Shown: in pieces, positions 1 to 64,000 of the stretch
Layout of the letters: each line of letters opens with the position of its first letter
Position numbering within the stretch: the stretch's first letter is position 1
Source of the DNA: Alkalihalobacillus sp. LMS39
GTDB lineage: Bacteria; Bacillota; Bacilli; Bacillales; Bacillaceae_F
Direction: 5' to 3'
NCBI RefSeq assembly: GCF_022812285.1
Contig: NZ_CP093300.1
Span: 1,798,001-1,862,000, forward strand
DNA length: 64,000 nucleotides
The notes under the pieces: model-generated
What the model was told of the DNA's origin: nothing
The model's input: the letters and a program-made list of their open reading frames with translations, nothing else
Databases searched by the model: none
Position numbers and translations under genes: made by a program

Positions 1-2
1 TC

Positions 3-1076
3 ATAAAGGAAGTTTTAAAGCGAGCAAAGATAAAAGCAGAGGATGTTGATGATGTCATATTTGGAAATGTTTTAAGTGGCGGAGGCAATATTGCTAGATT
101 ATCAGCACTACAAACAGGATTGTCTCTTTCTATTCCGGGAGTAACCGTTGATCGTCAGTGTGGCTCAAGTATTAATACTGTCAATTTAGCCGCGCAAGCG
201 ATTAAGGCGGGAGATTGTGACATTGTCGTTGCAGGTGGTACAGAAAGCATGAGTCGTGCTCCATTTTTATTAGAAAAAACGACAAAAGCATATGCTACAG
301 CTCCACCAAAAATCTTACCAGCACAACTATCTCCAAAGGAAATTGGAGATCCGCCGATGGGGATAACAGCTGAAAACCTAGCAAACGAATATTCGATTAC
401 TAGAGAAGAACAAGATAAGTATGCCCTTTGCAGTCAACAAAAAATGGCTAATGCGATGAAACAAGGCTTTTTTACAGAGCAAATAGTTCCGATTTCCATA
501 CCAGTTCGAAAAGGCAAACCGATTGTGTTTCATGAAGATGAACATCCTAGACCAAATACATCGTTAGAAGCATTAGCGAAACTTCCCCCTGCCTTTATCG
601 AAGGAGGCTCAGTAACTGCTGGGAGTAGTTCAGGCTTGAACGATGCAGCTTCTGCACTTGTACTTATGTCAAGAGAAAAAGCAGAAGAACTCGGGGTAAA
701 ACCGTTGGCTGCAGTTATTGGGTATACGGTTACCGGTGTCGATCCAAATAAAATGGGGATTGGCCCTGTCCCAGCGATCAGAGCATTAGTTGAAAAAACA
801 AAAGTGTCATTAGAAGAAGTTGATTTTGTTGAATTAAATGAAGCATTCGCCGCTCAAGTATTAGCATGTAATAAAGAGCTAGGCATCCCTGATGAAAAGT
901 TGAATGTCAATGGTGGAGCGATTGCCCATGGACATCCACTTGGAGCGACAGGGGGAATATTAGTAGCAAAAGCAGTGTATGAATTGAAGCGACGCCAAGG
1001 GAAATATGCAGTTGTATCAGCATGTATTGGTGGTGGTCAAGGAATTGCGACATTGCTAAAGCGAGAGGAGGACTAA
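3..1076 (+). CDS. Acetyl-CoA acyltransferase (thiolase), 5' end outside window
   Basis: Thiolase that cleaves 3-ketoacyl-CoA to acetyl-CoA plus a shortened acyl-CoA (or condenses two acetyl-CoA). The frame is open to the window edge, so the N-terminus (about 35-40 residues) is missing; 357 residues are visible. The nucleophile Cys lies in VDRQCGSS, followed by GGTESMSRAPF, the NEAFA motif, the catalytic His in NGGAIAHGHPLGATGG and the second Cys in SACIGGGQG. All catalytic residues are intact. It ends 3 bp before an SDR gene and is probably cotranscribed with it. Its neighbours suggest it performs the last step of a beta-oxidation-like route. Confidence 0.93.
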   Translation: MKEVLKRAKIKAEDVDDVIFGNVLSGGGNIARLSALQTGLSLSIPGVTVDRQCGSSINTVNLAAQAIKAGDCDIVVAGGTESMSRAPFLLEKTTKAYATAPPKILPAQLSPKEIGDPPMGITAENLANEYSITREEQDKYALCSQQKMANAMKQGFFTEQIVPISIPVRKGKPIVFHEDEHPRPNTSLEALAKLPPAFIEGGSVTAGSSSGLNDAASALVLMSREKAEELGVKPLAAVIGYTVTGVDPNKMGIGPVPAIRALVEKTKVSLEEVDFVELNEAFAAQVLACNKELGIPDEKLNVNGGAIAHGHPLGATGGILVAKAVYELKRRQGKYAVVSACIGGGQGIATLLKREED

Positions 1077-1079
1077 GTT

Positions 1080-1832
1080 GTGCGTCTCGAAGGAAAGGTC
1101 GCGATTATTACAGGGGCTAGTAGTGGAATTGGTCGAGCAACAGCGTTCAGGTTTGCAGAAGAAGGAGCAAAGCTAATGCTAACAGATATTAAGGTAGACG
1201 AAGGAGTCGAGTTACAACAAACGCTAACAAGCGCTGGGTATGATGCTATATTTGTGAAAGCAGATGTAACAAATGAAACCGAAATCGAACATGTAGTAAA
1301 CGAGACGGTTAGTCATTTTGGCAGGATAAATATTCTCTTCAATAATGCTGGGATTGGAAATGAAGAAAAACGACTGATTGACATGAAGAGTGATGAATGG
1401 GATAAGGTCATCAATGTGAACTTAAAATCAATCTTTCTCGGAATGAAGCATGTTATCCCAGAAATGCTTAAACATACAGGGGGATCTATCATTAACACGT
1501 CTAGTCTTTTAGGAATAAAAGGAAAGAAATATGTAGCCCCATATAATGCATCAAAAGCGGGTGTCATTACGTTGACGAAAAACGCGGCGCTCGAATATGG
1601 GCAACAAAATATTCGCGTGAATGCCATTGCACCTGGAGTCATTGACACACCAATTATTGATGAGTGGAAAAAACATCCAGAGAAATGGAACATCATTTCA
1701 AAGGCTAATGCGTTAAGGAGACTAGGCACTCCGACAGAAGTTGCTAATGTCGTTGTTTTCTTAGCATCAGAAGAAGCGTCCTTTATTACCGGAACGACAA
1801 TAATGGTCGATGGTGGAGGCTTGACATTTTGA
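1080..1832 (+). CDS. SDR-family oxidoreductase
   Basis: Classical short-chain dehydrogenase/reductase of 250 residues, probably NAD(P)-dependent. The cofactor motif TGASSGIG is at residues 11-18, NNAG at 88-91, and the catalytic Ser (about 141) with Tyr155 and Lys159 in YNASK. The start is GTG, preceded by GAGGAGG. It follows the thiolase directly, so an hydroxyacyl or ketoacyl substrate is plausible, but SDR motifs do not define substrate. It closes the first transcription unit; an imperfect-centre palindrome and the promoter of the TetR gene follow. Confidence 0.88.
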   Translation: MRLEGKVAIITGASSGIGRATAFRFAEEGAKLMLTDIKVDEGVELQQTLTSAGYDAIFVKADVTNETEIEHVVNETVSHFGRINILFNNAGIGNEEKRLIDMKSDEWDKVINVNLKSIFLGMKHVIPEMLKHTGGSIINTSSLLGIKGKKYVAPYNASKAGVITLTKNAALEYGQQNIRVNAIAPGVIDTPIIDEWKKHPEKWNIISKANALRRLGTPTEVANVVVFLASEEASFITGTTIMVDGGGLTF

Positions 1833-1838
1833 GTGTAT

Positions 1839-1854
1839 TTTAGGTAAACCTAAA
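1839..1854. promoter_or_regulatory. 16-bp inverted repeat upstream of the TetR gene
   Basis: TTTAGGT-AA-ACCTAAA: two perfect 7-bp arms around 2 bp, about 20 bp upstream of the TetR gene's extended -10. There is no T-run, so a terminator is unlikely. It could be an operator for autoregulation, but its sequence differs from the palindrome at 2529. Confidence 0.4.
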
Positions 1855-1872
1855 GTGAGGTGTACAACGGTA

Positions 1873-1881
1873 TGGTATACT
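1873..1881 (+). promoter_or_regulatory. Extended -10 promoter of the TetR gene
   Basis: TGG directly precedes a TATACT hexamer, giving a TGn-TATACT extended -10 element 37 bp before the TetR start. No good -35 is present at 16-18 bp, which extended -10 promoters tolerate. Confidence 0.45.
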
Positions 1882-1917
1882 AAAAATGACGGATGAGAAT
1901 AGTGAGGAGCTTGCAAC

Positions 1918-2481
1918 ATGAAAGAAAAAATCTTTGAAAAGAGCATCGTTTTATTTGGGAAAAATGGGTTTACGGAAACGTCAATCCAACATATAGTTGA
2001 AGAACTAGGCGTAACAAAAGGAACCTTTTATTATTATTTTACAAGCAAAGAAGAGTTGCTTATGGAAATCCATTTGCGATTTATTAATGAATTACTTCAA
2101 TCACAAAAAGCGATTGTGGAAGATGAATTAAAATCCGCAAAAGAAAAATTACACGGGATTGTATATATGCTATTAAAAAACATTGAAGGACAAGGACAAA
2201 GTGCAAAAGTCTTTTTCCGTGAAATGCAAAATTTAAATGAAGAGCATTTACAAGATATTTTTAAGAAAAGAGATCAATTCCGCAAACAAACACAACATGT
2301 CATTGAAAAAGGAATGGAAATGGGTGAATTTCGGCAAGACATTAATGCTGAAATTATTACGCTGGCGATATTAGGTGCGGCTAACTGGGGCTATCATTGG
2401 TATGATCCAAAAGGTCCATTAACAGAATTGCAAATCTCAGATATATATTTAGACTTCATTATAAATGGGATACAAGCTTAA
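1918..2481 (+). CDS. TetR/AcrR-family transcriptional regulator
   Basis: 187-residue TetR-type repressor. The helix-turn-helix spans about residues 20-45, with the family signature GVTKGTFYYYFTSKEEL; the C-terminal part would form the ligand and dimerisation domain. It lies between the thiolase-SDR pair and the long hbd-to-liv unit, and a perfect operator-like palindrome at 2529-2544 follows it. The likely role is acyl-CoA-responsive repression of the flanking cluster, as for FadR (YsiA) of B. subtilis, although the palindrome does not match the B. subtilis FadR box. The start is ATG with GTGAGGAG upstream. Confidence 0.85.
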   Translation: MKEKIFEKSIVLFGKNGFTETSIQHIVEELGVTKGTFYYYFTSKEELLMEIHLRFINELLQSQKAIVEDELKSAKEKLHGIVYMLLKNIEGQGQSAKVFFREMQNLNEEHLQDIFKKRDQFRKQTQHVIEKGMEMGEFRQDINAEIITLAILGAANWGYHWYDPKGPLTELQISDIYLDFIINGIQA

Positions 2482-2528
2482 TCAATGCCCACTTCTACTC
2501 TTGTTAGAGTGGAATTTTCGACGAAACA

Positions 2529-2544
2529 TACTAACCGGTTAGTA
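2529..2544. promoter_or_regulatory. Perfect 16-bp palindrome, likely TetR operator
   Basis: TACTAACCGGTTAGTA is fully self-complementary. It lies 47 bp after the TetR gene and 12 bp before the 3-hydroxyacyl-CoA dehydrogenase start. Length, symmetry and placement are typical of TetR-family operators. It overlaps the codons of an N-terminally extended reading frame, which argues that the true start of the next gene is at 2557. Confidence 0.65.
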
Positions 2545-2556
2545 AGAAAGGTGGAT

Positions 2557-3444
2557 ATGAACATGAATGTTGAGGATATAAAACGAATTTCAGTATTAGG
2601 TGCTGGTTCAATGGGACACCAAATTGCGATGTTATGTGCGCTTGGAGGATATGAAACTACGATTCAAGATATAGAAGAAGCGGCATTGCAAAAAGCAAAA
2701 GCGAGCTTAGAATATCAAATTGGAAAATGGGTGAAAAAAGGGAAAATATCTGTGGCTGAGAAAGAAGCCGCATTTGAGCGATTAACATTTGTAACAAGTT
2801 TAGAAGAAGCAGTTATTCAAACAGATTTTGTTATCGAAGCGATAGTCGAAAAACTAGATGTGAAGCAGCAAGTGTTTCAAGAAGTGGACCGTCTAGCTCC
2901 ACCACATGCCATTTTAGCTACAAACTCATCAACGATCGTCAATTCAAAAATAGCAGCCGTTACAAATCGACCTGAGAAAATTTGTAATATGCATTTCTTT
3001 TTTCCTCCGTTAGTCATGGATTGTGTTGAAGTTGTCAAAAGCGAGCAAACATCAGAAGAAACAGCACAAGTGACAATGGCATTATGTAAGCGCATTAACC
3101 GTACAGCTGTTTTACTCCAAAAAGAAATTTCCGGATTTATTGCCAATCGAATGTTATGGGCGTTAACGCGAGAAGCTGTTGCTCTTTATGAGGAAGGATA
3201 TGCTGAGTTTGAAGATATCGACCTCATTTGTACAAAAGCTTTAAACCATCCAATTGGACCATTTGCGTTAATGGACCTATCAGGAATAGATATCGCTTAC
3301 TTTGTTGACCAACAACGATATGCAGAAACAGGAGATCCAAATGATAAACCGCCAAAATGTATTGAAGAAAAAGTAAAAGCAGGTACTCTAGGAAGAAAGA
3401 CGGGGCAAGGCTGGTATAACTATGAACAGGTAGAGGTGAAATAA
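2557..3444 (+). CDS. 3-hydroxybutyryl/3-hydroxyacyl-CoA dehydrogenase
   Basis: NAD-dependent oxidation of 3-hydroxyacyl-CoA to 3-ketoacyl-CoA. The 295 residues contain the Rossmann motif GAGSMG at 15-20, ATNSST around 121-126, the catalytic His in NMHFFFPP (about 146) with its Glu partner near 158, and the C-terminal dimer domain with SGFIANR. The open frame reaches back to 2485, but that part overlaps the palindrome at 2529. The ATG at 2557 has AAAGGTGG just upstream and gives the normal length. It directly abuts the enoyl-CoA hydratase gene (0 bp). Confidence 0.9.
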   Translation: MNMNVEDIKRISVLGAGSMGHQIAMLCALGGYETTIQDIEEAALQKAKASLEYQIGKWVKKGKISVAEKEAAFERLTFVTSLEEAVIQTDFVIEAIVEKLDVKQQVFQEVDRLAPPHAILATNSSTIVNSKIAAVTNRPEKICNMHFFFPPLVMDCVEVVKSEQTSEETAQVTMALCKRINRTAVLLQKEISGFIANRMLWALTREAVALYEEGYAEFEDIDLICTKALNHPIGPFALMDLSGIDIAYFVDQQRYAETGDPNDKPPKCIEEKVKAGTLGRKTGQGWYNYEQVEVK

Positions 3445-4227
3445 ATGAAAGCACGTGTTGTTGAACTTGTAAAAGAGAATGGAATAGCAACGGTCTTCAT
3501 AAATAATCCTCCTCTGAATGTGTTAAGTGCTAACGTTATAACTCAATTACGAGATGTTTTCACAGAGCTTGAAACAGACGATGAAGTCATTGTTGTGATT
3601 TTAACAGGAGCAGGAAACACCGCATTTATGGCAGGAGCGGATATAAAGGAGTTTCCTCATCTTATGGATGACCCAAATATGAAAGAAAGTGTATTGGCAA
3701 CTCATGCTGTTTACAATCAAATCGACTTCTTGCACAAACCAACGATAGCGGTATTAAATGGCTTAACGTTTGGAGGGGGATGTGAACTCGCCTTAACTTG
3801 TGATATCCGCATCGCAGAAGAACATAGTCAAATTGGGTTACCGGAAGTTAAGCTTGGACTATTTCCAGGAAGCGGTGGAACGCAACGATTACCAAGATTA
3901 ATAGGAGAAGCAAGGGCAAAAGAAATGATGTTTACAGGGGATCCAGTTTCAGCCGTTGAAGCTGAGAAAATAGGGTTAGTGAATCATGTTGTATCAACAG
4001 GAGAAGGAATGGAAAAAGCAAAGCATCTTGCCAAAAAAATCGCCCGTCATTCTCTTCAATCATTATCTCGCATAAAAAAAGCAGTGGATGAAGGTGGAGA
4101 AGAACATTTATCTGCGGGAATCGAACTTGAAGCCTCATTATTTGAAGAGGTGTTCCGCACTAAGGATGTTAGAGAAGGTGTTTCAGCTTTTATCGAAAAG
4201 CGTAAGCCGAGTTTTCAGCACCGCTAA
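3445..4227 (+). CDS. Enoyl-CoA hydratase
   Basis: Crotonase-fold enzyme, 260 residues, hydrating trans-2-enoyl-CoA. The oxyanion-hole segments are FMAGADIKEF (about 61-70) and GLTFGGGCELAL (about 106-117). Both catalytic glutamates of true hydratases are present, Glu114 in GGCELA and Glu134 in LPEVKLGL, so it is not merely a crotonase-like relative. It starts with ATG immediately after the stop of the dehydrogenase. Together with that gene and the thiolase, the core of a beta-oxidation spiral is complete. Confidence 0.9.
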   Translation: MKARVVELVKENGIATVFINNPPLNVLSANVITQLRDVFTELETDDEVIVVILTGAGNTAFMAGADIKEFPHLMDDPNMKESVLATHAVYNQIDFLHKPTIAVLNGLTFGGGCELALTCDIRIAEEHSQIGLPEVKLGLFPGSGGTQRLPRLIGEARAKEMMFTGDPVSAVEAEKIGLVNHVVSTGEGMEKAKHLAKKIARHSLQSLSRIKKAVDEGGEEHLSAGIELEASLFEEVFRTKDVREGVSAFIEKRKPSFQHR

Positions 4228-4235
4228 AGGAGTGA

Positions 4236-5309
4236 ATGCCATTGACCTATAAAGATACGATTTCGGTTCGGCCAGGTGAAGAACTCGATAAAGATAAAGT
4301 AGAACGATTTTTACGAAGACAACTCAGTGACCTTCCTGAGGCCCCATTAAAAATTGAACAATTTCCATCAGGTCATTCGAATTTAACGTACGCCCTTCAA
4401 ATTGGTAATTGGGAAGCAGTACTGCGAAAGCGACCATTAGGACCTGTTGCTGCAAAGGCTCATGATATGAAACGTGAATCATTTATACTACAAGAAATTC
4501 ATCCGTTTTTTCCACTTGCCCCAAAGCCAATCTTATATTATGAGAACTCTGACTTAATTGGTAGTGAATTTTTTATTATGGAACGAAGAAGAGGGATTGT
4601 CATTGATACGCAATTTCCAGAAGAAATCGTTCCTACGAAAGAAATGAATGAGACAATTTCAAATCTTATGGTTGAATCTTTAGTGAAGCTTCATGACATT
4701 GATTTTTCAAAAACAAAATTACTAGACATTAGTCGTCCTGAAGGGTTTTTAGAAAGACAAGTGCTTGGGTGGATAAAAAGATATGAAAAGGCGAAAACGG
4801 ATGAGGTTCCTCATGTTGAACAGTTAACAGCATGGCTTGTCAAACATATTCCGCCGTCTTTACCTCCAACGATTATTCATTACGACTATAAATTAAACAA
4901 TGCGATGTTTTCACCTTCGTTTACGGAGATGAACGGATTATTCGACTGGGAAATGGCGACGATTGGTGATCCGTTAGCAGACCTCGGTGTGGCGTTGAGT
5001 TATTGGATTCAAGAAGATGACCCTTCGTTATTGAAGCAAGGCTTCGGGAAACCACCTGTTACGGTATTACCAGGTTTTTACACGCGACAACAATTTGCCG
5101 AACTTTATGCAAAACGAAGTGGGCGAGATCTTCAACATCTCAATTACTATGTCACATTTGCCTATTTTAAATTAGCGGTCATTGCTCAACAAATTTATTA
5201 TCGTTATAAAATGGGGCAAACAAAAGATCCGCGTTTTGCGCGTTTTAACGAAACTGTCTCTTCGTTAATAACACATGGAAGAGAAACATCACTGCAAGCT
5301 TTTCGTTAG
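4236..5309 (+). CDS. APH-fold phosphotransferase, ACAD10/LvaA-like
   Basis: Aminoglycoside-phosphotransferase-fold kinase of 357 residues. The catalytic loop HYDYKLNN (215-222) and the metal-binding DWE with GDPLADL (237-250) are intact, the pattern of the ACAD10/ACAD11 kinase domain. In the LvaA pathway of Pseudomonas putida and in ACAD10/11, such kinases phosphorylate the 4-hydroxy group of an acyl-CoA. An acyl-CoA dehydrogenase lies two genes downstream, so the same job is inferred; resistance to aminoglycosides is unlikely. An ATG at 4236 is only 3 nt from GGAG; a TTG at 4242 would have better spacing. Confidence 0.78.
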   Translation: MPLTYKDTISVRPGEELDKDKVERFLRRQLSDLPEAPLKIEQFPSGHSNLTYALQIGNWEAVLRKRPLGPVAAKAHDMKRESFILQEIHPFFPLAPKPILYYENSDLIGSEFFIMERRRGIVIDTQFPEEIVPTKEMNETISNLMVESLVKLHDIDFSKTKLLDISRPEGFLERQVLGWIKRYEKAKTDEVPHVEQLTAWLVKHIPPSLPPTIIHYDYKLNNAMFSPSFTEMNGLFDWEMATIGDPLADLGVALSYWIQEDDPSLLKQGFGKPPVTVLPGFYTRQQFAELYAKRSGRDLQHLNYYVTFAYFKLAVIAQQIYYRYKMGQTKDPRFARFNETVSSLITHGRETSLQAFR

Positions 5310-5318
5310 GAGGAAATG

Positions 5319-6044
5319 ATGAGGACATTACAAGTCATATTAAAAAAAGAAGACATCATCCCTGAAAAGCTTACAAGTAATATTGTGATTGTGTTAGATG
5401 TTCTTTTAGCAACTTCAACGATAGTGTCGCTGTTACAGCATAAAGCGAAGTCTATTCTTCCATTAGAAAAGAAAGAAGATGTTACTACCGTTTCTACTCT
5501 ATATGAAAAAAAGGACACAATCTTTATTGGTGAGTATGAGGGTCAAACGTTGGATGGTTTTTTATCACCAAACCCTCTTGAGCTACAACATCAAGTGGAA
5601 AACAAACACGTTATTTTATCAACAACGAATGGCACAGTTGCGATTGTGAAAGCAAAAGCTGCAAAGCAACTTTATATTGCAAGTCTATTAAATGCAACGG
5701 CAATTGTTAAAGAGATTTATCAATCGATAGAAAAGGCCCAGTCGGTCGTTATCGTTTGCTCGGGGTCTTCCAATCAATTTTGCTTAGAAGACTTCTATGG
5801 TGCTGGTTACCTAATCTGTGAGTTTTTGGCTCACAAAGAAAGATGGAAGTTAACAGATTCAGCCAAGGCAGCACTTTCTTTTTACAAGACAGGAAAAGCG
5901 AACACGATACTGCGGGAATCGCAAGTTGGAATGCTCTTAGCTAAATACGGTTATGAGGAAGCACTCGATTATGTTGCACAAAAAGGAATCTATACGGTCG
6001 TGCCGGTGTTTAATGGCCATGAAATTATTAAAAAGGAGGAGTAA
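5319..6044 (+). CDS. ComB-like (2-phosphosulfolactate phosphatase family) protein, divergent
   Basis: About 241 residues resembling ComB phosphatases: VLDVLLATST (family DVLRATT), GEYEGQTLDGF...NPLEL (family GE..G....F..NSP) and STTNGTVAI (family TTNGTRA). In two motifs the usual arginine is replaced (Leu in DVLLAT, Val after NGT), so phosphosulfolactate is doubtful as substrate. It sits between a kinase gene and an acyl-CoA dehydrogenase gene and may act on a phosphorylated acyl intermediate; that is inference. The ATG at 5319 has better spacing to AGGAGG than the ATG at 5316. Confidence 0.7.
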   Translation: MRTLQVILKKEDIIPEKLTSNIVIVLDVLLATSTIVSLLQHKAKSILPLEKKEDVTTVSTLYEKKDTIFIGEYEGQTLDGFLSPNPLELQHQVENKHVILSTTNGTVAIVKAKAAKQLYIASLLNATAIVKEIYQSIEKAQSVVIVCSGSSNQFCLEDFYGAGYLICEFLAHKERWKLTDSAKAALSFYKTGKANTILRESQVGMLLAKYGYEEALDYVAQKGIYTVVPVFNGHEIIKKEE

Positions 6045-6046
6045 GT

Positions 6047-7822
6047 ATGGCAACAAAAATGGAAATAAGAGGTGGACAATTTCTAACGTCTGAAATCGAA
6101 GCAGATATGGTTTTTACTCCAGAAGATTTTTCTGATGAGCATCACATGATAAAGCAAACAGGGAAACAGTTTATTGAAAATGAAGTATACCCGAAAAGAG
6201 AAACAATAGAAGAACAAGATTTTGATACGGTTGTTTCTCTATTACGTAAAGCAGGGGAATTAGGATTACTAGCCCATAGTATTCCAGAATCTTATGGTGG
6301 TTTAGAGTTAGACAAGATGAGTAATGCTGTTGTCGGTGAAATGGTCGGTCGTGCTGGTACTTATGGGGTGGCCCATTCAAATCAAACATGTATTGCAACA
6401 TTACCGATTACGTATTACGGTACAAAGCAGCAAAAACAAAAGTATTTACCGAAATTAGCATCTGGTGAGTTTATAGGGGCATATTGTTTAACCGAGCCAG
6501 GTTCCGGATCGGATGCGCTAGCAGCAAAAACAACCGCCGTATTAAATGAACAGAATACTCATTACGTCTTAAATGGAACAAAACTTTATATTACAAATGC
6601 TGGTTTTTCAGATACGTTTATCGTTTATGCAAAAGTAGATGGAACTAAATTTACAGCTTTTATAGTAGAAAAAGACTTTCCGGGTCTTTCGCTTGGTCCA
6701 GAAGAAAAAAAGATGGGAATTAAAGGTTCGTCAACTCGTTCTGTCGTGCTTGAAGATTGCCTTGTACCGATAGAGAATGTCCTAGGAGAAATAGGAAAAG
6801 GTCATCTCATCGCCTTAAATGTATTGAATTTAGGACGGTTTAATTTAGGCGCGGCTTGTATGGGAGGAGCAAAAGCAGCACTTGGGTTAGCCATTGAGCA
6901 CACGACACAAAGAAAGCAGTTTAACAGATTAATAGCTGATTTTTCTGCCACAAAAGAAAAAATTGCAAAAATGGCTTGTAAGCTTTATACGACAGAATCT
7001 CTTCAATATCGTTCTGCGGGTTTGCTAGAAGGGGTACTACACGATGTTTATGATATTGAGGACCGTTCTCTTGTCACGAAACGATTAATGGAATTTGCGA
7101 TGGAATGTGCAATTTGTAAAGTCTATGGCTCTGAAGTGCTAGATTATGTCGTCGATGAGTCGTTACAACTTCATGGTGGAGCGGGGTATATAAAAGAATA
7201 CCCGATAGAGCAGGCTTATCGAGATTCTAGAATTAATCGAATTTTTGAAGGAACGAACGAAATTAACCGTCTCCTTATCCCAGGCACTTTTTTTAAGAAA
7301 GGCGCAAAGGGTGAACTACCGATACAACATGCGATAGAGAGTGCAGTAATGGAGCTGAAACAAAACGATGAAAGTCGGGAAGTCAAGCAATTATCTGAAG
7401 TGAGAGCAGTTGTATCATCAATTAGACGTGCTTTTTTAACCTTAGCCGGATTTGCTTATGAACAATTGGGTGATCAGCTAACAGAAAATCAAGAGGTGAC
7501 AATGAAGTTAGCGGATATCGCCATTGAATTATATGCTAGTGAATCAGTATTGTTACGAACTGTTAAAGCGATAGAAAAGCAAGGGGAAGAAAAGGCTGAC
7601 CTTAAAAAGAAAATGATGATTTCTAGTATTCAAGGTAGTCTACAAAAAGTGGAGGCGTTAACAAAGCAATTGCTTTTTGGTTTTGGTGCTTCACCAAAGC
7701 GAGATGGCTTATTGAAGCTTTTAGCAACAGAGTTTTCCTCCTATTCATTTTCATGTGCGACGGAGCGAAATCGGGATATCGCGAACTTCATTATAGAAGC
7801 AAGGGAGTATAGATGTGAATGA
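6047..7822 (+). CDS. Acyl-CoA dehydrogenase
   Basis: FAD-dependent alpha,beta-dehydrogenation of acyl-CoA. The 591 residues are longer than the usual 380 because of a C-terminal extension, as in the FadE (YusJ)-type enzymes of Bacillus. Visible motifs are YCLTEPGSGSDA (FAD/substrate loop), MGIKGSSTR, LQLHGGAGYIKEYP and the catalytic glutamate in FEGTNEINR. In ACAD10/11-type pathways the dehydrogenase partner also handles phosphorylated 4-hydroxyacyl-CoA, and the kinase-like gene two positions upstream makes this worth testing. The start is ATG, 2 bp after the previous stop, with AAGGAGGAG upstream. Confidence 0.92.
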   Translation: MATKMEIRGGQFLTSEIEADMVFTPEDFSDEHHMIKQTGKQFIENEVYPKRETIEEQDFDTVVSLLRKAGELGLLAHSIPESYGGLELDKMSNAVVGEMVGRAGTYGVAHSNQTCIATLPITYYGTKQQKQKYLPKLASGEFIGAYCLTEPGSGSDALAAKTTAVLNEQNTHYVLNGTKLYITNAGFSDTFIVYAKVDGTKFTAFIVEKDFPGLSLGPEEKKMGIKGSSTRSVVLEDCLVPIENVLGEIGKGHLIALNVLNLGRFNLGAACMGGAKAALGLAIEHTTQRKQFNRLIADFSATKEKIAKMACKLYTTESLQYRSAGLLEGVLHDVYDIEDRSLVTKRLMEFAMECAICKVYGSEVLDYVVDESLQLHGGAGYIKEYPIEQAYRDSRINRIFEGTNEINRLLIPGTFFKKGAKGELPIQHAIESAVMELKQNDESREVKQLSEVRAVVSSIRRAFLTLAGFAYEQLGDQLTENQEVTMKLADIAIELYASESVLLRTVKAIEKQGEEKADLKKKMMISSIQGSLQKVEALTKQLLFGFGASPKRDGLLKLLATEFSSYSFSCATERNRDIANFIIEAREYRCE

Positions 7823-7834
7823 GGGGGTGGATTT

Positions 7835-8590
7835 GTGCAGAGATTTCAACATGATATTGCGGTTATCACAGGGGCAGGAAGTGGTATTGGGAAAGAAGTT
7901 GCTATTCAGCTAGCATTAGAAGGGTCAAAAGTATGTTTGGTTGGGCGAACGATTCAAAAGCTTGAAGCCGTAACAAGGGAAATTAACGAGAGTTTCGGTG
8001 AAAACACCGCCTCTTACTTTCAAACAGATGTAACGAACGAAAAGGAAATCGAAAAATTAGCTGGTCACCTTAAAGACAACTATGGACATATAACGGTATT
8101 AGTAAATAATGCCGGAATGTCTTCAGGTAGTTCAATAGTAAAGCTTGAGCAGTCTGACTGGGAAAACGTTCAAACGACAAATGTAACAAGTGTATTTTTA
8201 ATGTCAAAGCATATGGCATCATTGATAGAGGGGGAAAATAAAGCAATTGTGAATATTGCTTCGTTATCAGGACATAAAGCAGGAGCGAAAATCCCTCATT
8301 ATAGTACAGCAAAAGCAGCGGTTATTCATTTTACAAAAGCATTGGCAGCAGAGCTTGCCCCAAAGGGAATTCGAGTCAATTCTGTCTCACCAGGATTTGT
8401 CGAGACACCAATGACAGCCGGAAATCTTGAAAATGAACAATTTCAAAAGGCGATTCAACGGCATACGGCTCTTAATCGAATCGGACAGCCGCACGAAATC
8501 GCGAAGGTCGTTGCATTTGTTGCCTCATCCGATGCTAGTTATATGACAGGAACTGACTTGCTTGTTGATGGTGGTTGGCTTATTACATAA
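7835..8590 (+). CDS. SDR-family oxidoreductase
   Basis: Second short-chain dehydrogenase of the cluster, 251 residues, with TGAGSGIGK near the N-terminus, NNAG around residue 90 and the active-site YSTAK with an upstream Ser in NIASLSG. The C-terminal LVDGGW ending is typical. The start is GTG, preceded by GAGGGGG. In the LvaA-type pathway an SDR assists conversion of the phosphorylated intermediate to a 3-hydroxyacyl-CoA, so a similar role is possible, though FabG-like activity cannot be excluded. Confidence 0.87.
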   Translation: MQRFQHDIAVITGAGSGIGKEVAIQLALEGSKVCLVGRTIQKLEAVTREINESFGENTASYFQTDVTNEKEIEKLAGHLKDNYGHITVLVNNAGMSSGSSIVKLEQSDWENVQTTNVTSVFLMSKHMASLIEGENKAIVNIASLSGHKAGAKIPHYSTAKAAVIHFTKALAAELAPKGIRVNSVSPGFVETPMTAGNLENEQFQKAIQRHTALNRIGQPHEIAKVVAFVASSDASYMTGTDLLVDGGWLIT

Positions 8591-8655
8591 GTCACAATCG
8601 AGTCTTAACAAAAGGGATAGTTTCTATGGAAAGACATATAAAAGGGAGTGTTAAT

Positions 8656-9639
8656 ATGAAAGCGATTCAACTAAGTCAATATGGCGGTCCAGAAGTACTC
8701 AAACTCGTCGAACTTGACAAACCTGCTCCGAAGGAAAATGAAGTGTTACTCGAAATTAAAGCGATTGGTGTAAATTATGCGGATACTGCTAGACGAGAGG
8801 GGCAATATGTCATTCCTACCCCTTTACCGTTTGTTCCTGGTGCAGAAGTAGCCGGTATTGTTACGGCTGTTGGTGAACAAGTAACAAAAACAAAGGTAGG
8901 GGATAAAGTCGTCACCTTGTTAAGCTCAAAACGAGCAACGGGATATGCTGAATATACGGTGGCACATGAGTCTGGTTTAATCCCCGTCCCAGAAAATGTG
9001 AGCTTTGAGCAAGCTTGTGCGCTTCCATTACAAGGTTTAAGTGCCTACCATATTTTAAAAACGATGGGGCGTCTAGAAAAGGACGAAACCGTATTGATTC
9101 ATGCGGCAGCTGGAGGAGTTGGCTCGTTAGCGGTCCAACTAGCAAAACATTTTGGTGCGGGGAATATTATCGCCACTGCAAGCACGGAAGAAAAGCGAAC
9201 GGTTGCCAAACAACTTGGGGCAGATGTGACAGTTAATTATACAGAGGAAAACTGGTACGAGAATGTGTTAGAAGCAACGGAAGGCAAGGGAGTCGATGTT
9301 GCTCTTGAAATGGCAGGAGGAAGAATTTTCAATGATACACTTTTATGTCTCGCACCGTTTGGAAGAGTTGTTATTTACGGTGTGGCTAGTGGGGAGCAAA
9401 GTCGGTTTTATCCTTCTTCTCTAATGGCCAAAAACCAATCTGTTATTGGTTTCTTTCTTCCACAAATGATGAGAAAACCGGCATTATTCCAACAAAGTCT
9501 TGTTGAATTGCTTCAGCTTGTAGGTACAGGTAAATTAAAGCTCACAATTGGGGGTACATACCCATTGGAAGAAGCAAGTCAAGTTCATGAAATGCTTCAA
9601 GGAAGGAAAACGATAGGGAAATTAATATTGCAACCATAG
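8656..9639 (+). CDS. Quinone oxidoreductase-like, zinc-free MDR enzyme
   Basis: NADPH:quinone oxidoreductase-type member of the medium-chain dehydrogenase superfamily, 327 residues. The GroES-like N-terminal domain (NYADTARREGQY, PFVPGAEVAGIV) precedes the nucleotide-binding motif AAAGGVGSLAVQLAK. The zinc ligands of alcohol dehydrogenases are absent. Likely roles are reduction of an enone, acrylyl-CoA-like or quinone compound. The open frame begins at 8575, but the ATG at 8656 has AAAGGGAG at good spacing and matches the family's MKAIQLSQYGGPEVL start. A weak hairpin (9637-9662, TAGGGGA/TCCCTA) without a T-run follows. Confidence 0.85.
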   Translation: MKAIQLSQYGGPEVLKLVELDKPAPKENEVLLEIKAIGVNYADTARREGQYVIPTPLPFVPGAEVAGIVTAVGEQVTKTKVGDKVVTLLSSKRATGYAEYTVAHESGLIPVPENVSFEQACALPLQGLSAYHILKTMGRLEKDETVLIHAAAGGVGSLAVQLAKHFGAGNIIATASTEEKRTVAKQLGADVTVNYTEENWYENVLEATEGKGVDVALEMAGGRIFNDTLLCLAPFGRVVIYGVASGEQSRFYPSSLMAKNQSVIGFFLPQMMRKPALFQQSLVELLQLVGTGKLKLTIGGTYPLEEASQVHEMLQGRKTIGKLILQP

Positions 9640-9709
9640 GGGACTGGGCTTTCCCTTCCCTATAGGTAAAAATTACTGAATATTCTGGATTTAAAAGGAG
9701 GGCAAACTT

Positions 9710-10573
9710 GTGGATTTGTTTCTACAACAACTTGTAAATGGCCTTACAGTAGGAAGTATTTATAGCCTAGTTGCACTTGGGTTGACCCTTGTATTCGGAA
9801 TATTGCATGTTCCGAACTTTGCTCATGGCGCATTTTACATGATTGGTGCTTATATTACTCTTCTTGTGATGACCGCACTCGGTATGAATTATTGGATAGC
9901 GATTATTATTTCTATTGTAAGTGTCGGGTTATTATCGATCGTGTTTGAACGTCTCGTATTTAGTCGGATTGATGCAAAAGACCCGCTTGCGATGATGATT
10001 GCGGCTATTGGTATTTTGTTTTTTCTTGAATCAGCGGCCCTTTATTTATGGGGAAGTCAATATCAACGAATGATAACACCGTACGTAGATACAGTTCAAT
10101 TTCTTGGGATTACCGTCACGTATCAACGAATTCTCGTTATTGTAGCGGCTGTTATATTAATGATTTTATTGCATTTGTTTTTGACGAAAACAATGACAGG
10201 AGCGGCAATTGTGGCGATGTCTCAAAATCGAAAAGGAGCATTTCTAGTTGGGATCAATGCAAATAAAGTTGCCATGCTAACGTTTGCGATTGCCGGTGGA
10301 TTAGCTGCAGCTGCAGCTTCATTGTCGGCCCCTATTAATCTTGTATTTCCAAGCATGGGTAATTTAGTTATTATGAAAGCCTTTGTCATTATTATCATTG
10401 GAGGAATGGGGAGTATTCCCGGAGCGATTATTGGAGGGTATATTTTAGGCATAACCGAAAGCTTAGGTGGAACTTATATTTCAGCTGATTATAAAGACGT
10501 TATTGCTTTTGCCTTACTCGTGATTATCTTAACGATGAAACCGAACGGCTTATTTGGGAAGGGGGTTCATTAA
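9710..10573 (+). CDS. livH: Branched-chain amino acid-type ABC permease (LivH)
   Basis: Inner-membrane permease of the HAAT/Liv family, 287 residues and about eight hydrophobic segments. It begins with the family-typical LVNGLTVGSIYSLVALGLTLVFGILHVPNFAHG and ends with the GMGSIPGAIIGGYILG segment. It is the first of five transporter genes (livH-M-G-F and a binding protein). The start is GTG after AAAGGAGGG. Being downstream of the catabolic genes, the transporter probably imports the acid degraded by the cluster rather than leucine itself. Confidence 0.9.
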   Translation: MDLFLQQLVNGLTVGSIYSLVALGLTLVFGILHVPNFAHGAFYMIGAYITLLVMTALGMNYWIAIIISIVSVGLLSIVFERLVFSRIDAKDPLAMMIAAIGILFFLESAALYLWGSQYQRMITPYVDTVQFLGITVTYQRILVIVAAVILMILLHLFLTKTMTGAAIVAMSQNRKGAFLVGINANKVAMLTFAIAGGLAAAAASLSAPINLVFPSMGNLVIMKAFVIIIIGGMGSIPGAIIGGYILGITESLGGTYISADYKDVIAFALLVIILTMKPNGLFGKGVH

Positions 10574-11559
10574 TGCCAATTGCAACTAGACATTATTTGT
10601 TGTATGGCGGATTACTTCTGTTCTTTTTACTATTTCCGCTTTTTATTCCAAATCAATATTATATTCAAATTTTAATTTTAGTATTTATTTGGTCTATTGC
10701 TGTTTATGGACTAAATACGATAACAGGATTAACCGGACAATTATCACTTGCTCATGCTGGATTCTTTGCAATTGGTGCATATGGATTAGGAATTTTAACC
10801 GTATCAGTTGAACTCCCTTTTTGGCTAGCTTTTTTTCTCACCCTTCTCATTTGTGCTGTGATTGGATTGTTAATTGGTCTTGTCGCATTACGAACTAAAT
10901 CACATTTCTTTGCGATTTACACGTTATCTGTTGGTTTTTTAATTTATCTCGTTCTTTATAAATGGGATGAATTAACAGGTGGTGTTCGAGGGTTAATCGG
11001 CATTCCGAATCCAACGCCTATTGGACCACTAACTTTTGAAACGATAACCTCACAATATTATTTAATGTTGACTTTCCTAGTGCTCGTTATTTTCTTTATG
11101 TATCGATTAACCCATTCCTTATTAGGGAGAACTTTTGTAGCTATCCGCAATAGTGAAGAATTAGCGCAAACACTCGGAATATCAGTAATGAAAAATAAAT
11201 TGATTGCTTTTGTTCTTTCTGCTGTCATTGCAGGAATGGCTGGAGCTTTATATGCATCATATATTCGATTTATTGGCCCTGAAATAGCTGACATTCATAA
11301 ATCATTTGAGCTCCTTCTTTATCTTTTAGTCGGTGGAATTGGAACAATGGCTGGTCCTATATTAGGTACATTGATTGTCGTTGTGCTTACACAAATGCTT
11401 CAATTTTTAGAGCAATATCGTATGCTCGTCTTTGGTCCTGTTGTTGTATTACTCATTTTATTTTATCCAAGAGGAATCGCAGGTGGCTATTTAATATGGA
11501 AAATGAAGCGAAAGAAAAACAATGAAAGTCAGAGCAAGAACAAGGCAAAGGAGGCTTAA
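10573..11559 (+). CDS. livM: Branched-chain amino acid-type ABC permease (LivM)
   Basis: Second permease of the importer, 328 residues with eight to ten membrane segments and a lysine-rich cytoplasmic tail. Family motifs include GLTGQLSLAHAGFFAIGAYG near the N-terminus and the SFELLLYLLVGGIGTMAGPILG segment. Its start overlaps the livH stop by one base, indicating translational coupling. Confidence 0.9.
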   Translation: MPIATRHYLLYGGLLLFFLLFPLFIPNQYYIQILILVFIWSIAVYGLNTITGLTGQLSLAHAGFFAIGAYGLGILTVSVELPFWLAFFLTLLICAVIGLLIGLVALRTKSHFFAIYTLSVGFLIYLVLYKWDELTGGVRGLIGIPNPTPIGPLTFETITSQYYLMLTFLVLVIFFMYRLTHSLLGRTFVAIRNSEELAQTLGISVMKNKLIAFVLSAVIAGMAGALYASYIRFIGPEIADIHKSFELLLYLLVGGIGTMAGPILGTLIVVVLTQMLQFLEQYRMLVFGPVVVLLILFYPRGIAGGYLIWKMKRKKNNESQSKNKAKEA

Positions 11560-11562
11560 TCA

Positions 11563-12333
11563 TTGTTATTACAAATTGAAAAGCTGACAAAAGCATTTGG
11601 AGGATTGACAGCAGTAAATGACGTTAATGCTCACATTGAAAAAGGAAAGATTACAGCCGTTATTGGCCCAAATGGAGCGGGGAAATCAACGTTCTTTAAT
11701 TTAATTAGTGGGTTCCACCAGCCTACATCAGGTCAAATTTCTTTTCAAGGTGAAGATATTACGACATTACCGGTGGAAAAAGTGGCGAGGTTAGGGATCG
11801 GCAGAACGTTTCAAACGACCCACTTATTTGAACAGCAGTCGATTATGGAAAATGTAGTAATTGGGCATCGTTTACGAACAAAATCAGGCTTATTTGATGC
11901 TATTTTTAAAACGAAACGAGAAAAGAAAGAGCAACAGCAATGCATAGAAAAAGCAGAAGAAGTGTTAAGTTTTGTTGGGCTATTACATGAAGCCTACACC
12001 CCTGCTTCTTCTATTACTCAGGAAGAAAAAAAAAGAGTTGCCATTGCGTTAGCGTTGGCGACAGACCCAGAAATTGTGCTATTAGATGAACCAGCAGCAG
12101 GAGTGAACCCAGATGAAACAGATGGATTAGTTCAATTAATTCGAAAAATGGTAAGTCACGGAAAAACCGTTTGTTTAATTGAGCATAAAATGCCGATGAT
12201 TATGTCTTTAGCCGACCATATTATCGTACTAAATCATGGTGAGAAAATAGCAGAAGGAACGCCGGAAGCAATTCAGTCAAATGAAAAAGTCATTGAAGCG
12301 TATTTAGGGGGAGATGCCCATGTTAGTGCTTAA
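11563..12333 (+). CDS. livG: Liv-type ABC ATP-binding protein (LivG), degenerate signature
   Basis: First ATPase of the importer, 256 residues. Walker A GPNGAGKST (about 35-43), the Q-loop in RTFQ, Walker B IVLLDEP (about 171-177) and the switch His in CLIEHKM are intact. The ABC signature is not: where LivG normally has LSYGQ, this protein reads SSITQEEKKRVAIA (about 149-161). One ATP site of the LivG/LivF dimer may therefore be weak or inactive. The start is TTG, with AAAGGAGG upstream; the gene overlaps livF. Confidence 0.88.
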   Translation: MLLQIEKLTKAFGGLTAVNDVNAHIEKGKITAVIGPNGAGKSTFFNLISGFHQPTSGQISFQGEDITTLPVEKVARLGIGRTFQTTHLFEQQSIMENVVIGHRLRTKSGLFDAIFKTKREKKEQQQCIEKAEEVLSFVGLLHEAYTPASSITQEEKKRVAIALALATDPEIVLLDEPAAGVNPDETDGLVQLIRKMVSHGKTVCLIEHKMPMIMSLADHIIVLNHGEKIAEGTPEAIQSNEKVIEAYLGGDAHVSA

Positions 12334-13027
12334 TCGGATCTCTACTTATTATGGAAATATTCGAGCGTTACACGAGATTTCTTTGTCCGTTGAAAAAGGA
12401 GAATTGGTTGTTTTATTAGGCTCAAACGGTGCTGGGAAAAGTACACTTTTTCAAACGATAAGCGGATTAATGAAACCTAGTCAAGGTGAAATTAAATTTG
12501 AAGAACGGACTATTCAAGGACTCGCTCCCAATCGCTTGGTCCAAAATGGAGTTGTTCAATGTGCAGAAGGAAGAATGCTGTTTCCACAAATGACGGTGGA
12601 TGAAAATTTAAAGTTAGGTGGCTATGTTATAAAAAAAGATAAAGCATTACTGAAAAAAACGTTAGATGACGTATATGAGCTTTTCCCTGATTTAGTAGCC
12701 AAACGTAAAGCTCAAGCAGGTAGCTTAAGTGGTGGTCAACAACAAATGGTTGCGATAGGAAGAGCGTTAATGGCAAGACCAAAATTATTAATGTTAGATG
12801 AACCGTCATTAGGTTTAGCCCCTTTAATAGTTGAACAGATGTTTACGATTATTAAAGAAATAAATAAAACAGGTGTAACGGTATTACTAGCTGAACAAAA
12901 TGCCCATGCAGCTTTATCTATTTCTTCAAGGGGCTATGTCATTGAAAGCGGAGAAATAGTGACGAGTGGTAGCAAAGATGAATTAATGAAAAATGATGAA
13001 ATCCGTAAAGCGTACATCGGGGCGTAA
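12320..13027 (+). CDS. livF: Liv-type ABC ATP-binding protein (LivF)
   Basis: Second ATPase of the importer, 235 residues, with Walker A GSNGAGKST, the canonical signature LSGGQQQM, Walker B LLMLDEPSLGL and the switch region LLAEQNA. An ATG at 12314 abuts the Shine-Dalgarno GGGGGAG, so the ATG at 12320 (6 nt spacing) is preferred. The gene overlaps the end of livG by 14 bp. It supplies the conserved signature motif that livG lacks. Confidence 0.9.
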   Translation: MLVLNRISTYYGNIRALHEISLSVEKGELVVLLGSNGAGKSTLFQTISGLMKPSQGEIKFEERTIQGLAPNRLVQNGVVQCAEGRMLFPQMTVDENLKLGGYVIKKDKALLKKTLDDVYELFPDLVAKRKAQAGSLSGGQQQMVAIGRALMARPKLLMLDEPSLGLAPLIVEQMFTIIKEINKTGVTVLLAEQNAHAALSISSRGYVIESGEIVTSGSKDELMKNDEIRKAYIGA

Positions 13028-13066
13028 GCGGTTTCATATAAAACGATCCATAAGGGGGAAGAAGGA

Positions 13067-14305
13067 ATGAAAAAGAAACTGGGGTTTTGGTTAAGTAGTT
13101 TAATGATGGTATTGTTACTCATCGGTTGTGGAGGAGGGGAAAGTAGTGCACCTGCTGATCCAGATGTAAACAATGAAGGAACTGAAACAGCAGAAGAGAC
13201 GCCATCTAATGAAGAAACACCAGACGTTTCAGGTGAGGAGGAAATTTTAAACATCGGTTATTCAGGTCCTTTAAGTGGTCCTGCAGCGTTTTACGGTGAA
13301 AATACAGTAAGTGGGATTCGAATGGCCGTAGAGGAAATTAATGTCGAAGGATTTGAAGTTAATGGAACAACATATAAATTAAATCTCGTTACGTTAGATG
13401 ATATGTACATGCCAAATGAATCAGGTACAAATGCTAGAAGACTCGTGCAGGAATACAATACACCTGTTGTCTTTATCCCTCATAGTGGAGGAATTTTTGC
13501 GACTCAAGTTTTTAATGAGCAAGAAAACTTTATTATTGGTGCCTATACGAGTGAACAATCCGTTCTTGAGCAAGGAAATGAATTAACATTACGAATTCCA
13601 CCGGCTTATGATATGTACCCTGAACCTTTTGTTCAATATCAGCAAGAGCGCTTTGGAAAAAAACTCGCATTACTTCCAACAGCGACACAATATGGGAAAG
13701 ATTGGACAGAGGCCCTTGTTCCGGTGTGGGAAGCGTTTGGAGGCGAAGTCGTATATGATGGTGATATAGACTTTGGTAAAGATACAGACTTTTTCCCAAT
13801 TGTCACAAATGCGTTAAGTCAAAATCCAGATGTGTTATTTGTTGGTGGACCTTCTGAGCCTACTGCCTTGCTTATTAAAGCTGCAAGGGAACTTGGATTT
13901 GAGGGTGGATTTATGATTATGGACCAAGCAAAGTTTGAAGAAATGGAACCTGTTTTAGGTGGCTTTGATATGTTAGAGGGAGCGGTTGGAACATTACCGA
14001 TTGTTGGGAATGGAGCCCCAGGTTCAGAAGCAATTGTTGAAAAATATGAAGCCGAGCACGGCCGAGTACCAACAGCAGAGGCTGCGTTTAATTATCAGGC
14101 AATGTATGCGTTTGTGGAAGCGATGAAGCTTGCGGGTACAGTCGAAGATACAAAAGCTATAATGGAACATCTTGATGCCGGTGTCAAAGCAATTCCTGAT
14201 GAATTAATCGTATGGCATGTAACAGGTGTTGAAAATCAGGGCATGAACTGGAAAGGCGCAGTTGGGGCGATTGAGGATGGGGAAATCATCCCATTAACAG
14301 AATAA
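13067..14305 (+). CDS. Liv-type substrate-binding lipoprotein
   Basis: Extracytoplasmic solute receptor, 412 residues. A lipoprotein signal (MKKK, hydrophobic stretch, lipobox LIGC with Cys21) is followed by a Gly/Ser/Glu-rich linker (about 22-60) that tethers the receptor. The mature part is a type I periplasmic-binding fold of the LivJ/AmiC type (NIGYSGPLSGPAAFYGE start). It closes the transporter operon. The ligand cannot be read from sequence. There is no strong terminator after it; rpsU follows in the same direction from its own promoter. Confidence 0.88.
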   Translation: MKKKLGFWLSSLMMVLLLIGCGGGESSAPADPDVNNEGTETAEETPSNEETPDVSGEEEILNIGYSGPLSGPAAFYGENTVSGIRMAVEEINVEGFEVNGTTYKLNLVTLDDMYMPNESGTNARRLVQEYNTPVVFIPHSGGIFATQVFNEQENFIIGAYTSEQSVLEQGNELTLRIPPAYDMYPEPFVQYQQERFGKKLALLPTATQYGKDWTEALVPVWEAFGGEVVYDGDIDFGKDTDFFPIVTNALSQNPDVLFVGGPSEPTALLIKAARELGFEGGFMIMDQAKFEEMEPVLGGFDMLEGAVGTLPIVGNGAPGSEAIVEKYEAEHGRVPTAEAAFNYQAMYAFVEAMKLAGTVEDTKAIMEHLDAGVKAIPDELIVWHVTGVENQGMNWKGAVGAIEDGEIIPLTE

Positions 14306-14352
14306 AAACAAGTGTAAATATCGTCAACAAGTCATATAATTTATAATATGAG

Positions 14353-14381
14353 TTGACCAATATAATGGGTTGTATAATAAT
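14353..14381 (+). promoter_or_regulatory. Candidate promoter of rpsU-yqeY
   Basis: TTGACC (14353-14358) is followed at 17 bp by AATAAT (14376-14381), which overlaps a better TATAAT at 14373 with only 14 bp spacing. It is about 60 bp before the rpsU start. A 5-bp hairpin GACTT/AAGTC lies at 14389-14407. Confidence 0.4.
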
Positions 14382-14440
14382 CAAAAAAGACTTGTTTATT
14401 ATAAGTCGTTAGTTGGTTGTTTCGGAGGGAGGGAAATAAA

Positions 14441-14614
14441 TTGGCAGAAACTCGTGTTCGCAAAAATGAATCGATTGATGCTGCTCTTCGTCGCTTCAAA
14501 AGATCACTTTCTAAAGAAGGAACGTTAGCTGAAGTGAAAAAGCGTAAGCACTATGAAAAGCCTAGTGTGAAACGTAAGAAAAAATCAGAGGCGGCTAGAA
14601 AGCGTAAGTTCTAA
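14441..14614 (+). CDS. rpsU: 30S ribosomal protein bS21
   Basis: 57-residue bS21 ([20 protein letters not shown]... ending [12 protein letters not shown]), very basic, binding near the 3' end of 16S rRNA. The start is a TTG at 14441 preceded by GGAGGGAGGG; the longer GTG/ATG frame upstream runs through that Shine-Dalgarno and is rejected. rpsU-yqeY is the standard Bacillus pair. Confidence 0.95.
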
Positions 14615-14632
14615 TTTAGAGAGGTGTTTCGG

Positions 14633-15076
14633 TTGACTCTTCTTGAACAGTTAAATCAAGATATGAAGACGGCAATGAAGAATAAGGAAAAACAAAAGCT
14701 TTCTGTCATACGTATGGTGAAATCATCATTGCAAAATGAGCAGATTAAGATTGGTCATGAGCTTAGTCAAGATGATGCGCTAACCATACTTAATCGTGAA
14801 TTAAAGCAACGAAAAGATTCCCTCAATGAGTTTGAAAAAGCCAACCGAGATGATTTAGTATCTAATTTACGTGATGAGATAGCGATTCTTGAACAATACA
14901 TGCCTGAACAGTTATCAGAAGATGAACTCCTTGACATTGTGAAAGCCACAATTACTGAAGTCGGCGCAACATCAAAAGCTGACATGGGAAAAGTCATGGG
15001 AGTCATTATGCCTAAAGTAAAAGGCAAAGCTGATGGTAGTCTAGTCAATCGTTTTGTTCTACAACAATTACAATGA
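14633..15076 (+). CDS. yqeY: GatB/YqeY domain protein
   Basis: 147 residues ([20 protein letters not shown]...), the stand-alone YqeY family related to the tail domain of the GatB amidotransferase subunit. A tRNA-linked role has been proposed for the family but the function is not established. A TTG at 14633 with GAGAGGTG 7 nt upstream is the likely start. It follows rpsU by 18 bp and ends at a strong terminator. Confidence 0.9.
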
Positions 15077-15078
15077 AT

Positions 15079-15115
15079 AACGCTTTGCTCTTATTTAGAG
15101 CAAAGCGTTTTTTAT
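15079..15115 (+). terminator. Rho-independent terminator of rpsU-yqeY
   Basis: Perfect 13-bp stem (AACGCTTTGCTCT paired with AGAGCAAAGCGTT), 5-nt loop, then TTTTTA. It begins 3 bp after the yqeY stop. Confidence 0.95.
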
Positions 15116-15124
15116 TAACATAAA

Positions 15125-15151
15125 CGAAAAAACGCTCCCGCGTTTTTCTTT
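15125..15151. repeat. GACGCTCCGCG-type hairpin repeat, copy 1
   Basis: GAAAAAACGCTCCCGCGTTTTTC-like hairpin between the yqeY terminator and the sigma-W promoter. It is the terminal module of the dispersed repeat also seen at 18779, 28014, 39889, 48576, 55632 and 56840. Confidence 0.75.
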
Positions 15152-15177
15152 TTTAGTCAAATCATTCGTTAAAATAG

Positions 15178-15204
15178 TGAAACCTTTGATATACTAAATA
15201 CGTA
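15178..15204 (+). promoter_or_regulatory. Sigma-W promoter of yqeZ-floA operon
   Basis: TGAAAC (15178-15183), 17-bp spacer, CGTA (15201-15204), matching the B. subtilis sigma-W consensus TGAAAC-N16/17-CGTA. In B. subtilis the yqeZ-floA-yqfB operon is a sigma-W target. The site is 52 bp before the start codon. Confidence 0.85.
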
Positions 15205-15256
15205 AGTATTTATTGTGAGGCCTCGTTTGTTAATACATCATGAAAGGAGGAAGATG

Positions 15257-16597
15257 ATGGGTTCAAAAAAAAGGGTGGGATTTTTTGCTTTTCTCATGCT
15301 CTTAGGCATTGTGCTTATCCCTTTCCAATTGTTTGTACATAGTCAAGAAGAAGCCGATGGAAACCGTCCAATCGTTTATTTTATTCCTGTTGAACAAACG
15401 GTTGAACGAGGATTAGAAGCTTTTATGAAGCGCTCATTTACCCAAGCTGTTGAAGAACGAGCTGATCATATCGTGTTAGAAATTGATACCCCAGGTGGTG
15501 CAGTAGAAGCAGCAGGAAATATTGCGACGTTATTAAGACAAACGGAAACGCCGATTACCGCGTTTGTCACAGCAAAAGCGATTTCAGCAGGTGCGTATAT
15601 TTCATTGAATGCTGATGAAATTGTAATGGTACCAGGGACGACAATGGGAGCAGCAGGAATAATCGATGGAGCAGGCAATGCAGGTGATCAAAAAGCGCAA
15701 TCGTATTGGTTAGCAGAAATGAGAGAATCAGCAGAGTTAAACAATCGTGACCCAAAATATGCCCTTGCAATGGCAGATAATTCAATTGATTTACCTGAAC
15801 TTGGAGCGCCTACAGGTGAGTTCTTAACGTTAGGAGCCACTCAAGCACTTGAAGTCGGGTATGCAGAAGCGTTAGCGAATAATCGTGAAGAACTTCTAGA
15901 TTATCTTGGGTTAGAAAATGCTTTAATAAAAGAAACCGATGTCAGTTTTGCTGAACAAATTGCGCGGTTTGTTACTCACCCTGTCGTGATTCCTATTTTA
16001 CTATCCATTGGAAGTCTTGGATTAGTATTAGAATTGTATTCCCCTGGTTTTGGAATACCAGGAATTATGGGCTTAAGTGCATTACTGTTATTTTTCTTTG
16101 GTCATATGTTTGCGGGTTTTGCTGGCTGGGAATCCATAATATTATTTATAGTCGGAATCCTGTTAATCTTAATAGAAATATTTGTGCCTGGTTTCGGAAT
16201 TTTTGGTGCCCTTGGTATTGGTTCGATTATTGGAAGTATGGTGTTAGCGTCATTCTCTACAATGCATATGCTGATTTATATTTTAATTGCTGTTATCGTA
16301 TCAGCGGTTGCTTCCGTCATTGTATTTAAATATTTTGGTAATCGGGGACCGATGAAGAAAATTGTATTCAAAGGGGCAACAACAACAGAAGAAGGCTATA
16401 TTTCTAATGTAACAAGAGAAGAACTTATCGGTCAAACCGGTGAAACACTTACCCCGCTCCGACCAGCAGGTTCAGCTGTCTTTAACCATGAACGACTTGA
16501 CGTTGTTTCTGAAGGAGGCTATATTGGACAGGGGAAGAAAATCGAAGTGGTATATACTTCAGGTTCAAGAATTGTAGTAAGACAAGTACAAGAATAA
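15257..16597 (+). CDS. yqeZ: NfeD-family membrane protease homologue (YqeZ)
   Basis: Long-form NfeD protein, 446 residues. After an N-terminal membrane segment comes a ClpP-like serine protease domain (EIDTPGG, catalytic Ser in KAISAGAYIS), then a block of four to six membrane helices (about 250-370) and a C-terminal OB-fold NfeD domain (GQTGETLTPLRPAG). Long NfeD proteins are partners of flotillin-like proteins such as FloA, which lies directly downstream. Of two adjacent ATGs, 15257 has 6-nt spacing to AAAGGAGG. Expression should follow envelope stress through the sigma-W promoter. Confidence 0.92.
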   Translation: MGSKKRVGFFAFLMLLGIVLIPFQLFVHSQEEADGNRPIVYFIPVEQTVERGLEAFMKRSFTQAVEERADHIVLEIDTPGGAVEAAGNIATLLRQTETPITAFVTAKAISAGAYISLNADEIVMVPGTTMGAAGIIDGAGNAGDQKAQSYWLAEMRESAELNNRDPKYALAMADNSIDLPELGAPTGEFLTLGATQALEVGYAEALANNREELLDYLGLENALIKETDVSFAEQIARFVTHPVVIPILLSIGSLGLVLELYSPGFGIPGIMGLSALLLFFFGHMFAGFAGWESIILFIVGILLILIEIFVPGFGIFGALGIGSIIGSMVLASFSTMHMLIYILIAVIVSAVASVIVFKYFGNRGPMKKIVFKGATTTEEGYISNVTREELIGQTGETLTPLRPAGSAVFNHERLDVVSEGGYIGQGKKIEVVYTSGSRIVVRQVQE

Positions 16598-16617
16598 TTT
16601 TGTAGGAGGAGATTTGA

Positions 16618-17607
16618 ATGCCAGATGTTGGGAGTATTATGTTTCTCGTTGTTTTGGGGTTAATTATTATTGCGTTTGCTATTTTATTTACGTTTGTTCC
16701 TGTCATGCTATGGATTTCAGCATTAGCAGCAGGGGTAAAAGTAGGAATTTTTGAATTAGTTGGGATGAGACTACGTCGCGTTATCCCAGCGCGTGTTGTA
16801 AATCCATTAATTAAAGCAGTTAAAGCAGGATTAGACTTAAATACTGGTAAGCTAGAAGGTCATTATCTTGCAGGTGGTAATGTTGACCGTGTTGTCAATG
16901 CGTTAATTGCAGCTCAAAGAGCAAACATCGAGTTAACGTTTGAACGTTGTGCAGCGATTGATTTAGCAGGACGTGACGTATTAGAAGCAGTACAAATGAG
17001 TGTTAATCCGAAAGTTATTGAAACACCATTCATTGCCGGTGTGGCAATGGACGGAATTGAAGTGAAAGCAAAAGCACGTATTACTGTTCGCGCAAACATT
17101 GACCGCCTTGTTGGGGGTGCTGGTGAAGATACGGTTATTGCCCGTGTAGGGGAAGGGATTGTATCGACAATCGGTTCAGCAAGTAATCATAAAAAAGTAT
17201 TAGAAAATCCAGATATGATTTCGCAAACGGTGTTAGCAAAAGGATTAGATGCAGGAACAGCATTTGAAATTCTTTCGATTGATATTGCTGATATTGATAT
17301 CGGTAAAAACATCGGTGCTGAGTTACAAACAGACCAAGCAGAAGCAGATAAGAAGATTGCCCAAGCGAAAGCCGAAGAGCGTCGTGCAATGGCCGTAGCG
17401 AAAGAACAAGAAATGAAAGCCCGTGTTGAAGAAATGCGTGCGAAAGTTGTGGAAGCAGAAGCAGATGTCCCTATGGCACTTGCAGAAGCGTTACGTTCAG
17501 GCAATATGGGTGTTATGGATTATGTGAACTATCAAAACGTCAATGCTGATACGGATATGAGAGATTCTATCGGAAAAGCAACAGGCGATAACAAAAAGAA
17601 AGACTAA
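16618..17607 (+). CDS. floA: Flotillin-like protein FloA
   Basis: Scaffold of functional membrane microdomains, 329 residues. An N-terminal hydrophobic hairpin anchors it (about 5-35); it is followed by the SPFH/PHB-like region and a long Ala/Glu/Lys-rich coiled coil (about 225-290) that mediates oligomerisation. Length and sequence match B. subtilis FloA (YqfA) closely. It lies 20 bp after yqeZ and shares the sigma-W promoter. Confidence 0.95.
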
Positions 17608-17646
17608 TGTGGAACGATAAGCTCCTTCGAAAGGAGAGTTCAAAAC

Positions 17647-18153
17647 ATGGAATTTAATCCCATATGGTTAATCATTATTTTAGGTGCATTATGGAACTTG
17701 TTTAGCCGAAGTGCGGAACAAAAGAAAGAACAGCAACCTAAGAAACCACAGCAACAAGAACAAGAAAAACGGAACATCGACTGGGAAGAGATTTTTACTC
17801 AAGCTGAACAACAGCCGCAACAAGAAAACTCTCGACCAGCGCCACTACAACCGACAATTGATACAGAAACGATAACACAGCATGTAGAAGACAAACGAAC
17901 AGAACTGCAAAAGGAACGCGACATATTAAAGAAAAAACAAGAGTTGCTTCAAAAGAAAGCGGAAGCGGGTTTAACCTTCATGAATGATCCGATTCGGCAA
18001 AGTCCAATTGAATCACGAGAAATTGGAAAACCGCCTTCTTTACAGCTACATTTTTCTGAGTTAACGCGAGAAGATGCAATGAAAGCTGTCGTTTGGTCGG
18101 AAGTATTAGGAAAACCAAAGGCGAAGCAACCGAGAAGAAGTGTTCGAATATAA
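17647..18153 (+). CDS. Small membrane-anchored protein at the yqfB position
   Basis: 168 residues; I recognise no domain. One N-terminal membrane segment (about 4-20) is followed by a Gln/Lys/Glu-rich, probably disordered or coiled-coil region and a short more ordered C-terminus with a basic end (KAKQPRRSVRI). It is the third gene of the sigma-W operon, where B. subtilis has yqfB, so homology by position is possible. The start ATG has AAAGGAGAG upstream. A strong terminator follows. Confidence 0.7.
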   Translation: MEFNPIWLIIILGALWNLFSRSAEQKKEQQPKKPQQQEQEKRNIDWEEIFTQAEQQPQQENSRPAPLQPTIDTETITQHVEDKRTELQKERDILKKKQELLQKKAEAGLTFMNDPIRQSPIESREIGKPPSLQLHFSELTREDAMKAVVWSEVLGKPKAKQPRRSVRI

Positions 18154-18158
18154 AAAAA

Positions 18159-18201
18159 GGAGCCACAAACGTGATTATCGCGTTTGTGGCTTCTTTTTTT
18201 A
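18159..18201 (+). terminator. Terminator of the yqeZ-floA operon
   Basis: GCCACAAACG pairs with CGTTTGTGGC around a 9-nt loop, extended by wobble pairs, followed by seven T residues. Confidence 0.92.
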
Positions 18202-18214
18202 AAAGATAAGAAAG

Positions 18215-18347
18215 ATAAAAATTTTGGTCTAGCAGCTAAGTTTTGAAAGTTTAATCTAGAATAGCGAAGGCTTTTGCACCTGCGCGTTTCAACCGAAGAA
18301 GAGCATTTGGGGGTTCACTGTCAAAAGCGGGCAGGGGTCCGCACTTC
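18215..18347. repeat. Long dispersed repeat, copy A
   Basis: About 133 bp starting ATAAAAATTTTGGTCTAGCAG and ending near GGGCAGGGGTCCGCACTTC. It is nearly identical to 18637-18767 (422-bp offset) and shares end modules with 39806-39880. The 798-bp gap 18154-18951 holds this copy, a four-unit element and copy B; I see no gene in it. Confidence 0.9.
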
Positions 18348-18362
18348 TCTTGTAGCGAAAAG

Positions 18363-18390
18363 ACCCAAGTGAATCATTCAACACTTGGGT
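18363..18390. repeat. Hairpin after repeat copy A
   Basis: ACCCAAGTG and CACTTGGGT form a perfect 9-bp stem around 10 nt. There is no clean T-run, so terminator activity is uncertain. Confidence 0.5.
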
Positions 18391-18433
18391 TGGGTTTATC
18401 GCGTTAGCAATTTTGTTGTTTATGGTAAGTATG

Positions 18434-18614
18434 CGGCCATGAAAACCGTTATCTGTGAACATGGCTAGCGTTTTGGAACGTTGGTGGACACAGGAGCAGT
18501 TAATCATAATATATCACTAGGAATAGAGTTGTTTTTGCGTGAATAAGAGCTCCTGTGGCCGCTAAAAAACGGAAACCCGTATAAAGTTCACAAATAACGG
18601 CTGCTCTGACCGCA
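18434..18614. repeat. Four-unit TARCGG-N6-TGTCCG element, copy 1
   Basis: Four degenerate 18-nt units at 18434 (-), 18485 (-), 18544 (+) and 18595 (+), for example TAACGGTTTTCATGGCCG (reverse complement of the first). Start-to-start spacing is 51, 59 and 51 bp. The same order and spacing recur at 39581 and 61778. This copy is the most diverged and lies between repeat copies A and B. Confidence 0.7.
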
Positions 18615-18636
18615 AAAATGAGACAAATGAGGGAGT

Positions 18637-18806
18637 ATAAAAATTTTGGTCTAGCAGCTAAGTTTTGAAAGTTTAATCTAGAAGAACGAAGGCTTTTGCA
18701 CCTGCGCGTTTCAACCAAGAAGAGAACTTGGGGTTCACTGTCAAAAGCGGGCAGGGTTCCGCACTTCGCCGCTTAAAAAGAAAAAGATGCTCTCGCGTTT
18801 TTCTTT
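18637..18806. repeat. Long dispersed repeat, copy B, with terminal hairpin
   Basis: Near-identical to copy A through 18767, then continues into the hairpin module (GATGCTCTCGCGTTTTTC-like) around 18785-18804. A and B form a direct repeat enclosing the four-unit element. Confidence 0.88.
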
Positions 18807-18951
18807 ATTTTTAGAAACAAAGAATCGGAACTTGTGACAGTTGTTTGCAAGCGAAAAATGAGAATTCAGAAAAGAAACGGACAAAATCGACTTTTTAGTG
18901 ATAGTGGACCATCTTTCTTCATAAAAATGAGAGGAGAGGAGGTCTTGATGC

Positions 18952-19239
18952 ATGAAAAAATGGCAGCAACGAATGAGGAAATGGATAACAAATCAGATGG
19001 ACCTTCCAGCTGATGTGCTCATGGACCTACCGCGAATTACGATGATTGGACAATTACATATTTATATTGAAAATCATCGTGGTGTTCTTCAATTTTCAAA
19101 TGAAGAACTGCGGTTGTTACTATCCCAAGGACAAGGACAGTTAATTATTAAAGGGGAACAATTTGTCATCAAAACGATTCTTCCTGAAGAATTGTTACTG
19201 GAAGGGAAAATCGACCAGGTCCTATATATTAACGAATAA
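18952..19239 (+). CDS. yqfC: Sporulation protein YqfC
   Basis: 95-residue member of the YabP/YqfC family. The protein is soluble and beta-rich, with the DLPRITMIGQLHIYIENHRG core and the LLLEGKIDQVLYI end. In Bacillus yqfC is expressed in the mother cell and precedes yqfD, exactly as here. The start ATG follows GAGGAGAGGAGG with 9 nt. A CATAAAAAT at 18920 could be part of a sigma-E -10, but no convincing -35 was found. Confidence 0.88.
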   Translation: MKKWQQRMRKWITNQMDLPADVLMDLPRITMIGQLHIYIENHRGVLQFSNEELRLLLSQGQGQLIIKGEQFVIKTILPEELLLEGKIDQVLYINE

Positions 19240-19269
19240 ATTTATGATTTTGATCTTAGGGGGATAAAG

Positions 19270-20457
19270 ATGAAGAACGGGTGGGTGTCTTATTTAAAAG
19301 GTTATGTCAAAATGAGAATCGATGGACCTTATGGTGAACGATTTTTGAATCGTTGTATTCAAAAGAATATCGATTTATGGAATATTAAAAGATTAGGGAA
19401 TGAACGAATTGTATGTTATATCTCTCTTGAAGATGCCAAAAGAGTAAAAGAAATTGTGAAACAAACAGAATGTAAAGTGACATTTATGGAGAGACGCGGT
19501 CTTCCTTTTTTACAAAAAAGTATGATAAAAAGAGGGGGATTCACTGCTGGAGTTGCCGGGTTTTTATTTCTTCTATTTGTCCTATCCAATGTTGTGTGGA
19601 ACATTTCTATTGAAGGGGCTTCACCAAAGGTGGAGCACCAACTTCAACAAGTTGTAGCTGACCTTGGGATTAAACGTGGGAAATTTATGTTTGTTCTTCC
19701 AAGTGTAGAAGAGATTCAAAAAGAAGTGTCAGACCGAATAGAAGATGCCACATGGGTTGGAGTTCGCTTAAATGGGACGACCTTTCACTTTGAAGTCGTT
19801 GAGCAAACATTACCTGAAGAAAAAGAATTAATCAGTCCGCGCCACTTAGTAGCTACAAAAAAAGCGATTGTTCATGATTTATTTGTAGAAAAAGGCCAAG
19901 CATTAGTAAAGCCAAATGAATTCGTAAATGAAGGGGACATTCTCGTTTCAGGGTTTATTGGAAAAGAAGGGAAGACAGAAATTGTCCCAGCTCAAGCAGA
20001 AGTCTATGGCGAAATTTGGTACAAGTCAGACGTGTCCATCCCGTTAGAAGCAACGTATGATACTTTAACAGGTAATTATGAGAAAAAGCATTATTTAAGT
20101 TTTTTTGGAACGGACATTCCTTTTTGGGGGTTTTTTGGAGAGAAATATAATGAATATGAGATTTTTGAAAGAAACTATTCATTTCGACTTTTAAATTGGA
20201 CGCTTCCTGTACAGTATAAGAGTAAGCGATGGCTTGAAAAGCAAACAACAGAAATGACGTACACGGAAGAGGAAGCAAAAGAATTAGCTAAAAAGCGGGC
20301 AAAAGAAGAATTGAAAGATAAAATTCAAGAGGATGCCACAATAAAAGGTGAAAAAGTTTTGCACGAGAGTGTTGAGAATGGTAAAGTTAAATTAACGATT
20401 CATTACCAAGTAATAGAAGAAATTACATCGGCACAACCGATTATTCAAGGAGACTGA
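19270..20457 (+). CDS. yqfD: Sporulation protein YqfD
   Basis: 395-residue membrane protein of the YqfD (spore IV-like) family with one clear membrane segment at about residues 95-112. The N-terminal part is cytoplasmic, and the large external part ends in an Ala/Lys/Glu-rich helix. It is paired with yqfC in spore formers and is required in some species for late sporulation. The start ATG has AGGGGGATAAAG upstream; phoH follows 5 bp after the stop. Confidence 0.9.
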   Translation: MKNGWVSYLKGYVKMRIDGPYGERFLNRCIQKNIDLWNIKRLGNERIVCYISLEDAKRVKEIVKQTECKVTFMERRGLPFLQKSMIKRGGFTAGVAGFLFLLFVLSNVVWNISIEGASPKVEHQLQQVVADLGIKRGKFMFVLPSVEEIQKEVSDRIEDATWVGVRLNGTTFHFEVVEQTLPEEKELISPRHLVATKKAIVHDLFVEKGQALVKPNEFVNEGDILVSGFIGKEGKTEIVPAQAEVYGEIWYKSDVSIPLEATYDTLTGNYEKKHYLSFFGTDIPFWGFFGEKYNEYEIFERNYSFRLLNWTLPVQYKSKRWLEKQTTEMTYTEEEAKELAKKRAKEELKDKIQEDATIKGEKVLHESVENGKVKLTIHYQVIEEITSAQPIIQGD

Positions 20458-20462
20458 GGTTA

Positions 20463-21446
20463 TTGTCAGAAATGAAACTAATTCAATTAGAGGCAAAAGA
20501 CCAAACGGAAACACAAACATTATTTGGACCCAATGACGTTCATTTGAAAAGAATCGAAGAAAAATTAGGTATCTCCATTACAACAAGAGGTGAAACGGTT
20601 TCGGTCCTAGGAGACGACAAACAAGTTGAAACCGTTGCAAATGTATTGCAAACATTGCTTACATTGCTTCGGAAAGGGGTATCCATTTCTGAACGTGATG
20701 TTGTTTACGCGATTCAATTAGCAGAAAAAAATATGTTAGAAGAAATCGTAAACTTATATGGCGAAAAATTGGCTGTGAATACAAAAGGAAAACCGATTGT
20801 TGTTAAAACGCTTGGACAGAAGCATTATGTTTCATCGATTCAAAAACGGGATATGGTGTTTGGGATTGGTCCTGCTGGTACAGGAAAAACATTTTTAGCT
20901 GTCGTTATGGCTGTTACAGCATTAAAGGATGGACGAGTCAAAAAAATTGTGTTGACCCGCCCTGCTGTGGAAGCCGGAGAAAGCTTAGGTTTTTTACCAG
21001 GTGACTTGAAAGAAAAAGTTGACCCTTATTTACGACCGTTGTATGATGCCTTACATGAAGTGTTAGGTACAGAGCATACAACAAGACTAATGGAACGAGG
21101 AACCATTGAAGTAGCTCCTCTTGCATATATGAGAGGGCGAACATTGGATGATTCGTTTGTCATATTAGACGAAGCACAAAATACAACACAAGAACAAATG
21201 AAAATGTTTTTAACTCGGCTGGGATTTGGATCAAAGATGGTCATTAATGGGGACTTAACACAAGTTGATTTACCTAAAGGGAAAAAGTCAGGATTAAAAG
21301 TCGCCATTCAAATATTAGAAAAAGTGAATGAGATAGATTTTATTTACTTACAACCAACAGATGTTGTCCGTCATACACTCGTGCAAAAGGTGTTAAATGC
21401 ATATGAGCATGCTGAGGAAAAAGAAAAGGGAAGTCAGCAACAGTAA
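20463..21446 (+). CDS. phoH: PhoH-like ATPase
   Basis: P-loop ATPase of 327 residues with an N-terminal KH-like segment, Walker A GPAGTGKTF and Walker B FVILDEAQNTT. The family is linked to RNA metabolism (neighbour of ybeY and era in many genomes), without a settled reaction. The TTG at 20463 is favoured by GGAG ten nt upstream; an ATG at 20472 is an alternative. Its stop codon is inside a 10-bp hairpin. Confidence 0.9.
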   Translation: MSEMKLIQLEAKDQTETQTLFGPNDVHLKRIEEKLGISITTRGETVSVLGDDKQVETVANVLQTLLTLLRKGVSISERDVVYAIQLAEKNMLEEIVNLYGEKLAVNTKGKPIVVKTLGQKHYVSSIQKRDMVFGIGPAGTGKTFLAVVMAVTALKDGRVKKIVLTRPAVEAGESLGFLPGDLKEKVDPYLRPLYDALHEVLGTEHTTRLMERGTIEVAPLAYMRGRTLDDSFVILDEAQNTTQEQMKMFLTRLGFGSKMVINGDLTQVDLPKGKKSGLKVAIQILEKVNEIDFIYLQPTDVVRHTLVQKVLNAYEHAEEKEKGSQQQ

Positions 21447-21478
21447 GACCCTCAAATCTCTTGAGGGTCTTCCGTTTT
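21446..21478 (+). terminator. Hairpin at phoH stop, weak terminator
   Basis: AGACCCTCAA pairs perfectly with TTGAGGGTCT around 5 nt. The stem starts on the last base of the phoH stop codon. The following TTCCGTTTTC is a poor T-run, so partial termination or attenuation before pgpH is likely. Confidence 0.6.
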
Positions 21479-21524
21479 CATACTGAAGGGAAACAGGTAA
21501 AGAAGAACGAAGGTGGTGAAACCG

Positions 21525-23717
21525 ATGAGAAAACGAGCACCGATTGACAATATTAGATGGTGGAATCGAATCAAAGACCACCGATATATACGGATTATAC
21601 TATTTATGACATTAGGGATTGTTTTATTTTTAGCAATGCTTGACAATGTCACACCAGAACGACTTGATATTCAAATGTCATCGATTGCTGATAGAGATAT
21701 CCGTTCACCAATAACAGTTGAGAATAAAGTGGCAACAGAACAAAAACGAAAAGAAGCGGTTCAAGAAATTCGCCCAGTTTATTCGCAAAAAACTGAATAT
21801 GCACAACTGCAAATTGAAAAAATTAATGACATCTTTGAATTAATTAAACAACAAGCCCATGAGGAAGTTGTAGATGAAGATGCTGAGGATGCTGATGAAC
21901 AAGAAGGGCTACAAGAAGAAGAAAACTTGGAAGAAAAATTAGAATATGTGCAAAACGTCATTTCTACAGGGACGAGTAATGATTTATCAGATGAGACGAT
22001 TTTAACATTACTTCAAGCGAATGAGACACAATTACAAATGGCTCGTGAAACGACGAAAAACGTCGTATATGAAGTGATGAGTCAACGTATTGCAATTAAT
22101 GATTTAGCGGATGCAAAGCAATCGGTTCAAGAAAAAATTGCGATCTCTACGGTAAGTAGCCGGTTACATACTGCGATGATTGAGCTTGCTCAATTCGCGA
22201 TTATTCCAAACTATATTTATGACGATCAAGCAACAGAACGACTGCAGCAAGAAGCTGTTGAACGAGTTGAACCTGTGATTATTCGTGAAGGGCAACTATT
22301 AGTGAAAGCTGGAGAAATGGTCAATCATGAAGTATATGAACAATTACGATTAGTTGGGCTTCTAGACGATCAATTTAACGGATATCCATATGCTGGTCTT
22401 GCCATACTAATATTATTAATGATTGGGATGCTAGCTTATTATTTAAATGAAGCCCAAACAAGTGTGAAAACAAACAATAGCCATCTACTAATGTTTGTTC
22501 TTATCTTTTTTGTGACGCTTGTCGTTATGAAAATCACAAGTTTATTAGAGAATTTAGATTATCCTGGTGTTGGATTGATTGTTCCTGTTGCGGTTGGCTC
22601 CATGTTACTAACGATGCTTCTTCATGAGCGAGTGGCGTTGTTTGCGAGTATTTTCTTTGCTGTCGTTGCCAGCATTTTATTTAACAATGAAACCGTAGGA
22701 ACATTTAATTTTCAATATGGGATTTATGTATTATTTAGCTCGTTTGCAGGTGTGTATTTTTTAGGGAAAACAAATAAAATTTCTCGCATTCTTCAAACGG
22801 GGTTATTTATCTCTTTTATAAATATATTAACCGTCATGGCCATTTTATTATTAAAAAGTTTTCAACAAAGTGGTTTGGAAATTGGCATGCATCTTGGGTT
22901 TGCTTTTCTGTCGGGTTTTCTTGCTGCTGTATTAACACTTGGATTGTTACCATTTTTTGAAGCTGGGTTTGGAATTTTATCAACAACGAAGTTAATTGAG
23001 TTATCCAATCCAAATCATCCGTTATTACGTAAAATCCTTTTGGAAGCTCCAGGAACATATCATCATAGTGTCGTTGTTGGAAACTTGGCCGAAGCCGCTT
23101 GTGAATCTGTTGGTGCAAATGGGTTATTAGCCAGAGTAGGATCTTATTATCATGATTTGGGGAAAACGAGAAGACCACATTTTTTCATTGAAAATCAAAT
23201 GAAGATGGAAAACCCCCATGATAAAATTTCACCACAGTTAAGTAAAACGATTATCATTTCACATCCTTATGATGGAGCAGAGTTGCTTCGTGAGTATAAA
23301 ATGCCAAAGGAAATTGTTGATATTGCAGAACAACACCATGGAACAACTTTATTGAAATTCTTTTACCATAAGGCAAATAAAGATTGTGATAACCCCATAC
23401 CAGAATCGCAGTTCCGTTATCCTGGACCGAAAGCCCAAACGAAGGTTGCTGCGATTGTCGGAATTGCTGATTCTGTTGAAGCTGCTGTACGCTCAATTTC
23501 AAAGCCTACGCCAGATAAAATCGAAAATTTAGTCCGAAAGATTATTAACGACCGTCTTGAAGATGGGCAATTTGATGAGTGTGACTTAACAATGAAAGAA
23601 TTAGATAAGATAGCGATCTCCATATGTGAAACATTACAAGGAACATTCCATTCTAGAATTGAATATCCAGAAGACGTAAAAGAAAAAAAGGGTGAGTCGA
23701 ATGGGAATAGAAATTGA
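21525..23717 (+). CDS. pgpH: Cyclic-di-AMP phosphodiesterase PgpH
   Basis: 7TM-HD receptor protein of 730 residues. One N-terminal membrane helix (about 22-40) is followed by a large extracellular domain with an acidic run, seven membrane segments (about 285-490) and a cytoplasmic HD domain. The HD motif is in SYYHDLGKTRRP, preceded by HHSVVVGNLAEAA. It hydrolyses c-di-AMP to pApA. The ATG at 21525 lies 8 nt after AAGGTGG; upstream GTG codons overlap that site. The 3' end overlaps ybeY. Confidence 0.93.
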   Translation: MRKRAPIDNIRWWNRIKDHRYIRIILFMTLGIVLFLAMLDNVTPERLDIQMSSIADRDIRSPITVENKVATEQKRKEAVQEIRPVYSQKTEYAQLQIEKINDIFELIKQQAHEEVVDEDAEDADEQEGLQEEENLEEKLEYVQNVISTGTSNDLSDETILTLLQANETQLQMARETTKNVVYEVMSQRIAINDLADAKQSVQEKIAISTVSSRLHTAMIELAQFAIIPNYIYDDQATERLQQEAVERVEPVIIREGQLLVKAGEMVNHEVYEQLRLVGLLDDQFNGYPYAGLAILILLMIGMLAYYLNEAQTSVKTNNSHLLMFVLIFFVTLVVMKITSLLENLDYPGVGLIVPVAVGSMLLTMLLHERVALFASIFFAVVASILFNNETVGTFNFQYGIYVLFSSFAGVYFLGKTNKISRILQTGLFISFINILTVMAILLLKSFQQSGLEIGMHLGFAFLSGFLAAVLTLGLLPFFEAGFGILSTTKLIELSNPNHPLLRKILLEAPGTYHHSVVVGNLAEAACESVGANGLLARVGSYYHDLGKTRRPHFFIENQMKMENPHDKISPQLSKTIIISHPYDGAELLREYKMPKEIVDIAEQHHGTTLLKFFYHKANKDCDNPIPESQFRYPGPKAQTKVAAIVGIADSVEAAVRSISKPTPDKIENLVRKIINDRLEDGQFDECDLTMKELDKIAISICETLQGTFHSRIEYPEDVKEKKGESNGNRN

Positions 23718-24171
23718 TATTAATGATGAAACAGAAAAGGTGGAATCAGAGCATTTTTCACTTATTAAAGAGGTTATTGTCGCAACGTTAGAGCATGAAA
23801 ACATAGAAGGAGAGATCGAAGTTTCTGTTTCGTTAGTAGATAATGATACAATCCGTGAAATTAACAAGGAATATCGAAATAAAGATGCCGTAACAGATGT
23901 TATTTCGTTTGCCTTAAATGACAATGAAGAGGAAGAGATGCAAATCGTTGGTGGAGAAGAGGTAAATATGCTCGGGGACATTATCGTTTCGATTCCCCGA
24001 GCCAAAGAACAAGCCGACCAATATGAGCATTCGTTTGAGCGAGAATTAGCTTTTTTAGTTGTTCATGGAACATTACATTTGCTTGGCTATGACCATATGA
24101 CAGAACAAGAAGAAAAAGAGATGTTTTCTCTTCAAGAGGAAATTCTACAGGCATATGGACTTAAAAGATAA
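23701..24171 (+). CDS. ybeY: Endoribonuclease YbeY
   Basis: Zinc-dependent rRNA maturation RNase, 156 residues. The metal site HGTLHLLGYDH near the C-terminus is complete, and the DVISFAL segment is conserved. The ATG at 23701 follows AAAAAGGGTGAG; a GTG at 23692 is possible. It overlaps pgpH by 17 bp and dgkA by 17 bp, so the three genes are translationally coupled. Confidence 0.93.
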   Translation: MGIEIDINDETEKVESEHFSLIKEVIVATLEHENIEGEIEVSVSLVDNDTIREINKEYRNKDAVTDVISFALNDNEEEEMQIVGGEEVNMLGDIIVSIPRAKEQADQYEHSFERELAFLVVHGTLHLLGYDHMTEQEEKEMFSLQEEILQAYGLKR

Positions 24172-24544
24172 AAACCGGTGGGGTTTAACACGTCTGTTGC
24201 GCTCGTTTGTTTATGCTTGGTCTGGGTTGCGTTATGTTTTAGTAAATGAACAAAATATGCGTATTCATCTGTTGATTGGTACTGTTATTATCTTTGTTTC
24301 CTTTATGCTAGACGTCTCAAAGCTAGAAAAGGTTATTCTTTTGCTTGTCATTGGTGTTGTATTTTCGTTAGAGGTCATGAATACAGCAATTGAGCGGACG
24401 ATTGATTTTGTGACGAATGAATATCATCCACTAGCCAAAATTGCAAAAGACATTGCAGCAGCTGCTGTGTTTGTATTTAGTCTTATTGCTGTTATCATTG
24501 GACTTATTATTTTACTACCGCCATTATTAGCTGTTTTTATTTAG
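24155..24544 (+). CDS. dgkA: Undecaprenol/diacylglycerol kinase DgkA
   Basis: Small integral-membrane lipid kinase, 129 residues with three membrane helices. The conserved NEQNMRIHL and EVMNTAIERTIDFV segments with the catalytic glutamates are present. In Gram-positive bacteria the preferred substrate is undecaprenol. It starts inside the end of ybeY. Confidence 0.92.
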   Translation: MDLKDKNRWGLTRLLRSFVYAWSGLRYVLVNEQNMRIHLLIGTVIIFVSFMLDVSKLEKVILLLVIGVVFSLEVMNTAIERTIDFVTNEYHPLAKIAKDIAAAAVFVFSLIAVIIGLIILLPPLLAVFI

Positions 24545-24574
24545 GGTGAAGCCAAGAGAGGAGTATCGACGTAA

Positions 24575-26608
<2,034 letters not shown>

Positions 26609-26812
26609 TTTGAAATCAAAAAGTAAAACTGTTAATAAAGATTTAATATTTTCGTCTCTGTTGAACCATTGTTTTTTCGTCTCAATATATTTAAGATAAT
26701 AATATACAAATGGAAATTTACAAAATTTCCATAACATGATTTTTGTAAACAAGGTCAAGCTATTATTATAGAGCGGTCTATTAATCCTTTTTATGAAAGG
26801 TGGAATCTCAAC

Positions 26813-26953
26813 ATGCTTGATTTTTCCTGGAAAGTATTTTCGAAGACAGGGAGCATTGACACATACTTGTTAATGAAGGAGCTAGAAAGAGATTTAGATG
26901 ACTCAGGTGATGAAGAGTTGGAAGAGCCGATGAACCAACTAGACGCTCATTAA
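26813..26953 (+). CDS. yqzL: YqzL family small protein
   Basis: 46 residues beginning [20 protein letters not shown], then an acidic helix. This matches the YqzL family, found between era and recO in Bacillus. GAAAGGTGG stands 10 nt before the ATG. The function is unknown. The 204 bp before it (26609-26812) hold no gene; a weak TTGTTT-N17-TAAGAT (26669-26697) could be its promoter. Confidence 0.8.
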
Positions 26954-26993
26954 CGTTCACACCTTGTTTTACATGAAAATAAGTGGTGACATT

Positions 26994-27758
26994 ATGCTAC
27001 AAAAAGCAGAAGGTATTGTAATTCGAACGATTGATTACGGTGAATCAAATAAAATTATTACTTTACTTACACGTGAGTTTGGCAAAATAGGTGTTATGGC
27101 ACGTGGGGCGAAAAAACCGAAAAGTCGGTTAACTTCAATTTCTCAATTATTCGGTCACGGATATTTCTTGTTTTATAAAAGTACGGGATTAGCGACGTTA
27201 CAACAAGGAGAAATTATTGAGTCTTTTCGAGAGGTTCGGAATGATTTATTTCGAGCCTCTTATGCTTCTTACGTTGTTGAATTAACTGACAAACTAACAG
27301 AGGAACGTCAGCCCCATCCAGCTTTATTTGATTTATTACAAAAAACATTGCATTATATTGATGAAGGAATAGACAGTGAAATATTAACGAGGATCTTTGA
27401 AGTGAAAATGTTCATTGTAGCTGGGATACAACCTGAACTTCATCAATGTGCATCATGTGGGCAAGTGGAAGGTGAATTTAGTTTTTCTATTAAGGAAGCT
27501 GGTTTCTTATGTCATCGATGTTATTTTAAAGATCCGCACCTTTTGAGAATATCACCTGCGACAATAAGGCTACTTCGATTATTTTCAACGATTAATTTAG
27601 ATAAGTTAGGTGCAATATCGGTAAAAAACGAAACAAAAAAAGAACTTGCGACAGTCATTTCATCTTATTATGATACATACTCTGGCATTCAGCTAAAATC
27701 TAAACGTTTTTTAGAACAATTAGAACGAATGGATGTAAATCAAGAAGATGAAAGTTGA
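26994..27758 (+). CDS. recO: DNA repair protein RecO
   Basis: Recombination mediator, 254 residues, that loads RecA on SSB-coated DNA with RecR. The N-terminal OB fold starts [21 protein letters not shown]... and a four-cysteine zinc site is formed by CASCG and CHRC. The frame continues upstream to 26964, but the ATG at 26994 with AAGTGGTGA gives the family start. The stop codon is embedded in the -35 of the glyQS promoter. Confidence 0.94.
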
Positions 27759-27784
27759 CAGAGTGGTTTGAGATCGAGTATTAT
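27755..27784 (+). promoter_or_regulatory. Sigma-A promoter of glyQS
   Basis: TTGACA (27755-27760), 18-bp spacer, TATTAT (27779-27784). The -35 overlaps the recO stop codon, and the T-box leader begins shortly after. Confidence 0.8.
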
Positions 27785-27794
27785 TCAATTAATT

Positions 27795-27998
27795 ATATTG
27801 TGCAACGAAGGAAAGTAGTACTTATCCTCTTTGTTAAAAAGCGACTCTAGGGTGGTGTGAGCTAGAGAACAAATGATAAGGAAGGCAGTCTGGAGCACAG
27901 AGTTTTTGAAAGTGGCTTTTCAAAAGAAAAGCAAATAGGGTGGAACCGCGGGTAATCTCCCGTCCCTATGTCTTAAGACATAGGGACGGGAGTTTTTT
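27795..27998 (+). promoter_or_regulatory. Glycine T-box riboswitch with terminator
   Basis: The T-box sequence AGGGTGGAACCGCG is at 27937-27950. Stem I (CTTATC with GATAAG) presents the specifier in GGAAGGCAG; the GGC codon (27884-27886) decodes glycine, agreeing with the downstream genes. The terminator (27957-27992) has two 18-nt arms forming a perfect palindrome, followed by TTTTTT. Uncharged tRNA-Gly should favour the antiterminator and raise glyQS expression. Confidence 0.96.
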
Positions 27999-28013
27999 AT
28001 TTGAAAATATGAA

Positions 28014-28040
28014 ACGAAAAGACGCTCCCGCGTTTTTCTT
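28014..28040. repeat. GACGCTCCGCG-type hairpin repeat in the glyQS leader
   Basis: ACGAAAAGACGCTCCCGCG followed by TTTTTCTT lies between the T-box terminator and the glyQ Shine-Dalgarno, inside the transcribed leader. Confidence 0.8.
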
Positions 28041-28080
28041 ATTCGAGCATCTGTTAGGAAAAAATGAAGGAGGAAAACAA

Positions 28081-28971
28081 ATGAATGTGCAAACGATGAT
28101 TTTAACGTTGCAAAATTTTTGGGCTGATCAAAATTGTATCATCGCCCAAGCATATGATGTAGAAAAAGGAGCCGGAACGATGAATCCGATGACATATTTG
28201 CGAAGTATAGGTCCTGAACCTTGGAATGTCGCATATGTTGAACCATCCAGAAGGCCGGTAGATGGTCGTTATGGCGAGAATCCTAATCGTTTATATCAAC
28301 ATCATCAATTTCAGGTCATTATGAAACCATCTCCAGATAATATTCAAGAGCTTTATTTAGAAAGTTTAAAGCAATTAGGGATAAACCCACTTGAACATGA
28401 TATCCGGTTTGTAGAAGACAACTGGGAGGCACCGACGTTAGGGGCATGGGGATTAGGTTGGGAAGTTTGGTTAGATGGGATGGAAATCACTCAATTCACG
28501 TATTTCCAGCAAGTAGGTGGAATTGATGCTAATCCTGTTGCAGTTGAAATTACATATGGAATTGAACGGTTAGCATCTTATATTCAAGATAAAGAAAATG
28601 TATTTGATTTAGAATGGGTAAATGGATTTACATATGGCGATATCTTTTTACAGCCTGAATATGAGCATTCTAAATACACGTTTGAAGTTTCGGATAGTGC
28701 GATGTTATTCCAATTGTTTAGTACGTATGAGCAAGAAGCAAAACGTGCATTAGATGAAAAGCTTGTGTTCCCAGCATATGATTATGTTCTGAAATGTTCT
28801 CATGTGTTTAACTTATTAGATGCAAGGGGCGCCATTTCAGTCACAGAACGTACTGGGTATATTGGAAGAGTTCGAAATTTAGCCAGAACATGTGCCCGTG
28901 TTTATTATGATGAGCGAGAGCGTTTAGGGTTTCCGATGTTGAAACAGAAAGGGGAGTCAACAGATGAATAA
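28081..28971 (+). CDS. glyQ: Glycyl-tRNA synthetase alpha subunit
   Basis: 296-residue catalytic alpha subunit of the alpha2-beta2 bacterial GlyRS (class II). Conserved motifs are [20 protein letters not shown] near the start and [21 protein letters not shown]. The frame is open back to 27940, through the T-box terminator, which cannot be translated; the ATG at 28081 with GAAGGAGG is the start. It overlaps glyS by 8 bp. Confidence 0.96.
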
Positions 28972-31045
28972 ACGTGATTTTTTATTAGAAGTCGGATTAG
29001 AAGAAATGCCTGCACGATTTGTCACAGATGCGATGAATCAATTGCAAGACAAAGTGACGAAATGGCTGACAGAAGAACAAATTGAATTTGATCGAGTGGA
29101 AGCTTTCTCCACGCCGAGACGATTAGCGGTTTTAGTGCACCAATTGGCTGAAAAGCAAGCTGATATTGAAGAGGAAAGCCGGGGGCCTGCTAAAAAGATT
29201 GCCATGGATGAACAAGGAAACTGGACAAAAGCAGCACTTGGATTTGCAAGGGGCCAAGGTGTAGAGGAGAGCCAATTATTTTTTAAGGAAGTAAAAGGAA
29301 CAGAATATGTTTTTGCGAAGAAATTCATTAAAGGACAGGAAACAGTATCTGTTTTACCAAACATTCAAACGTTAATTACAAGCATGAGTTTTCCGAAAAA
29401 TATGAGATGGAATGAATATGATTTACGGTTTGTCCGTCCGATCCAGTGGTTGGTAGCACTATATGGGCAAGATATTATCCCACTTGAGATTACAAATGTT
29501 ACTGCAGACCGCTATACATATGGACATCGATTTTTAGGTGGAAAGGTAGAAATTCAACAGCCAGCTGACTATAAATCAACATTATTAGGTGAGCATGTTT
29601 TAGTTCAACCAGAAGATCGAAAACAGGCGATTCGCCAGCAGTTAAAAGGAATTGAAGAAGAAAGAAATTGGACGATTCCTGTAAATGAGGCTTTGCTTGA
29701 AGAAGTAACGAACTTGGTTGAGTATCCAACGGCATTATTTGGTGGATTTGAGGAAGGCTTTTTAGTATTACCAGAAGAAGTCCTTATTACATCGATGCGA
29801 GAGCACCAACGTTACTTCCCTGTTCAATCAAAAGAGGGGCAATTGCTACCTTACTTTATAACGGTTCGAAATGGAGACCATCAACATTTAGAAAATGTGA
29901 AAAAAGGAAATGAAAAAGTTCTTCGTGCAAGACTTTCAGATGCTGAGTTTTTCTATAAAGAAGACCAAAAAATGAAAATAGACGATGCACTCGCTCGCCT
30001 TGAAACGATTGTATATCATGAAGATTTAGGCACGACTGGAGACAAAGTACGTCGCATTCAAAAAATTGCAAATCAGTTAGCAAAAAGAACCGATGTAGGT
30101 CAAATCGAAGAAGTGGAGCGCTCGGCTAAATTATGTAAGTTTGACCTTGTGACTCAAATGGTATATGAATTTCCTGAACTTCAAGGACGAATGGGAGAGG
30201 AATATGCGTTAAAAGCTGGAGAAAGCCCGGTTGTTTCCAAAGCGATAAAAGAGCATTATATGCCAAGGTTTTCAGGTGATAAAAGTCCATCAACCTTAGT
30301 AGGAACGATGGTAAGTATCGCTGATAAAATCGATACGATTGTCTCTTGTTTTGCGATTGGATTAATTCCGACAGGTTCCCAAGACCCGTACGCTCTTAGA
30401 AGACAAGCAGCAGGTATCGTACAAATGGTTGTGGATCATAAGCTATCCATTCCGGTTGAAGAAATCATTGACATCGCCCTAACTGTTGCAAAGAAAAACC
30501 AATTGTTAAAAAGAGAAGAAAAAGAAATTGTGCAAGATTTAACCGAATTTTTCACTTTAAGAATGAAAAACTTACTGCAAGAAAAAGGGGTCCGTTATGA
30601 TATTATAGATGCGATTCTTGTAGGTCAACTAGGAGAACTAACAACGGTTGTAAAAAAAGCAGAAGTGCTTATGGAACAAGTAAACACACCTCGTTTCAAA
30701 GAAATTGTGGAAGCATTAAGCAGGGTTACCAATATTGCAGCAAAAGCGGATGACTTAAAATCCATTCACATTGACCCTTCTTTATTTGAAAAAGAAGAAG
30801 AAAAGGCATTGTATACGTTTTATGAAAATGTAAATGAAAAAGTGGACCAACTATTGGATGAGGGCAATGCAACAGACGCGTTTCAATTAATAGCTTCAGG
30901 TCAACAAGTCATTCATGAATATTTTGATAATATTATGGTTATGGCAAACGATGATTCATTAAAAACAAACCGTTTAAGTCAAATGAAGAAGTTAGCAGAA
31001 ACAATCGAGTCCTTTGCAAAATTTAATGCTATTGTTTTTTCATAA
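28964..31045 (+). CDS. glyS: Glycyl-tRNA synthetase beta subunit
   Basis: 693 residues; the tRNA-binding beta subunit with a B-domain, an HD-like domain and a C-terminal anticodon-binding region. It begins [20 protein letters not shown] and contains [20 protein letters not shown]. It is regulated together with glyQ by the T-box. Confidence 0.96.
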
Positions 31046-31150
31046 TGAACGTGTACAATAAAAATAGACGTAATTAGGATGCTTACTGTGATAAAGGAAC
31101 GGAAATAAGTTACGTTATTTTAATAATAGTATAGCACTGTTATGAAGGTG

Positions 31151-31795
31151 GTGAACACGATCGAACTAACGGTGAGGCAACAATACATCCTTGATTTAGT
31201 AAGAGACAATGGGCCAATAACAGGAGAACAGATCGCAGAAAGTTTAAATTTAACAAGAGCAACACTACGGCCAGATTTAGCGATTTTAACGATGGCAGGT
31301 TTTTTAGATGCAAGACCAAGAGTCGGTTATTTTTACACGGGGAAAACTGGTTCTCAATTATTAACGGAAAAAGTAAAAAAAATTACTGTGCAACAATATC
31401 AATCCATTCCTGTTGTTGTGGATGATTCTTCATCAGTGTACGATGCCATATGCACAATGTTTTTAGAAGATGTTGGAACATTATTTGTTGTGGATAAAAA
31501 TTCATCATTAACAGGAGTTCTTTCCCGCAAAGATTTGTTACGAGCAAGTTTGGGGAAACAACAGTTAGAATCGATGCCTGTAAGTATTATTATGACGAGA
31601 ATGCCAAATATTACGATGTGTATGAAAGATGATTTAATTATTGAAGTGGCAAATACATTGATTACAAAGCAAATTGATGCACTTCCAGTCGTTCGAAAAA
31701 TAGATAAAGGGTCGGGTTATGAAGTCATTGGAAGAGTGACAAAAACAAGTATGACAAAAGTACTTGTTGACTTAGCGAATGATGAATTGCTTTAA
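31151..31795 (+). CDS. ccpN: Transcriptional repressor CcpN
   Basis: About 214 residues: an N-terminal winged helix (RQQYILDLVRDNGPITGEQI, NLTRATLRPDL) and two CBS domains. It closely resembles B. subtilis CcpN, the repressor of gapB and pckA under glycolytic growth. Family alignment places the first residue at V(N)TIEL, a GTG at 31151; an in-frame ATG at 31142 has no Shine-Dalgarno, and AAGGTGG lies between the two, so the start is uncertain. ppsR is next, the usual pair. Confidence 0.93.
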   Translation: MNTIELTVRQQYILDLVRDNGPITGEQIAESLNLTRATLRPDLAILTMAGFLDARPRVGYFYTGKTGSQLLTEKVKKITVQQYQSIPVVVDDSSSVYDAICTMFLEDVGTLFVVDKNSSLTGVLSRKDLLRASLGKQQLESMPVSIIMTRMPNITMCMKDDLIIEVANTLITKQIDALPVVRKIDKGSGYEVIGRVTKTSMTKVLVDLANDELL

Positions 31796-31842
31796 TCCAT
31801 TAGAAAGTGGAATCGACTTTTTGTATCAGTAAGGAGGTTTGC

Positions 31843-32658
31843 ATGGTAGAATTTAATCATCGCCCTATCGTTTATGTCGTGTCTGATTCCGTAGGAGAAA
31901 CAGCAGATTTAGTTGTTCGAGCAGGGGCAAGTCAATTTAGTGGAACAGGTATTGAAGTAAGGAGAATTCCTTATGTCGAGGATAAAGGTACAATTGATGA
32001 AGTGATTACGTTGGCAAAGCAGGTGAATGCCGTCATTGCGTTCACACTAGTTATTCCAGAGATTCGACATTATCTATTACGTCAGGCCGAGGAGGCGGGT
32101 GTAGAAACCGTTGATATTATCGGACCGGTTCTTGAAAAAATTGGAAATTTAACAAAACAAGAACCGCGATATGAGCCAGGTCTCGTTTATCGATTAGATG
32201 AAGATTATTTTAGAAAAGTGGAAGCGATCGAATTTGCAGTAAAATACGATGATGGTCGTGATCCAAGAGGAATTATGAGAGCAGATATTGTTTTAATCGG
32301 AGTGTCTAGAACTTCCAAAACCCCGTTATCTCAATATTTAGCACATAAACGACTGAAAGTGGCCAATGTTCCACTTGTACCAGAAGTAGAACCGCCAGAA
32401 GAATTATTTAAGGTGTCTGCAAAAAAATGTATTGGTTTAAAAATTAGTCCGGAAAAACTAAATGAAATTCGTTCAGAACGGCTTCGTTCATTAGGGCTAA
32501 AACCTGAAGCGAATTATGCGAGTGTTGATCGAATTAAACAAGAGTTAGATTATTCAGAAAGATTAATGAAACGAATTGGTTGTACAGTCATTGATGTTTC
32601 GAATAAAGCCGTTGAAGAAACGGCGAATTTAATTTCTAATATGTTTCAAGGGAAATAA
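31843..32658 (+). CDS. ppsR: PEP synthase/PPDK regulatory protein PpsR
   Basis: 271-residue DUF299 bifunctional kinase-pyrophosphorylase that controls pyruvate phosphate dikinase or PEP synthase by ADP-dependent phosphorylation. It has the [12 protein letters not shown]-like N-terminus and the nucleotide motif [11 protein letters not shown]. The ATG at 31843 has AAGGAGG at 6 nt; the longer frame upstream is rejected. In B. subtilis the ccpN-yqfL pair controls gluconeogenic flux. Confidence 0.93.
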
Positions 32659-32684
32659 CTTTTATTGTACCTCGACCGAATAAG

Positions 32685-32727
32685 AGGTGTCTCAAGGGAA
32701 AACAATCCTATTGGGACACCTTTTTTT
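32685..32727 (+). terminator. Terminator of ccpN-ppsR
   Basis: AGGTGTC...GACACCT stem extended by CAA/TTG across a wobble, followed by seven T residues. The rest of the gap to 32933 is AT-rich without a gene. Confidence 0.88.
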
Positions 32728-32933
32728 ATTTTTGGAAAATAGACCAATTTTATTTTTGAAAAATCAAGGGGAAATAAGCATAAAAGTAAAAAAGAACAAA
32801 TAAATTGAAAAAGTCAAGACTTTAATTTGTTTTTTTGGTAATGATAGTTATTGAAAGAAAGTTTGTCGACATTTTTCTAAGGGTATTTAAAAAGAAGGAA
32901 GGATTTTGTAAGGGGATGTAGAAATTAACACTC

Positions 32934-33395
32934 ATGCAAACTAAGAAACGGATCGTTTATGTTGATGCAGATTCATGTCCAGTAAAACAAGAAATCATGG
33001 TAATTGCTCAAGAGTTAAATTATGAAGTGATTTTTGTAACATCCTATTCTCATCATGGAACAAAGATGGAAGCAAGTCAAACTGTCTTTGTCGATAATGA
33101 AAAAGAAGCAGTAGATATGTATATTGTCAATCATGCGAAAAGTCATAATGTTGTTGTGACACAAGACCATGCATTGGCATCGATCCTACTTCCGAAAAAA
33201 GCGAGAGTCTTATCACCAAGAGGCATAATCTTTTCTGAAGAAAGAATCGAGAGCATGCTTGAAGAACGGCATTTTTCTCAAAAACAAAGGAGGGCAGGAG
33301 CCAAGACGAAAGGTCCGAAGAAGTTCACGGACGAGGACCGAAATCAATTTTGTAATTCTTTTCGAAGAATTTTGTCTCAGGAAGAAGGGAAATGA
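32934..33395 (+). CDS. yqxD: YaiI/YqxD family protein (UPF0178)
   Basis: 153 residues, PIN-like fold family DUF188. It has VYVDADSCPVK near the start and VVTQDHALASILLPK in the middle, carrying the acidic residues of the putative nuclease site, and a basic C-terminus. The function is unknown. It precedes dnaG as in B. subtilis. No strong Shine-Dalgarno is seen before the ATG, so the start is tentative. Confidence 0.88.
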   Translation: MQTKKRIVYVDADSCPVKQEIMVIAQELNYEVIFVTSYSHHGTKMEASQTVFVDNEKEAVDMYIVNHAKSHNVVVTQDHALASILLPKKARVLSPRGIIFSEERIESMLEERHFSQKQRRAGAKTKGPKKFTDEDRNQFCNSFRRILSQEEGK

Positions 33396-33462
33396 CGAAA
33401 AAGGTCGAATGTATATATCTTGGTACGTATATTTTATCAGCAAAGCATGGTGATGATTTCTA

Positions 33463-35277
33463 ATGGGAACTCGTATCCCGGATGAAACAATCGAACAAAT
33501 TCGCAAATCATCCGATATTGTAGATGTAATTGGCGATTATGTTCAATTAAAAAAACAAGGGAAAAATTTTAGTGGTCTTTGTCCATTTCATGGAGAAAAG
33601 ACACCTTCTTTTTCAGTTTCGCCGGATAAACAGCTTTATCATTGTTTCGGATGTGGAGCTGGTGGTAATGTTTTTTCTTTTCTACGAGAAATAGAAGGAT
33701 ATACGTTTATTGAAGCTGTTCGACACTTGGCTAAGCGAACAAACATTCATTTACCAGAAACTAGTCGAGAAGACAGCGATAGTTCGAATCATGAACAAAA
33801 AGAAATTGCTAAGGGCCATGAGTTAGCAGCAAAGTTTTATCATCATATCTTATTAAACGTTAAAAATGGTGAAGAAGGGTTACACTATTTAAAAGAGCGT
33901 GGATTTACGGATGAAATGATTGAAACATTTCAAATTGGCTTTGCACCAGAAAGTTGGGACAGTTTAGTTTCGTTTTTCGATAAAAGAAAACTAAACATTA
34001 AACTGTTAGAACAAAGTGGTTTACTTGGCATAAGGGAATTTGACCGAAAATTTTATGATCGGTTTCGAAAACGTGTGATGTTTCCAATCTGGGATGGACA
34101 AGGAAATGTGATTGCGTTTGGTGGAAGGACGTTAGGTGAAGATAAGCCGAAATACTTAAATAGTCCTGAAACAATAATCTTTTCAAAAAGTAAAACGATT
34201 TACGGTCTACATTTAGCTAGGCCTACGATTCGAAAAGAAAATCAAGCTGTTTTATTTGAAGGTTATGTAGATGTTATTGCAGCCTGGGGAGCAGGAGTGA
34301 AAAATGGTGTCGCTACGTTAGGAACCTCATTAACTGAGATGCAGGCAAAAATTATTCGCCGAAATGCGGAGTCGGTTGTCATTTGTTATGACAGTGATGA
34401 AGCGGGAATTCAAGCGGCTTTTCGGGCGGCTGGTATACTTGAGGCAACAGGGGCTTATGTGAAGGTTGCGGCTTTGCCAGATAAATTTGATCCTGATGAC
34501 TACATTCAAAAATTTGGCGGTGAACGCTTTAAAACGGATGTAATAGGGGCAAGCTTAACATTAATGGCATTTAAAATGCAATATTTGCGTAGAGGGAAAA
34601 ACCTTCAAGATGAAGGAGAACGGATGCGTTATATCGAAGAAGTACTAGGAGAAATTACCCGATTGCAAAATCCGGTTGAAAGAGACCACTACTTACGCCA
34701 AATTGCAGAAGAATTCTCCCTTTCATTGGACGCATTAAAACAAGAACAGTATCGCATTTTTCGAGCAAGTCAATCATCGCGGAAAGAGCAAGAACAAAAA
34801 CCGATGGTGGCATCAGAATTTAAGCGCAAGCCGCTCGAGAAAAAACGATTATTGCCGGCTTTTCATAATGCCGAACGATTGTTATTAGCCCATATGATGC
34901 GTGATGCGGATGTTTGTGAAACGGTTCAACAACGAATCGGAGGGGATTTTAATGTCGATGAGTACCAAGCCATTTCGGCATATTTGTATGCCTATTATGC
35001 TGAAGGACATCATCCTAATCCGGGAGAGTTTATTCATCGGATTCAAGATGAACGATTAGTAACGATAGCAACCGAAATTGCAATGATGAACATTTCTGAA
35101 GAATTATCCAGCCAAGAGCTTGATGACTATATGAAAAAGATTGAAACGTATCCGAAATGGATGGAAATTGAGCAAAAAGAAAAAGAAAAGAGAGAAGCTG
35201 AGAAGCGGCAAGATGTATTATTAGCAGCAAAAATTGGAATGGAAATTATTAAAATGACGCAAGACTTAAAACGCTAG
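33463..35277 (+). CDS. dnaG: DNA primase
   Basis: 604 residues. The N-terminal CHC2 zinc finger is CPFHGEKTPSF...CFGCGAGG. The TOPRIM core has LFEGYVDVIA and the acidic motif ICYDSDEAG. The C-terminal DnaB-binding domain is present. It synthesises RNA primers at the replication fork. Together with sigA it forms the macromolecular-synthesis operon. Confidence 0.96.
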   Translation: MGTRIPDETIEQIRKSSDIVDVIGDYVQLKKQGKNFSGLCPFHGEKTPSFSVSPDKQLYHCFGCGAGGNVFSFLREIEGYTFIEAVRHLAKRTNIHLPETSREDSDSSNHEQKEIAKGHELAAKFYHHILLNVKNGEEGLHYLKERGFTDEMIETFQIGFAPESWDSLVSFFDKRKLNIKLLEQSGLLGIREFDRKFYDRFRKRVMFPIWDGQGNVIAFGGRTLGEDKPKYLNSPETIIFSKSKTIYGLHLARPTIRKENQAVLFEGYVDVIAAWGAGVKNGVATLGTSLTEMQAKIIRRNAESVVICYDSDEAGIQAAFRAAGILEATGAYVKVAALPDKFDPDDYIQKFGGERFKTDVIGASLTLMAFKMQYLRRGKNLQDEGERMRYIEEVLGEITRLQNPVERDHYLRQIAEEFSLSLDALKQEQYRIFRASQSSRKEQEQKPMVASEFKRKPLEKKRLLPAFHNAERLLLAHMMRDADVCETVQQRIGGDFNVDEYQAISAYLYAYYAEGHHPNPGEFIHRIQDERLVTIATEIAMMNISEELSSQELDDYMKKIETYPKWMEIEQKEKEKREAEKRQDVLLAAKIGMEIIKMTQDLKR

Positions 35278-35325
35278 GCTACGAAGCTGCATGAAGTGTT
35301 GTGAACAATGGAAGGAGGGGATCGA

Positions 35326-36444
35326 ATGGCTGAGAAACCGTTACGCCCTTTGGCTGAAGGAGATTTGTCAATCGATCAAGTGAAAGAACAATTAGTTGAA
35401 TTAGGGAAAAAGAGAGGGGTTTTAACATACGCCGACATTACAGAAAAGCTGGCGGTGTTTGACCAAGACTCTGATCAAATCGATGAGTTCTTTGATTATC
35501 TTGGGGAGCAAGGAATTGAAATCATTAACGAGACAGACGAAGTACCTAATATACAACAACTTGGAAAAGAAGAAGAGGAATTTGATTTAAATGACTTAAG
35601 TGTGCCACCTGGTATTAAAATCAATGACCCTGTTCGCATGTACTTAAAAGAAATTGGGCGTGTCCCATTGTTATCTGCTGAAGAAGAAATTAATTTGGCA
35701 AAACGAATTGAAGATGGCGATGAAGAAGCAAAGCGAAGATTAGCAGAAGCTAACTTACGACTTGTCGTAAGTATTGCAAAACGCTATGTAGGTCGTGGTA
35801 TGTTATTTCTTGATTTAATTCAAGAAGGAAACATGGGACTTATTAAAGCTGTCGAGAAATTTGATTACCAAAAAGGATATAAATTTAGTACGTATGCAAC
35901 ATGGTGGATTCGTCAGGCTATTACAAGAGCCATCGCAGACCAAGCTCGTACGATTCGAATTCCGGTTCATATGGTGGAAACCATTAATAAGCTTATCCGT
36001 GTCCAACGTCAATTATTGCAAGATTTAGGACGTGAACCAACTCCAGAAGAAGTTTCTGAGGAAATGGATTTAACTCCGGATAAAGTCCGAGAAATTTTAA
36101 AAATTGCACAAGAGCCTGTTTCATTAGAAACACCAATTGGTGAAGAAGATGACTCTCACTTAGGTGATTTCATTGAAGACCAAGAAGCGCTCGCGCCTTC
36201 CGATGCAGCTGCTTATGAATTACTTAAAGAACAACTTGAAGATGTTCTTGATACATTAACAGACCGTGAAGAAAATGTGCTGCGTTTACGATTTGGTTTA
36301 GATGATGGACGTACAAGAACTCTCGAGGAAGTTGGTAAAGTGTTTGGTGTAACTCGAGAACGAATTCGTCAAATTGAAGCAAAAGCGTTACGTAAATTAA
36401 GACATCCAAGCCGTAGTAAACGTTTAAAAGACTTTTTAGAATAA
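35326..36444 (+). CDS. sigA: Housekeeping sigma factor SigA (RpoD)
   Basis: 372 residues, almost the same length as B. subtilis SigA. Region 1.1 is short; region 2 contains [27 protein letters not shown] and the -10-reading [15 protein letters not shown]. Region 4.2 contains [20 protein letters not shown]. The ATG at 35326 follows GGAAGGAGGGG; a longer frame starting inside that site is rejected. Confidence 0.97.
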
Positions 36445-36451
36445 ATGCATT

Positions 36452-36486
36452 AAAAGGTTTGCTTCCATGAAGTGAACCTTTTTCTT
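36452..36486 (+). terminator. Terminator after sigA
   Basis: AAAAGGTTTGCTTC pairs with GAAGTGAACCTTTT (two wobble pairs) around a 3-nt loop and continues into TTTC-TTTTC. Confidence 0.82.
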
Positions 36487-36558
36487 TTCTCTAAAATGCT
36501 TTACATTTTATTTCTCGTAACCGATATAAACCATATCGTTGTTTATTTGGAGGACATG

Positions 36559-37095
36559 ATGAATCCAGAGCGTAAAGAAATAATTATGAATGAAATTAAG
36601 CATTGGAAAAAATCGAAATTATTACCAGAACATTATTGTGATTTCCTGTTAACTCTATATTCTGAAGGAGATGAACAATTTGAACCGGAACAAGAAAAAG
36701 CGGTTGCAAAGTTTAAATTGCTTTCTGTTGTATTCGTTCAAATATGTTTATTGTTATCTGTTGTTGTCATTTATTTTACTGATTTTTTTGTAGTAATGCA
36801 AATCGGCATTTGTGTTCTTTTTATAGGAATTACGATTTTTGCAGCTTATAAAATGGCGTCTTATAGCGTTTTGTTGTCACATTTTTATTATTTAGTCGCA
36901 GCAATTATTTTATTTTTGTTAATGGTGTATTGTACGAGTATAATGTTCGTAAATAATCAAATAGCAATGGGTGCTGTTATTTTTTTTACATGTATAGTTT
37001 GGCTAACGATTGGTCTAAAATGGAAAATGAGTTATTTTACGATTGCTGGTATCGGTGGGTTTCTCCTATTTGCGTTGTTTTTAACGTTAAATTAA
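36559..37095 (+). CDS. Polytopic membrane protein, unknown function
   Basis: 178 residues. A soluble N-terminal segment of about 55 residues (IMNEIKHWKKSKLLPEHYCD, FLLTLYSEGDEQ) is followed by six hydrophobic helices. Similar N-terminal segments occur in Bacillus membrane proteins, but I cannot name a function. The reading frame extends upstream through the sigA terminator; the ATG at 36559 (GGAGG at 5 nt) is preferred. It lies between sigA and cccA, where B. subtilis has no equivalent that I recall. Confidence 0.75.
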   Translation: MNPERKEIIMNEIKHWKKSKLLPEHYCDFLLTLYSEGDEQFEPEQEKAVAKFKLLSVVFVQICLLLSVVVIYFTDFFVVMQIGICVLFIGITIFAAYKMASYSVLLSHFYYLVAAIILFLLMVYCTSIMFVNNQIAMGAVIFFTCIVWLTIGLKWKMSYFTIAGIGGFLLFALFLTLN

Positions 37096-37243
37096 ATGAA
37101 ACAATTGACAAAATCGGCAATTCTCACATTATCTCTTTCCTCTTTTGGTTTTTTCAAGTAAAATATAGAGGGAATTCGATTAAGAGTTCACTATACATAG
37201 TTCGTAGTGAATGAAATATTTTAATGTAAAGGGGGATATATAC

Positions 37244-37615
37244 ATGAAAGGACAACCACTACTTCCATTTGCAGTAACAGCAATAATAGGAATTCTCCTA
37301 ATGTTAACTCTTTCTCTTGTTGGGTTAAATCAACAAGCAGGTGAAGGTGAGGAAGAGGCGCAAGAAGAAATCGTGATTGATGACCCGATTGCTGCGGGAG
37401 AAGAGCTTGCGGGCCGTTCTTGTATTGGCTGTCATGGCGGTGACTTAGAAGGTCTCGGTGGAAACCCTGCGATCAATCAACTAGCTGGAAAATATTCTGA
37501 AGAAGAAATTGTGGATATTATTACAGGTGGTATTGGCACTATGCCAGCTCAAGGGCAATTACAAGAAGCGGAAGCTGAAGCGATTGCAGCTTATTTGCTT
37601 TCTATTTCTCAATAA
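37244..37615 (+). CDS. cccA: Cytochrome c-550, membrane-anchored
   Basis: 123 residues: one N-terminal membrane anchor (about 8-28), an acidic Glu-rich linker, then a small c-type domain with haem motif CIGCH and the axial Met in GTMPAQGQL. It carries electrons on the outer face of the membrane. The ATG at 37244 follows GGGGGATATATAC. A TTGACA at 37105 may belong to its promoter (CATTAT at 16 bp). Confidence 0.92.
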   Translation: MKGQPLLPFAVTAIIGILLMLTLSLVGLNQQAGEGEEEAQEEIVIDDPIAAGEELAGRSCIGCHGGDLEGLGGNPAINQLAGKYSEEEIVDIITGGIGTMPAQGQLQEAEAEAIAAYLLSISQ

Positions 37616-37626
37616 GAACAAAAGTA

Positions 37627-37651
37627 AGAGGGCGTATGCTCTCTTTTTTTT
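37627..37651 (+). terminator. Terminator after cccA
   Basis: AGAGGGC, 3-4-nt loop, GCTCTCT with one wobble, then eight T residues. Confidence 0.8.
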
Positions 37652-37727
37652 GTTACTTGATGACTTGCAATTTTTCCTATATGAAGGCTATCATAAATAG
37701 GAAGATAATCAATAGGGAGAAAACATA

Positions 37728-38438
37728 ATGAACGAATTACAATTATCGAAACGACTTGAATGTGTGGCAAACTATGTGACAGAAGGGAGTAAAGTAGCAG
37801 ATATTGGTTCAGACCATGCTTATTTGCCTTCGTTTTTATATCATCAAGGAAAAATTACATTTGCTATTGCGGGAGAAGTGAATCAAGGACCATATGAATC
37901 AGCGTTGAATCAAGTAAGGAAATGTCACTATGAAGATGTGATATCAGTTCGTAAAGGAGATGGACTTGCCGTTATAGAAAATGGTGAGGTAGATACGATT
38001 ACGATTGCTGGAATGGGAGGGGCATTAATCGTTCAAATACTAGAAGCTGGAAAAGCGAAACTAAGTGGTGTGACCCGATTAATTTTGCAACCGAATGTCA
38101 TGGCAGATAAAATTAGAATTTGGTTAAAAAGCAATGGTTGGGAATTAACAGGGGAAGAAATTCTCGAAGAAGATGGCAAAGTATATGAAGTTCTTATTGC
38201 AGAGCAAGGAAACCCTGATGCTCCTTATTCAGAAAATAAAGCTGTACAATTATTGCTTGGTCCTTTCTTAATGAAAGAGAAAAATGCAGCATTTCAAAAA
38301 AAATGGCGCAGTGAAATTGAGAGCTGGAAACGTATCGTGGCGCAATTTTCTGAAGCCAAACAAACGGAAGAAGTGAAGCAAAAAAAACAAGAGTTTCAAA
38401 CGTTAATTCAAAATGTTGAGGAGGTTTTATCAACATGA
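37728..38438 (+). CDS. trmK: tRNA (adenine22-N1)-methyltransferase TrmK
   Basis: 236-residue SAM-dependent methyltransferase modifying A22 of bacterial tRNAs. The SAM motif VADIGSDHAYLP is at about 22-33 and the catalytic-pocket segment TITIAGMGGALI at about 90. A C-terminal coiled coil (about 190-236) is characteristic. It overlaps yqfO by 4 bp (ATGA junction), the usual pair. Confidence 0.93.
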   Translation: MNELQLSKRLECVANYVTEGSKVADIGSDHAYLPSFLYHQGKITFAIAGEVNQGPYESALNQVRKCHYEDVISVRKGDGLAVIENGEVDTITIAGMGGALIVQILEAGKAKLSGVTRLILQPNVMADKIRIWLKSNGWELTGEEILEEDGKVYEVLIAEQGNPDAPYSENKAVQLLLGPFLMKEKNAAFQKKWRSEIESWKRIVAQFSEAKQTEEVKQKKQEFQTLIQNVEEVLST

Positions 38439-39553
38439 AGTATAGTCATGGTCAGACAATTATTCAAACTTTTGAACAATGGGCACCAAAATCACTTGCT
38501 GTTGAAGGTGATAAAAATGGTGTCATGGTCGGAACATTACAAAAGCAAGTGAAAAAAGTAATGATAGCATTAGATGTATTAGAAGACGTTTTGGATGAAG
38601 CGATTTCTGAACAAGTTGATTTGATTATCGCTCATCATCCGCTTATTTTCCGACCATTAAAACAAATTCGGACGGATCATACATATGGAAGAATCATTGA
38701 AAAAGCAATCAAACATGATATTACAATTTATGCTGCCCATACGAATCTTGATGTAGCTATCGGTGGTGTCAATGATATGATGGCAGAAGCGTTAGGTATA
38801 GAACAAACAGAAGTTCTAGCACCGACGATGGAGAAAAAACTTAAGAAATTTGTGGTTTATGTTCCACGTTCACATGAAGCGGTTGTTCGCGAAGCGATAG
38901 GTACGGCAGGAGCAGGACATATTGGCGATTATAGCCATTGCTCTTTTAGTAGTGAGGGAGTTGGTCGTTTTACACCTTTAGAAGGCTCAACCCCTTTTAT
39001 AGGACAACAAGGAAAGTCAGAGTCCGTTGAAGAAATCAAACTAGAGACGATTATCCCAGCAGAACTCCAACAACAGGTTATTCGAGCCATGATAAATGCT
39101 CATCCGTATGAAGAGCCGGCATATGATATTTATCCACTTGATAATAGAGGAGAAAGTCTAGGGCTAGGAAGAATTGGCTATTTACAAGAAGAAATGACAT
39201 TAGAGCAATTTGCTCACCATGTAAAAAAAGTATTTGATGTTAGTGGAGCTAGAGTGGTTGGAAATTTACAAGATAAAGTGAAAAAGGTTGCAGTCCTCGG
39301 TGGGGACGGAAATAAATATATGAACCAAGCGATTTTTAAAGGAGCAGATGTTTTCGTGACAGGTGATGTGTATTACCATGTTGCTCATGATGCTATGATG
39401 GATGGTCTTCGTATTGTGGACCCAGGTCATAATGTGGAAAAAATAATGAAAGACGGGGTAAAACGATATTTAGACCGTTATGTAAAGGAAGCAAACTCAA
39501 AAACAGAAATCATTGTTTCTAACATACATACTGACCCTTTTTCGTTTATCTAA
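38435..39553 (+). CDS. yqfO: Nif3-like dinuclear metal protein YqfO
   Basis: 372 residues: NIF3 halves flanking a central PII/CutA-like insertion (about 135-235), as in B. subtilis YqfO. Metal ligands are in IAHHPLIFRPLK, AAHTNLD and the C-terminal TGDVYYHVAHDAM. Proposed roles are GTP cyclohydrolase-like or metal-handling; not settled. Confidence 0.92.
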   Translation: MKYSHGQTIIQTFEQWAPKSLAVEGDKNGVMVGTLQKQVKKVMIALDVLEDVLDEAISEQVDLIIAHHPLIFRPLKQIRTDHTYGRIIEKAIKHDITIYAAHTNLDVAIGGVNDMMAEALGIEQTEVLAPTMEKKLKKFVVYVPRSHEAVVREAIGTAGAGHIGDYSHCSFSSEGVGRFTPLEGSTPFIGQQGKSESVEEIKLETIIPAELQQQVIRAMINAHPYEEPAYDIYPLDNRGESLGLGRIGYLQEEMTLEQFAHHVKKVFDVSGARVVGNLQDKVKKVAVLGGDGNKYMNQAIFKGADVFVTGDVYYHVAHDAMMDGLRIVDPGHNVEKIMKDGVKRYLDRYVKEANSKTEIIVSNIHTDPFSFI

Positions 39554-39580
39554 GGACCAATGTCTTTCGTTTGTCCTGTT

Positions 39581-39761
39581 CGGACATCTGTACCGCTACT
39601 TCATAATAATTGAGTTATTTTCCATGCTTTACGGACACCTGTTCTGTTATTCTTGTAAATTTGCCTTATAGAAGCCTCGATTTCTTAATGTAGCGGAATG
39701 AATGTCCATTAGCATTTACAAAACGTTTCTTTTTATTAAAATAGCGGAATAGATGTCCGTA
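39581..39761. repeat. Four-unit TARCGG-N6-TGTCCG element, copy 2
   Basis: Units at 39581 (-), 39631 (-), 39691 (+) and 39742 (+); for example TAGCGGAATAGATGTCCG at 39742. Spacing is 50, 60 and 51 bp, as in the copies at 18434 and 61778. It fills the convergent gap between yqfO and ispH. Confidence 0.85.
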
Positions 39762-39766
39762 GCCTC

Positions 39767-39806
39767 AAAAAAGAACCACACATTACAATGTGTGGTTCCT
39801 TTTTTA
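39767..39806. terminator. Bidirectional terminator between yqfO and ispH
   Basis: GAACCACACATT pairs with AATGTGTGGTTC; an A-run lies to the left and a T-run to the right, so it can end transcription from both convergent genes. Confidence 0.9.
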
Positions 39807-39910
39807 AAAAATTTTGGTGTAGCAGTGAAGCTTTGAAAGCTATTTCACTTTCAAAAGCGGGCAGGGCTCCGCACTTCGCTTGAAAGAAAAGACGCTACGC
39901 GTTTTTCTTA
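39806..39910. repeat. Long dispersed repeat with terminal hairpin, third full copy
   Basis: Contains AAATTTTGGTGTAGCAGTGA, then CAAAAGCGGGCAGGGCTCCG, then GAAAAGACGCTACGCG with TTTTTCTT, ending directly before the ispH stop codon. It lacks the middle ~60 bp of copies A and B. Confidence 0.88.
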
Positions 39911-39911
39911 A

Positions 39912-40859
39912 TTACTTACTCTTCTGTTTTACCTTTGGCAAAATTTTATTTAACGCAATTTTTCTCTCTCGCACCCATGTTGATTCATCATTAGGGTCAA
40001 ACTTTTCTAAAAAGTCAATGACCTCTTTTGTGATTGGTGTTGGGGTAGATGCCCCTGAAGTGACTCCAACTACATTTACACCTTCTAGCCATTCTAATTG
40101 AAGTTCTGTTACATCTCCAATTCGATATGCTTTTGTTCCAGCGATATCTTCAGAAACTTGGGCAAGGCGATTTGAATTATTACTTTTAGGGTCTCCTACA
40201 ACAATAACTAAATCGGTTTGCTTTGCTTGTTCTGCTACGGCTTCTTGACGTACTTGAGTTGCAAGGCAAATTTCATTATGAATTTCTGCGTGTGGAAACT
40301 TTTTAATAGCATGATTCATAATGTCAGAAACATCCCACTGACTCATTGTCGTCTGGTTTGTAATAATAATTTTATCTACGTTTAAGTCTAGCTGCTCAAC
40401 TTCGTCAACGTTTTGGACAAGATGAACAATATCGGGAGCTACACCTAACGCGCCTTCAGGTTCTGGGTGTCCTTTTTTACCAACATAAATGACATGATAG
40501 CCTTCTGCTTTTTTCTCGCGAATTAAATCATGCGTTTTCGTTACATCTGGACAAGTCGCATCAACAACTGTCAGCCCTTTTTCACGAGCGACTTTACGAA
40601 CTTCAGGTGATACACCGTGAGCTGTAAAAATAACCGTCCCTTTTTCAACTTGTTTAATAATATCTAATCGATTGGGACCGTCTAATGAAATAATTCCATC
40701 TTCCTCAAACGCATCAGTCACATGCTTATTATGAACAATCATTCCTAGTATATAAATAGGTCTAGGTAAATCAAGATTTGCTGCCGCTTGTCTTGCTAGT
40801 ACCATGGCGTCTACAACACCATAGCAATACCCACGAGGGGAAATTTTGTTGACTTTCAT
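39912..40859 (-). CDS. ispH: 4-hydroxy-3-methylbut-2-enyl diphosphate reductase
   Basis: Last enzyme of the MEP isoprenoid pathway, 315 residues. The three Fe-S cysteines are in [15 protein letters not shown] and [14 protein letters not shown] and TAHGVSPE carry the active-site histidines. The start matches the family at [14 protein letters not shown] with AGGAGG upstream. A longer frame to 40928 has no support. Confidence 0.95.
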
Positions 40860-40939
40860 AGTCGTCCTCCTACATTTAGAAAAAGTCTTTCTGTCCATCA
40901 TTATAAAGGAGGAAGGAGTGTGTGACAAACAAAAACTCG

Positions 40940-41623
40940 TTAAATGTAAAGTTTTGGAGCTGGAATGCCATTAATAGTTTTTACTTTTTTTTCTATTTCT
41001 TCATCGTTATCTTCGTCTTCTTCTAGTTCGTCGATTGATATTTCCTTTGGCTTTTGTTTTTCTTCAACGGATGTTTTTTTCTTTTCCTTGTCCTTTTCTA
41101 CATTTACTGTAGCTTCTGTTGTTACTTCTTTTTCGTCTTTTTTCTCTTCCATGTCTGACTCTGTTTGCTCTTGTGCGACAGTCTCTGTTGATTCTGTTTC
41201 GTCCGCAGTCGTACTTTCATTTGAATTATTTGTCTTTAGCATTTGATAAAGGGCAGGAACACTTTTTAATAGTGGTCCATATTGTTGAACCATAGGAGTA
41301 ACGGTTTGGACAACACCCATAACACGTTGGGCATTGTTTAACATTGACATTAAGTTTAAGCCACTAAGCGCAGTCCCAGCCCCTGATGCACCAGCAGCAC
41401 CGGCAGCGGCATTGGACATTGCTCCCATTCCAGCAGATGCAGCATTTGCACCAGCGCTAGCACCGCCACCAAATAATTTAGATAGAAATCCACCTGCTTG
41501 TGGCGCCATTGAACCGAGCTGACCAGCTGCTTGTGTTGGCATTTGTTGCATCATTGGTGCACCCATAAATAAGGGATTTTGCATTGGAGGCATTGGCATG
41601 TTTTGATGAAGAGGTGGGAACAT
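40940..41623 (-). CDS. yqfQ: VrrA/YqfQ-like low-complexity protein
   Basis: 227 residues. A Met/Pro/Gln-rich N-terminus (about 1-40), a Gly/Ala-rich block (about 42-85), a short conserved [21 protein letters not shown] segment, then a highly acidic/Lys-rich tail. This architecture and the place beside ispH match YqfQ/VrrA, a putative spore-associated protein. No catalytic motif is visible. It probably has its own promoter and runs into ispH. Confidence 0.8.
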
Positions 41624-41789
41624 GTATCGGTCATTCCTTTCACAAAATAATCTTCTCTATGATTAACGTATGCAATGGGGACGAAATGGTGAGGTAACAT
41701 GGTGAACTTGTATGTATAAGAAGTGGCGTTTTTTGTTTAACCTATGATAGAATGGACAAGCAAGTAAGTAGTGAAAGTAGGAGAAGTAA

Positions 41790-43106
41790 ATGATGGAATC
41801 TAATTTTACACGTTTTGAAATTAAAGACTTTATTATTAAGTCGATACAAGAACAAGGGTTTACGATGCCAACAGAAATACAAGAACGTTTAATCCCAGCT
41901 ATTCGAGGTGGGAAAGATGTTATTGGACAATCGCAAACCGGCTCTGGGAAAACGTTAGCGTTTCTTATTCCGATTATTGATAGGATTGATGAATCGAAAG
42001 ATGAAGTTCAAGCTGTTATTACAGCACCGACACGAGAATTAGCTTCGCAAATATATGATGAGCTACAGCTATTGCTTAAATATGACGAGGATCGTATAGC
42101 GACAAGATTATTAGTAGGTGGAACAGACCGTCTGCGAACGATCGACCGTCTAAAATCAGTTCCCCATATTGTCGTAGGGACACCGGGTAGAATCAATGAT
42201 ATGGTGGATGAACAAGCGTTACAATTGCATACGGCTACAATGCTTGTCGTTGATGAAGCAGACCAAATGTTAGATATGGGCTTTATTAGTGATGTAGATA
42301 AAACAGCTTCTAGAATGGCAGAACAGTTACAAATGCTCGTTTTTTCTGCCACAATTCCTGAAAAACTCCAGCCGTTTTTAAAGAAATATATGAATCAGCC
42401 GCGCCATGTACATGTTAAGCCAAAAAACGCAACGGCACCAACTATCGAGCATCGCTTAATTCCGCTGCGGCATCGGGACAAAATTGAGCTAACGGTTCAA
42501 ATTGCAACATTAGTGAACCCTTATTTGGCCTTGCTGTTTACAAACACAAAAGAACAAGCCGATGAATTAACAGGGGCAATGGCTTCCGCTGGATTAAATG
42601 TAGAAGCAATACATGGTGGCTTGTTACCTCGACAAAGAAAACAAGTGATGAAACAAGTGAAAGATGGAAAAATTCAATATGTTGTAGCGACAGACTTAGC
42701 TGCAAGAGGGTTAGATATCAAAGGGGTTTCGCATGTTATTAATTTTGCTATACCGAAAGACTTAGATTTTTACGTTCATCGTGTCGGTCGAACAGCCCGT
42801 GCTGGGGAAGACGGGATTGCGATTACGATTTATGACGAACAAGACCATGCTTCGATCGAAAAATTAATGAAACGTGGCATCGATTTCTCCTTTTCTGATG
42901 TGAAAAAAGGGGAATGGGTCGAACTTGAAAAGCCTAGATTAGGGTCGTTAACAAGAACGAAAAAAACAACTTCTTCATCACAAGCTGGGCATGGTGTTGC
43001 GAGGGCCAAACCGAAAAAAGTAAAGCCAGGATATAAAAAGAAAGCAAGATGGGAGCAAGAAAAAGTTGCTCGTAGAGAAAGAAGATTAAACCGGAAAAAG
43101 AAATAA
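41790..43106 (+). CDS. cshB: DEAD-box RNA helicase CshB
   Basis: 438 residues with the Q motif, Walker A SQTGSGKT, PTRELA, DEAD in VVDEADQM, SAT (FSATIP) and the C-terminal HRVGRTARAG. The basic C-terminal tail is typical of the cold-shock helicase CshB (YqfR). It unwinds structured RNA and acts in ribosome assembly. The start is ATG with AGGAGA upstream; nfo follows in the same direction. Confidence 0.93.
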   Translation: MMESNFTRFEIKDFIIKSIQEQGFTMPTEIQERLIPAIRGGKDVIGQSQTGSGKTLAFLIPIIDRIDESKDEVQAVITAPTRELASQIYDELQLLLKYDEDRIATRLLVGGTDRLRTIDRLKSVPHIVVGTPGRINDMVDEQALQLHTATMLVVDEADQMLDMGFISDVDKTASRMAEQLQMLVFSATIPEKLQPFLKKYMNQPRHVHVKPKNATAPTIEHRLIPLRHRDKIELTVQIATLVNPYLALLFTNTKEQADELTGAMASAGLNVEAIHGGLLPRQRKQVMKQVKDGKIQYVVATDLAARGLDIKGVSHVINFAIPKDLDFYVHRVGRTARAGEDGIAITIYDEQDHASIEKLMKRGIDFSFSDVKKGEWVELEKPRLGSLTRTKKTTSSSQAGHGVARAKPKKVKPGYKKKARWEQEKVARRERRLNRKKK

Positions 43107-43130
43107 CGGTTGTAAGGGAGAGGGTTTGTT

Positions 43131-44021
43131 ATGATACTAGGATCTCATGTGTCCATGAGCGGAAAAAAAATGCTATTGGCTTCAAGTGAGGAAGCTGTTT
43201 CTTACGGGGCAAATACATTTATGATTTATACGGGAGCCCCGCAAAATACAAGAAGAAAGCCAATAGAGGAATTAAACCTTGAAGCGGGCGTAGCTCATAT
43301 GAAAGAAAATGGCATCACCGATATTATCGTTCATGCGCCATATATTATAAACATTGGGAATACGCAAAAGAAAGAAACGTTTGAATTAGGTGTTAATTTC
43401 CTTCGCGCTGAGATTGAACGGACAGATGCAATTGGTGCTAAACAAATTGTCCTTCATCCAGGTGCCCATGTTGGTGCTGGTGCTGAACAAGGGATTGCGA
43501 AAATAATTGAAGGTTTAAATGAAGTATTAGAACAAGATCAACATGTTCATATCGCACTAGAAACGATGGCTGGGAAAGGTTCTGAATGCGGAAGAAGTTT
43601 TGAGGAACTTGCTCAAATTATTGATGGAGTAACTCATAATGAAAAAATATCAATATGTTTTGATACATGTCACACGCATGATGCAGGTTATAATATCGTC
43701 GAAGATTTTGACGGCGTTTTAGAAGAGTTTGATAAAATCATTGGAATTGACCGAATTCAAGTTCTTCACATCAATGACAGTAAAAACGAACGAGGGGCAA
43801 GAAAAGACCGGCACGAAAATATCGGCTTTGGCCATATTGGATATAAAGCCCTTCATTATATTGTTCACCATCCACAATTAATGCATGTTCCAAAAATATT
43901 AGAAACACCATTTGTTGGAGAAGATAAATCATCGAAAAAAGCGCCATACAAACATGAAATATCAATGTTAAAAGAAGGTGCATTTAACGAGAAGTTTAGA
44001 GAAATACTCGTAACGGAATGA
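43131..44021 (+). CDS. nfo: Endonuclease IV
   Basis: AP endonuclease, 296 residues, TIM barrel with three zinc ions. Motifs are [53 protein letters not shown] and the C-terminal ETPFVGED. It processes abasic sites and is spore-protective in B. subtilis (YqfS). The start is ATG after GGGAGAGGG. Confidence 0.95.
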
Positions 44022-44031
44022 GTTCGATATA

Positions 44032-44068
44032 AAAAAACGGTGTCCCGAAAAAGGGTCACCGTTTTTTT
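44032..44068 (+). terminator. Terminator after nfo
   Basis: AAACGGTGTCCC...GGGTCACCGTTT stem with one mismatch and a 5-nt loop, followed by seven T residues. Confidence 0.9.
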
Positions 44069-44142
44069 AAAATATGCTTTGTGAGACCCGACAAGCTCGG
44101 AGCTCGCAAAAAAGGGAGTAGTTCTATGCTGTTTATGTTAAC

Positions 44143-44415
44143 CTATATTGAATGTAAGTAATGTCCATACTGGGCTAATAGCTGTTTGACGACATTGGAT
44201 ACATGAGGGTCGACTTCAGTTTTTAAGCGCTGAATCATTCGTTCTACTTGTTGCTTATTCGTAATATTGATGGTTTCTGACCGTAACACAGTAAGTACTT
44301 TTTCAGCCTGACTATCTGTTATAGGCATATTGTGCTGTTGTGAAAGGGATAATAGCTCTTCTTTTGAAAGAGAATTAACTTTTAAATTAATCATTTGTAC
44401 AATAACAGGGTTCAT
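44143..44415 (-). CDS. yqfT: YqfT family (DUF2624) protein
   Basis: About 90 residues, all-helical, with INLKVNSLSKEELLSLSQQH and NITNKQQVERMIQRLK. Matches the DUF2624 family YqfT, located next to nfo in B. subtilis. The function is unknown. AAGGAG lies 8 nt before the ATG at 44415; a GTG at 44424 is less well spaced. Confidence 0.82.
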   Translation of the reverse strand: MNPVIVQMINLKVNSLSKEELLSLSQQHNMPITDSQAEKVLTVLRSETINITNKQQVERMIQRLKTEVDPHVSNVVKQLLAQYGHYLHSI

Positions 44416-44583
44416 ACCGTTCACTCCTTGAAATCAGATAAGATACTATATGAAAAAAATGAAGAGGTGTGAACGTATTAGATAAATTAAAAAAAGAAAG
44501 GAAATTCTTCATTTTTGTGGAATTACTATCCAACGTGGTTATTTTTGCATCTGTCACGGCTAATGAGGTTTGAGGGGGACAGT

Positions 44584-45636
44584 ATGACAAATTCTAAAGA
44601 GAAAGAAGAAGCGATAAGACCAATTTTGGATGGGGACAATAAAACACAAGATGAAGGGCTTTGGAAAGAAATAGAAATTCCGATTGTGAAATTGAACGAG
44701 CATAATATTGTAGAAGACGTGAATGATGCATGTTATGGGAAATTTTCAATTAATGAATCCCAACTACCGATTCATCAATTTTTGAAAGATTATCCTTTCC
44801 AAGAAAAGATTTGTAACCTCGTTTACCAGGCAAGGCAAGAAAGGCGTTCACTTGAACAAATTTTTGAGGATGAACATTTTTTATTAAAATGTAAAGTCGT
44901 TCATATGAATAGAAACGACGTTGTTTTTATCTTTTTATATGATTATTCGTTGCAAAAGCAATATGAACAGTTACAAGCTTTTCATGAGCAAATGAAAGCT
45001 GTTTCTCATGTATCTGCAAGTGTGGCACATGAACTAAGAAATCCATTGTCTGTCATTATTGGTTTTTTGCAATTAGCGAAACTAACAGACAAGTTTTCTT
45101 TATATTACGACACAATCTTATCAGAACTTAATAGAATGAATAGTATTATCGAAAACTTTTTATCTGTCTCAAGAAAGAAAACAGAAAGAGAAACTCAGTC
45201 ACCTGAAGAAATTATGAAGTCATTAGTTGAAATTATCAATCCGGAATGTTTACTTCATAATGTTACGTTTACATATCAGTTTTCCAAAACAGAAAAGAAA
45301 GTCAATGTTAACGAAGCTAATATTAAGCAAGTGATGTTAAATTTACTCCGAAATTCAATTGAAGCCTATGGCGACAGTGAGGAAAAAAGGTTTCATATGG
45401 AGTCGTGGTGCACGGCGAATGAATATGTCATTCAAGTCGAAGATAATGGAATCGGTATTCCAAGCGATGTCATTGATCAGTTAGGGGAACCTTTCTTCAC
45501 GACGAAAAAACAAGGTACAGGTGTTGGTATTCCACTTTGTAAAAAAATCATCGAAGAGCATGACGGCACATTTTTTATTGAAAGTAAAGTAAATAAAGGA
45601 ACGAAAATCACGATTACACTTCCATTTCATTCATAA
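44584..45636 (+). CDS. Soluble sensor histidine kinase (sporulation-kinase type)
   Basis: 350 residues, no membrane segment. A PAS-like region (about 33-125) precedes HisKA with the phospho-accepting His149 in VAHELRNPLSV, and a HATPase domain with NLLRNSIEAY (N box), VEDNGIGIP (G1), FFTTKKQGTGVGIPL (F/G2). There is no adjacent response regulator. Soluble orphan kinases of this make-up feed the Spo0 phosphorelay in Bacillus, so a sporulation-initiation role is possible. The ATG at 44584 has GAGGGGG upstream; the longer frame lacks one. Confidence 0.86.
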   Translation: MTNSKEKEEAIRPILDGDNKTQDEGLWKEIEIPIVKLNEHNIVEDVNDACYGKFSINESQLPIHQFLKDYPFQEKICNLVYQARQERRSLEQIFEDEHFLLKCKVVHMNRNDVVFIFLYDYSLQKQYEQLQAFHEQMKAVSHVSASVAHELRNPLSVIIGFLQLAKLTDKFSLYYDTILSELNRMNSIIENFLSVSRKKTERETQSPEEIMKSLVEIINPECLLHNVTFTYQFSKTEKKVNVNEANIKQVMLNLLRNSIEAYGDSEEKRFHMESWCTANEYVIQVEDNGIGIPSDVIDQLGEPFFTTKKQGTGVGIPLCKKIIEEHDGTFFIESKVNKGTKITITLPFHS

Positions 45637-45638
45637 AA

Positions 45639-45676
45639 AAAGTTCTAAAAGTTGAATCAACTTTTGGAGCTTTTTT
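45639..45676 (+). terminator. Terminator after the histidine kinase
   Basis: AAAGTTCTAAAAGTTG pairs with CAACTTTTGGAGCTTT (two wobbles) around 3 nt, then TTTTTTG. Confidence 0.85.
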
Positions 45677-45716
45677 GTTTTGTAGAATAAAAACGAACTT
45701 ACGAAGAAAAAATAGT

Positions 45717-45745
45717 TTGCAAGTTTTAACCATTACTAATATAAT
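45717..45745 (+). promoter_or_regulatory. Sigma-A promoter of the Mn-type ABC operon
   Basis: TTGCAA (45717-45722), 17-bp spacer, TATAAT (45740-45745). Transcription would start near 45752, about 120 bp before the first gene. Confidence 0.75.
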
Positions 45746-45754
45746 TGGTGATAG

Positions 45755-45786
45755 GATAAAAAGTTTCCCTAGTACAACTTTTTATC
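45755..45786. promoter_or_regulatory. 11-bp inverted repeat at the transcript start
   Basis: GATAAAAAGTT and AACTTTTTATC are perfect arms around 10 bp, directly after the -10 of the operon. No T-run follows. It could be an operator or a 5' stem-loop; it is not an obvious MntR or Zur consensus. Confidence 0.6.
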
Positions 45787-45870
45787 ACACATCCATATTT
45801 AGTCACATATAATGATCCATATTCGATAAAAAATGATATTAAGTGGTACCACGTATGTTAGGAGGAGATA

Positions 45871-46629
45871 TTGTTGGGAGAGGTAGTTGAGGTTAAAGGA
45901 CTGTCTGTCTATTATGATCGTTTACAAGCGATTAAAGATGTTACGTTTAGTGCAGAGGCAGGAAAGCTCATTGGGATAATCGGTCCTAATGGTGCAGGGA
46001 AATCGACATTAATTAAAGCGATATTAGGTCTAGAACGCTCAAGATACGAATCTGTGCGAATTTTTGACCAGCCAATAAAAAAAGTTCGAAAAAAGATTGC
46101 CTATGTTCCACAGCGCAGTCAAATTGATTGGGATTTTCCTGTTCTTGTTGAAGATGTGGTGATGATGGGAAGATACGTTCATTTGCCATGGTATAAAAAA
46201 CCGTCGAAAACAGATAAAGCTATTGTTACTGAAGCTTTAGAAAAAGTAGGGATGGAAGCTTATCGAAAGCGTCAAATAGGTGAATTATCAGGCGGGCAGC
46301 AGCAACGTGTTTTTATCGCAAGAGCACTATCTCAGCAAGCGGATATGTTTTATTTAGATGAGCCGTTTGTCGGAATTGATGTTACTTCTGAAAACATTAT
46401 TATTCAATTGCTCCGTACTCTACGAAATGAGGGGAAAACCGTGTTTGTCGTTCACCATGACTTAAGCAAGGTTGAACAATATTTTGACCAAATTATGTTA
46501 ATGAATAAAGAGCTTATCAGTTTTGGTGCTGTAAAAGAAACTTTTACTCCTGAACTATTAAGTGAAACGTATAAAGGGCAAATAAAGCTCTTTAACCATA
46601 ACGATCAAATGATGGTGGTGAGTAGCTAA
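45871..46629 (+). CDS. mntB: Manganese/zinc-type ABC transporter ATP-binding protein
   Basis: 252 residues of the MntB/PsaB cluster: Walker A GPNGAGKST, YVPQRSQIDWDFPVLVEDVV (the Asp/Phe/Pro Q-loop region typical of metal importers), signature LSGGQQQRV and Walker B FYLDEPFVGID. It energises import of Mn2+ (or Zn2+/Fe2+). The start is TTG (45871 or 45874) after AGGAGGAG. It overlaps the permease start by one base. No substrate-binding protein gene is adjacent. Confidence 0.85.
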   Translation: MLGEVVEVKGLSVYYDRLQAIKDVTFSAEAGKLIGIIGPNGAGKSTLIKAILGLERSRYESVRIFDQPIKKVRKKIAYVPQRSQIDWDFPVLVEDVVMMGRYVHLPWYKKPSKTDKAIVTEALEKVGMEAYRKRQIGELSGGQQQRVFIARALSQQADMFYLDEPFVGIDVTSENIIIQLLRTLRNEGKTVFVVHHDLSKVEQYFDQIMLMNKELISFGAVKETFTPELLSETYKGQIKLFNHNDQMMVVSS

Positions 46630-47495
46630 TGCAATCCATTGTAGCTTTTATTGACCAAGTGATGCGCTATCCATATTTACAACAAGCATTGTTGGCAGCG
46701 ATTTTAGTTGGGATTATCTGTGGTGTTATCGGATGTTTTATTATTTTAAGAGGGATGGCTTTAATGGGAGATGCGATTTCTCATGCGGTATTACCGGGTG
46801 TCGTCATCGCTTATATGATCGGAGCCAGTTTCTTTGTTGGAGCAGTTATTACAGGGATTATTACGGCGTTAGCTATTGGGTATGTATCACAAAACAGTAG
46901 GATTAAAGACGATTCCGCGATCGGGATTATGTTTACCGCTGCCTTTGCGTTAGGTATCGTTTTAATTACAGGTCTCCGCGGAACGGGTGTTGACTTATGG
47001 CATATTCTCTTTGGTAATGTGTTAGCTGTTTCTCGTACCGATTTATGGATTACATTTGGTATCGGTATTTTCGTGTTAATTATGATATTTATTTTTTATC
47101 GACCATTATTAATGAGCACATTTGATCCCACTGTCGCTAAAGGAGTAGGAATCCCTGTTCGATTTATCCATTACTTATTAATGTTACTGTTATCCTTAGT
47201 TACAGTTGCTTCATTAAAGACGGTTGGTATCATTCTAGTCGTTGCAATGTTAATTACACCAGGAGCAACTGCATATTTATTAACAGACCGACTACCAACG
47301 ATGATTTTGTTATCGTCTTTGTTTGGCACGATTTCAGCCGTTGTAGGGATTTACTTCTCTGTCTTTTATGATGTCGCTTCTGGAGCATCCATTGTTCTTG
47401 TTGCCTCTGTCATGTTTGGTTTAGCATTTTTCTTTTCTCCTAAACAAGGAGTGGTTACAAAAATGGTACGCGCAAAATTACATCAAGCCGGTTAA
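46629..47495 (+). CDS. mntC: Manganese/zinc-type ABC permease
   Basis: 288 residues with eight to nine membrane helices; family segments GMALMGDAISHAVLPGVV and SLKTVGIILVVAMLITPGATAYLL identify the Mn/Zn (ABC-3) permease family. B. subtilis mntABCD has two permeases and the MntA receptor; here there is only one permease and no receptor, so the system is partial or uses a receptor encoded elsewhere. It ends at a strong terminator. Confidence 0.85.
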   Translation: MQSIVAFIDQVMRYPYLQQALLAAILVGIICGVIGCFIILRGMALMGDAISHAVLPGVVIAYMIGASFFVGAVITGIITALAIGYVSQNSRIKDDSAIGIMFTAAFALGIVLITGLRGTGVDLWHILFGNVLAVSRTDLWITFGIGIFVLIMIFIFYRPLLMSTFDPTVAKGVGIPVRFIHYLLMLLLSLVTVASLKTVGIILVVAMLITPGATAYLLTDRLPTMILLSSLFGTISAVVGIYFSVFYDVASGASIVLVASVMFGLAFFFSPKQGVVTKMVRAKLHQAG

Positions 47496-47498
47496 AAG

Positions 47499-47536
47499 AA
47501 AGAGAACTAAAGGATAACCCCTTTAGTTCTCTTTTC
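47499..47536 (+). terminator. Terminator of the Mn-type ABC operon
   Basis: AGAGAACTAAAGG pairs with CCTTTAGTTCTCT around 6 nt, then TTTC. The same arms recur exactly 1 kb downstream at 48501. Confidence 0.9.
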
Positions 47537-47539
47537 AGA

Positions 47540-48225
47540 CCGTAGACAAAACGCCTTTGAGAAATGATGCTCAAAGGCGTTTTTGTTTTTCTGTATTGAT
47601 TTTTCGGCGATGGCACTGTCGGTTTAGTGTTCCTCCAGTGCCATGTGGCCAATTTTTTCAGGTTCATGGCAGCAAAAACAAGCATCGTCTGCATTGAATT
47701 TTTTTCGAGACCCTTTAGGTTCGTCCAACGTAACAATCGTAGTATTCATCATAGACAAACTCGTGCTTTCGGAAATAGCCTGGAGGAGTCATGGGTCGTT
47801 TGTAATGCATGACCGCTCTTGTCCCTTCTTCTTGAAGCTTCTTCGCAATACTTGGCGTTTTGTATCCAGCATCTACAGCGACGAGCATAGTTCTTTCCGA
47901 ACGTAGAGAAGTGCGGGATCTTATCATCCAATCCAAAGCCTAAAAACCATCGATAAGCGACGTTTGTTTCTATTTCTTTGATCGTTTGACGCATCGATCG
48001 TATGCCAAATATGTATTGAATGAACACCATTTTTACTAACACGACAGGGTCAATACTAGGGCGACCTTTATCAGAAGAATACAGATCTTTCACGAGATCA
48101 TAAATGAAATCAAACTCAATCGCATGATCGAGTTTACGAACAAGATGGTCTTCTGGAACTAGTGTTTCAATCCAGACCATCTCCATTTGCATTCGCTTAT
48201 CTTCCAACTTTTTTGACATCATCAC
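47540..48225 (-). pseudogene. Decayed IS1182-family transposase
   Basis: Three fragments remain in order. The N-terminus (48225 to about 47897) starts MMMSKKLEDKRMQMEMVWIE and runs to HFSTFGKNY. In a second frame (about 47890-47730) comes the catalytic-core piece VAVDAGYKTPSIAKK...YKRPMTPPGYFRKHE, and in a third (about 47735-47540) the C-terminal part RWTNLKGLEKNSMQTMLVFA with NLKKLATW. The fragments total under 230 codons, against roughly 450-480 in an intact member, so two internal deletions with frame changes are inferred. The element cannot be active. Confidence 0.85.
47545..47585. terminator. Hairpin inside the transposase 3' end
   Basis: AAAACGCCTTTGAG pairs with CTCAAAGGCGTTTT, then TTTG. 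On the plus strand it forms a second terminator behind the ABC operon; it overlaps the last transposase codons. Confidence 0.75.
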
Positions 48226-48326
48226 CTTTTCACCCCTGTCCTTTTTTCACTTATATTAAGAAAAAAAGGAGCATCTGTCTTTATTTTAGGAGAAGCAACC
48301 TTCTTATATCCACTAGAAAAAGCGGA

Positions 48327-48432
48327 CGGGATGGGAGGGCCAACTCCTGCAGGACGTGAAGGGCAAGTTGAAATCGACCGGCACAGCCGGTTAGTTCAAC
48401 GCCCGCCTGCGGAAAGCGTGCCCCCCATCCCG
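48327..48432. repeat. GC-rich multi-stem palindromic element
   Basis: Outer stem CGGGATGGG-a-GGG with CCCCCCATCCCG; inner hairpin GTTGAA...ACCGG-cacag-CCGGT...TTCAAC; plus CTCCTGCAGG and CCGCCTGCGG. The composition is far richer in GC than the surroundings. Elements with CTCCTGC/GCGGAAAGCG blocks are familiar from Bacillaceae intergenic DNA, but I know no function. The gap 48226-48596 holds this, a small hairpin (48477-48497) and the terminator below. Confidence 0.7.
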
Positions 48433-48500
48433 GTAGCGAGGTCGGAGAGCCGCATTCTGGCTACTAATCAAAAATGCCTATCGACTTTGTCGACAGGCTG

Positions 48501-48537
48501 AGAGAACTAAAGGAGAATTCCTTTAGTTCTCTTTTTT
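48501..48537 (+). terminator. Second copy of the AGAGAACTAAAGG terminator
   Basis: Arms identical to those at 47501-47532, with a different loop (agaatt) and a longer T-run. No plus-strand gene ends here. Confidence 0.85.
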
Positions 48538-48599
48538 AAAAGATAAAAAAGCATAAAAATTTTGGTGTACCAAAGAAAAGGCGCTCCGCGTTTTTCTTA
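48536..48599. repeat. Dispersed repeat, short form, abutting the ppk stop
   Basis: TAAAAGATAAAAAAGCATAA, AAATTTTGGTGTACC and then directly AAGAAAAGGCGCTCCGCG with TTTTTCTTA; the final TTA is the reverse complement of the ppk stop codon. Confidence 0.85.
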
Positions 48600-50696
48600 A
48601 TCTTCTTCACTAAATTGAGCTGCCATATCATAAAAGGTAAGTTGACTTTGGACTGGTTGCTCATTTGGTTTTCGCTCGACATAAAGATAACGACCAAATT
48701 TGTCTTGAAGACGTGCTTTCATATTATCTTGTAATGTAATGTCTAATATTTGTTTGATTCGCGCTTTGATTCTAGGACTAAACACAGGGAAAAGAATTTC
48801 AATGCGTTTTTCCATATTTCTTGTCATCCAGTCTGCAGAAGACAAAAAGATTTTGTCTTGACCACTATGATGAAAGTAAAAGATTCGACTGTGTTCTAAA
48901 AACCGATCGACTATGCTGAGAACACGGATATTCTCGCTAACACCTACAATCCCAGAGCGTAAACAACATGTTCCGCGAATAATTAAATCGATAGAAACCC
49001 CCGCTTGTGATGCTTCATACAACTTTAAAATAATCGGTTTATCTGTTAAAGAGTTCATTTTTGCAATAATTCGTCCGTCTCCGTTTGCTTTATGATATTC
49101 AATTTCTTGCTCAATAAGTTCAATAAACGTGTCACGGATTTGAAATGGAGCGGTTGAGAGATGATTCCATTTTGGTTTTTCGCTGTAGCCACTTAAATGA
49201 TTAAAGAAGTTCGTGGCGTCAATGCCAAACCCTTCATCAGAAGTTAATAAACCCATATCTGTATAAAGTTTGGCTGTTGAATCATTATAGTTACCTGTTC
49301 CGAGATGGACAAATCGTTGAATCTTATCGTTTTCATGCCGGACAACTAATGAAATTTTACTATGTGTTTTTAAACCGGTAATACCATAAATGACATGTAC
49401 ACCAGATTTTTCTAATTTTTTGGCCCATTGAATATTGTTTTCTTCATCAAATCGAGCTTTTAATTCTAACAATACGGTAACTTGCTTTCCGTTGTCTGCA
49501 GCTCTTGCTAATGCTCCAACAATCGGAGAATCACCGCTCACTCGGTACAGTGTTTGCTTTATCGCTAACACGTTTGGGTCTTCTGCTGCTTGAAGGATAA
49601 AGTCAACTACTGGTTGAAATGATTCATAAGGGTGATGTAAAAATATATCCTTTTTTAATATAGCTTGAAAAATATTCTCTTCGCCAATTAAGTCTTCAGG
49701 AGGCTGTGGAACTAATGTTTCATTTGTTAAATGCTCTAAATCAGCGGCTAAATGTCCGTATAATTTAAATAAAAACGTTAAATCTAGGGGACCTTTAAAG
49801 GCATAGACATCATTTCGGTGAATTTCAAGTACGTCGAGTAGCAGTTTTAACACTTTTGGCTCCATTAATCCCTCTTGCATTTCAAGCCGAATAGCAGAGC
49901 CCCATTTTCGTTTCTTAATTTCTTTCTCAATTTCCACTAATAAATCTCGAGCCCCTTCTTCATGAATCGTTAAATCAGCATTTCTTGTAATGCGGAAAGG
50001 AGAAGCGGATTGAACACTGTACCCTGGAAATAATCGATCAATGAAATAGCTAATCACATTTTCCAGTAATATAAATTGCTTTTTCCCCTCGCCAGGCAGG
50101 GGAATATATCGATTAAGAACACTAGGAACTTGGACTATCGCCAACTGTTCTCGTGATTCTTCATTTTCTTTTAACACAACGGCTAAATTTAAACTTTTAT
50201 TTAGTAGCATTGGAAAAGGCCGGTACGCATCAACGGCCATTGGTGTAAGAACAGGAAAAATATAATGATTAAAACGGTCTTTAATAAATTGCATTTGTGT
50301 TTTGTTTAATTCATCAATCGCTAAAAATTGCACGCCTTCATTGTATAACATCGGCAGCAGTGTTTCTGTGTAAACATTGTCTTGAAGGCGAACGAGCTGT
50401 TGGGTTTGAGCTGAAATTCGTTTTAATTGTTGCTTTGGGGTTAGACCTGCTTTATTTTCTGGGCGGTTAAATCCGGCTTTTACTTGGTCCTTAAGACCAG
50501 CAACACGAACCATGAAGAATTCGTCTAAATTAGAACTGAAGATGGCCAAAAATTTTAACCGCTCTAATAAAGGATTGCGTTCATCAATCGCTTCCTCAAG
50601 AACTCTTTCGTTAAAAGCAAGCCAACTTAGTTCTCTGTTGTTATAAAAGTTTGGGTCATTTAAATCGAGTTCGTTATAGTAATTTTTCGATTCCAT
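48597..50696 (-). CDS. ppk1: Polyphosphate kinase 1
   Basis: 699 residues; reversible transfer of the ATP gamma-phosphate to polyphosphate. N-terminal NRELSWLAFNERVLEEA, the PLD-like core IKQTLYRVSGDSPIV, and the phosphohistidine in GLKTHSKISLVV are all present. An ATG at 50717 exists, but the ATG at 50696 has AGGAAGG 9 nt upstream. It lies downstream of ppx, 111 bp away, so both probably share one transcript. Confidence 0.93.
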   Translation of the reverse strand: MESKNYYNELDLNDPNFYNNRELSWLAFNERVLEEAIDERNPLLERLKFLAIFSSNLDEFFMVRVAGLKDQVKAGFNRPENKAGLTPKQQLKRISAQTQQLVRLQDNVYTETLLPMLYNEGVQFLAIDELNKTQMQFIKDRFNHYIFPVLTPMAVDAYRPFPMLLNKSLNLAVVLKENEESREQLAIVQVPSVLNRYIPLPGEGKKQFILLENVISYFIDRLFPGYSVQSASPFRITRNADLTIHEEGARDLLVEIEKEIKKRKWGSAIRLEMQEGLMEPKVLKLLLDVLEIHRNDVYAFKGPLDLTFLFKLYGHLAADLEHLTNETLVPQPPEDLIGEENIFQAILKKDIFLHHPYESFQPVVDFILQAAEDPNVLAIKQTLYRVSGDSPIVGALARAADNGKQVTVLLELKARFDEENNIQWAKKLEKSGVHVIYGITGLKTHSKISLVVRHENDKIQRFVHLGTGNYNDSTAKLYTDMGLLTSDEGFGIDATNFFNHLSGYSEKPKWNHLSTAPFQIRDTFIELIEQEIEYHKANGDGRIIAKMNSLTDKPIILKLYEASQAGVSIDLIIRGTCCLRSGIVGVSENIRVLSIVDRFLEHSRIFYFHHSGQDKIFLSSADWMTRNMEKRIEILFPVFSPRIKARIKQILDITLQDNMKARLQDKFGRYLYVERKPNEQPVQSQLTFYDMAAQFSEED

Positions 50697-50807
50697 TGAA
50701 TTCAACCTTCCTGCCATAAATATACATAAATATTTAAAAAAGACTATTTTTCTCCATTGTAACAGTATATTGTAAATTTTATGTAAAATTTATGTAAATT
50801 AGAAGAC

Positions 50808-52343
50808 TTAAGAAAGAAAATGTAACGAAATTTTTGCGTTAACGAGCCTTTCAATGTGTTTTTTATATTTATTTGCTAGTTGTTCTTCAAATGGATATTC
50901 GTCATTACAATGAAAATACATCATAAAATGATCTTCTGTTTCTTTCATTACAGAAATATTAGTAACGACATTTCGTCTTGTGCGGTTTAAGGCATACGCT
51001 AGTTTTAAAATCGCTCCTAAAAATTCATATTGTTTTAATTGTTGCTTAGTTAAAAATGATTCAAATGGGTCCGCAAATTTTTGTAAATACGACTTGGATT
51101 TAAACGATGAGATTAAAGCAATGGCCAATCGTTCTTGATGGGTGAGACCATCGATGGACATATTTGTAATGAGATAAAAAGTATGCTGACTGCTTGCTTC
51201 ATTGCTTATGAATTCACCCATATATAACATTCTCGCACTATATTTTAACAGTGATAAATCATTTTCTTGTTCTGAAGAAGTCTCGTTAACATAGGGAATA
51301 AGTTGACGATAAAGAGATTTTGCTAACTTCCATACTTGCTTAACATGATCTAAATTGATTTCATACATGTGTGTAATTTGATAAAAGCTTTCTTCAGCAA
51401 CATTTGGAAAATGCTCTAATCCTAGTTGTGTTAATATTTCTTCATAAAAAAGACCATCACGTAGCCCTTTATTACTCATTGTAAATGTTTTTGAATCAGT
51501 CACATCAAGTAATGTTAATATGGCTTGTACAGCTGGAATAATAATATCTGTGCGGTCTTTTGAAAGGCCATCAATGTTTTGACGTTCTTCAATGTTTACA
51601 CTTGTAAATAAAGTTTGTGTCGATTCAACATCTTCTTTTGTTAGTTCATACTGATGTAAACCAGCTAATGGATAGTCGACTTGTCTTTGGTGAACGAGCG
51701 ACAGGTTTCGGGCTGTCCCACCGATACCGATAACAGGTAGTTGACTTTGTACAATCCAATTAAGTGATTCATATTGCTCCGTTAGAAAGGATGTAAGTGC
51801 ATCAAGATTTTCTTGTAATGGCTCTGAGTCATTCATAAATTGTTGCTTTAGTGTAATTGCACCAAATGGAAAACTAGTATAATGTATCATTTTTCGATTT
51901 TTAAATATAGTGATTTCGGTACTTCCACCACCAATATCAATGGTAATTCCATCTTCTATATTTGTTGAATTCACGACGGCTAAATAGCCATAATAAGCTT
52001 CTTCATATTCTGATAGCACACGAAAGGAGAAGCCGGTTTCTTTTTTTATCGTTGTAAGGATTTCCTCTTGGTTTTCCGCGCGACGGACTGCTGCAGTAGC
52101 GACACCGTTAACTTGGTCAACTTTATGGTATGTAATGATATTTTTAAATTGAAGTAAAGATGAAATAATAATAGAAATTCCTTCTTTTGAAATATGCCCT
52201 TTTTGTGTCATATGGCTACTCAAACGAGCAACCACTTTAAAATTATGTAATTGAGTATAGCGTCCATCTTTATCAATTTTATTTATGACTAAACGTATAG
52301 AGTTTGAACCCATGTCTATGATGGCTACTTTTTTTTCTTTCAT
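50808..52343 (-). CDS. ppx: Exopolyphosphatase
   Basis: About 511 residues of the Ppx/GppA family: ASKHA-fold phosphate loops AIIDMGSNSIRLVI and TIDIGGGSTEI, and GIGGTARNLS in the second half. A C-terminal HD-like helical region follows. It releases phosphate from polyphosphate ends (or hydrolyses pppGpp). The start is ambiguous between the ATG at 52343 and a GTG at 52355. It is divergent from the zinc transporter operon. Confidence 0.88.
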   Translation of the reverse strand: MKEKKVAIIDMGSNSIRLVINKIDKDGRYTQLHNFKVVARLSSHMTQKGHISKEGISIIISSLLQFKNIITYHKVDQVNGVATAAVRRAENQEEILTTIKKETGFSFRVLSEYEEAYYGYLAVVNSTNIEDGITIDIGGGSTEITIFKNRKMIHYTSFPFGAITLKQQFMNDSEPLQENLDALTSFLTEQYESLNWIVQSQLPVIGIGGTARNLSLVHQRQVDYPLAGLHQYELTKEDVESTQTLFTSVNIEERQNIDGLSKDRTDIIIPAVQAILTLLDVTDSKTFTMSNKGLRDGLFYEEILTQLGLEHFPNVAEESFYQITHMYEINLDHVKQVWKLAKSLYRQLIPYVNETSSEQENDLSLLKYSARMLYMGEFISNEASSQHTFYLITNMSIDGLTHQERLAIALISSFKSKSYLQKFADPFESFLTKQQLKQYEFLGAILKLAYALNRTRRNVVTNISVMKETEDHFMMYFHCNDEYPFEEQLANKYKKHIERLVNAKISLHFLS

Positions 52344-52430
52344 TCTTACATCCACATCCTACCTTTATAAGACTTCAACTTATTATATAATGTTCCTAAA
52401 TAAATTGCATGGCATACTCGATATAAACAA

Positions 52431-52459
52431 TTGGACAAAAGGAAATTATCCTTTATAAT
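52431..52459 (+). promoter_or_regulatory. Sigma-A promoter of the zinc ABC-zur operon
   Basis: TTGGAC (52431-52436), 17-bp spacer, TATAAT (52454-52459). Confidence 0.78.
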
Positions 52460-52473
52460 AAAGAAGAAAATAA

Positions 52474-52498
52474 TCGTAATTGTTCTTATTTAATTACG
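52474..52498. promoter_or_regulatory. Zur-box-like half-sites
   Basis: TCGTAAT (52474-52480) and ATTACG (52493-52498) are inverted half-sites of the Zur box TCGTAAT-N-ATTACGA, but 12 bp apart instead of 1. They lie just downstream of the expected transcription start, where a repressor could act. Confidence 0.45.
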
Positions 52499-52517
52499 TT
52501 TTGGCAAGGAGGAGCGA

Positions 52518-53273
52518 ATGAAAGAGTTGGCGATTGATATCGAACATGTTTCATTCCGATATGGAGCACGTAATGTACTAGAGGATATAACGTTAAAGGT
52601 TGAAAAAGGGGCATTCCTAGGACTTGTTGGTCCAAATGGCTCTGGAAAGTCAACATTGTTAAAATGTATGTTGGGACTTTTAACTCCACAGGAAGGTGAA
52701 ATCCGCCTGTTTGGAGATAATATATCGAAATTTAAGCAAAGGGACAAAATTGGATTTGTTTCACAAAAGGCAAATAGCTTTAATAGTGGCTTTCCAGCAA
52801 CTGTTTTTGAAGTTGTTTCAATGGGATTATTTGCAAAGGTCGGCCTGTTTCGCTTTTTAACAAAAAAACATAAAGAAAAAGTGAGGGAAGCGATTCATAA
52901 TGTCGGGATGGAGAAGTTTATTCATCAAAACATAGGAGAGCTATCTGGTGGACAACAACAACGAGTGTTTATAGCTAGAGCACTAGTCAGTGAACCAGAG
53001 TTACTCATTTTGGATGAACCGACCGTTGGTGTCGATACAAGCTCAGTTCGCAATTTTTATTATATGTTAAGTAATTTAAATAAAAATCAAGGTATTACAT
53101 TACTGTTAGTCACTCATGATATTGGAGCAATGACTGAATTTGTTACGGATGTCGCCTGTTTAAATAAGCATTTACATTTTCATGGGAATGCCCAAGAGTT
53201 TGAAAATAACCACGATTTATCTTCGTTTTATGGTCATGATGTTCAATTGCTGACACATCATCACGACCATTAG
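52518..53273 (+). CDS. znuC: Zinc ABC transporter ATP-binding protein
   Basis: 251 residues with Walker A GPNGSGKST, signature LSGGQQQRV and Walker B LLILDEPTVGVD. The C-terminus is His-rich (GHDVQLLTHHHDH), which fits zinc handling in ZnuC/AdcC proteins. The start ATG follows AAGGAGGAG. First gene of a four-gene operon that ends with the regulator zur. Confidence 0.88.
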   Translation: MKELAIDIEHVSFRYGARNVLEDITLKVEKGAFLGLVGPNGSGKSTLLKCMLGLLTPQEGEIRLFGDNISKFKQRDKIGFVSQKANSFNSGFPATVFEVVSMGLFAKVGLFRFLTKKHKEKVREAIHNVGMEKFIHQNIGELSGGQQQRVFIARALVSEPELLILDEPTVGVDTSSVRNFYYMLSNLNKNQGITLLLVTHDIGAMTEFVTDVACLNKHLHFHGNAQEFENNHDLSSFYGHDVQLLTHHHDH

Positions 53274-53286
53274 TTGGAGGCTTGGA

Positions 53287-54165
53287 ATGCTTGAAGTTTT
53301 TTGGACGTATCCATTTTTGCAAAATGCGTTTTTTACTGGAATATTAGTTGGGTTTATCGCACCTATCCTTGGTGTTTTTTTAGTCGTGAGACGTTTGTCT
53401 TTAATTGCTGATGCACTCTCGCACATTACACTAACAGGAATCGCATTAAGCTTATTATTAGGAAAATATCATTCCTTTTTTCAATTAATCAATCCGCTTT
53501 ATATGGGAATGGTTTTTTCTGTTTTTGGCTCGTTATTAATCGAAAAATTACGTTCTGTTTATAAACATTACCAAGAGCTTGCGATTCCCATTGTATTATC
53601 AAGCGGGATCGGGCTTGGTGTTGTGTTTATATCATTAGCGGATGGATTTAATAATGATTTGTTTAATTATTTATTTGGTAGTGTAATTGCAGTAAGTCGC
53701 TCTGATTTATGGACAATCTTAATTATTACCATTGTTGTTTTTTTCATTATTGTTTTCTTATATAAGGAATTGTTTTATTTGTCATTTGATGAGGAACAAG
53801 CAACCGTGTCTGGTATTCAAAAGAAATGGCTACATTTTATTTTTATCGTTATGGTTGCCCTTGTTATTGCAGCTTCAATGCGAGTTGTTGGGATTTTACT
53901 CGTTTCAGCTCTCATGACATTACCAGTTGCTGCTAGTATGCGGTTAGCAAGAGGGTTTAAGCAAATGTTTTTTTATGCGGTACTGTTTGGAGAGATTGCT
54001 GTAATTGGTGGGTTAGTTTTAGCGTATCATCTTGACTTAGCTCCTGGTGGAACGATAGTGCTATTATCTGTTTTTATCTTACTTTTTGTAATCTTACTCA
54101 AGAAACTGCAAATGGCCATCGCCGGTCGCAAAAAAGTCGTGGCGAAAGAAGAAAGGTCATTTTAG
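53287..54165 (+). CDS. znuB: Zinc ABC transporter permease, first of two
   Basis: 292 residues, about eight helices, ABC-3 family (RRLSLIADALSHITLTGIAL; MRVVGILLVSALMTLPVAASM). It lies 13 bp after znuC. A second, clearly related permease follows directly; roughly half of aligned residues look identical by eye. A heterodimeric permease is likely. Confidence 0.87.
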   Translation: MLEVFWTYPFLQNAFFTGILVGFIAPILGVFLVVRRLSLIADALSHITLTGIALSLLLGKYHSFFQLINPLYMGMVFSVFGSLLIEKLRSVYKHYQELAIPIVLSSGIGLGVVFISLADGFNNDLFNYLFGSVIAVSRSDLWTILIITIVVFFIIVFLYKELFYLSFDEEQATVSGIQKKWLHFIFIVMVALVIAASMRVVGILLVSALMTLPVAASMRLARGFKQMFFYAVLFGEIAVIGGLVLAYHLDLAPGGTIVLLSVFILLFVILLKKLQMAIAGRKKVVAKEERSF

Positions 54166-54195
54166 TAAATTTATTTGGTTTTGGAGGATGTTCGT

Positions 54196-55029
54196 ATGCC
54201 TGAATGGCTTTTACAGTTAACGTTTATTGAGAGGGGTGTTGTTGCTGCCATATTAATTGGTGTAGTATGTCCGCTACTTGGTGCATTTTTGCTTGTGCGG
54301 CGTGTTTCGATTATCTCTGAATCACTCTCTCATATTACGTTAACTGGAATTACAGCTGGATTAGTTCTCATGCAAACGATGACCTTTTTTACAGTTGATC
54401 CGCTTTATGTTGGGTTTCTTTTCGCTTTTATCGGGTCGTTACTAATTGAAAAGTTGCGTCAAGAGTTTCCGCATTTTCAAGAATTAGCAGTTCCCATTAT
54501 TTTATCAACGGGAATCGGTTTAAGTGCGATTTTTATGAGCATGTCAACAGGTGGGTATAATGAATGGTTTAGCTATTTATTTGGCAGTATTGTCAGTGTT
54601 ACAGCAGAAGACATTGTCTTTATGCTTGTTACGACACTAATTGTTCTTGTTATCATCGGATTGTTCTATAAAGAGTTTGTCGTCATTTCCTTTGATCAAG
54701 AGTTCTCAGAAGTGTCGGGCATCCAAAGCAAAAGATTAAATATTATTTTTTCCTTATTAGTGGCATTAGTTATCGCCCTTTCGATGAAGGTTGTTGGAAT
54801 TTTATTAGTCGGAGCGATGATTGTGTTACCAGCGGCTATGGCTATCCGAATCGCCAAAAGCTTTAAACAAATGATTGTCTATTCCATTTTGTTTGGTCAA
54901 CTAACTATGGCATGTGGATTGTTTTTTTCATATCATTTAAATATTGCAACTGGCGGTGGAATTGTTTTATTTGCGACAATCTTTTTAGCTCTTGTTATAA
55001 TAGGTACAACGATGTATGAGAAGCGATAA
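54196..55029 (+). CDS. Zinc ABC transporter permease, second of two
   Basis: 277 residues, same family as the preceding gene (RRVSIISESLSHITLTGITA; MKVVGILLVGAMIVLPAAMAI). The open frame starts at 54175, but the ATG at 54196 has GGAGGATG at good spacing. Duplication followed by divergence is the simplest explanation of the tandem pair. No zinc-binding lipoprotein gene is present in the window. Confidence 0.87.
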   Translation: MPEWLLQLTFIERGVVAAILIGVVCPLLGAFLLVRRVSIISESLSHITLTGITAGLVLMQTMTFFTVDPLYVGFLFAFIGSLLIEKLRQEFPHFQELAVPIILSTGIGLSAIFMSMSTGGYNEWFSYLFGSIVSVTAEDIVFMLVTTLIVLVIIGLFYKEFVVISFDQEFSEVSGIQSKRLNIIFSLLVALVIALSMKVVGILLVGAMIVLPAAMAIRIAKSFKQMIVYSILFGQLTMACGLFFSYHLNIATGGGIVLFATIFLALVIIGTTMYEKR

Positions 55030-55041
55030 GGAGGACCTACA

Positions 55042-55479
55042 ATGAATGTCACCGATGCGTTAAATATTTTAAAGGAAAAAGGCTACAAACATACAGGGAA
55101 GCGCGAAGATATGATTAAATTATTTGCAGATGAAAAACGATATTTATCTGCAAAAGATGTGTTAGAAAAAATGAACTATGATTACCCTGGATTAAGCTTT
55201 GATACAATTTACCGGAACTTATCTTTGTTTGTGGATTTATCGATTTTAGAAATGACAGAGCTTGAAGGAGAAAAACGGTTTCGTTTTAGTTGTACGACTA
55301 CCCATCACCATCATCATTTAATTTGTATGGATTGTGGGAAAACTGTAGCGGTAAAAGACTGTCCGATGGATGCTCTTAAAATTAACACAAAAGATTTTGA
55401 AGTGATTGGCCATAAATTTGAGATTTATGGATATTGTATCGATTGTAAAAATCAGAACGCCGAGAGATCATCGATATAG
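55042..55479 (+). CDS. zur: Fur-family zinc regulator Zur
   Basis: 145 residues. Winged helix (about 10-85, with FDTIYRNLSLFVDLSI), His-rich THHHHHLICMDCGK regulatory site, and two CxxC pairs (CMDC, CIDC) for structural zinc. Position in the yqf cluster and linkage to zinc ABC genes identify it as Zur (YqfV). It should repress its own operon in zinc-replete cells. Confidence 0.92.
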   Translation: MNVTDALNILKEKGYKHTGKREDMIKLFADEKRYLSAKDVLEKMNYDYPGLSFDTIYRNLSLFVDLSILEMTELEGEKRFRFSCTTTHHHHHLICMDCGKTVAVKDCPMDALKINTKDFEVIGHKFEIYGYCIDCKNQNAERSSI

Positions 55480-55490
55480 GTTGTTTTTTT

Positions 55491-55537
55491 ACTCCTCCTC
55501 TATCCTACAATATGTGGGATAGAGGAGGAGTTTGTTT
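55491..55537 (+). terminator. Terminator after zur
   Basis: ACTCCTCCTCTATCC pairs perfectly with GGATAGAGGAGGAGT around 11-12 nt, followed by TTGTTT. Confidence 0.88.
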
Positions 55538-55552
55538 AAATTCACTACACGT

Positions 55553-55583
55553 AAAAAAGAACGCATAAAAGCGTTCATTTTTA
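55553..55583. terminator. Bidirectional hairpin between zur and yqfW
   Basis: GAACGC-ataaaa-GCGTTC with an A-run on the left and ATTTTT on the right. Confidence 0.75.
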
Positions 55584-55656
55584 AAAGATAAGAAAGCATA
55601 AAAATTTTGGTGTAGCAGCGAAGCTTTGAAAGAAAAGACGCTCCGCGTTTTTCTTA
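55581..55656. repeat. Dispersed repeat, short form, abutting the yqfW stop
   Basis: TAAAAGATAAGAAAGCATAA, AAATTTTGGTGTAGCAGCGA, AGCTTTGAAAG, then AAAAGACGCTCCGCG with TTTTTCTTA. The final TTA is the yqfW stop in reverse. Confidence 0.88.
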
Positions 55657-56229
55657 CGTTGTGGTGAGCCAATGATTGACCCATTCCTTTGCGGTTTTCC
55701 AATTTGAAGCACGGATAACATTGGAAGGGGTCGGTTTTCGGTTATAAGGGGTGTCCATGAGAATAACAGGAATATCACAGGCTTCAGCAATGTCACAGGC
55801 ATTATCATGTTTATCTTCAAAAAAGATATCAATGTCATTTTGTTGAATCGAATTAATTTTGTCATGGCTTCCAATCAACTCAATATGGTTATATGGAATG
55901 CGATGTTGGTTGAGCCAACCAGAAGTTATGTCCATTAAATGCTCGCCACGTGCACTAATATAAATAAGGTCATGATTATCTTTCCAATGGTGAAGAGCAT
56001 CTAAAAAATAATCTGCAATTTTCGCCTGTTTATATATGGCACCTTCATGTTGTTGTAGCCAGGTCCAAAATTGTTTTGAAGAAATTCCTAATAATGATGT
56101 TAAATCATAATCAGTAATATCCTCTATGGTAATATTTTTATTGAAATGTTCGTTTAAATAAGGGATAAATGTTGCAGGATCGGTGACAGTCCCGTCAATA
56201 TCTAAACCGAACGTTTTCTTTTTTGTCAT
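55654..56229 (-). CDS. yqfW: YqfW-like 5'-nucleotidase, HAD family
   Basis: 191 residues. HAD motif I GLDIDGTVTD near the start, motif II YISARGE and motif III/IV IFFEDKHDNA. The fold resembles 5'(3')-deoxyribonucleotidases; the substrate is not known. A longer frame to 56292 exists, but family proteins start just before the DIDGT motif. It is divergent from yqfX. Confidence 0.85.
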   Translation of the reverse strand: MTKKKTFGLDIDGTVTDPATFIPYLNEHFNKNITIEDITDYDLTSLLGISSKQFWTWLQQHEGAIYKQAKIADYFLDALHHWKDNHDLIYISARGEHLMDITSGWLNQHRIPYNHIELIGSHDKINSIQQNDIDIFFEDKHDNACDIAEACDIPVILMDTPYNRKPTPSNVIRASNWKTAKEWVNHWLTTT

Positions 56230-56359
56230 GTTCTTTTTCCAGCTCCTTACAAGTTTGGACTCAGTTTTCCCTGTACAAGTAAAGATTAACACCTATAATG
56301 AGCCGTTGTCGAGTCATACTATAAATGCTCCCCCAAAAACAGAAAGCGAGGGATCCAAC

Positions 56360-56740
56360 TTGACACAATATGATAAAGACAGACGATCACTTGAGCTTGA
56401 AGGCGGCGAGCGAGATTACAACCGATTCGAAAACAATGAAGAAGAAACAGCTGCTGAAATCGCGCCGTTTAATACTGTAGGCACAGCGCCATACCGCGGT
56501 GTTGATGCTGATGATGCAGTAACTGAAACAGATGATGCAGCGGCAGGTAAAGGGGTAGGAACATTTGCTGTTGTTTTATCTATCCTTTCTTTATTTTTCT
56601 TGCCAATAATATTAGGGGCAGCTGGCATTATTGTCGGGTTTGTATCCCGTAGAAATGGTGCTACTGCTCTTGGAAACTGGGCAATCGGTATTGGTGCAGT
56701 TTCCATTATCTTAACGGTGTTTTTCTCACCTTTCTTTTAA
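56360..56740 (+). CDS. yqfX: YqfX-like membrane protein
   Basis: 126 residues with an acidic N-terminal half (LELEGGERDY, NEEETAAE) and two C-terminal membrane helices joined by SRRNGATALGN, as in DUF4190-like proteins. The start is a TTG at 56360 with GAGGGAT upstream. The much longer frame from 56183 runs antisense to yqfW and is rejected. Function unknown. Confidence 0.8.
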   Translation: MTQYDKDRRSLELEGGERDYNRFENNEEETAAEIAPFNTVGTAPYRGVDADDAVTETDDAAAGKGVGTFAVVLSILSLFFLPIILGAAGIIVGFVSRRNGATALGNWAIGIGAVSIILTVFFSPFF

Positions 56741-56798
56741 CGAATTAACGTAAGAGTAAACGGGGAGAGCGTTCAACTGTTTGAAACTGTTGAATGTA

Positions 56799-56838
56799 AG
56801 AAGCACACTCGCCTATCGCGAAGTGTGCTTCTTTTTTT
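56799..56838 (+). terminator. Terminator after yqfX
   Basis: GAAGCACACT-CGC pairs with GCGAAGTGTGCTTC (one bulge), followed by seven T residues. Confidence 0.9.
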
Positions 56839-56839
56839 G

Positions 56840-56867
56840 TAAAGAAAAGACGCTCCGCGTTTTTCTT
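56840..56867. repeat. GACGCTCCGCG-type hairpin next to the ispG stop
   Basis: AAAGAAAAGACGCTCCGCG plus TTTTTCTTT, ending 3 bp before the ispG stop codon. Only the hairpin module is present. Confidence 0.82.
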
Positions 56868-56870
56868 TAT

Positions 56871-57968
56871 TTATACTTGTTGTTCTTGTTTAGCAAAATG
56901 TTCTTCTGCAATTTTATCGATTTCTTTTTTTAACTCTTCCACCATTGTTGCTTCTGGAACCTTCCGAACGATTTCACCATGACGGAATAATAATCCTTCG
57001 CCTCTTGCTCCTGCGATACCTATGTCTGCTTCGCGCGCTTCTCCAGGGCCGTTAACGGCACATCCAAGAACGGCAACTTTGATTGGAGCTTTAATTTTTG
57101 AAATGTATTCTTCAATTTCATTGGCAATGCTGATTAAGTCGATTTCAATTCGACCGCATGTTGGACATGAAATTAATGTAGCCGCATTGGCAGCTAAACC
57201 AAATGACTTTAATAATTCACGGGCCACTTTTATTTCTTCAACAGGGTCAGCACTTAACGAAATACGGACAGTATTCCCGATTCCCATATTTAAAATCGCT
57301 CCCAGACCGGCAGCACTTTTAATTGTTCCTGCAAATAAAGTCCCTGATTCAGTAATTCCGAGATGAAGCGGATATTGAAACGCTTTTGCCGCTTTTTCAT
57401 ACGCTTCGATGGCTAAGTTGACATCAGATGCTTTCATGGATACAACAATGTCATGAAAGTCTAAATCTTCAAGAATTTTAATATGGTGAAGGGCACTTTC
57501 GACCATTCCATCTGCTGTTGGATAGCCATATTTATCTAAAATTCTTTTTTCTAAAGATCCTGCATTCACGCCAATTCGGATTGGAATGCCTTTTTCTTTT
57601 GCAGCTTTAACAACAGCTTCGACCTTTTCGCGTTTTCCAATATTTCCGGGGTTAATTCGGATTTTATCAGCGCCACCTTCAATGGCTTTTAATGCTAGCT
57701 TATAGTCAAAGTGAATATCTACAACAAGTGGTATGTTAATTCGCGCTTTAATGTGAGGAATGGCTTCAGCGGCTCGCATATCTGGACACGCGACACGAAC
57801 GACTTGGCAACCAGCTTCTTCTAATCGATGGATTTCAGCAACAGTAGCTTCCACATCATGTGTTTTTGTTGTTGTCATGCTTTGCACAACAACTTCATTG
57901 TTACCACCAATTGTTAAATTCCCAACTTTAACAGGTCTTGTTTTTGTACGATGCGTAATTTGGGTCAT
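56871..57968 (-). CDS. ispG: 4-hydroxy-3-methylbut-2-enyl diphosphate synthase
   Basis: MEP-pathway enzyme, 365 residues, [4Fe-4S] protein. It begins [20 protein letters not shown]; the cluster cysteines are in SCPTCGR and [10 protein letters not shown]. The frame reaches 58022, but the conserved start and AAAAGGGGCG support 57968. With ispH in the same window, the last two MEP steps are both encoded here, 16 kb apart. Confidence 0.95.
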
Positions 57969-58069
57969 TTTTAAAAATTCGCCCCTTTTAAGTTTCAAAT
58001 AAATATAATGTGGTAAACACACACCGTCTATTTTAGCAAGAGCTTGTTTTGTTTGGCAAGAACATTCTC

Positions 58070-58393
58070 TTATTCTTGATAAAGAGGAAACAAATATGTT
58101 TGACCAACTTGAATATCTTCCGGCTCAATTCCATCGTTCAACTGTTTAAAATCATAAATAATTTCTTGAATCGAAGCGCGAATCGGACCTTCATGTAAAT
58201 GTTCGACAATTGAAAGGACGGTATAGCCACTATCTACAACAACTTCTTGTGCTGGAATGGTTGTGGGGCTTTGGCTAGGATTAGCTTGTTCAGATGGTGT
58301 TGCAGAAGCTTCAGGTAATGTACCAGTCGATAAATCATAATAAGATGCATATAAAATGAGAACAATAACAAGGGAATAAAATAATTTTTTCAT
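58070..58393 (-). CDS. yqfZ: YqfZ-like LysM-type small exported protein
   Basis: 107 residues: an N-terminal signal or anchor helix ([16 protein letters not shown]), a Ser/Pro/Thr/Gln-rich linker and a LysM-like end ([11 protein letters not shown]...INDF-type spacing...[12 protein letters not shown]). It sits where B. subtilis has yqfZ, a sporulation gene. The ATG at 58393 gives the expected signal start; upstream codons to 58435 are unsupported. Confidence 0.75.
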
Positions 58394-58520
58394 TAGGCTT
58401 GTCCCTCCAAATAAAAAATAATGATTACTATTCACTATATGTGTGAAGGAGTGAAATTATTCCATTTTTATTAAATCAGTTCAAAATAATAGTCATATTT
58501 AAAAAAAGGATGAAATAAAC

Positions 58521-59735
58521 ATGAATCAAACAAGCTCAAAAACAATGTTAGTCCCTATCCTTGGCTTGTTGCCACTAATCATGGTATTGGGGAATTCAAT
58601 GTTTATCCCTTTACTTCCAGAAGTACAAGCAGAGTTGCAGCTTACTCCTGTACAAGCCGGTTTAGTATTAACGGTATTTTCTATTCCAGCTGCCGTGATG
58701 ATTCCATTAATCGGATTCATGTCTGACCGTTTTGGTCGTAAAAAAATGGTTCTTTCCTCATTGGCATTGATTATGGTAGGCAGTTTGTGCTCGGGTATCG
58801 CTTTGTATTTGCATGAAGCGAGCTTTTCTTTTCTTTTGTTTGGAAGACTACTACAAGGGATAGGTGCGGGTGGTACAGCGCCACTAGCTATGGCATTAGT
58901 CGGTGACTTATTTGAAGGTAGGGACCGAAGCCAAGCGTTAGGGGTTCTTGAAGTGTTTAATGGAGTTGGAAAAGTCATCAGCCCGATTTTAGGAGCGTTT
59001 ATTGCGGTTGTTTTCGCATGGTACGGTTCTTTTTATTTTTACTTTTCGTTGGCGGCTATTACTTTTGTAGCTCTTCTTGTTCACTTGAGGGCTTCTCCTC
59101 TTAAAAGCGAACGACGTTTTTCTTTTAAAAAATACGTTTCGATGATAGGAAGTGTCTTAAAGCGAGAAGGAAAGTGGATCATTCCTATTTTTTTTACAAA
59201 TGGTGTCGCGTTGTTTTTGTTATTTGGAATGCTTTATTTCTTATCCTTTGAGCTTGAAGGAGTGTATGATATTGTAGGAATGATGAGAGGTGTGTATTTA
59301 GCGATACCATTACTTGCATTAGGGATTGTTTCTTATTGGACAGGCATTTTTGTTGGTGAAAGTGTTGAAAGAATGAAACAAGCGTTATTTTTTGGCTTTT
59401 TTCTCATTGTTATGGCTTTTGCTTGTTTAATTTATTATCATCAGTTGATTGGTTTGCTTCTCTTTCTTTCCTTAGCGGCAGGGGGGATGGGTTTATTTTT
59501 ACCTGCTGCAAGTACTGCAGTAACATCATCAGTCGGGAAAGAGGAGAGAGGGTTTATTGTATCACTCTATAACATGGTTCGATTTTTAGGTGTAGCATTT
59601 GGCCCGGTCATTTTTAGTGTGTGGATGGTAAATCTTACCCAGATGTATTACTGGTCATTTTTCTTAGCGTTAGTCTCAATATTTATATTAACAGCTTTTT
59701 GGTCGTGCATTCCATTTGTAAAACAATGTGTTTGA
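58521..59735 (+). CDS. MFS transporter, DHA1 drug-efflux type
   Basis: 404 residues, 12 membrane helices. Motif A GFMSDRFGRKKM is between helices 2 and 3; GRLLQGIGAGGTAPLA and NGVGKVISPILGA in the N-terminal half follow the H+-antiporter pattern. Likely a proton-coupled exporter of small molecules; the substrate is not predictable. Single-gene unit, start ATG after AAAAAAGGATG. Confidence 0.88.
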   Translation: MNQTSSKTMLVPILGLLPLIMVLGNSMFIPLLPEVQAELQLTPVQAGLVLTVFSIPAAVMIPLIGFMSDRFGRKKMVLSSLALIMVGSLCSGIALYLHEASFSFLLFGRLLQGIGAGGTAPLAMALVGDLFEGRDRSQALGVLEVFNGVGKVISPILGAFIAVVFAWYGSFYFYFSLAAITFVALLVHLRASPLKSERRFSFKKYVSMIGSVLKREGKWIIPIFFTNGVALFLLFGMLYFLSFELEGVYDIVGMMRGVYLAIPLLALGIVSYWTGIFVGESVERMKQALFFGFFLIVMAFACLIYYHQLIGLLLFLSLAAGGMGLFLPAASTAVTSSVGKEERGFIVSLYNMVRFLGVAFGPVIFSVWMVNLTQMYYWSFFLALVSIFILTAFWSCIPFVKQCV

Positions 59736-59869
59736 TTTGACAATTTCACATAGGGAAAATAGGTCTAAAGTCTCTGTTTATTCTTTCTGAAACATTGTTA
59801 TCTATAAATTAGGACAATAAAAGTTCTTGCGTTCAAAAAAAGAACTTAAACACAAAGGGGTCGAATAGG

Positions 59870-60742
59870 ATGAATTTGATAAAACGAAAGGTGTTACCAC
59901 TTTTATTAATCATGACATTGCTTTTACCGAATCTCGCTTTAGCGGATGCGGTTGTTGGAGAAGTTGTTGTTACATTAGGAGCAGATTTATCTGAACAACA
60001 ACGCACACAAATTTTAAATGAAATGGGTGTTTCCCAAGACATCGATGTGATTCCTGTTACAAATGAGGAAGAGCACCAATATTTAGGGAATTATATTAGT
60101 CGTTCTGTCATCGGTAATAAAACGTTCTCGTCTGCTAAAATCACAATTGGTGAAGAAGGCTCCGGCCTTAATGTTGAAACGAACAACATTAATTGGGTTT
60201 CAGAAGCGATGTATGCTAATGCTTTAATTACAGCAGGTATAAAAGATGCGGACATTTACGTGACAGCGCCATTTGCTGTATCTGGTACAGGAGCGTTAAC
60301 GGGATTAATAAAAGCATATGAAATTACAGCTGATATTGAAATTCCAGAAGAACAAAAGCAAATCGCCAATGAAGAATTAGTGAAAACTGGTCAACTTGCT
60401 GAGAGTATTGGAATGGAAGAAGCAACTGAATTAATGAATCGAATCAAAGAGGAAATTGCGAAAAACCCTGTAGAATCTGAAGATGACCTTCGTGCCTTAA
60501 TTCAACGAGTAGCTGCAGAATTAGGAATTACCTTAACAGATGAGGAGTTAAATGGATTAGTGTCCTTGTTTATGCGATTAAAAGATATGAATATCGATTG
60601 GGACCAAGTTCAAAATCAAATCGGAAAAGTGCGAGACAATTTAGGTGATTTTTTAAATAGAGAAGATACACAAGGATTTATCGCAAGCATTTTAGATGCA
60701 ATTAATCGACTCATTGACCAAATTAAAGGATTCTTTAAATAA
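59870..60742 (+). CDS. DUF1002 (YpuA-like) exported protein
   Basis: 290 residues. A cleavable signal peptide (MNLIKRKVLPLLLIMTLLLP, probable cleavage after ALA) precedes the DUF1002 region (VTLGADLSEQQRTQIL, VTAPFAVSGTGALTG). The C-terminal half is helical. B. subtilis YpuA is the known relative; its function is unknown but it has been linked to envelope stress. A strong terminator follows. Confidence 0.85.
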   Translation: MNLIKRKVLPLLLIMTLLLPNLALADAVVGEVVVTLGADLSEQQRTQILNEMGVSQDIDVIPVTNEEEHQYLGNYISRSVIGNKTFSSAKITIGEEGSGLNVETNNINWVSEAMYANALITAGIKDADIYVTAPFAVSGTGALTGLIKAYEITADIEIPEEQKQIANEELVKTGQLAESIGMEEATELMNRIKEEIAKNPVESEDDLRALIQRVAAELGITLTDEELNGLVSLFMRLKDMNIDWDQVQNQIGKVRDNLGDFLNREDTQGFIASILDAINRLIDQIKGFFK

Positions 60743-60749
60743 ACAACAA

Positions 60750-60788
60750 AAGGGATGTCACATAATAAAATGTGACATCCCTTGTTTG
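60750..60788 (+). terminator. Terminator after the DUF1002 gene
   Basis: AAGGGATGTCACAT pairs perfectly with ATGTGACATCCCTT around 6 nt, then GTTT. Confidence 0.88.
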
Positions 60789-60814
60789 CGATTTTCCTAT
60801 GTAACGTATTAAGA

Positions 60815-60919
60815 TTAGATCGACATGGTTTTGGATGGTACCATTAAGAAAGCAGGCTCGCTTTTTGTGCTTGCGCTCTTTTTGTTGGTTTTCTTTATCG
60901 GTTTATCATTTTTTTTCAT
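60815..60919 (-). CDS. Putative 34-residue basic small protein
   Basis: An ATG at 60919 (minus) is preceded by GAGGTGAT, an almost perfect Shine-Dalgarno, at 6-7 nt. The peptide starts MKKNDKPIKKTNKKSASTKS and ends in a more hydrophobic FLMVPSKTMSI. It is strongly basic with no Cys and no membrane segment. I recognise no family. It faces away from the sigma-W-controlled gene. Confidence 0.5.
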   Translation of the reverse strand: MKKNDKPIKKTNKKSASTKSEPAFLMVPSKTMSI

Positions 60920-60977
60920 TGAAATCACCTCAATGATAGTATGAACGGCAAAAAACAATAAAATAAGTGGTAGAAAA

Positions 60978-61003
60978 TGAAACAATGATTAAAGTGAATC
61001 GTA
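60978..61003 (+). promoter_or_regulatory. Sigma-W promoter of the YuaF-like gene
   Basis: TGAAAC (60978-60983), exactly 16 bp, CGTA (61000-61003): a perfect match to the B. subtilis sigma-W consensus. It lies 25 bp before the ATG. B. subtilis yuaF-floT is a sigma-W operon. Confidence 0.88.
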
Positions 61004-61027
61004 TGTATAGATGAGGAGGTTAGTGCG

Positions 61028-61672
61028 ATGGAAATGTTAGAAATAGCAACGATTGGTTTTCTAGTTGTGTTCTTAGGAACGTTATTTTTAATTGGTGAAT
61101 TATTAGTTAAAGCTAAAGGATTATTTGGCCTTTTAGGCATTGGTATTATGACGATTTATTTTTCATATCATCTTACTGGGGAGACAGGGTTATGGGTTGT
61201 TTTACTTTATATTCTCGGTTTATTACTGTTCATTGTTGATGGAAAGGTTGTTAATGATGGAACCGTCGCAGCATTAGGTGTCATTCTGATGATACTAGGG
61301 CTAGCGATTCCATCCCCCAATATGATTTACGGTATTTTAGTTTCAATGGCTTTTTTAGTCGGAGGATTTAGCTCGCTATTATTTTTAAAAGTATTCCCGC
61401 CTCGAAATATGTGGTCAAAAATGACATTAAAAAACAAGCTTTCGAGTGAAGAAGGATATAATTCAATCAATGAAACGTATGTTCAATTGGTTGGCAGAAA
61501 AGGAGTAACCGTTAGTCCGTTCCGCCCAACAGGAACAGTGAAAATCGATGATGAACTATACAGTGCAACGAGCGGGAGTCAATGGCTTTCAGAAGGTGAA
61601 ACGATTGAAGTTATCTCAGTCGATGGTACAAGGATTGTTGTTAGAAGGGTAGAGCAGGATAATAAACAATAG
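61028..61672 (+). CDS. Short NfeD-family protein (YuaF-like)
   Basis: 214 residues: four or five membrane helices (about 5-125) and a C-terminal OB-fold NfeD domain (VQLVGRKGVTVSPFRPTGTV...RIVVRRVEQ). It lacks the serine-protease domain of YqeZ. YuaF-type proteins partner FloT, but no flotillin gene is adjacent here. The start ATG has GAGGAGG upstream, and expression is expected under envelope stress. Confidence 0.87.
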   Translation: MEMLEIATIGFLVVFLGTLFLIGELLVKAKGLFGLLGIGIMTIYFSYHLTGETGLWVVLLYILGLLLFIVDGKVVNDGTVAALGVILMILGLAIPSPNMIYGILVSMAFLVGGFSSLLFLKVFPPRNMWSKMTLKNKLSSEEGYNSINETYVQLVGRKGVTVSPFRPTGTVKIDDELYSATSGSQWLSEGETIEVISVDGTRIVVRRVEQDNKQ

Positions 61673-61682
61673 GGATTATAAT

Positions 61683-61724
61683 AAGCCGCCCCAAGAGGAG
61701 AACCTTACGGGACGGTTTTATTTT
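61683..61724 (+). terminator. Terminator after the YuaF-like gene
   Basis: AGCCGCCCC...GGGACGGTTT imperfect stem with a long loop, then ATTTTTTT. Confidence 0.65.
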
Positions 61725-61777
61725 TTTGCGTCGCGGCCATGGGTGCTGGTCTGATTTGGTCTAGTGCGCCGTTCTAT

Positions 61778-61957
61778 TGGACATCTATTCCGTTATATTT
61801 CGATAAAGTGGTGTTTGAGGAATGCTTCGGACTTAGGTTCCGTTACATTAGGAAAATCAGCTATATTTTGTCTGACTTTAGGCAAATAGCGGAACGTTTG
61901 TCCGATAGCAAGAGAAAACAACCTTATTTTATGTAAAATACCGGATTAAATGTCCGA
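61778..61957. repeat. Four-unit TARCGG-N6-TGTCCG element, copy 3
   Basis: Units at 61778 (-), 61828 (-), 61887 (+), 61939 (+); for example TAGCGGAACGTTTGTCCG at 61887. Spacing is 50, 59 and 52 bp. It occupies the convergent gap between the YuaF-like and DUF1189 genes; the gap holds no other feature. Confidence 0.85.
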
Positions 61958-61993
61958 ACGCATAGTGGGGAGGGGACGTAGCTCGGATATTGC

Positions 61994-62027
61994 AAAGAAA
62001 AAACCCAAAGATTATTCTTTGGGTTTT
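61994..62027 (-). terminator. Terminator overlapping the DUF1189 stop
   Basis: On the minus strand AAAACCCAAAG pairs with CTTTGGGTTTT, then a T-rich run. The first arm encodes the last residues (KPKE), so the stop codon is in the loop. Confidence 0.85.
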
Positions 62028-62848
62028 ACATCCTCATTTTCCTCTTCTGGACCGGCTTCGACAGGTGTTGCTGGCTTGCGCTTAGGTTTTGGCACTTTCT
62101 TTACAACCAATGTCAAAATAGCTATGGCAATAAGCCAATAAAAAACAAAGGGATATGGTACAGTGATTAATAATTTAATGTAAGCGAACAAAATCGTTGG
62201 TAATGTGACAGTATAAGCAGACATAATCCAAAGGTGACGATATTTCACATTCGAATGTAATGTTTCTTTGATGATTAAACCAATGACAGCCAATACAGTA
62301 ACACCAATAAATTTTAAGGCTGTATTGTATAAATACATAATTACAGCAATCACTACTATAATTAAAGGCATCATACCGCCGACACTATTTACAATGCCTT
62401 CAATATTTTCTGATGTAAAATTAGACATTCCCATAGCTGCTAGGTCATTGAAATAAAAGGATTCTGCATATCCATCTTGAACAAAAACGATTTCTGTTTC
62501 TAGAATAGCTACACCCGTCTCGTATTGGACAACATCATCATAAGTAATGACCCCGGTCGTATCAAAGATAAAAACGCCTTCGTCATCCTCCTCAATAATG
62601 GGTTCCTCCATATCAGAGATTAACACGCCGTTATTCATCTCAAAATAAGGAATATCATATTCAAATGCTTCTTGGACGGATTTGACCGCTTGTGTTAAGG
62701 TTGTCCCGAATGAAATGATAGAAGGCAAAGTCGCAATGAGCATTAATAAAAATACATATAATATCGTTTTTCCGATCCCTTGAAAGCGAAAGAGGGCAAT
62801 ATCGATTGGTGAATGTAAACTTTTCAAAAACTGCTTAAAAATATTCAT
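62012..62848 (-). CDS. DUF1189 membrane protein (YqgB-like)
   Basis: 278 residues. One N-terminal helix (about 28-50), an extracytoplasmic domain rich in acidic residues (about 55-155), four C-terminal helices, and a Lys/Pro then Glu-rich tail. Matches the DUF1189 family, of which B. subtilis YqgB is a member. Function unknown. AAGGAG lies 7 nt before the ATG. Confidence 0.83.
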   Translation of the reverse strand: MNIFKQFLKSLHSPIDIALFRFQGIGKTILYVFLLMLIATLPSIISFGTTLTQAVKSVQEAFEYDIPYFEMNNGVLISDMEEPIIEEDDEGVFIFDTTGVITYDDVVQYETGVAILETEIVFVQDGYAESFYFNDLAAMGMSNFTSENIEGIVNSVGGMMPLIIVVIAVIMYLYNTALKFIGVTVLAVIGLIIKETLHSNVKYRHLWIMSAYTVTLPTILFAYIKLLITVPYPFVFYWLIAIAILTLVVKKVPKPKRKPATPVEAGPEEENEDVKPKE

Positions 62849-62991
62849 GATCCAACTCCTTGAAAATTAGTTCTTTTCTTATTGTATCTCGGACTTCCTT
62901 TAAGAACAATGAGAAATGAAATGTATTTTTAGGATGAAATTAATGAGCCTGAGAATACTAATACAGGGAACGGATTTCACGATAGTAAAAA

Positions 62992-63008
62992 TTTACAATT
63001 TATTTACA
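62992..63008. promoter_or_regulatory. TTTACA direct repeat pair
   Basis: TTTACA (62992-62997) and TTTACA (63003-63008), 11 bp apart. This is the PhoP half-site pattern and may be an upstream part of the array at 63140. Confidence 0.45.
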
Positions 63009-63139
63009 AAGTATCGCAGGGTTTAGAAAAAATATTAACGAAATGTAAAAAGTCAAAAATTGCTGAAAGTTTAAAAACCTTCATATAAAAAGGTTTTATA
63101 CATTGAAAAACAATTAATAAAATTTACAATGTAAAAAAC

Positions 63140-63178
63140 TTAATAAATTCTTTACAAATCATTAATGTTTACTTAATA
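63140..63178 (+). promoter_or_regulatory. PhoP-box-like array before the Na/Pi cotransporter
   Basis: TTAATA (63140), TTTACA (63151), TTAATG (63162) and TTAATA (63173) at an exact 11-bp period; the B. subtilis PhoP consensus is TT(A/C/T)A(C/T)A repeated at about 11 bp. A TACGAT at 63188 could be the -10. The 405-bp gap 62849-63253 is AT-rich and holds no gene; a hairpin AAAACCTT/AAGGTTTT lies at 63074-63097. Confidence 0.65.
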
Positions 63179-63253
63179 ATAAACAGGTACGATTGTAAAG
63201 GTTTGTCGAATGAACAAATATTTAGGGGAATATTTTTGAAGGGATGAGAATAA

Positions 63254-64000
63254 TTGGATTTACAGACGTTGTTGTTTATGTTCTTCGGAGGGCTCGGTAT
63301 TTTTCTATTTGGGATTAAGTACATGGGGGATGGCCTTCAAAATGTCGCAGGGGATCGTTTACGAGAAGTGTTAGACCGATTCACCTCGAATCCAGTGATG
63401 GGTGTTATTGCTGGACTAGTCGTAACAATTTTACTTCAAACAAGTACAGGAACAACAGTGTTAACGGTAGGACTCGTAAATGCTGGGTTTATGACGTTAA
63501 AACAAGCTATTGGTGTCATTATGGGGGCAAATATCGGGACAACGGTAACGGCCTTTATAATCGGGATTAAGATTTCACAATATGCTTTACCGATCATCGC
63601 AGCGGGAGCTGTATTGCTATTTTTCTTTAAAAATAAAAAGATTAATTACTATGGACAAGTTGTTTTCGGTTTTGGTGCTCTTTTTTATGGACTTGAAACG
63701 ATGGGAACAGGTCTTAAACCAATCCGTGAAGTACAAGCATTCGCTGACTTAACCGTGTCAATGAGTGATAATCCATTATTAGGGGTTTTAATTGGAACTT
63801 TATTTACTGTGTTAGTTCAAAGTTCCTCAGCGGCTATTGGGATGTTGCAAACATTATTTGCACAAGGGGCCATGTCACTAGATGCGGCATTGCCGGTATT
63901 ATTTGGGGATAATATCGGAACGACCATTACGGCTGTCTTAGCTTCAATTGGGGCATCCATAGCAGCGAGAAGAGCGGCTTTAACACATGTTATTTTTAAT
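63254..64000 (+). CDS. Na/Pi-cotransporter family protein, 3' end outside window
   Basis: 249 codons are visible, open to the window edge. The product is a multi-helix NptA/PNaS-type transporter (DLQTLLFMFFGGLGIFLFGI start) with the paired inverted-repeat signatures LLQTSTGTTVLTV and LVQSSSAAIGML, and GANIGTT / GDNIGTT. It would import phosphate with sodium; B. subtilis YqeW is a relative. The start is TTG at 63254 after GAAGGGATGAG. The upstream PhoP-box-like array supports a phosphate role. Confidence 0.88.
   Translation, partial: MDLQTLLFMFFGGLGIFLFGIKYMGDGLQNVAGDRLREVLDRFTSNPVMGVIAGLVVTILLQTSTGTTVLTVGLVNAGFMTLKQAIGVIMGANIGTTVTAFIIGIKISQYALPIIAAGAVLLFFFKNKKINYYGQVVFGFGALFYGLETMGTGLKPIREVQAFADLTVSMSDNPLLGVLIGTLFTVLVQSSSAAIGMLQTLFAQGAMSLDAALPVLFGDNIGTTITAVLASIGASIAARRAALTHVIFN

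Follow-up and report, generated by a model that had tools for sequence, protein, structure and literature searches.

The window, the whole stretch of 64,000 nucleotides analysed here (positions 1,798,001-1,862,000 of the single-contig, 4.85 Mb genome G000), contains three groups of four short units, two of which lie between convergent open reading frames (Table 1). In a preliminary description the three groups were treated as copies of one element built from units that fit TARCGG-N6-TGTCCG. All 12 unit positions were confirmed to within one base, with the order minus, minus, plus, plus in each group and start-to-start spacings of 51/59/51 (18434), 51/59/51 (39581) and 50/59/52 (61778), whereas the fit to the pattern is exact for three of the 12 units (39581, 39742 and 61887) and includes 1-3 mismatches in the other nine. 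The groups belong to two families rather than one: those at 39581 and 61778 represent family I, and that at 18434 represents family II. The DNA between units, which had been called poorly conserved, is so letter by letter in the two family I groups, although a phased A/T pattern is common to the spacers of that family, and the family of the 18434 copy is conserved from end to end. The constant order of the units had also been presented as a regularity of orientation; since this order is dyad-symmetric it reads identically on either strand, so its constancy provides no independent evidence of direction.

Table 1. Repeat elements, their units and adjacent open reading frames in the window (window coordinates)
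Feature	Position	Strand	Remarks
Family II element, 193-bp type	18433..18623	+	degenerate units 18434-, 18485-, 18544+, 18595+; 51/59/51 geometry
ORF	38435..39553	+	3' end 27 bp ahead of the 39581 element
Family I element	39581..39759	.	four units (39581-, 39632-, 39691+, 39742+); flanked by convergent ORFs
Unit 1, TAGCGGTACAGATGTCCG	39581..39598	-	match to TARCGG-N6-TGTCCG, exact
Unit 2, TAACAGAACAGGTGTCCG	39632..39649	-	match to TARCGG-N6-TGTCCG, 1 mismatch
Unit 3, TAGCGGAATGAATGTCCA	39691..39708	+	match to TARCGG-N6-TGTCCG, 1 mismatch
Unit 4, TAGCGGAATAGATGTCCG	39742..39759	+	match to TARCGG-N6-TGTCCG, exact
ORF	39912..40928	-	convergent, far side of the 39581 element
ORF	61028..61672	+	upstream of the 61778 element
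Family I element	61778..61956	.	units 61778-, 61828-, 61887+, 61939+; flanked by convergent ORFs
ORF	62012..62848	-	convergent, far side of the 61778 element

Within the window alone, single units with up to three mismatches number 49, against 37.4 (sd 6.9) in shuffled sequence, an excess that is not significant, as 7 of 100 shuffles reached this count. The excess over chance is settled at the level of the genome, where exact TARCGG-N6-TGTCCG units occur 823 times (407 + 416) and the reversed control pattern once (1 + 0), and where there are 318 same-strand unit pairs and no control matches. Spacing and orientation are not random across the genome either, as 65 of the 103 unit clusters found in 1.2 Mb (with up to three mismatches) have exactly the minus, minus, plus, plus order of a full element. 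A relaxed scan identified 102 full family I elements in 1.88 Mb of G000, the window included, and because 353 of the 823 exact units fall within these regions, the number of elements in the whole genome is estimated at 200-250. Scans for the geometry that were blind to sequence gave 26 matches in 160 kb of G000, the 16 listed all being the family I unit, and no matches in the same 160 kb when arm spacings of 44-46 or 56-58 bp were used; in 80 kb of another genome (G058), picked around known pairs, they gave six matches, none of them at the wrong arm spacings.

The spacing of family I is strict. Across the 1.88 Mb of G000, same-strand pairs separated by 20-90 bp have an arm spacing of 50-52 bp in 197 of 198 cases (51 bp in 179, 50 in 13 and 52 in 5, with one pair at 32), and the inner spacing is 61-64 bp in 86 of 87, the exception being 44. 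In two regions of G001, a relative of the same genus, arms are spaced by 50-52 bp in 68 of 68 cases and inner spacings are 61-64 bp in 29 of 30 (exception, 67). Among the loci fetched from named genomes, for which the search pattern itself fixed the spacing of at least one arm, the inner spacing is 61-62 bp in 52 of 55 and 72 bp in three when A. bogoriensis is left out, and in the A. bogoriensis loci, which overlap G001, it is 62-63 bp in 26 of 28 and 71 bp in two. These five inner spacings of 71-72 bp are longer by about one helical turn; a single Paenibacillaceae MAG accounts for three of them and a single A. bogoriensis locus for the other two, so they represent few independent events. The distances between unit centres, 51, 62 and 51 bp, are close to 5, 6 and 5 helical turns, which places all four units on the same side of the DNA.

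A logo of the unit, compiled from 52 non-redundant elements (65 minus one with another left-arm spacing and 12 near-duplicates), reads TARCGGAAYNNATGTCCG and then WWA, and the 18 nt of the unit form the core of an imperfect dyad of 21 bp, TARCGGA-N7-TCCGWWA. The two arm types of an element can be distinguished (log-likelihood -8508, versus -8647 for re-paired arms, sd 13.5, in 139 elements), and the orientation of elements by arm type has a weak bias relative to genes or replication. A unit variant with the core CGT lies along the direction of replication in 65 of 84 copies, a polarity that is read as strand composition skew at neutral positions. The A/T content of 78 elements, units included, has a period of 10.25 bp over the whole element; in the spacers alone the best period is 10.75 bp (power 0.316, shuffled maximum 0.006), and phasing in the flanks is small (best power 0.037 and 0.049, versus 2.57 in the element). 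Conserved AAA and TTTT tracts flank, at a distance of ~5 bp, the point halfway between two unit centres, and a wedge model predicts a bend slightly above that of controls (76.7, versus 60.5 for shuffled and 65.4 for random sequence). Family I therefore has sites in phase with the helix, as is looked for in a protein-wrapped architectural site.

The family I copies at positions 15567, 40152, 105369, 260883 and 388500 of G000 are nearly identical, also resemble each other closely in the left flank, and were perhaps copied inside a larger repeated unit, such as rRNA operons. There is also a gap of ~150 kb (G000 1,059,568-1,210,031) with no paired family I match in the plus-strand listing and populated regions on either side.

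The same geometry recurs outside G000, with unit centres 51-62-51 bp apart in Rossellomorea, Gracilibacillus, Salibacterium, Paenibacillus and others, the kind of recurrence for which the preliminary description had proposed a search of relatives. A scan of named genomes with a one-arm pattern found at least 120 loci under at least 20 genome titles; among the matches listed, the full geometry is present at 101 of 120 loci and under 15 of 20 titles, which include Rossellomorea, Salibacterium, Gracilibacillus, Texcoconibacillus, Halalkalibacter, Pontibacillus and several Paenibacillus, and a locus in a Prolixibacteraceae MAG has a chance-like pair alone. Among 61 relatives the paired pattern is present in four (G000, G001, G058 with 33 and G013 with 1) and is absent from G002, of the same genus, and four other family members, and the exact paired pattern is rare in the class, being found in 3 of 299 genomes of an even sample with G000 counted. 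Sequence-blind scans of 80 kb each detected nothing in G003, G004 and G005, and in 80 kb of G002 they detected seven matches, which are 52-nt repeats of other palindromes. One unit pair was also observed in a viral contig of 16.6 kb (L287 1475-1540).

Divergence between two species varies across the parts of the element. In 21 orthologous pairs, chosen on the G000 side only, unit cores differ at 35 of 1159 sites (3.0%), variable unit positions at 26 of 329 (7.9%), A/T peaks of the spacer at 30 of 522 (5.7%), other spacer positions at 68 of 806 (8.4%), the element centre at 64 of 858 (7.5%), the adjoining 60 bp on each side at 208 of 2492 (8.3%), and DNA 60-300 bp away, which is largely genes, at 391 of 10077 (3.9%). 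The cores diverge about one third as fast as their own spacers (p 1.7e-7 against other spacer and 2e-10 against the adjoining 60 bp), and this comparison indicates that they are under purifying selection; as the value for distant DNA is close to that for cores, their conservation is that of constrained DNA and is not extreme. For the A/T peaks, conservation is not significantly higher than in the other spacer positions of these 21 pairs (p 0.07). An earlier set of 14 pairs, in which the element was required in both species and some probable paralogues were included, gave differences of 9/784 in cores, 26/224 at variable unit positions, 16/364 in A/T peaks, 58/560 in other spacer, 64/574 in the centre and 264/1680 in the 60-bp flanks. 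Element by element, there are no core changes in 10 of the 21 pairs, one or two in five and more in six. One module of ~51 bp differs in two of these pairs (G000 1402022 versus L115 and G000 3905134 versus L218), being missing once in each species, a difference of the kind that tandem repeats show, so four units are not strictly required. When the 102 G000 elements were compared with G001, 24 had a match across both flanks and the element, 9 had a match to one flank, 68 were without comparable sequence, and in one case the gap differed in size and both species carried an element; no clean empty site for family I was seen in this comparison, and an empty-site query of 8 kb in G002 yielded short matches alone, at 67-79% identity.

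The elements are also placed selectively with respect to genes, as a comparison of copy position with gene orientation, another check proposed at the outset, revealed. Genes predicted with a home-made caller cover 76-86% of the regions, and none of the 102 elements lies inside one (an earlier, cruder caller placed 1 of 88 inside an ORF). Convergent gaps are favoured (39 of 102 elements, versus 97 of 592 gaps of at least 180 bp, p 2e-6), divergent gaps are avoided (5 of 102, versus 122 of 592 such gaps, p 4e-5), and in co-directional gaps, as judged from 45 elements in the first 1.42 Mb, the nearer gene boundary is the upstream gene's 3' end (median distance 86 versus 180 bp). As a DNA element, family I is genuine: it is abundant, under selection and strict in its geometry.

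Family II is an element of 193 bp with a median identity of 96% to its consensus (35 long copies, from which the consensus was itself built), and it carries unit-like motifs at 51/59/51, the same spacing as family I. A 34-base piece locates it, with up to three mismatches, at 71 places in the genome (31 plus, 40 minus). Its strand follows replication in 70 of the 71 when one switch is fitted between 2,465,288 and 2,516,420, and in 68 of the 71 when the switch is put at the exact middle of the genome; G000 starts with ORFs that, named by eye from their sequence, we take to be dnaA-, dnaN- and recF-like, and its GC skew is positive in the first 1.42 Mb and negative in 3.6-4.0 Mb. Two long copies between genes that both point the opposite way follow replication and not the genes, and the polarity of the family could reflect either replication-coupled insertion or selection for one polarity. 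At the position in G001 that corresponds to the window copy there is no family II element but a single copy of a neighbouring repeat, and in the reverse case a family II copy of G001 lies in a stretch of ~900 bp that is absent from the window near 15,130. Of 21 genomes searched, only G000 and G001 yielded the family, and the sequences indicate that it has spread recently. Its copies are too alike for an analysis of covariation, with a double change in 2 of 46 pairs of the fold. A third repeat, aaattttggtctagcag...aaaagcgggcagggctccgcacttcgcttg, is present at window positions 18210-18360, 18640-18800 and 39807-39880 and is often next to family II; it flanks the 18433 copy on both sides and occurs once at the matching place in G001.

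Two readings of the conserved geometry had been offered in the preliminary description, a long-range fold or an array of protein sites about five helical turns apart. On the former, family I would be a structured RNA or bidirectional terminator in which units 1-4 and 2-3 pair into a long transcript hairpin, and its position downstream of genes would fit a terminator. Single copies do fold better than shuffles (z -5.3, -4.2 and -4.9), but this fold energy is already explained by the inverted order of the conserved units. Clear covariation of the spacer arms, against which such a hairpin can be judged, was not found: in one genome (44 elements) the arms are identical at 14.52 of 33 positions within an element and at 14.75 between elements (p 0.74), and in a multi-species set (the 135 elements with 33-base spacers out of 177 non-redundant ones) the values are 14.61 and 14.23, with a p of 0.05 that is borderline at most. 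In the multi-species set compensation is almost absent: a core difference in one pairing unit is answered in its partner in 1 case of 158, and a change that falls on a local-stem position inside a unit disrupts the base pair in 144 of 155 cases. Weak correlations between the units predicted to pair are in favour of the hairpin, since in the single genome the identity between whole units 1 and 4 is a little higher when both belong to one element (15.38 versus 15.15 of 18 positions, p 0.03), a correlation links unit 2 to unit 3 at position 11 (p 0.0015), and in the multi-species set position 11 correlates in units 1-4 (p 0.003) and 2-3 (p <0.001). Non-pairing unit pairs of that set also correlate, however (p 0.01-0.09), and positions 10, 11 and 19 do so in pairing and non-pairing pairs alike, which is the pattern expected from species differences; these weak unit correlations apart, the covarying base pairs of a structured RNA were not seen in either set. 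There are no matches to Rfam families in the window, nor in 18200-18900 at E up to 1. A simple, home-made scan of 166 gene ends that face an element placed a terminator before the element in 34, after it in 13 and nowhere in 119, and for none of these gene ends did it find an intrinsic terminator (a stem and then a T run) inside the element, a location that was scored only where none lay before it. A long-range fold is not supported by these comparisons, and we regard a structured RNA or terminator as quite unlikely.

A different proposal is that family I is a non-autonomous, MITE-like mobile element, whose four sites would be transposase-binding ends with two sites per end, as in MuA, TnsB or IS21-type ends. 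Hundreds of copies with two arm types must have spread by copying from a common ancestor, and family II, which has the same geometry and near-identical copies, differs in its presence between G000 and G001 at two places. Against this, the copies of family I appear to be old, occupying places common to both species wherever both flanks are comparable, and the purifying selection that acts on their cores is not expected of dead copies; nor is there a linked transposase. A RAYT/Y1 transposase was rejected as mobiliser, as Y1 matches occur in all nine genomes searched, both carriers and non-carriers of the element, and a RAYT-type Y1 gene near 4.572 Mb is adjoined by a different palindrome. We regard a mobile element of this type as an unlikely account. 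The 21-bp dimer-operator form of the unit could instead point to a conventional operator array, through which a transcription factor would regulate neighbouring genes, but the hundreds of copies, their rigid 2+2 geometry, and their depletion in divergent (promoter) gaps with enrichment in convergent gaps and at 3' ends make such an array very improbable.

The reading of family I as a protein array is well supported by its sequence features, being backed by the dyad units, the A/T phasing, the strict spacings and the slow divergence of the unit cores relative to their spacers, and the element is probably a dispersed chromosomal protein-assembly site. In the mechanism that we infer, a putative dimeric DNA-binding protein would occupy all four dyads, and the phased A/T tracts would allow ~165 bp of DNA to be bent or wrapped into a single compact nucleoprotein complex, two-fold symmetric about its centre. 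Less certainly, this complex may act on the DNA itself, separating transcription units as an architectural or insulating node that would hold supercoils, stop read-through or anchor the nucleoid; a comparable role has been proposed for REP/BIME clusters in enterobacteria. A binder of the family I units was not found in this analysis, in which ~65 clusters with units outside full elements were listed, many of them family II. As a defined bait of 180 bp, family I can be used to search for such a binder, and its phasing is testable by single insertions; if a wrapped complex forms as proposed, Bacillota would have a chromosome-organising site of a new kind.

Several known systems share part of this description. 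REP/BIME and REPINs are palindromic, number in the hundreds and lie between genes at 3' ends, possibly with an architectural role, and family I resembles REP/BIME in its number, its intergenic position at gene 3' ends and the role that it may have. In contrast to family I, which has no clear hairpin constraint, a REP unit is a short hairpin with an associated RAYT gene. A RAYT-like Y1 transposase gene of G000 (L308 2780-3367) stands next to GGGTGTCAGACACCC palindromes, a family II copy lies ~0.7 kb from it, and no match to the window family I copy was found within 6 kb of it, in contrast to what is expected of a REPIN. Lrp/LrpC octamers are DNA-wrapping proteins, as are phage phi29 p6 and RemA, and in these systems regularly spaced or phased sites carry DNA round a multimer; a similar wrapping is what we infer for family I. 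We know of no DNA-wrapping protein with 21-bp dyads at a 51-62-51 spacing.

The preliminary description knew of no named element with this layout. Its class, arrays of dyads at 51-52 bp, had already been published, but the inverted 2+2 layout differs from what is described there, and no such 2+2 element appears in the titles and abstract openings of the open-licence literature searched. The closest published counterpart is the 52-nt tandem repeats of Bacillus and Paenibacillus reported by Subirana and Messeguer, which have no known function and for which a polymerising protein or small RNAs were proposed (PMC8161180); family I is an inverted 2+2 variant of these. Satellites of B. coagulans are reported to be transcribed in another article by the same authors (PMC8625621). 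Like the 52-nt repeats, family I has a constant period of ~51-52 bp, a variable sequence and short signals with their reverse in each repeat, and it is found in Firmicutes, patchily over species and with many copies per genome (PMC8161180). The length criterion of 51-53 nt is matched when a tolerance of 1 nt is allowed, and the common period, dyad signals, patchiness and lack of known function are the reasons for classing family I with these repeats. Unlike them, it does not have the four or more head-to-tail repeats that define the published class (PMC8161180), but two direct units per arm in inverted arms around a 62-bp centre, and its unit sequence is not specific to one species or its close relatives but is common to several genera, the full element being present under 15 of 20 titles among the matches listed.

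Longer direct runs of the family I unit occur at a few Paenibacillus and Aquibacillus loci only, and at the Paenibacillus loci (L210, L229 and L237) the unit runs on as longer direct arrays that join the 2+2 element with up to seven direct units. G000 itself also has 52-nt arrays of other dyads, TGTCCTTCAT... and TGTCCAATAGAA..., and whereas family I spacers have the form AAAA-N-TTTT, the linkers of most tandem arrays in G000 are nearly T-free on one strand. Arrays at G000 206457-206759, 1328963-1329539 and elsewhere have dyad arms of ~10 bp and loops of ~7 nt, and in most multi-unit arrays the nearly T-free strand of the linkers usually follows the direction of replication and of the majority of genes, although G000 942771 and G001 provide exceptions; by these features the 52-nt arrays of G000 look like transcribed hairpin arrays. 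The 52-nt repeats have been a puzzle, as their length is constant, their sequence drifts and their function is not known, and family I gives this puzzle a fixed, symmetric and countable form with a recognition sequence common to several genera. It is possible, although we consider it doubtful, that many Bacilli share an undescribed nucleosome-like system, in which putative dimers would bind 21-bp dyads five turns apart and wrap the DNA, with the 2+2 element as a closed particle form and the 52-nt tandem repeats, which use other site dialects, as an open polymer form.
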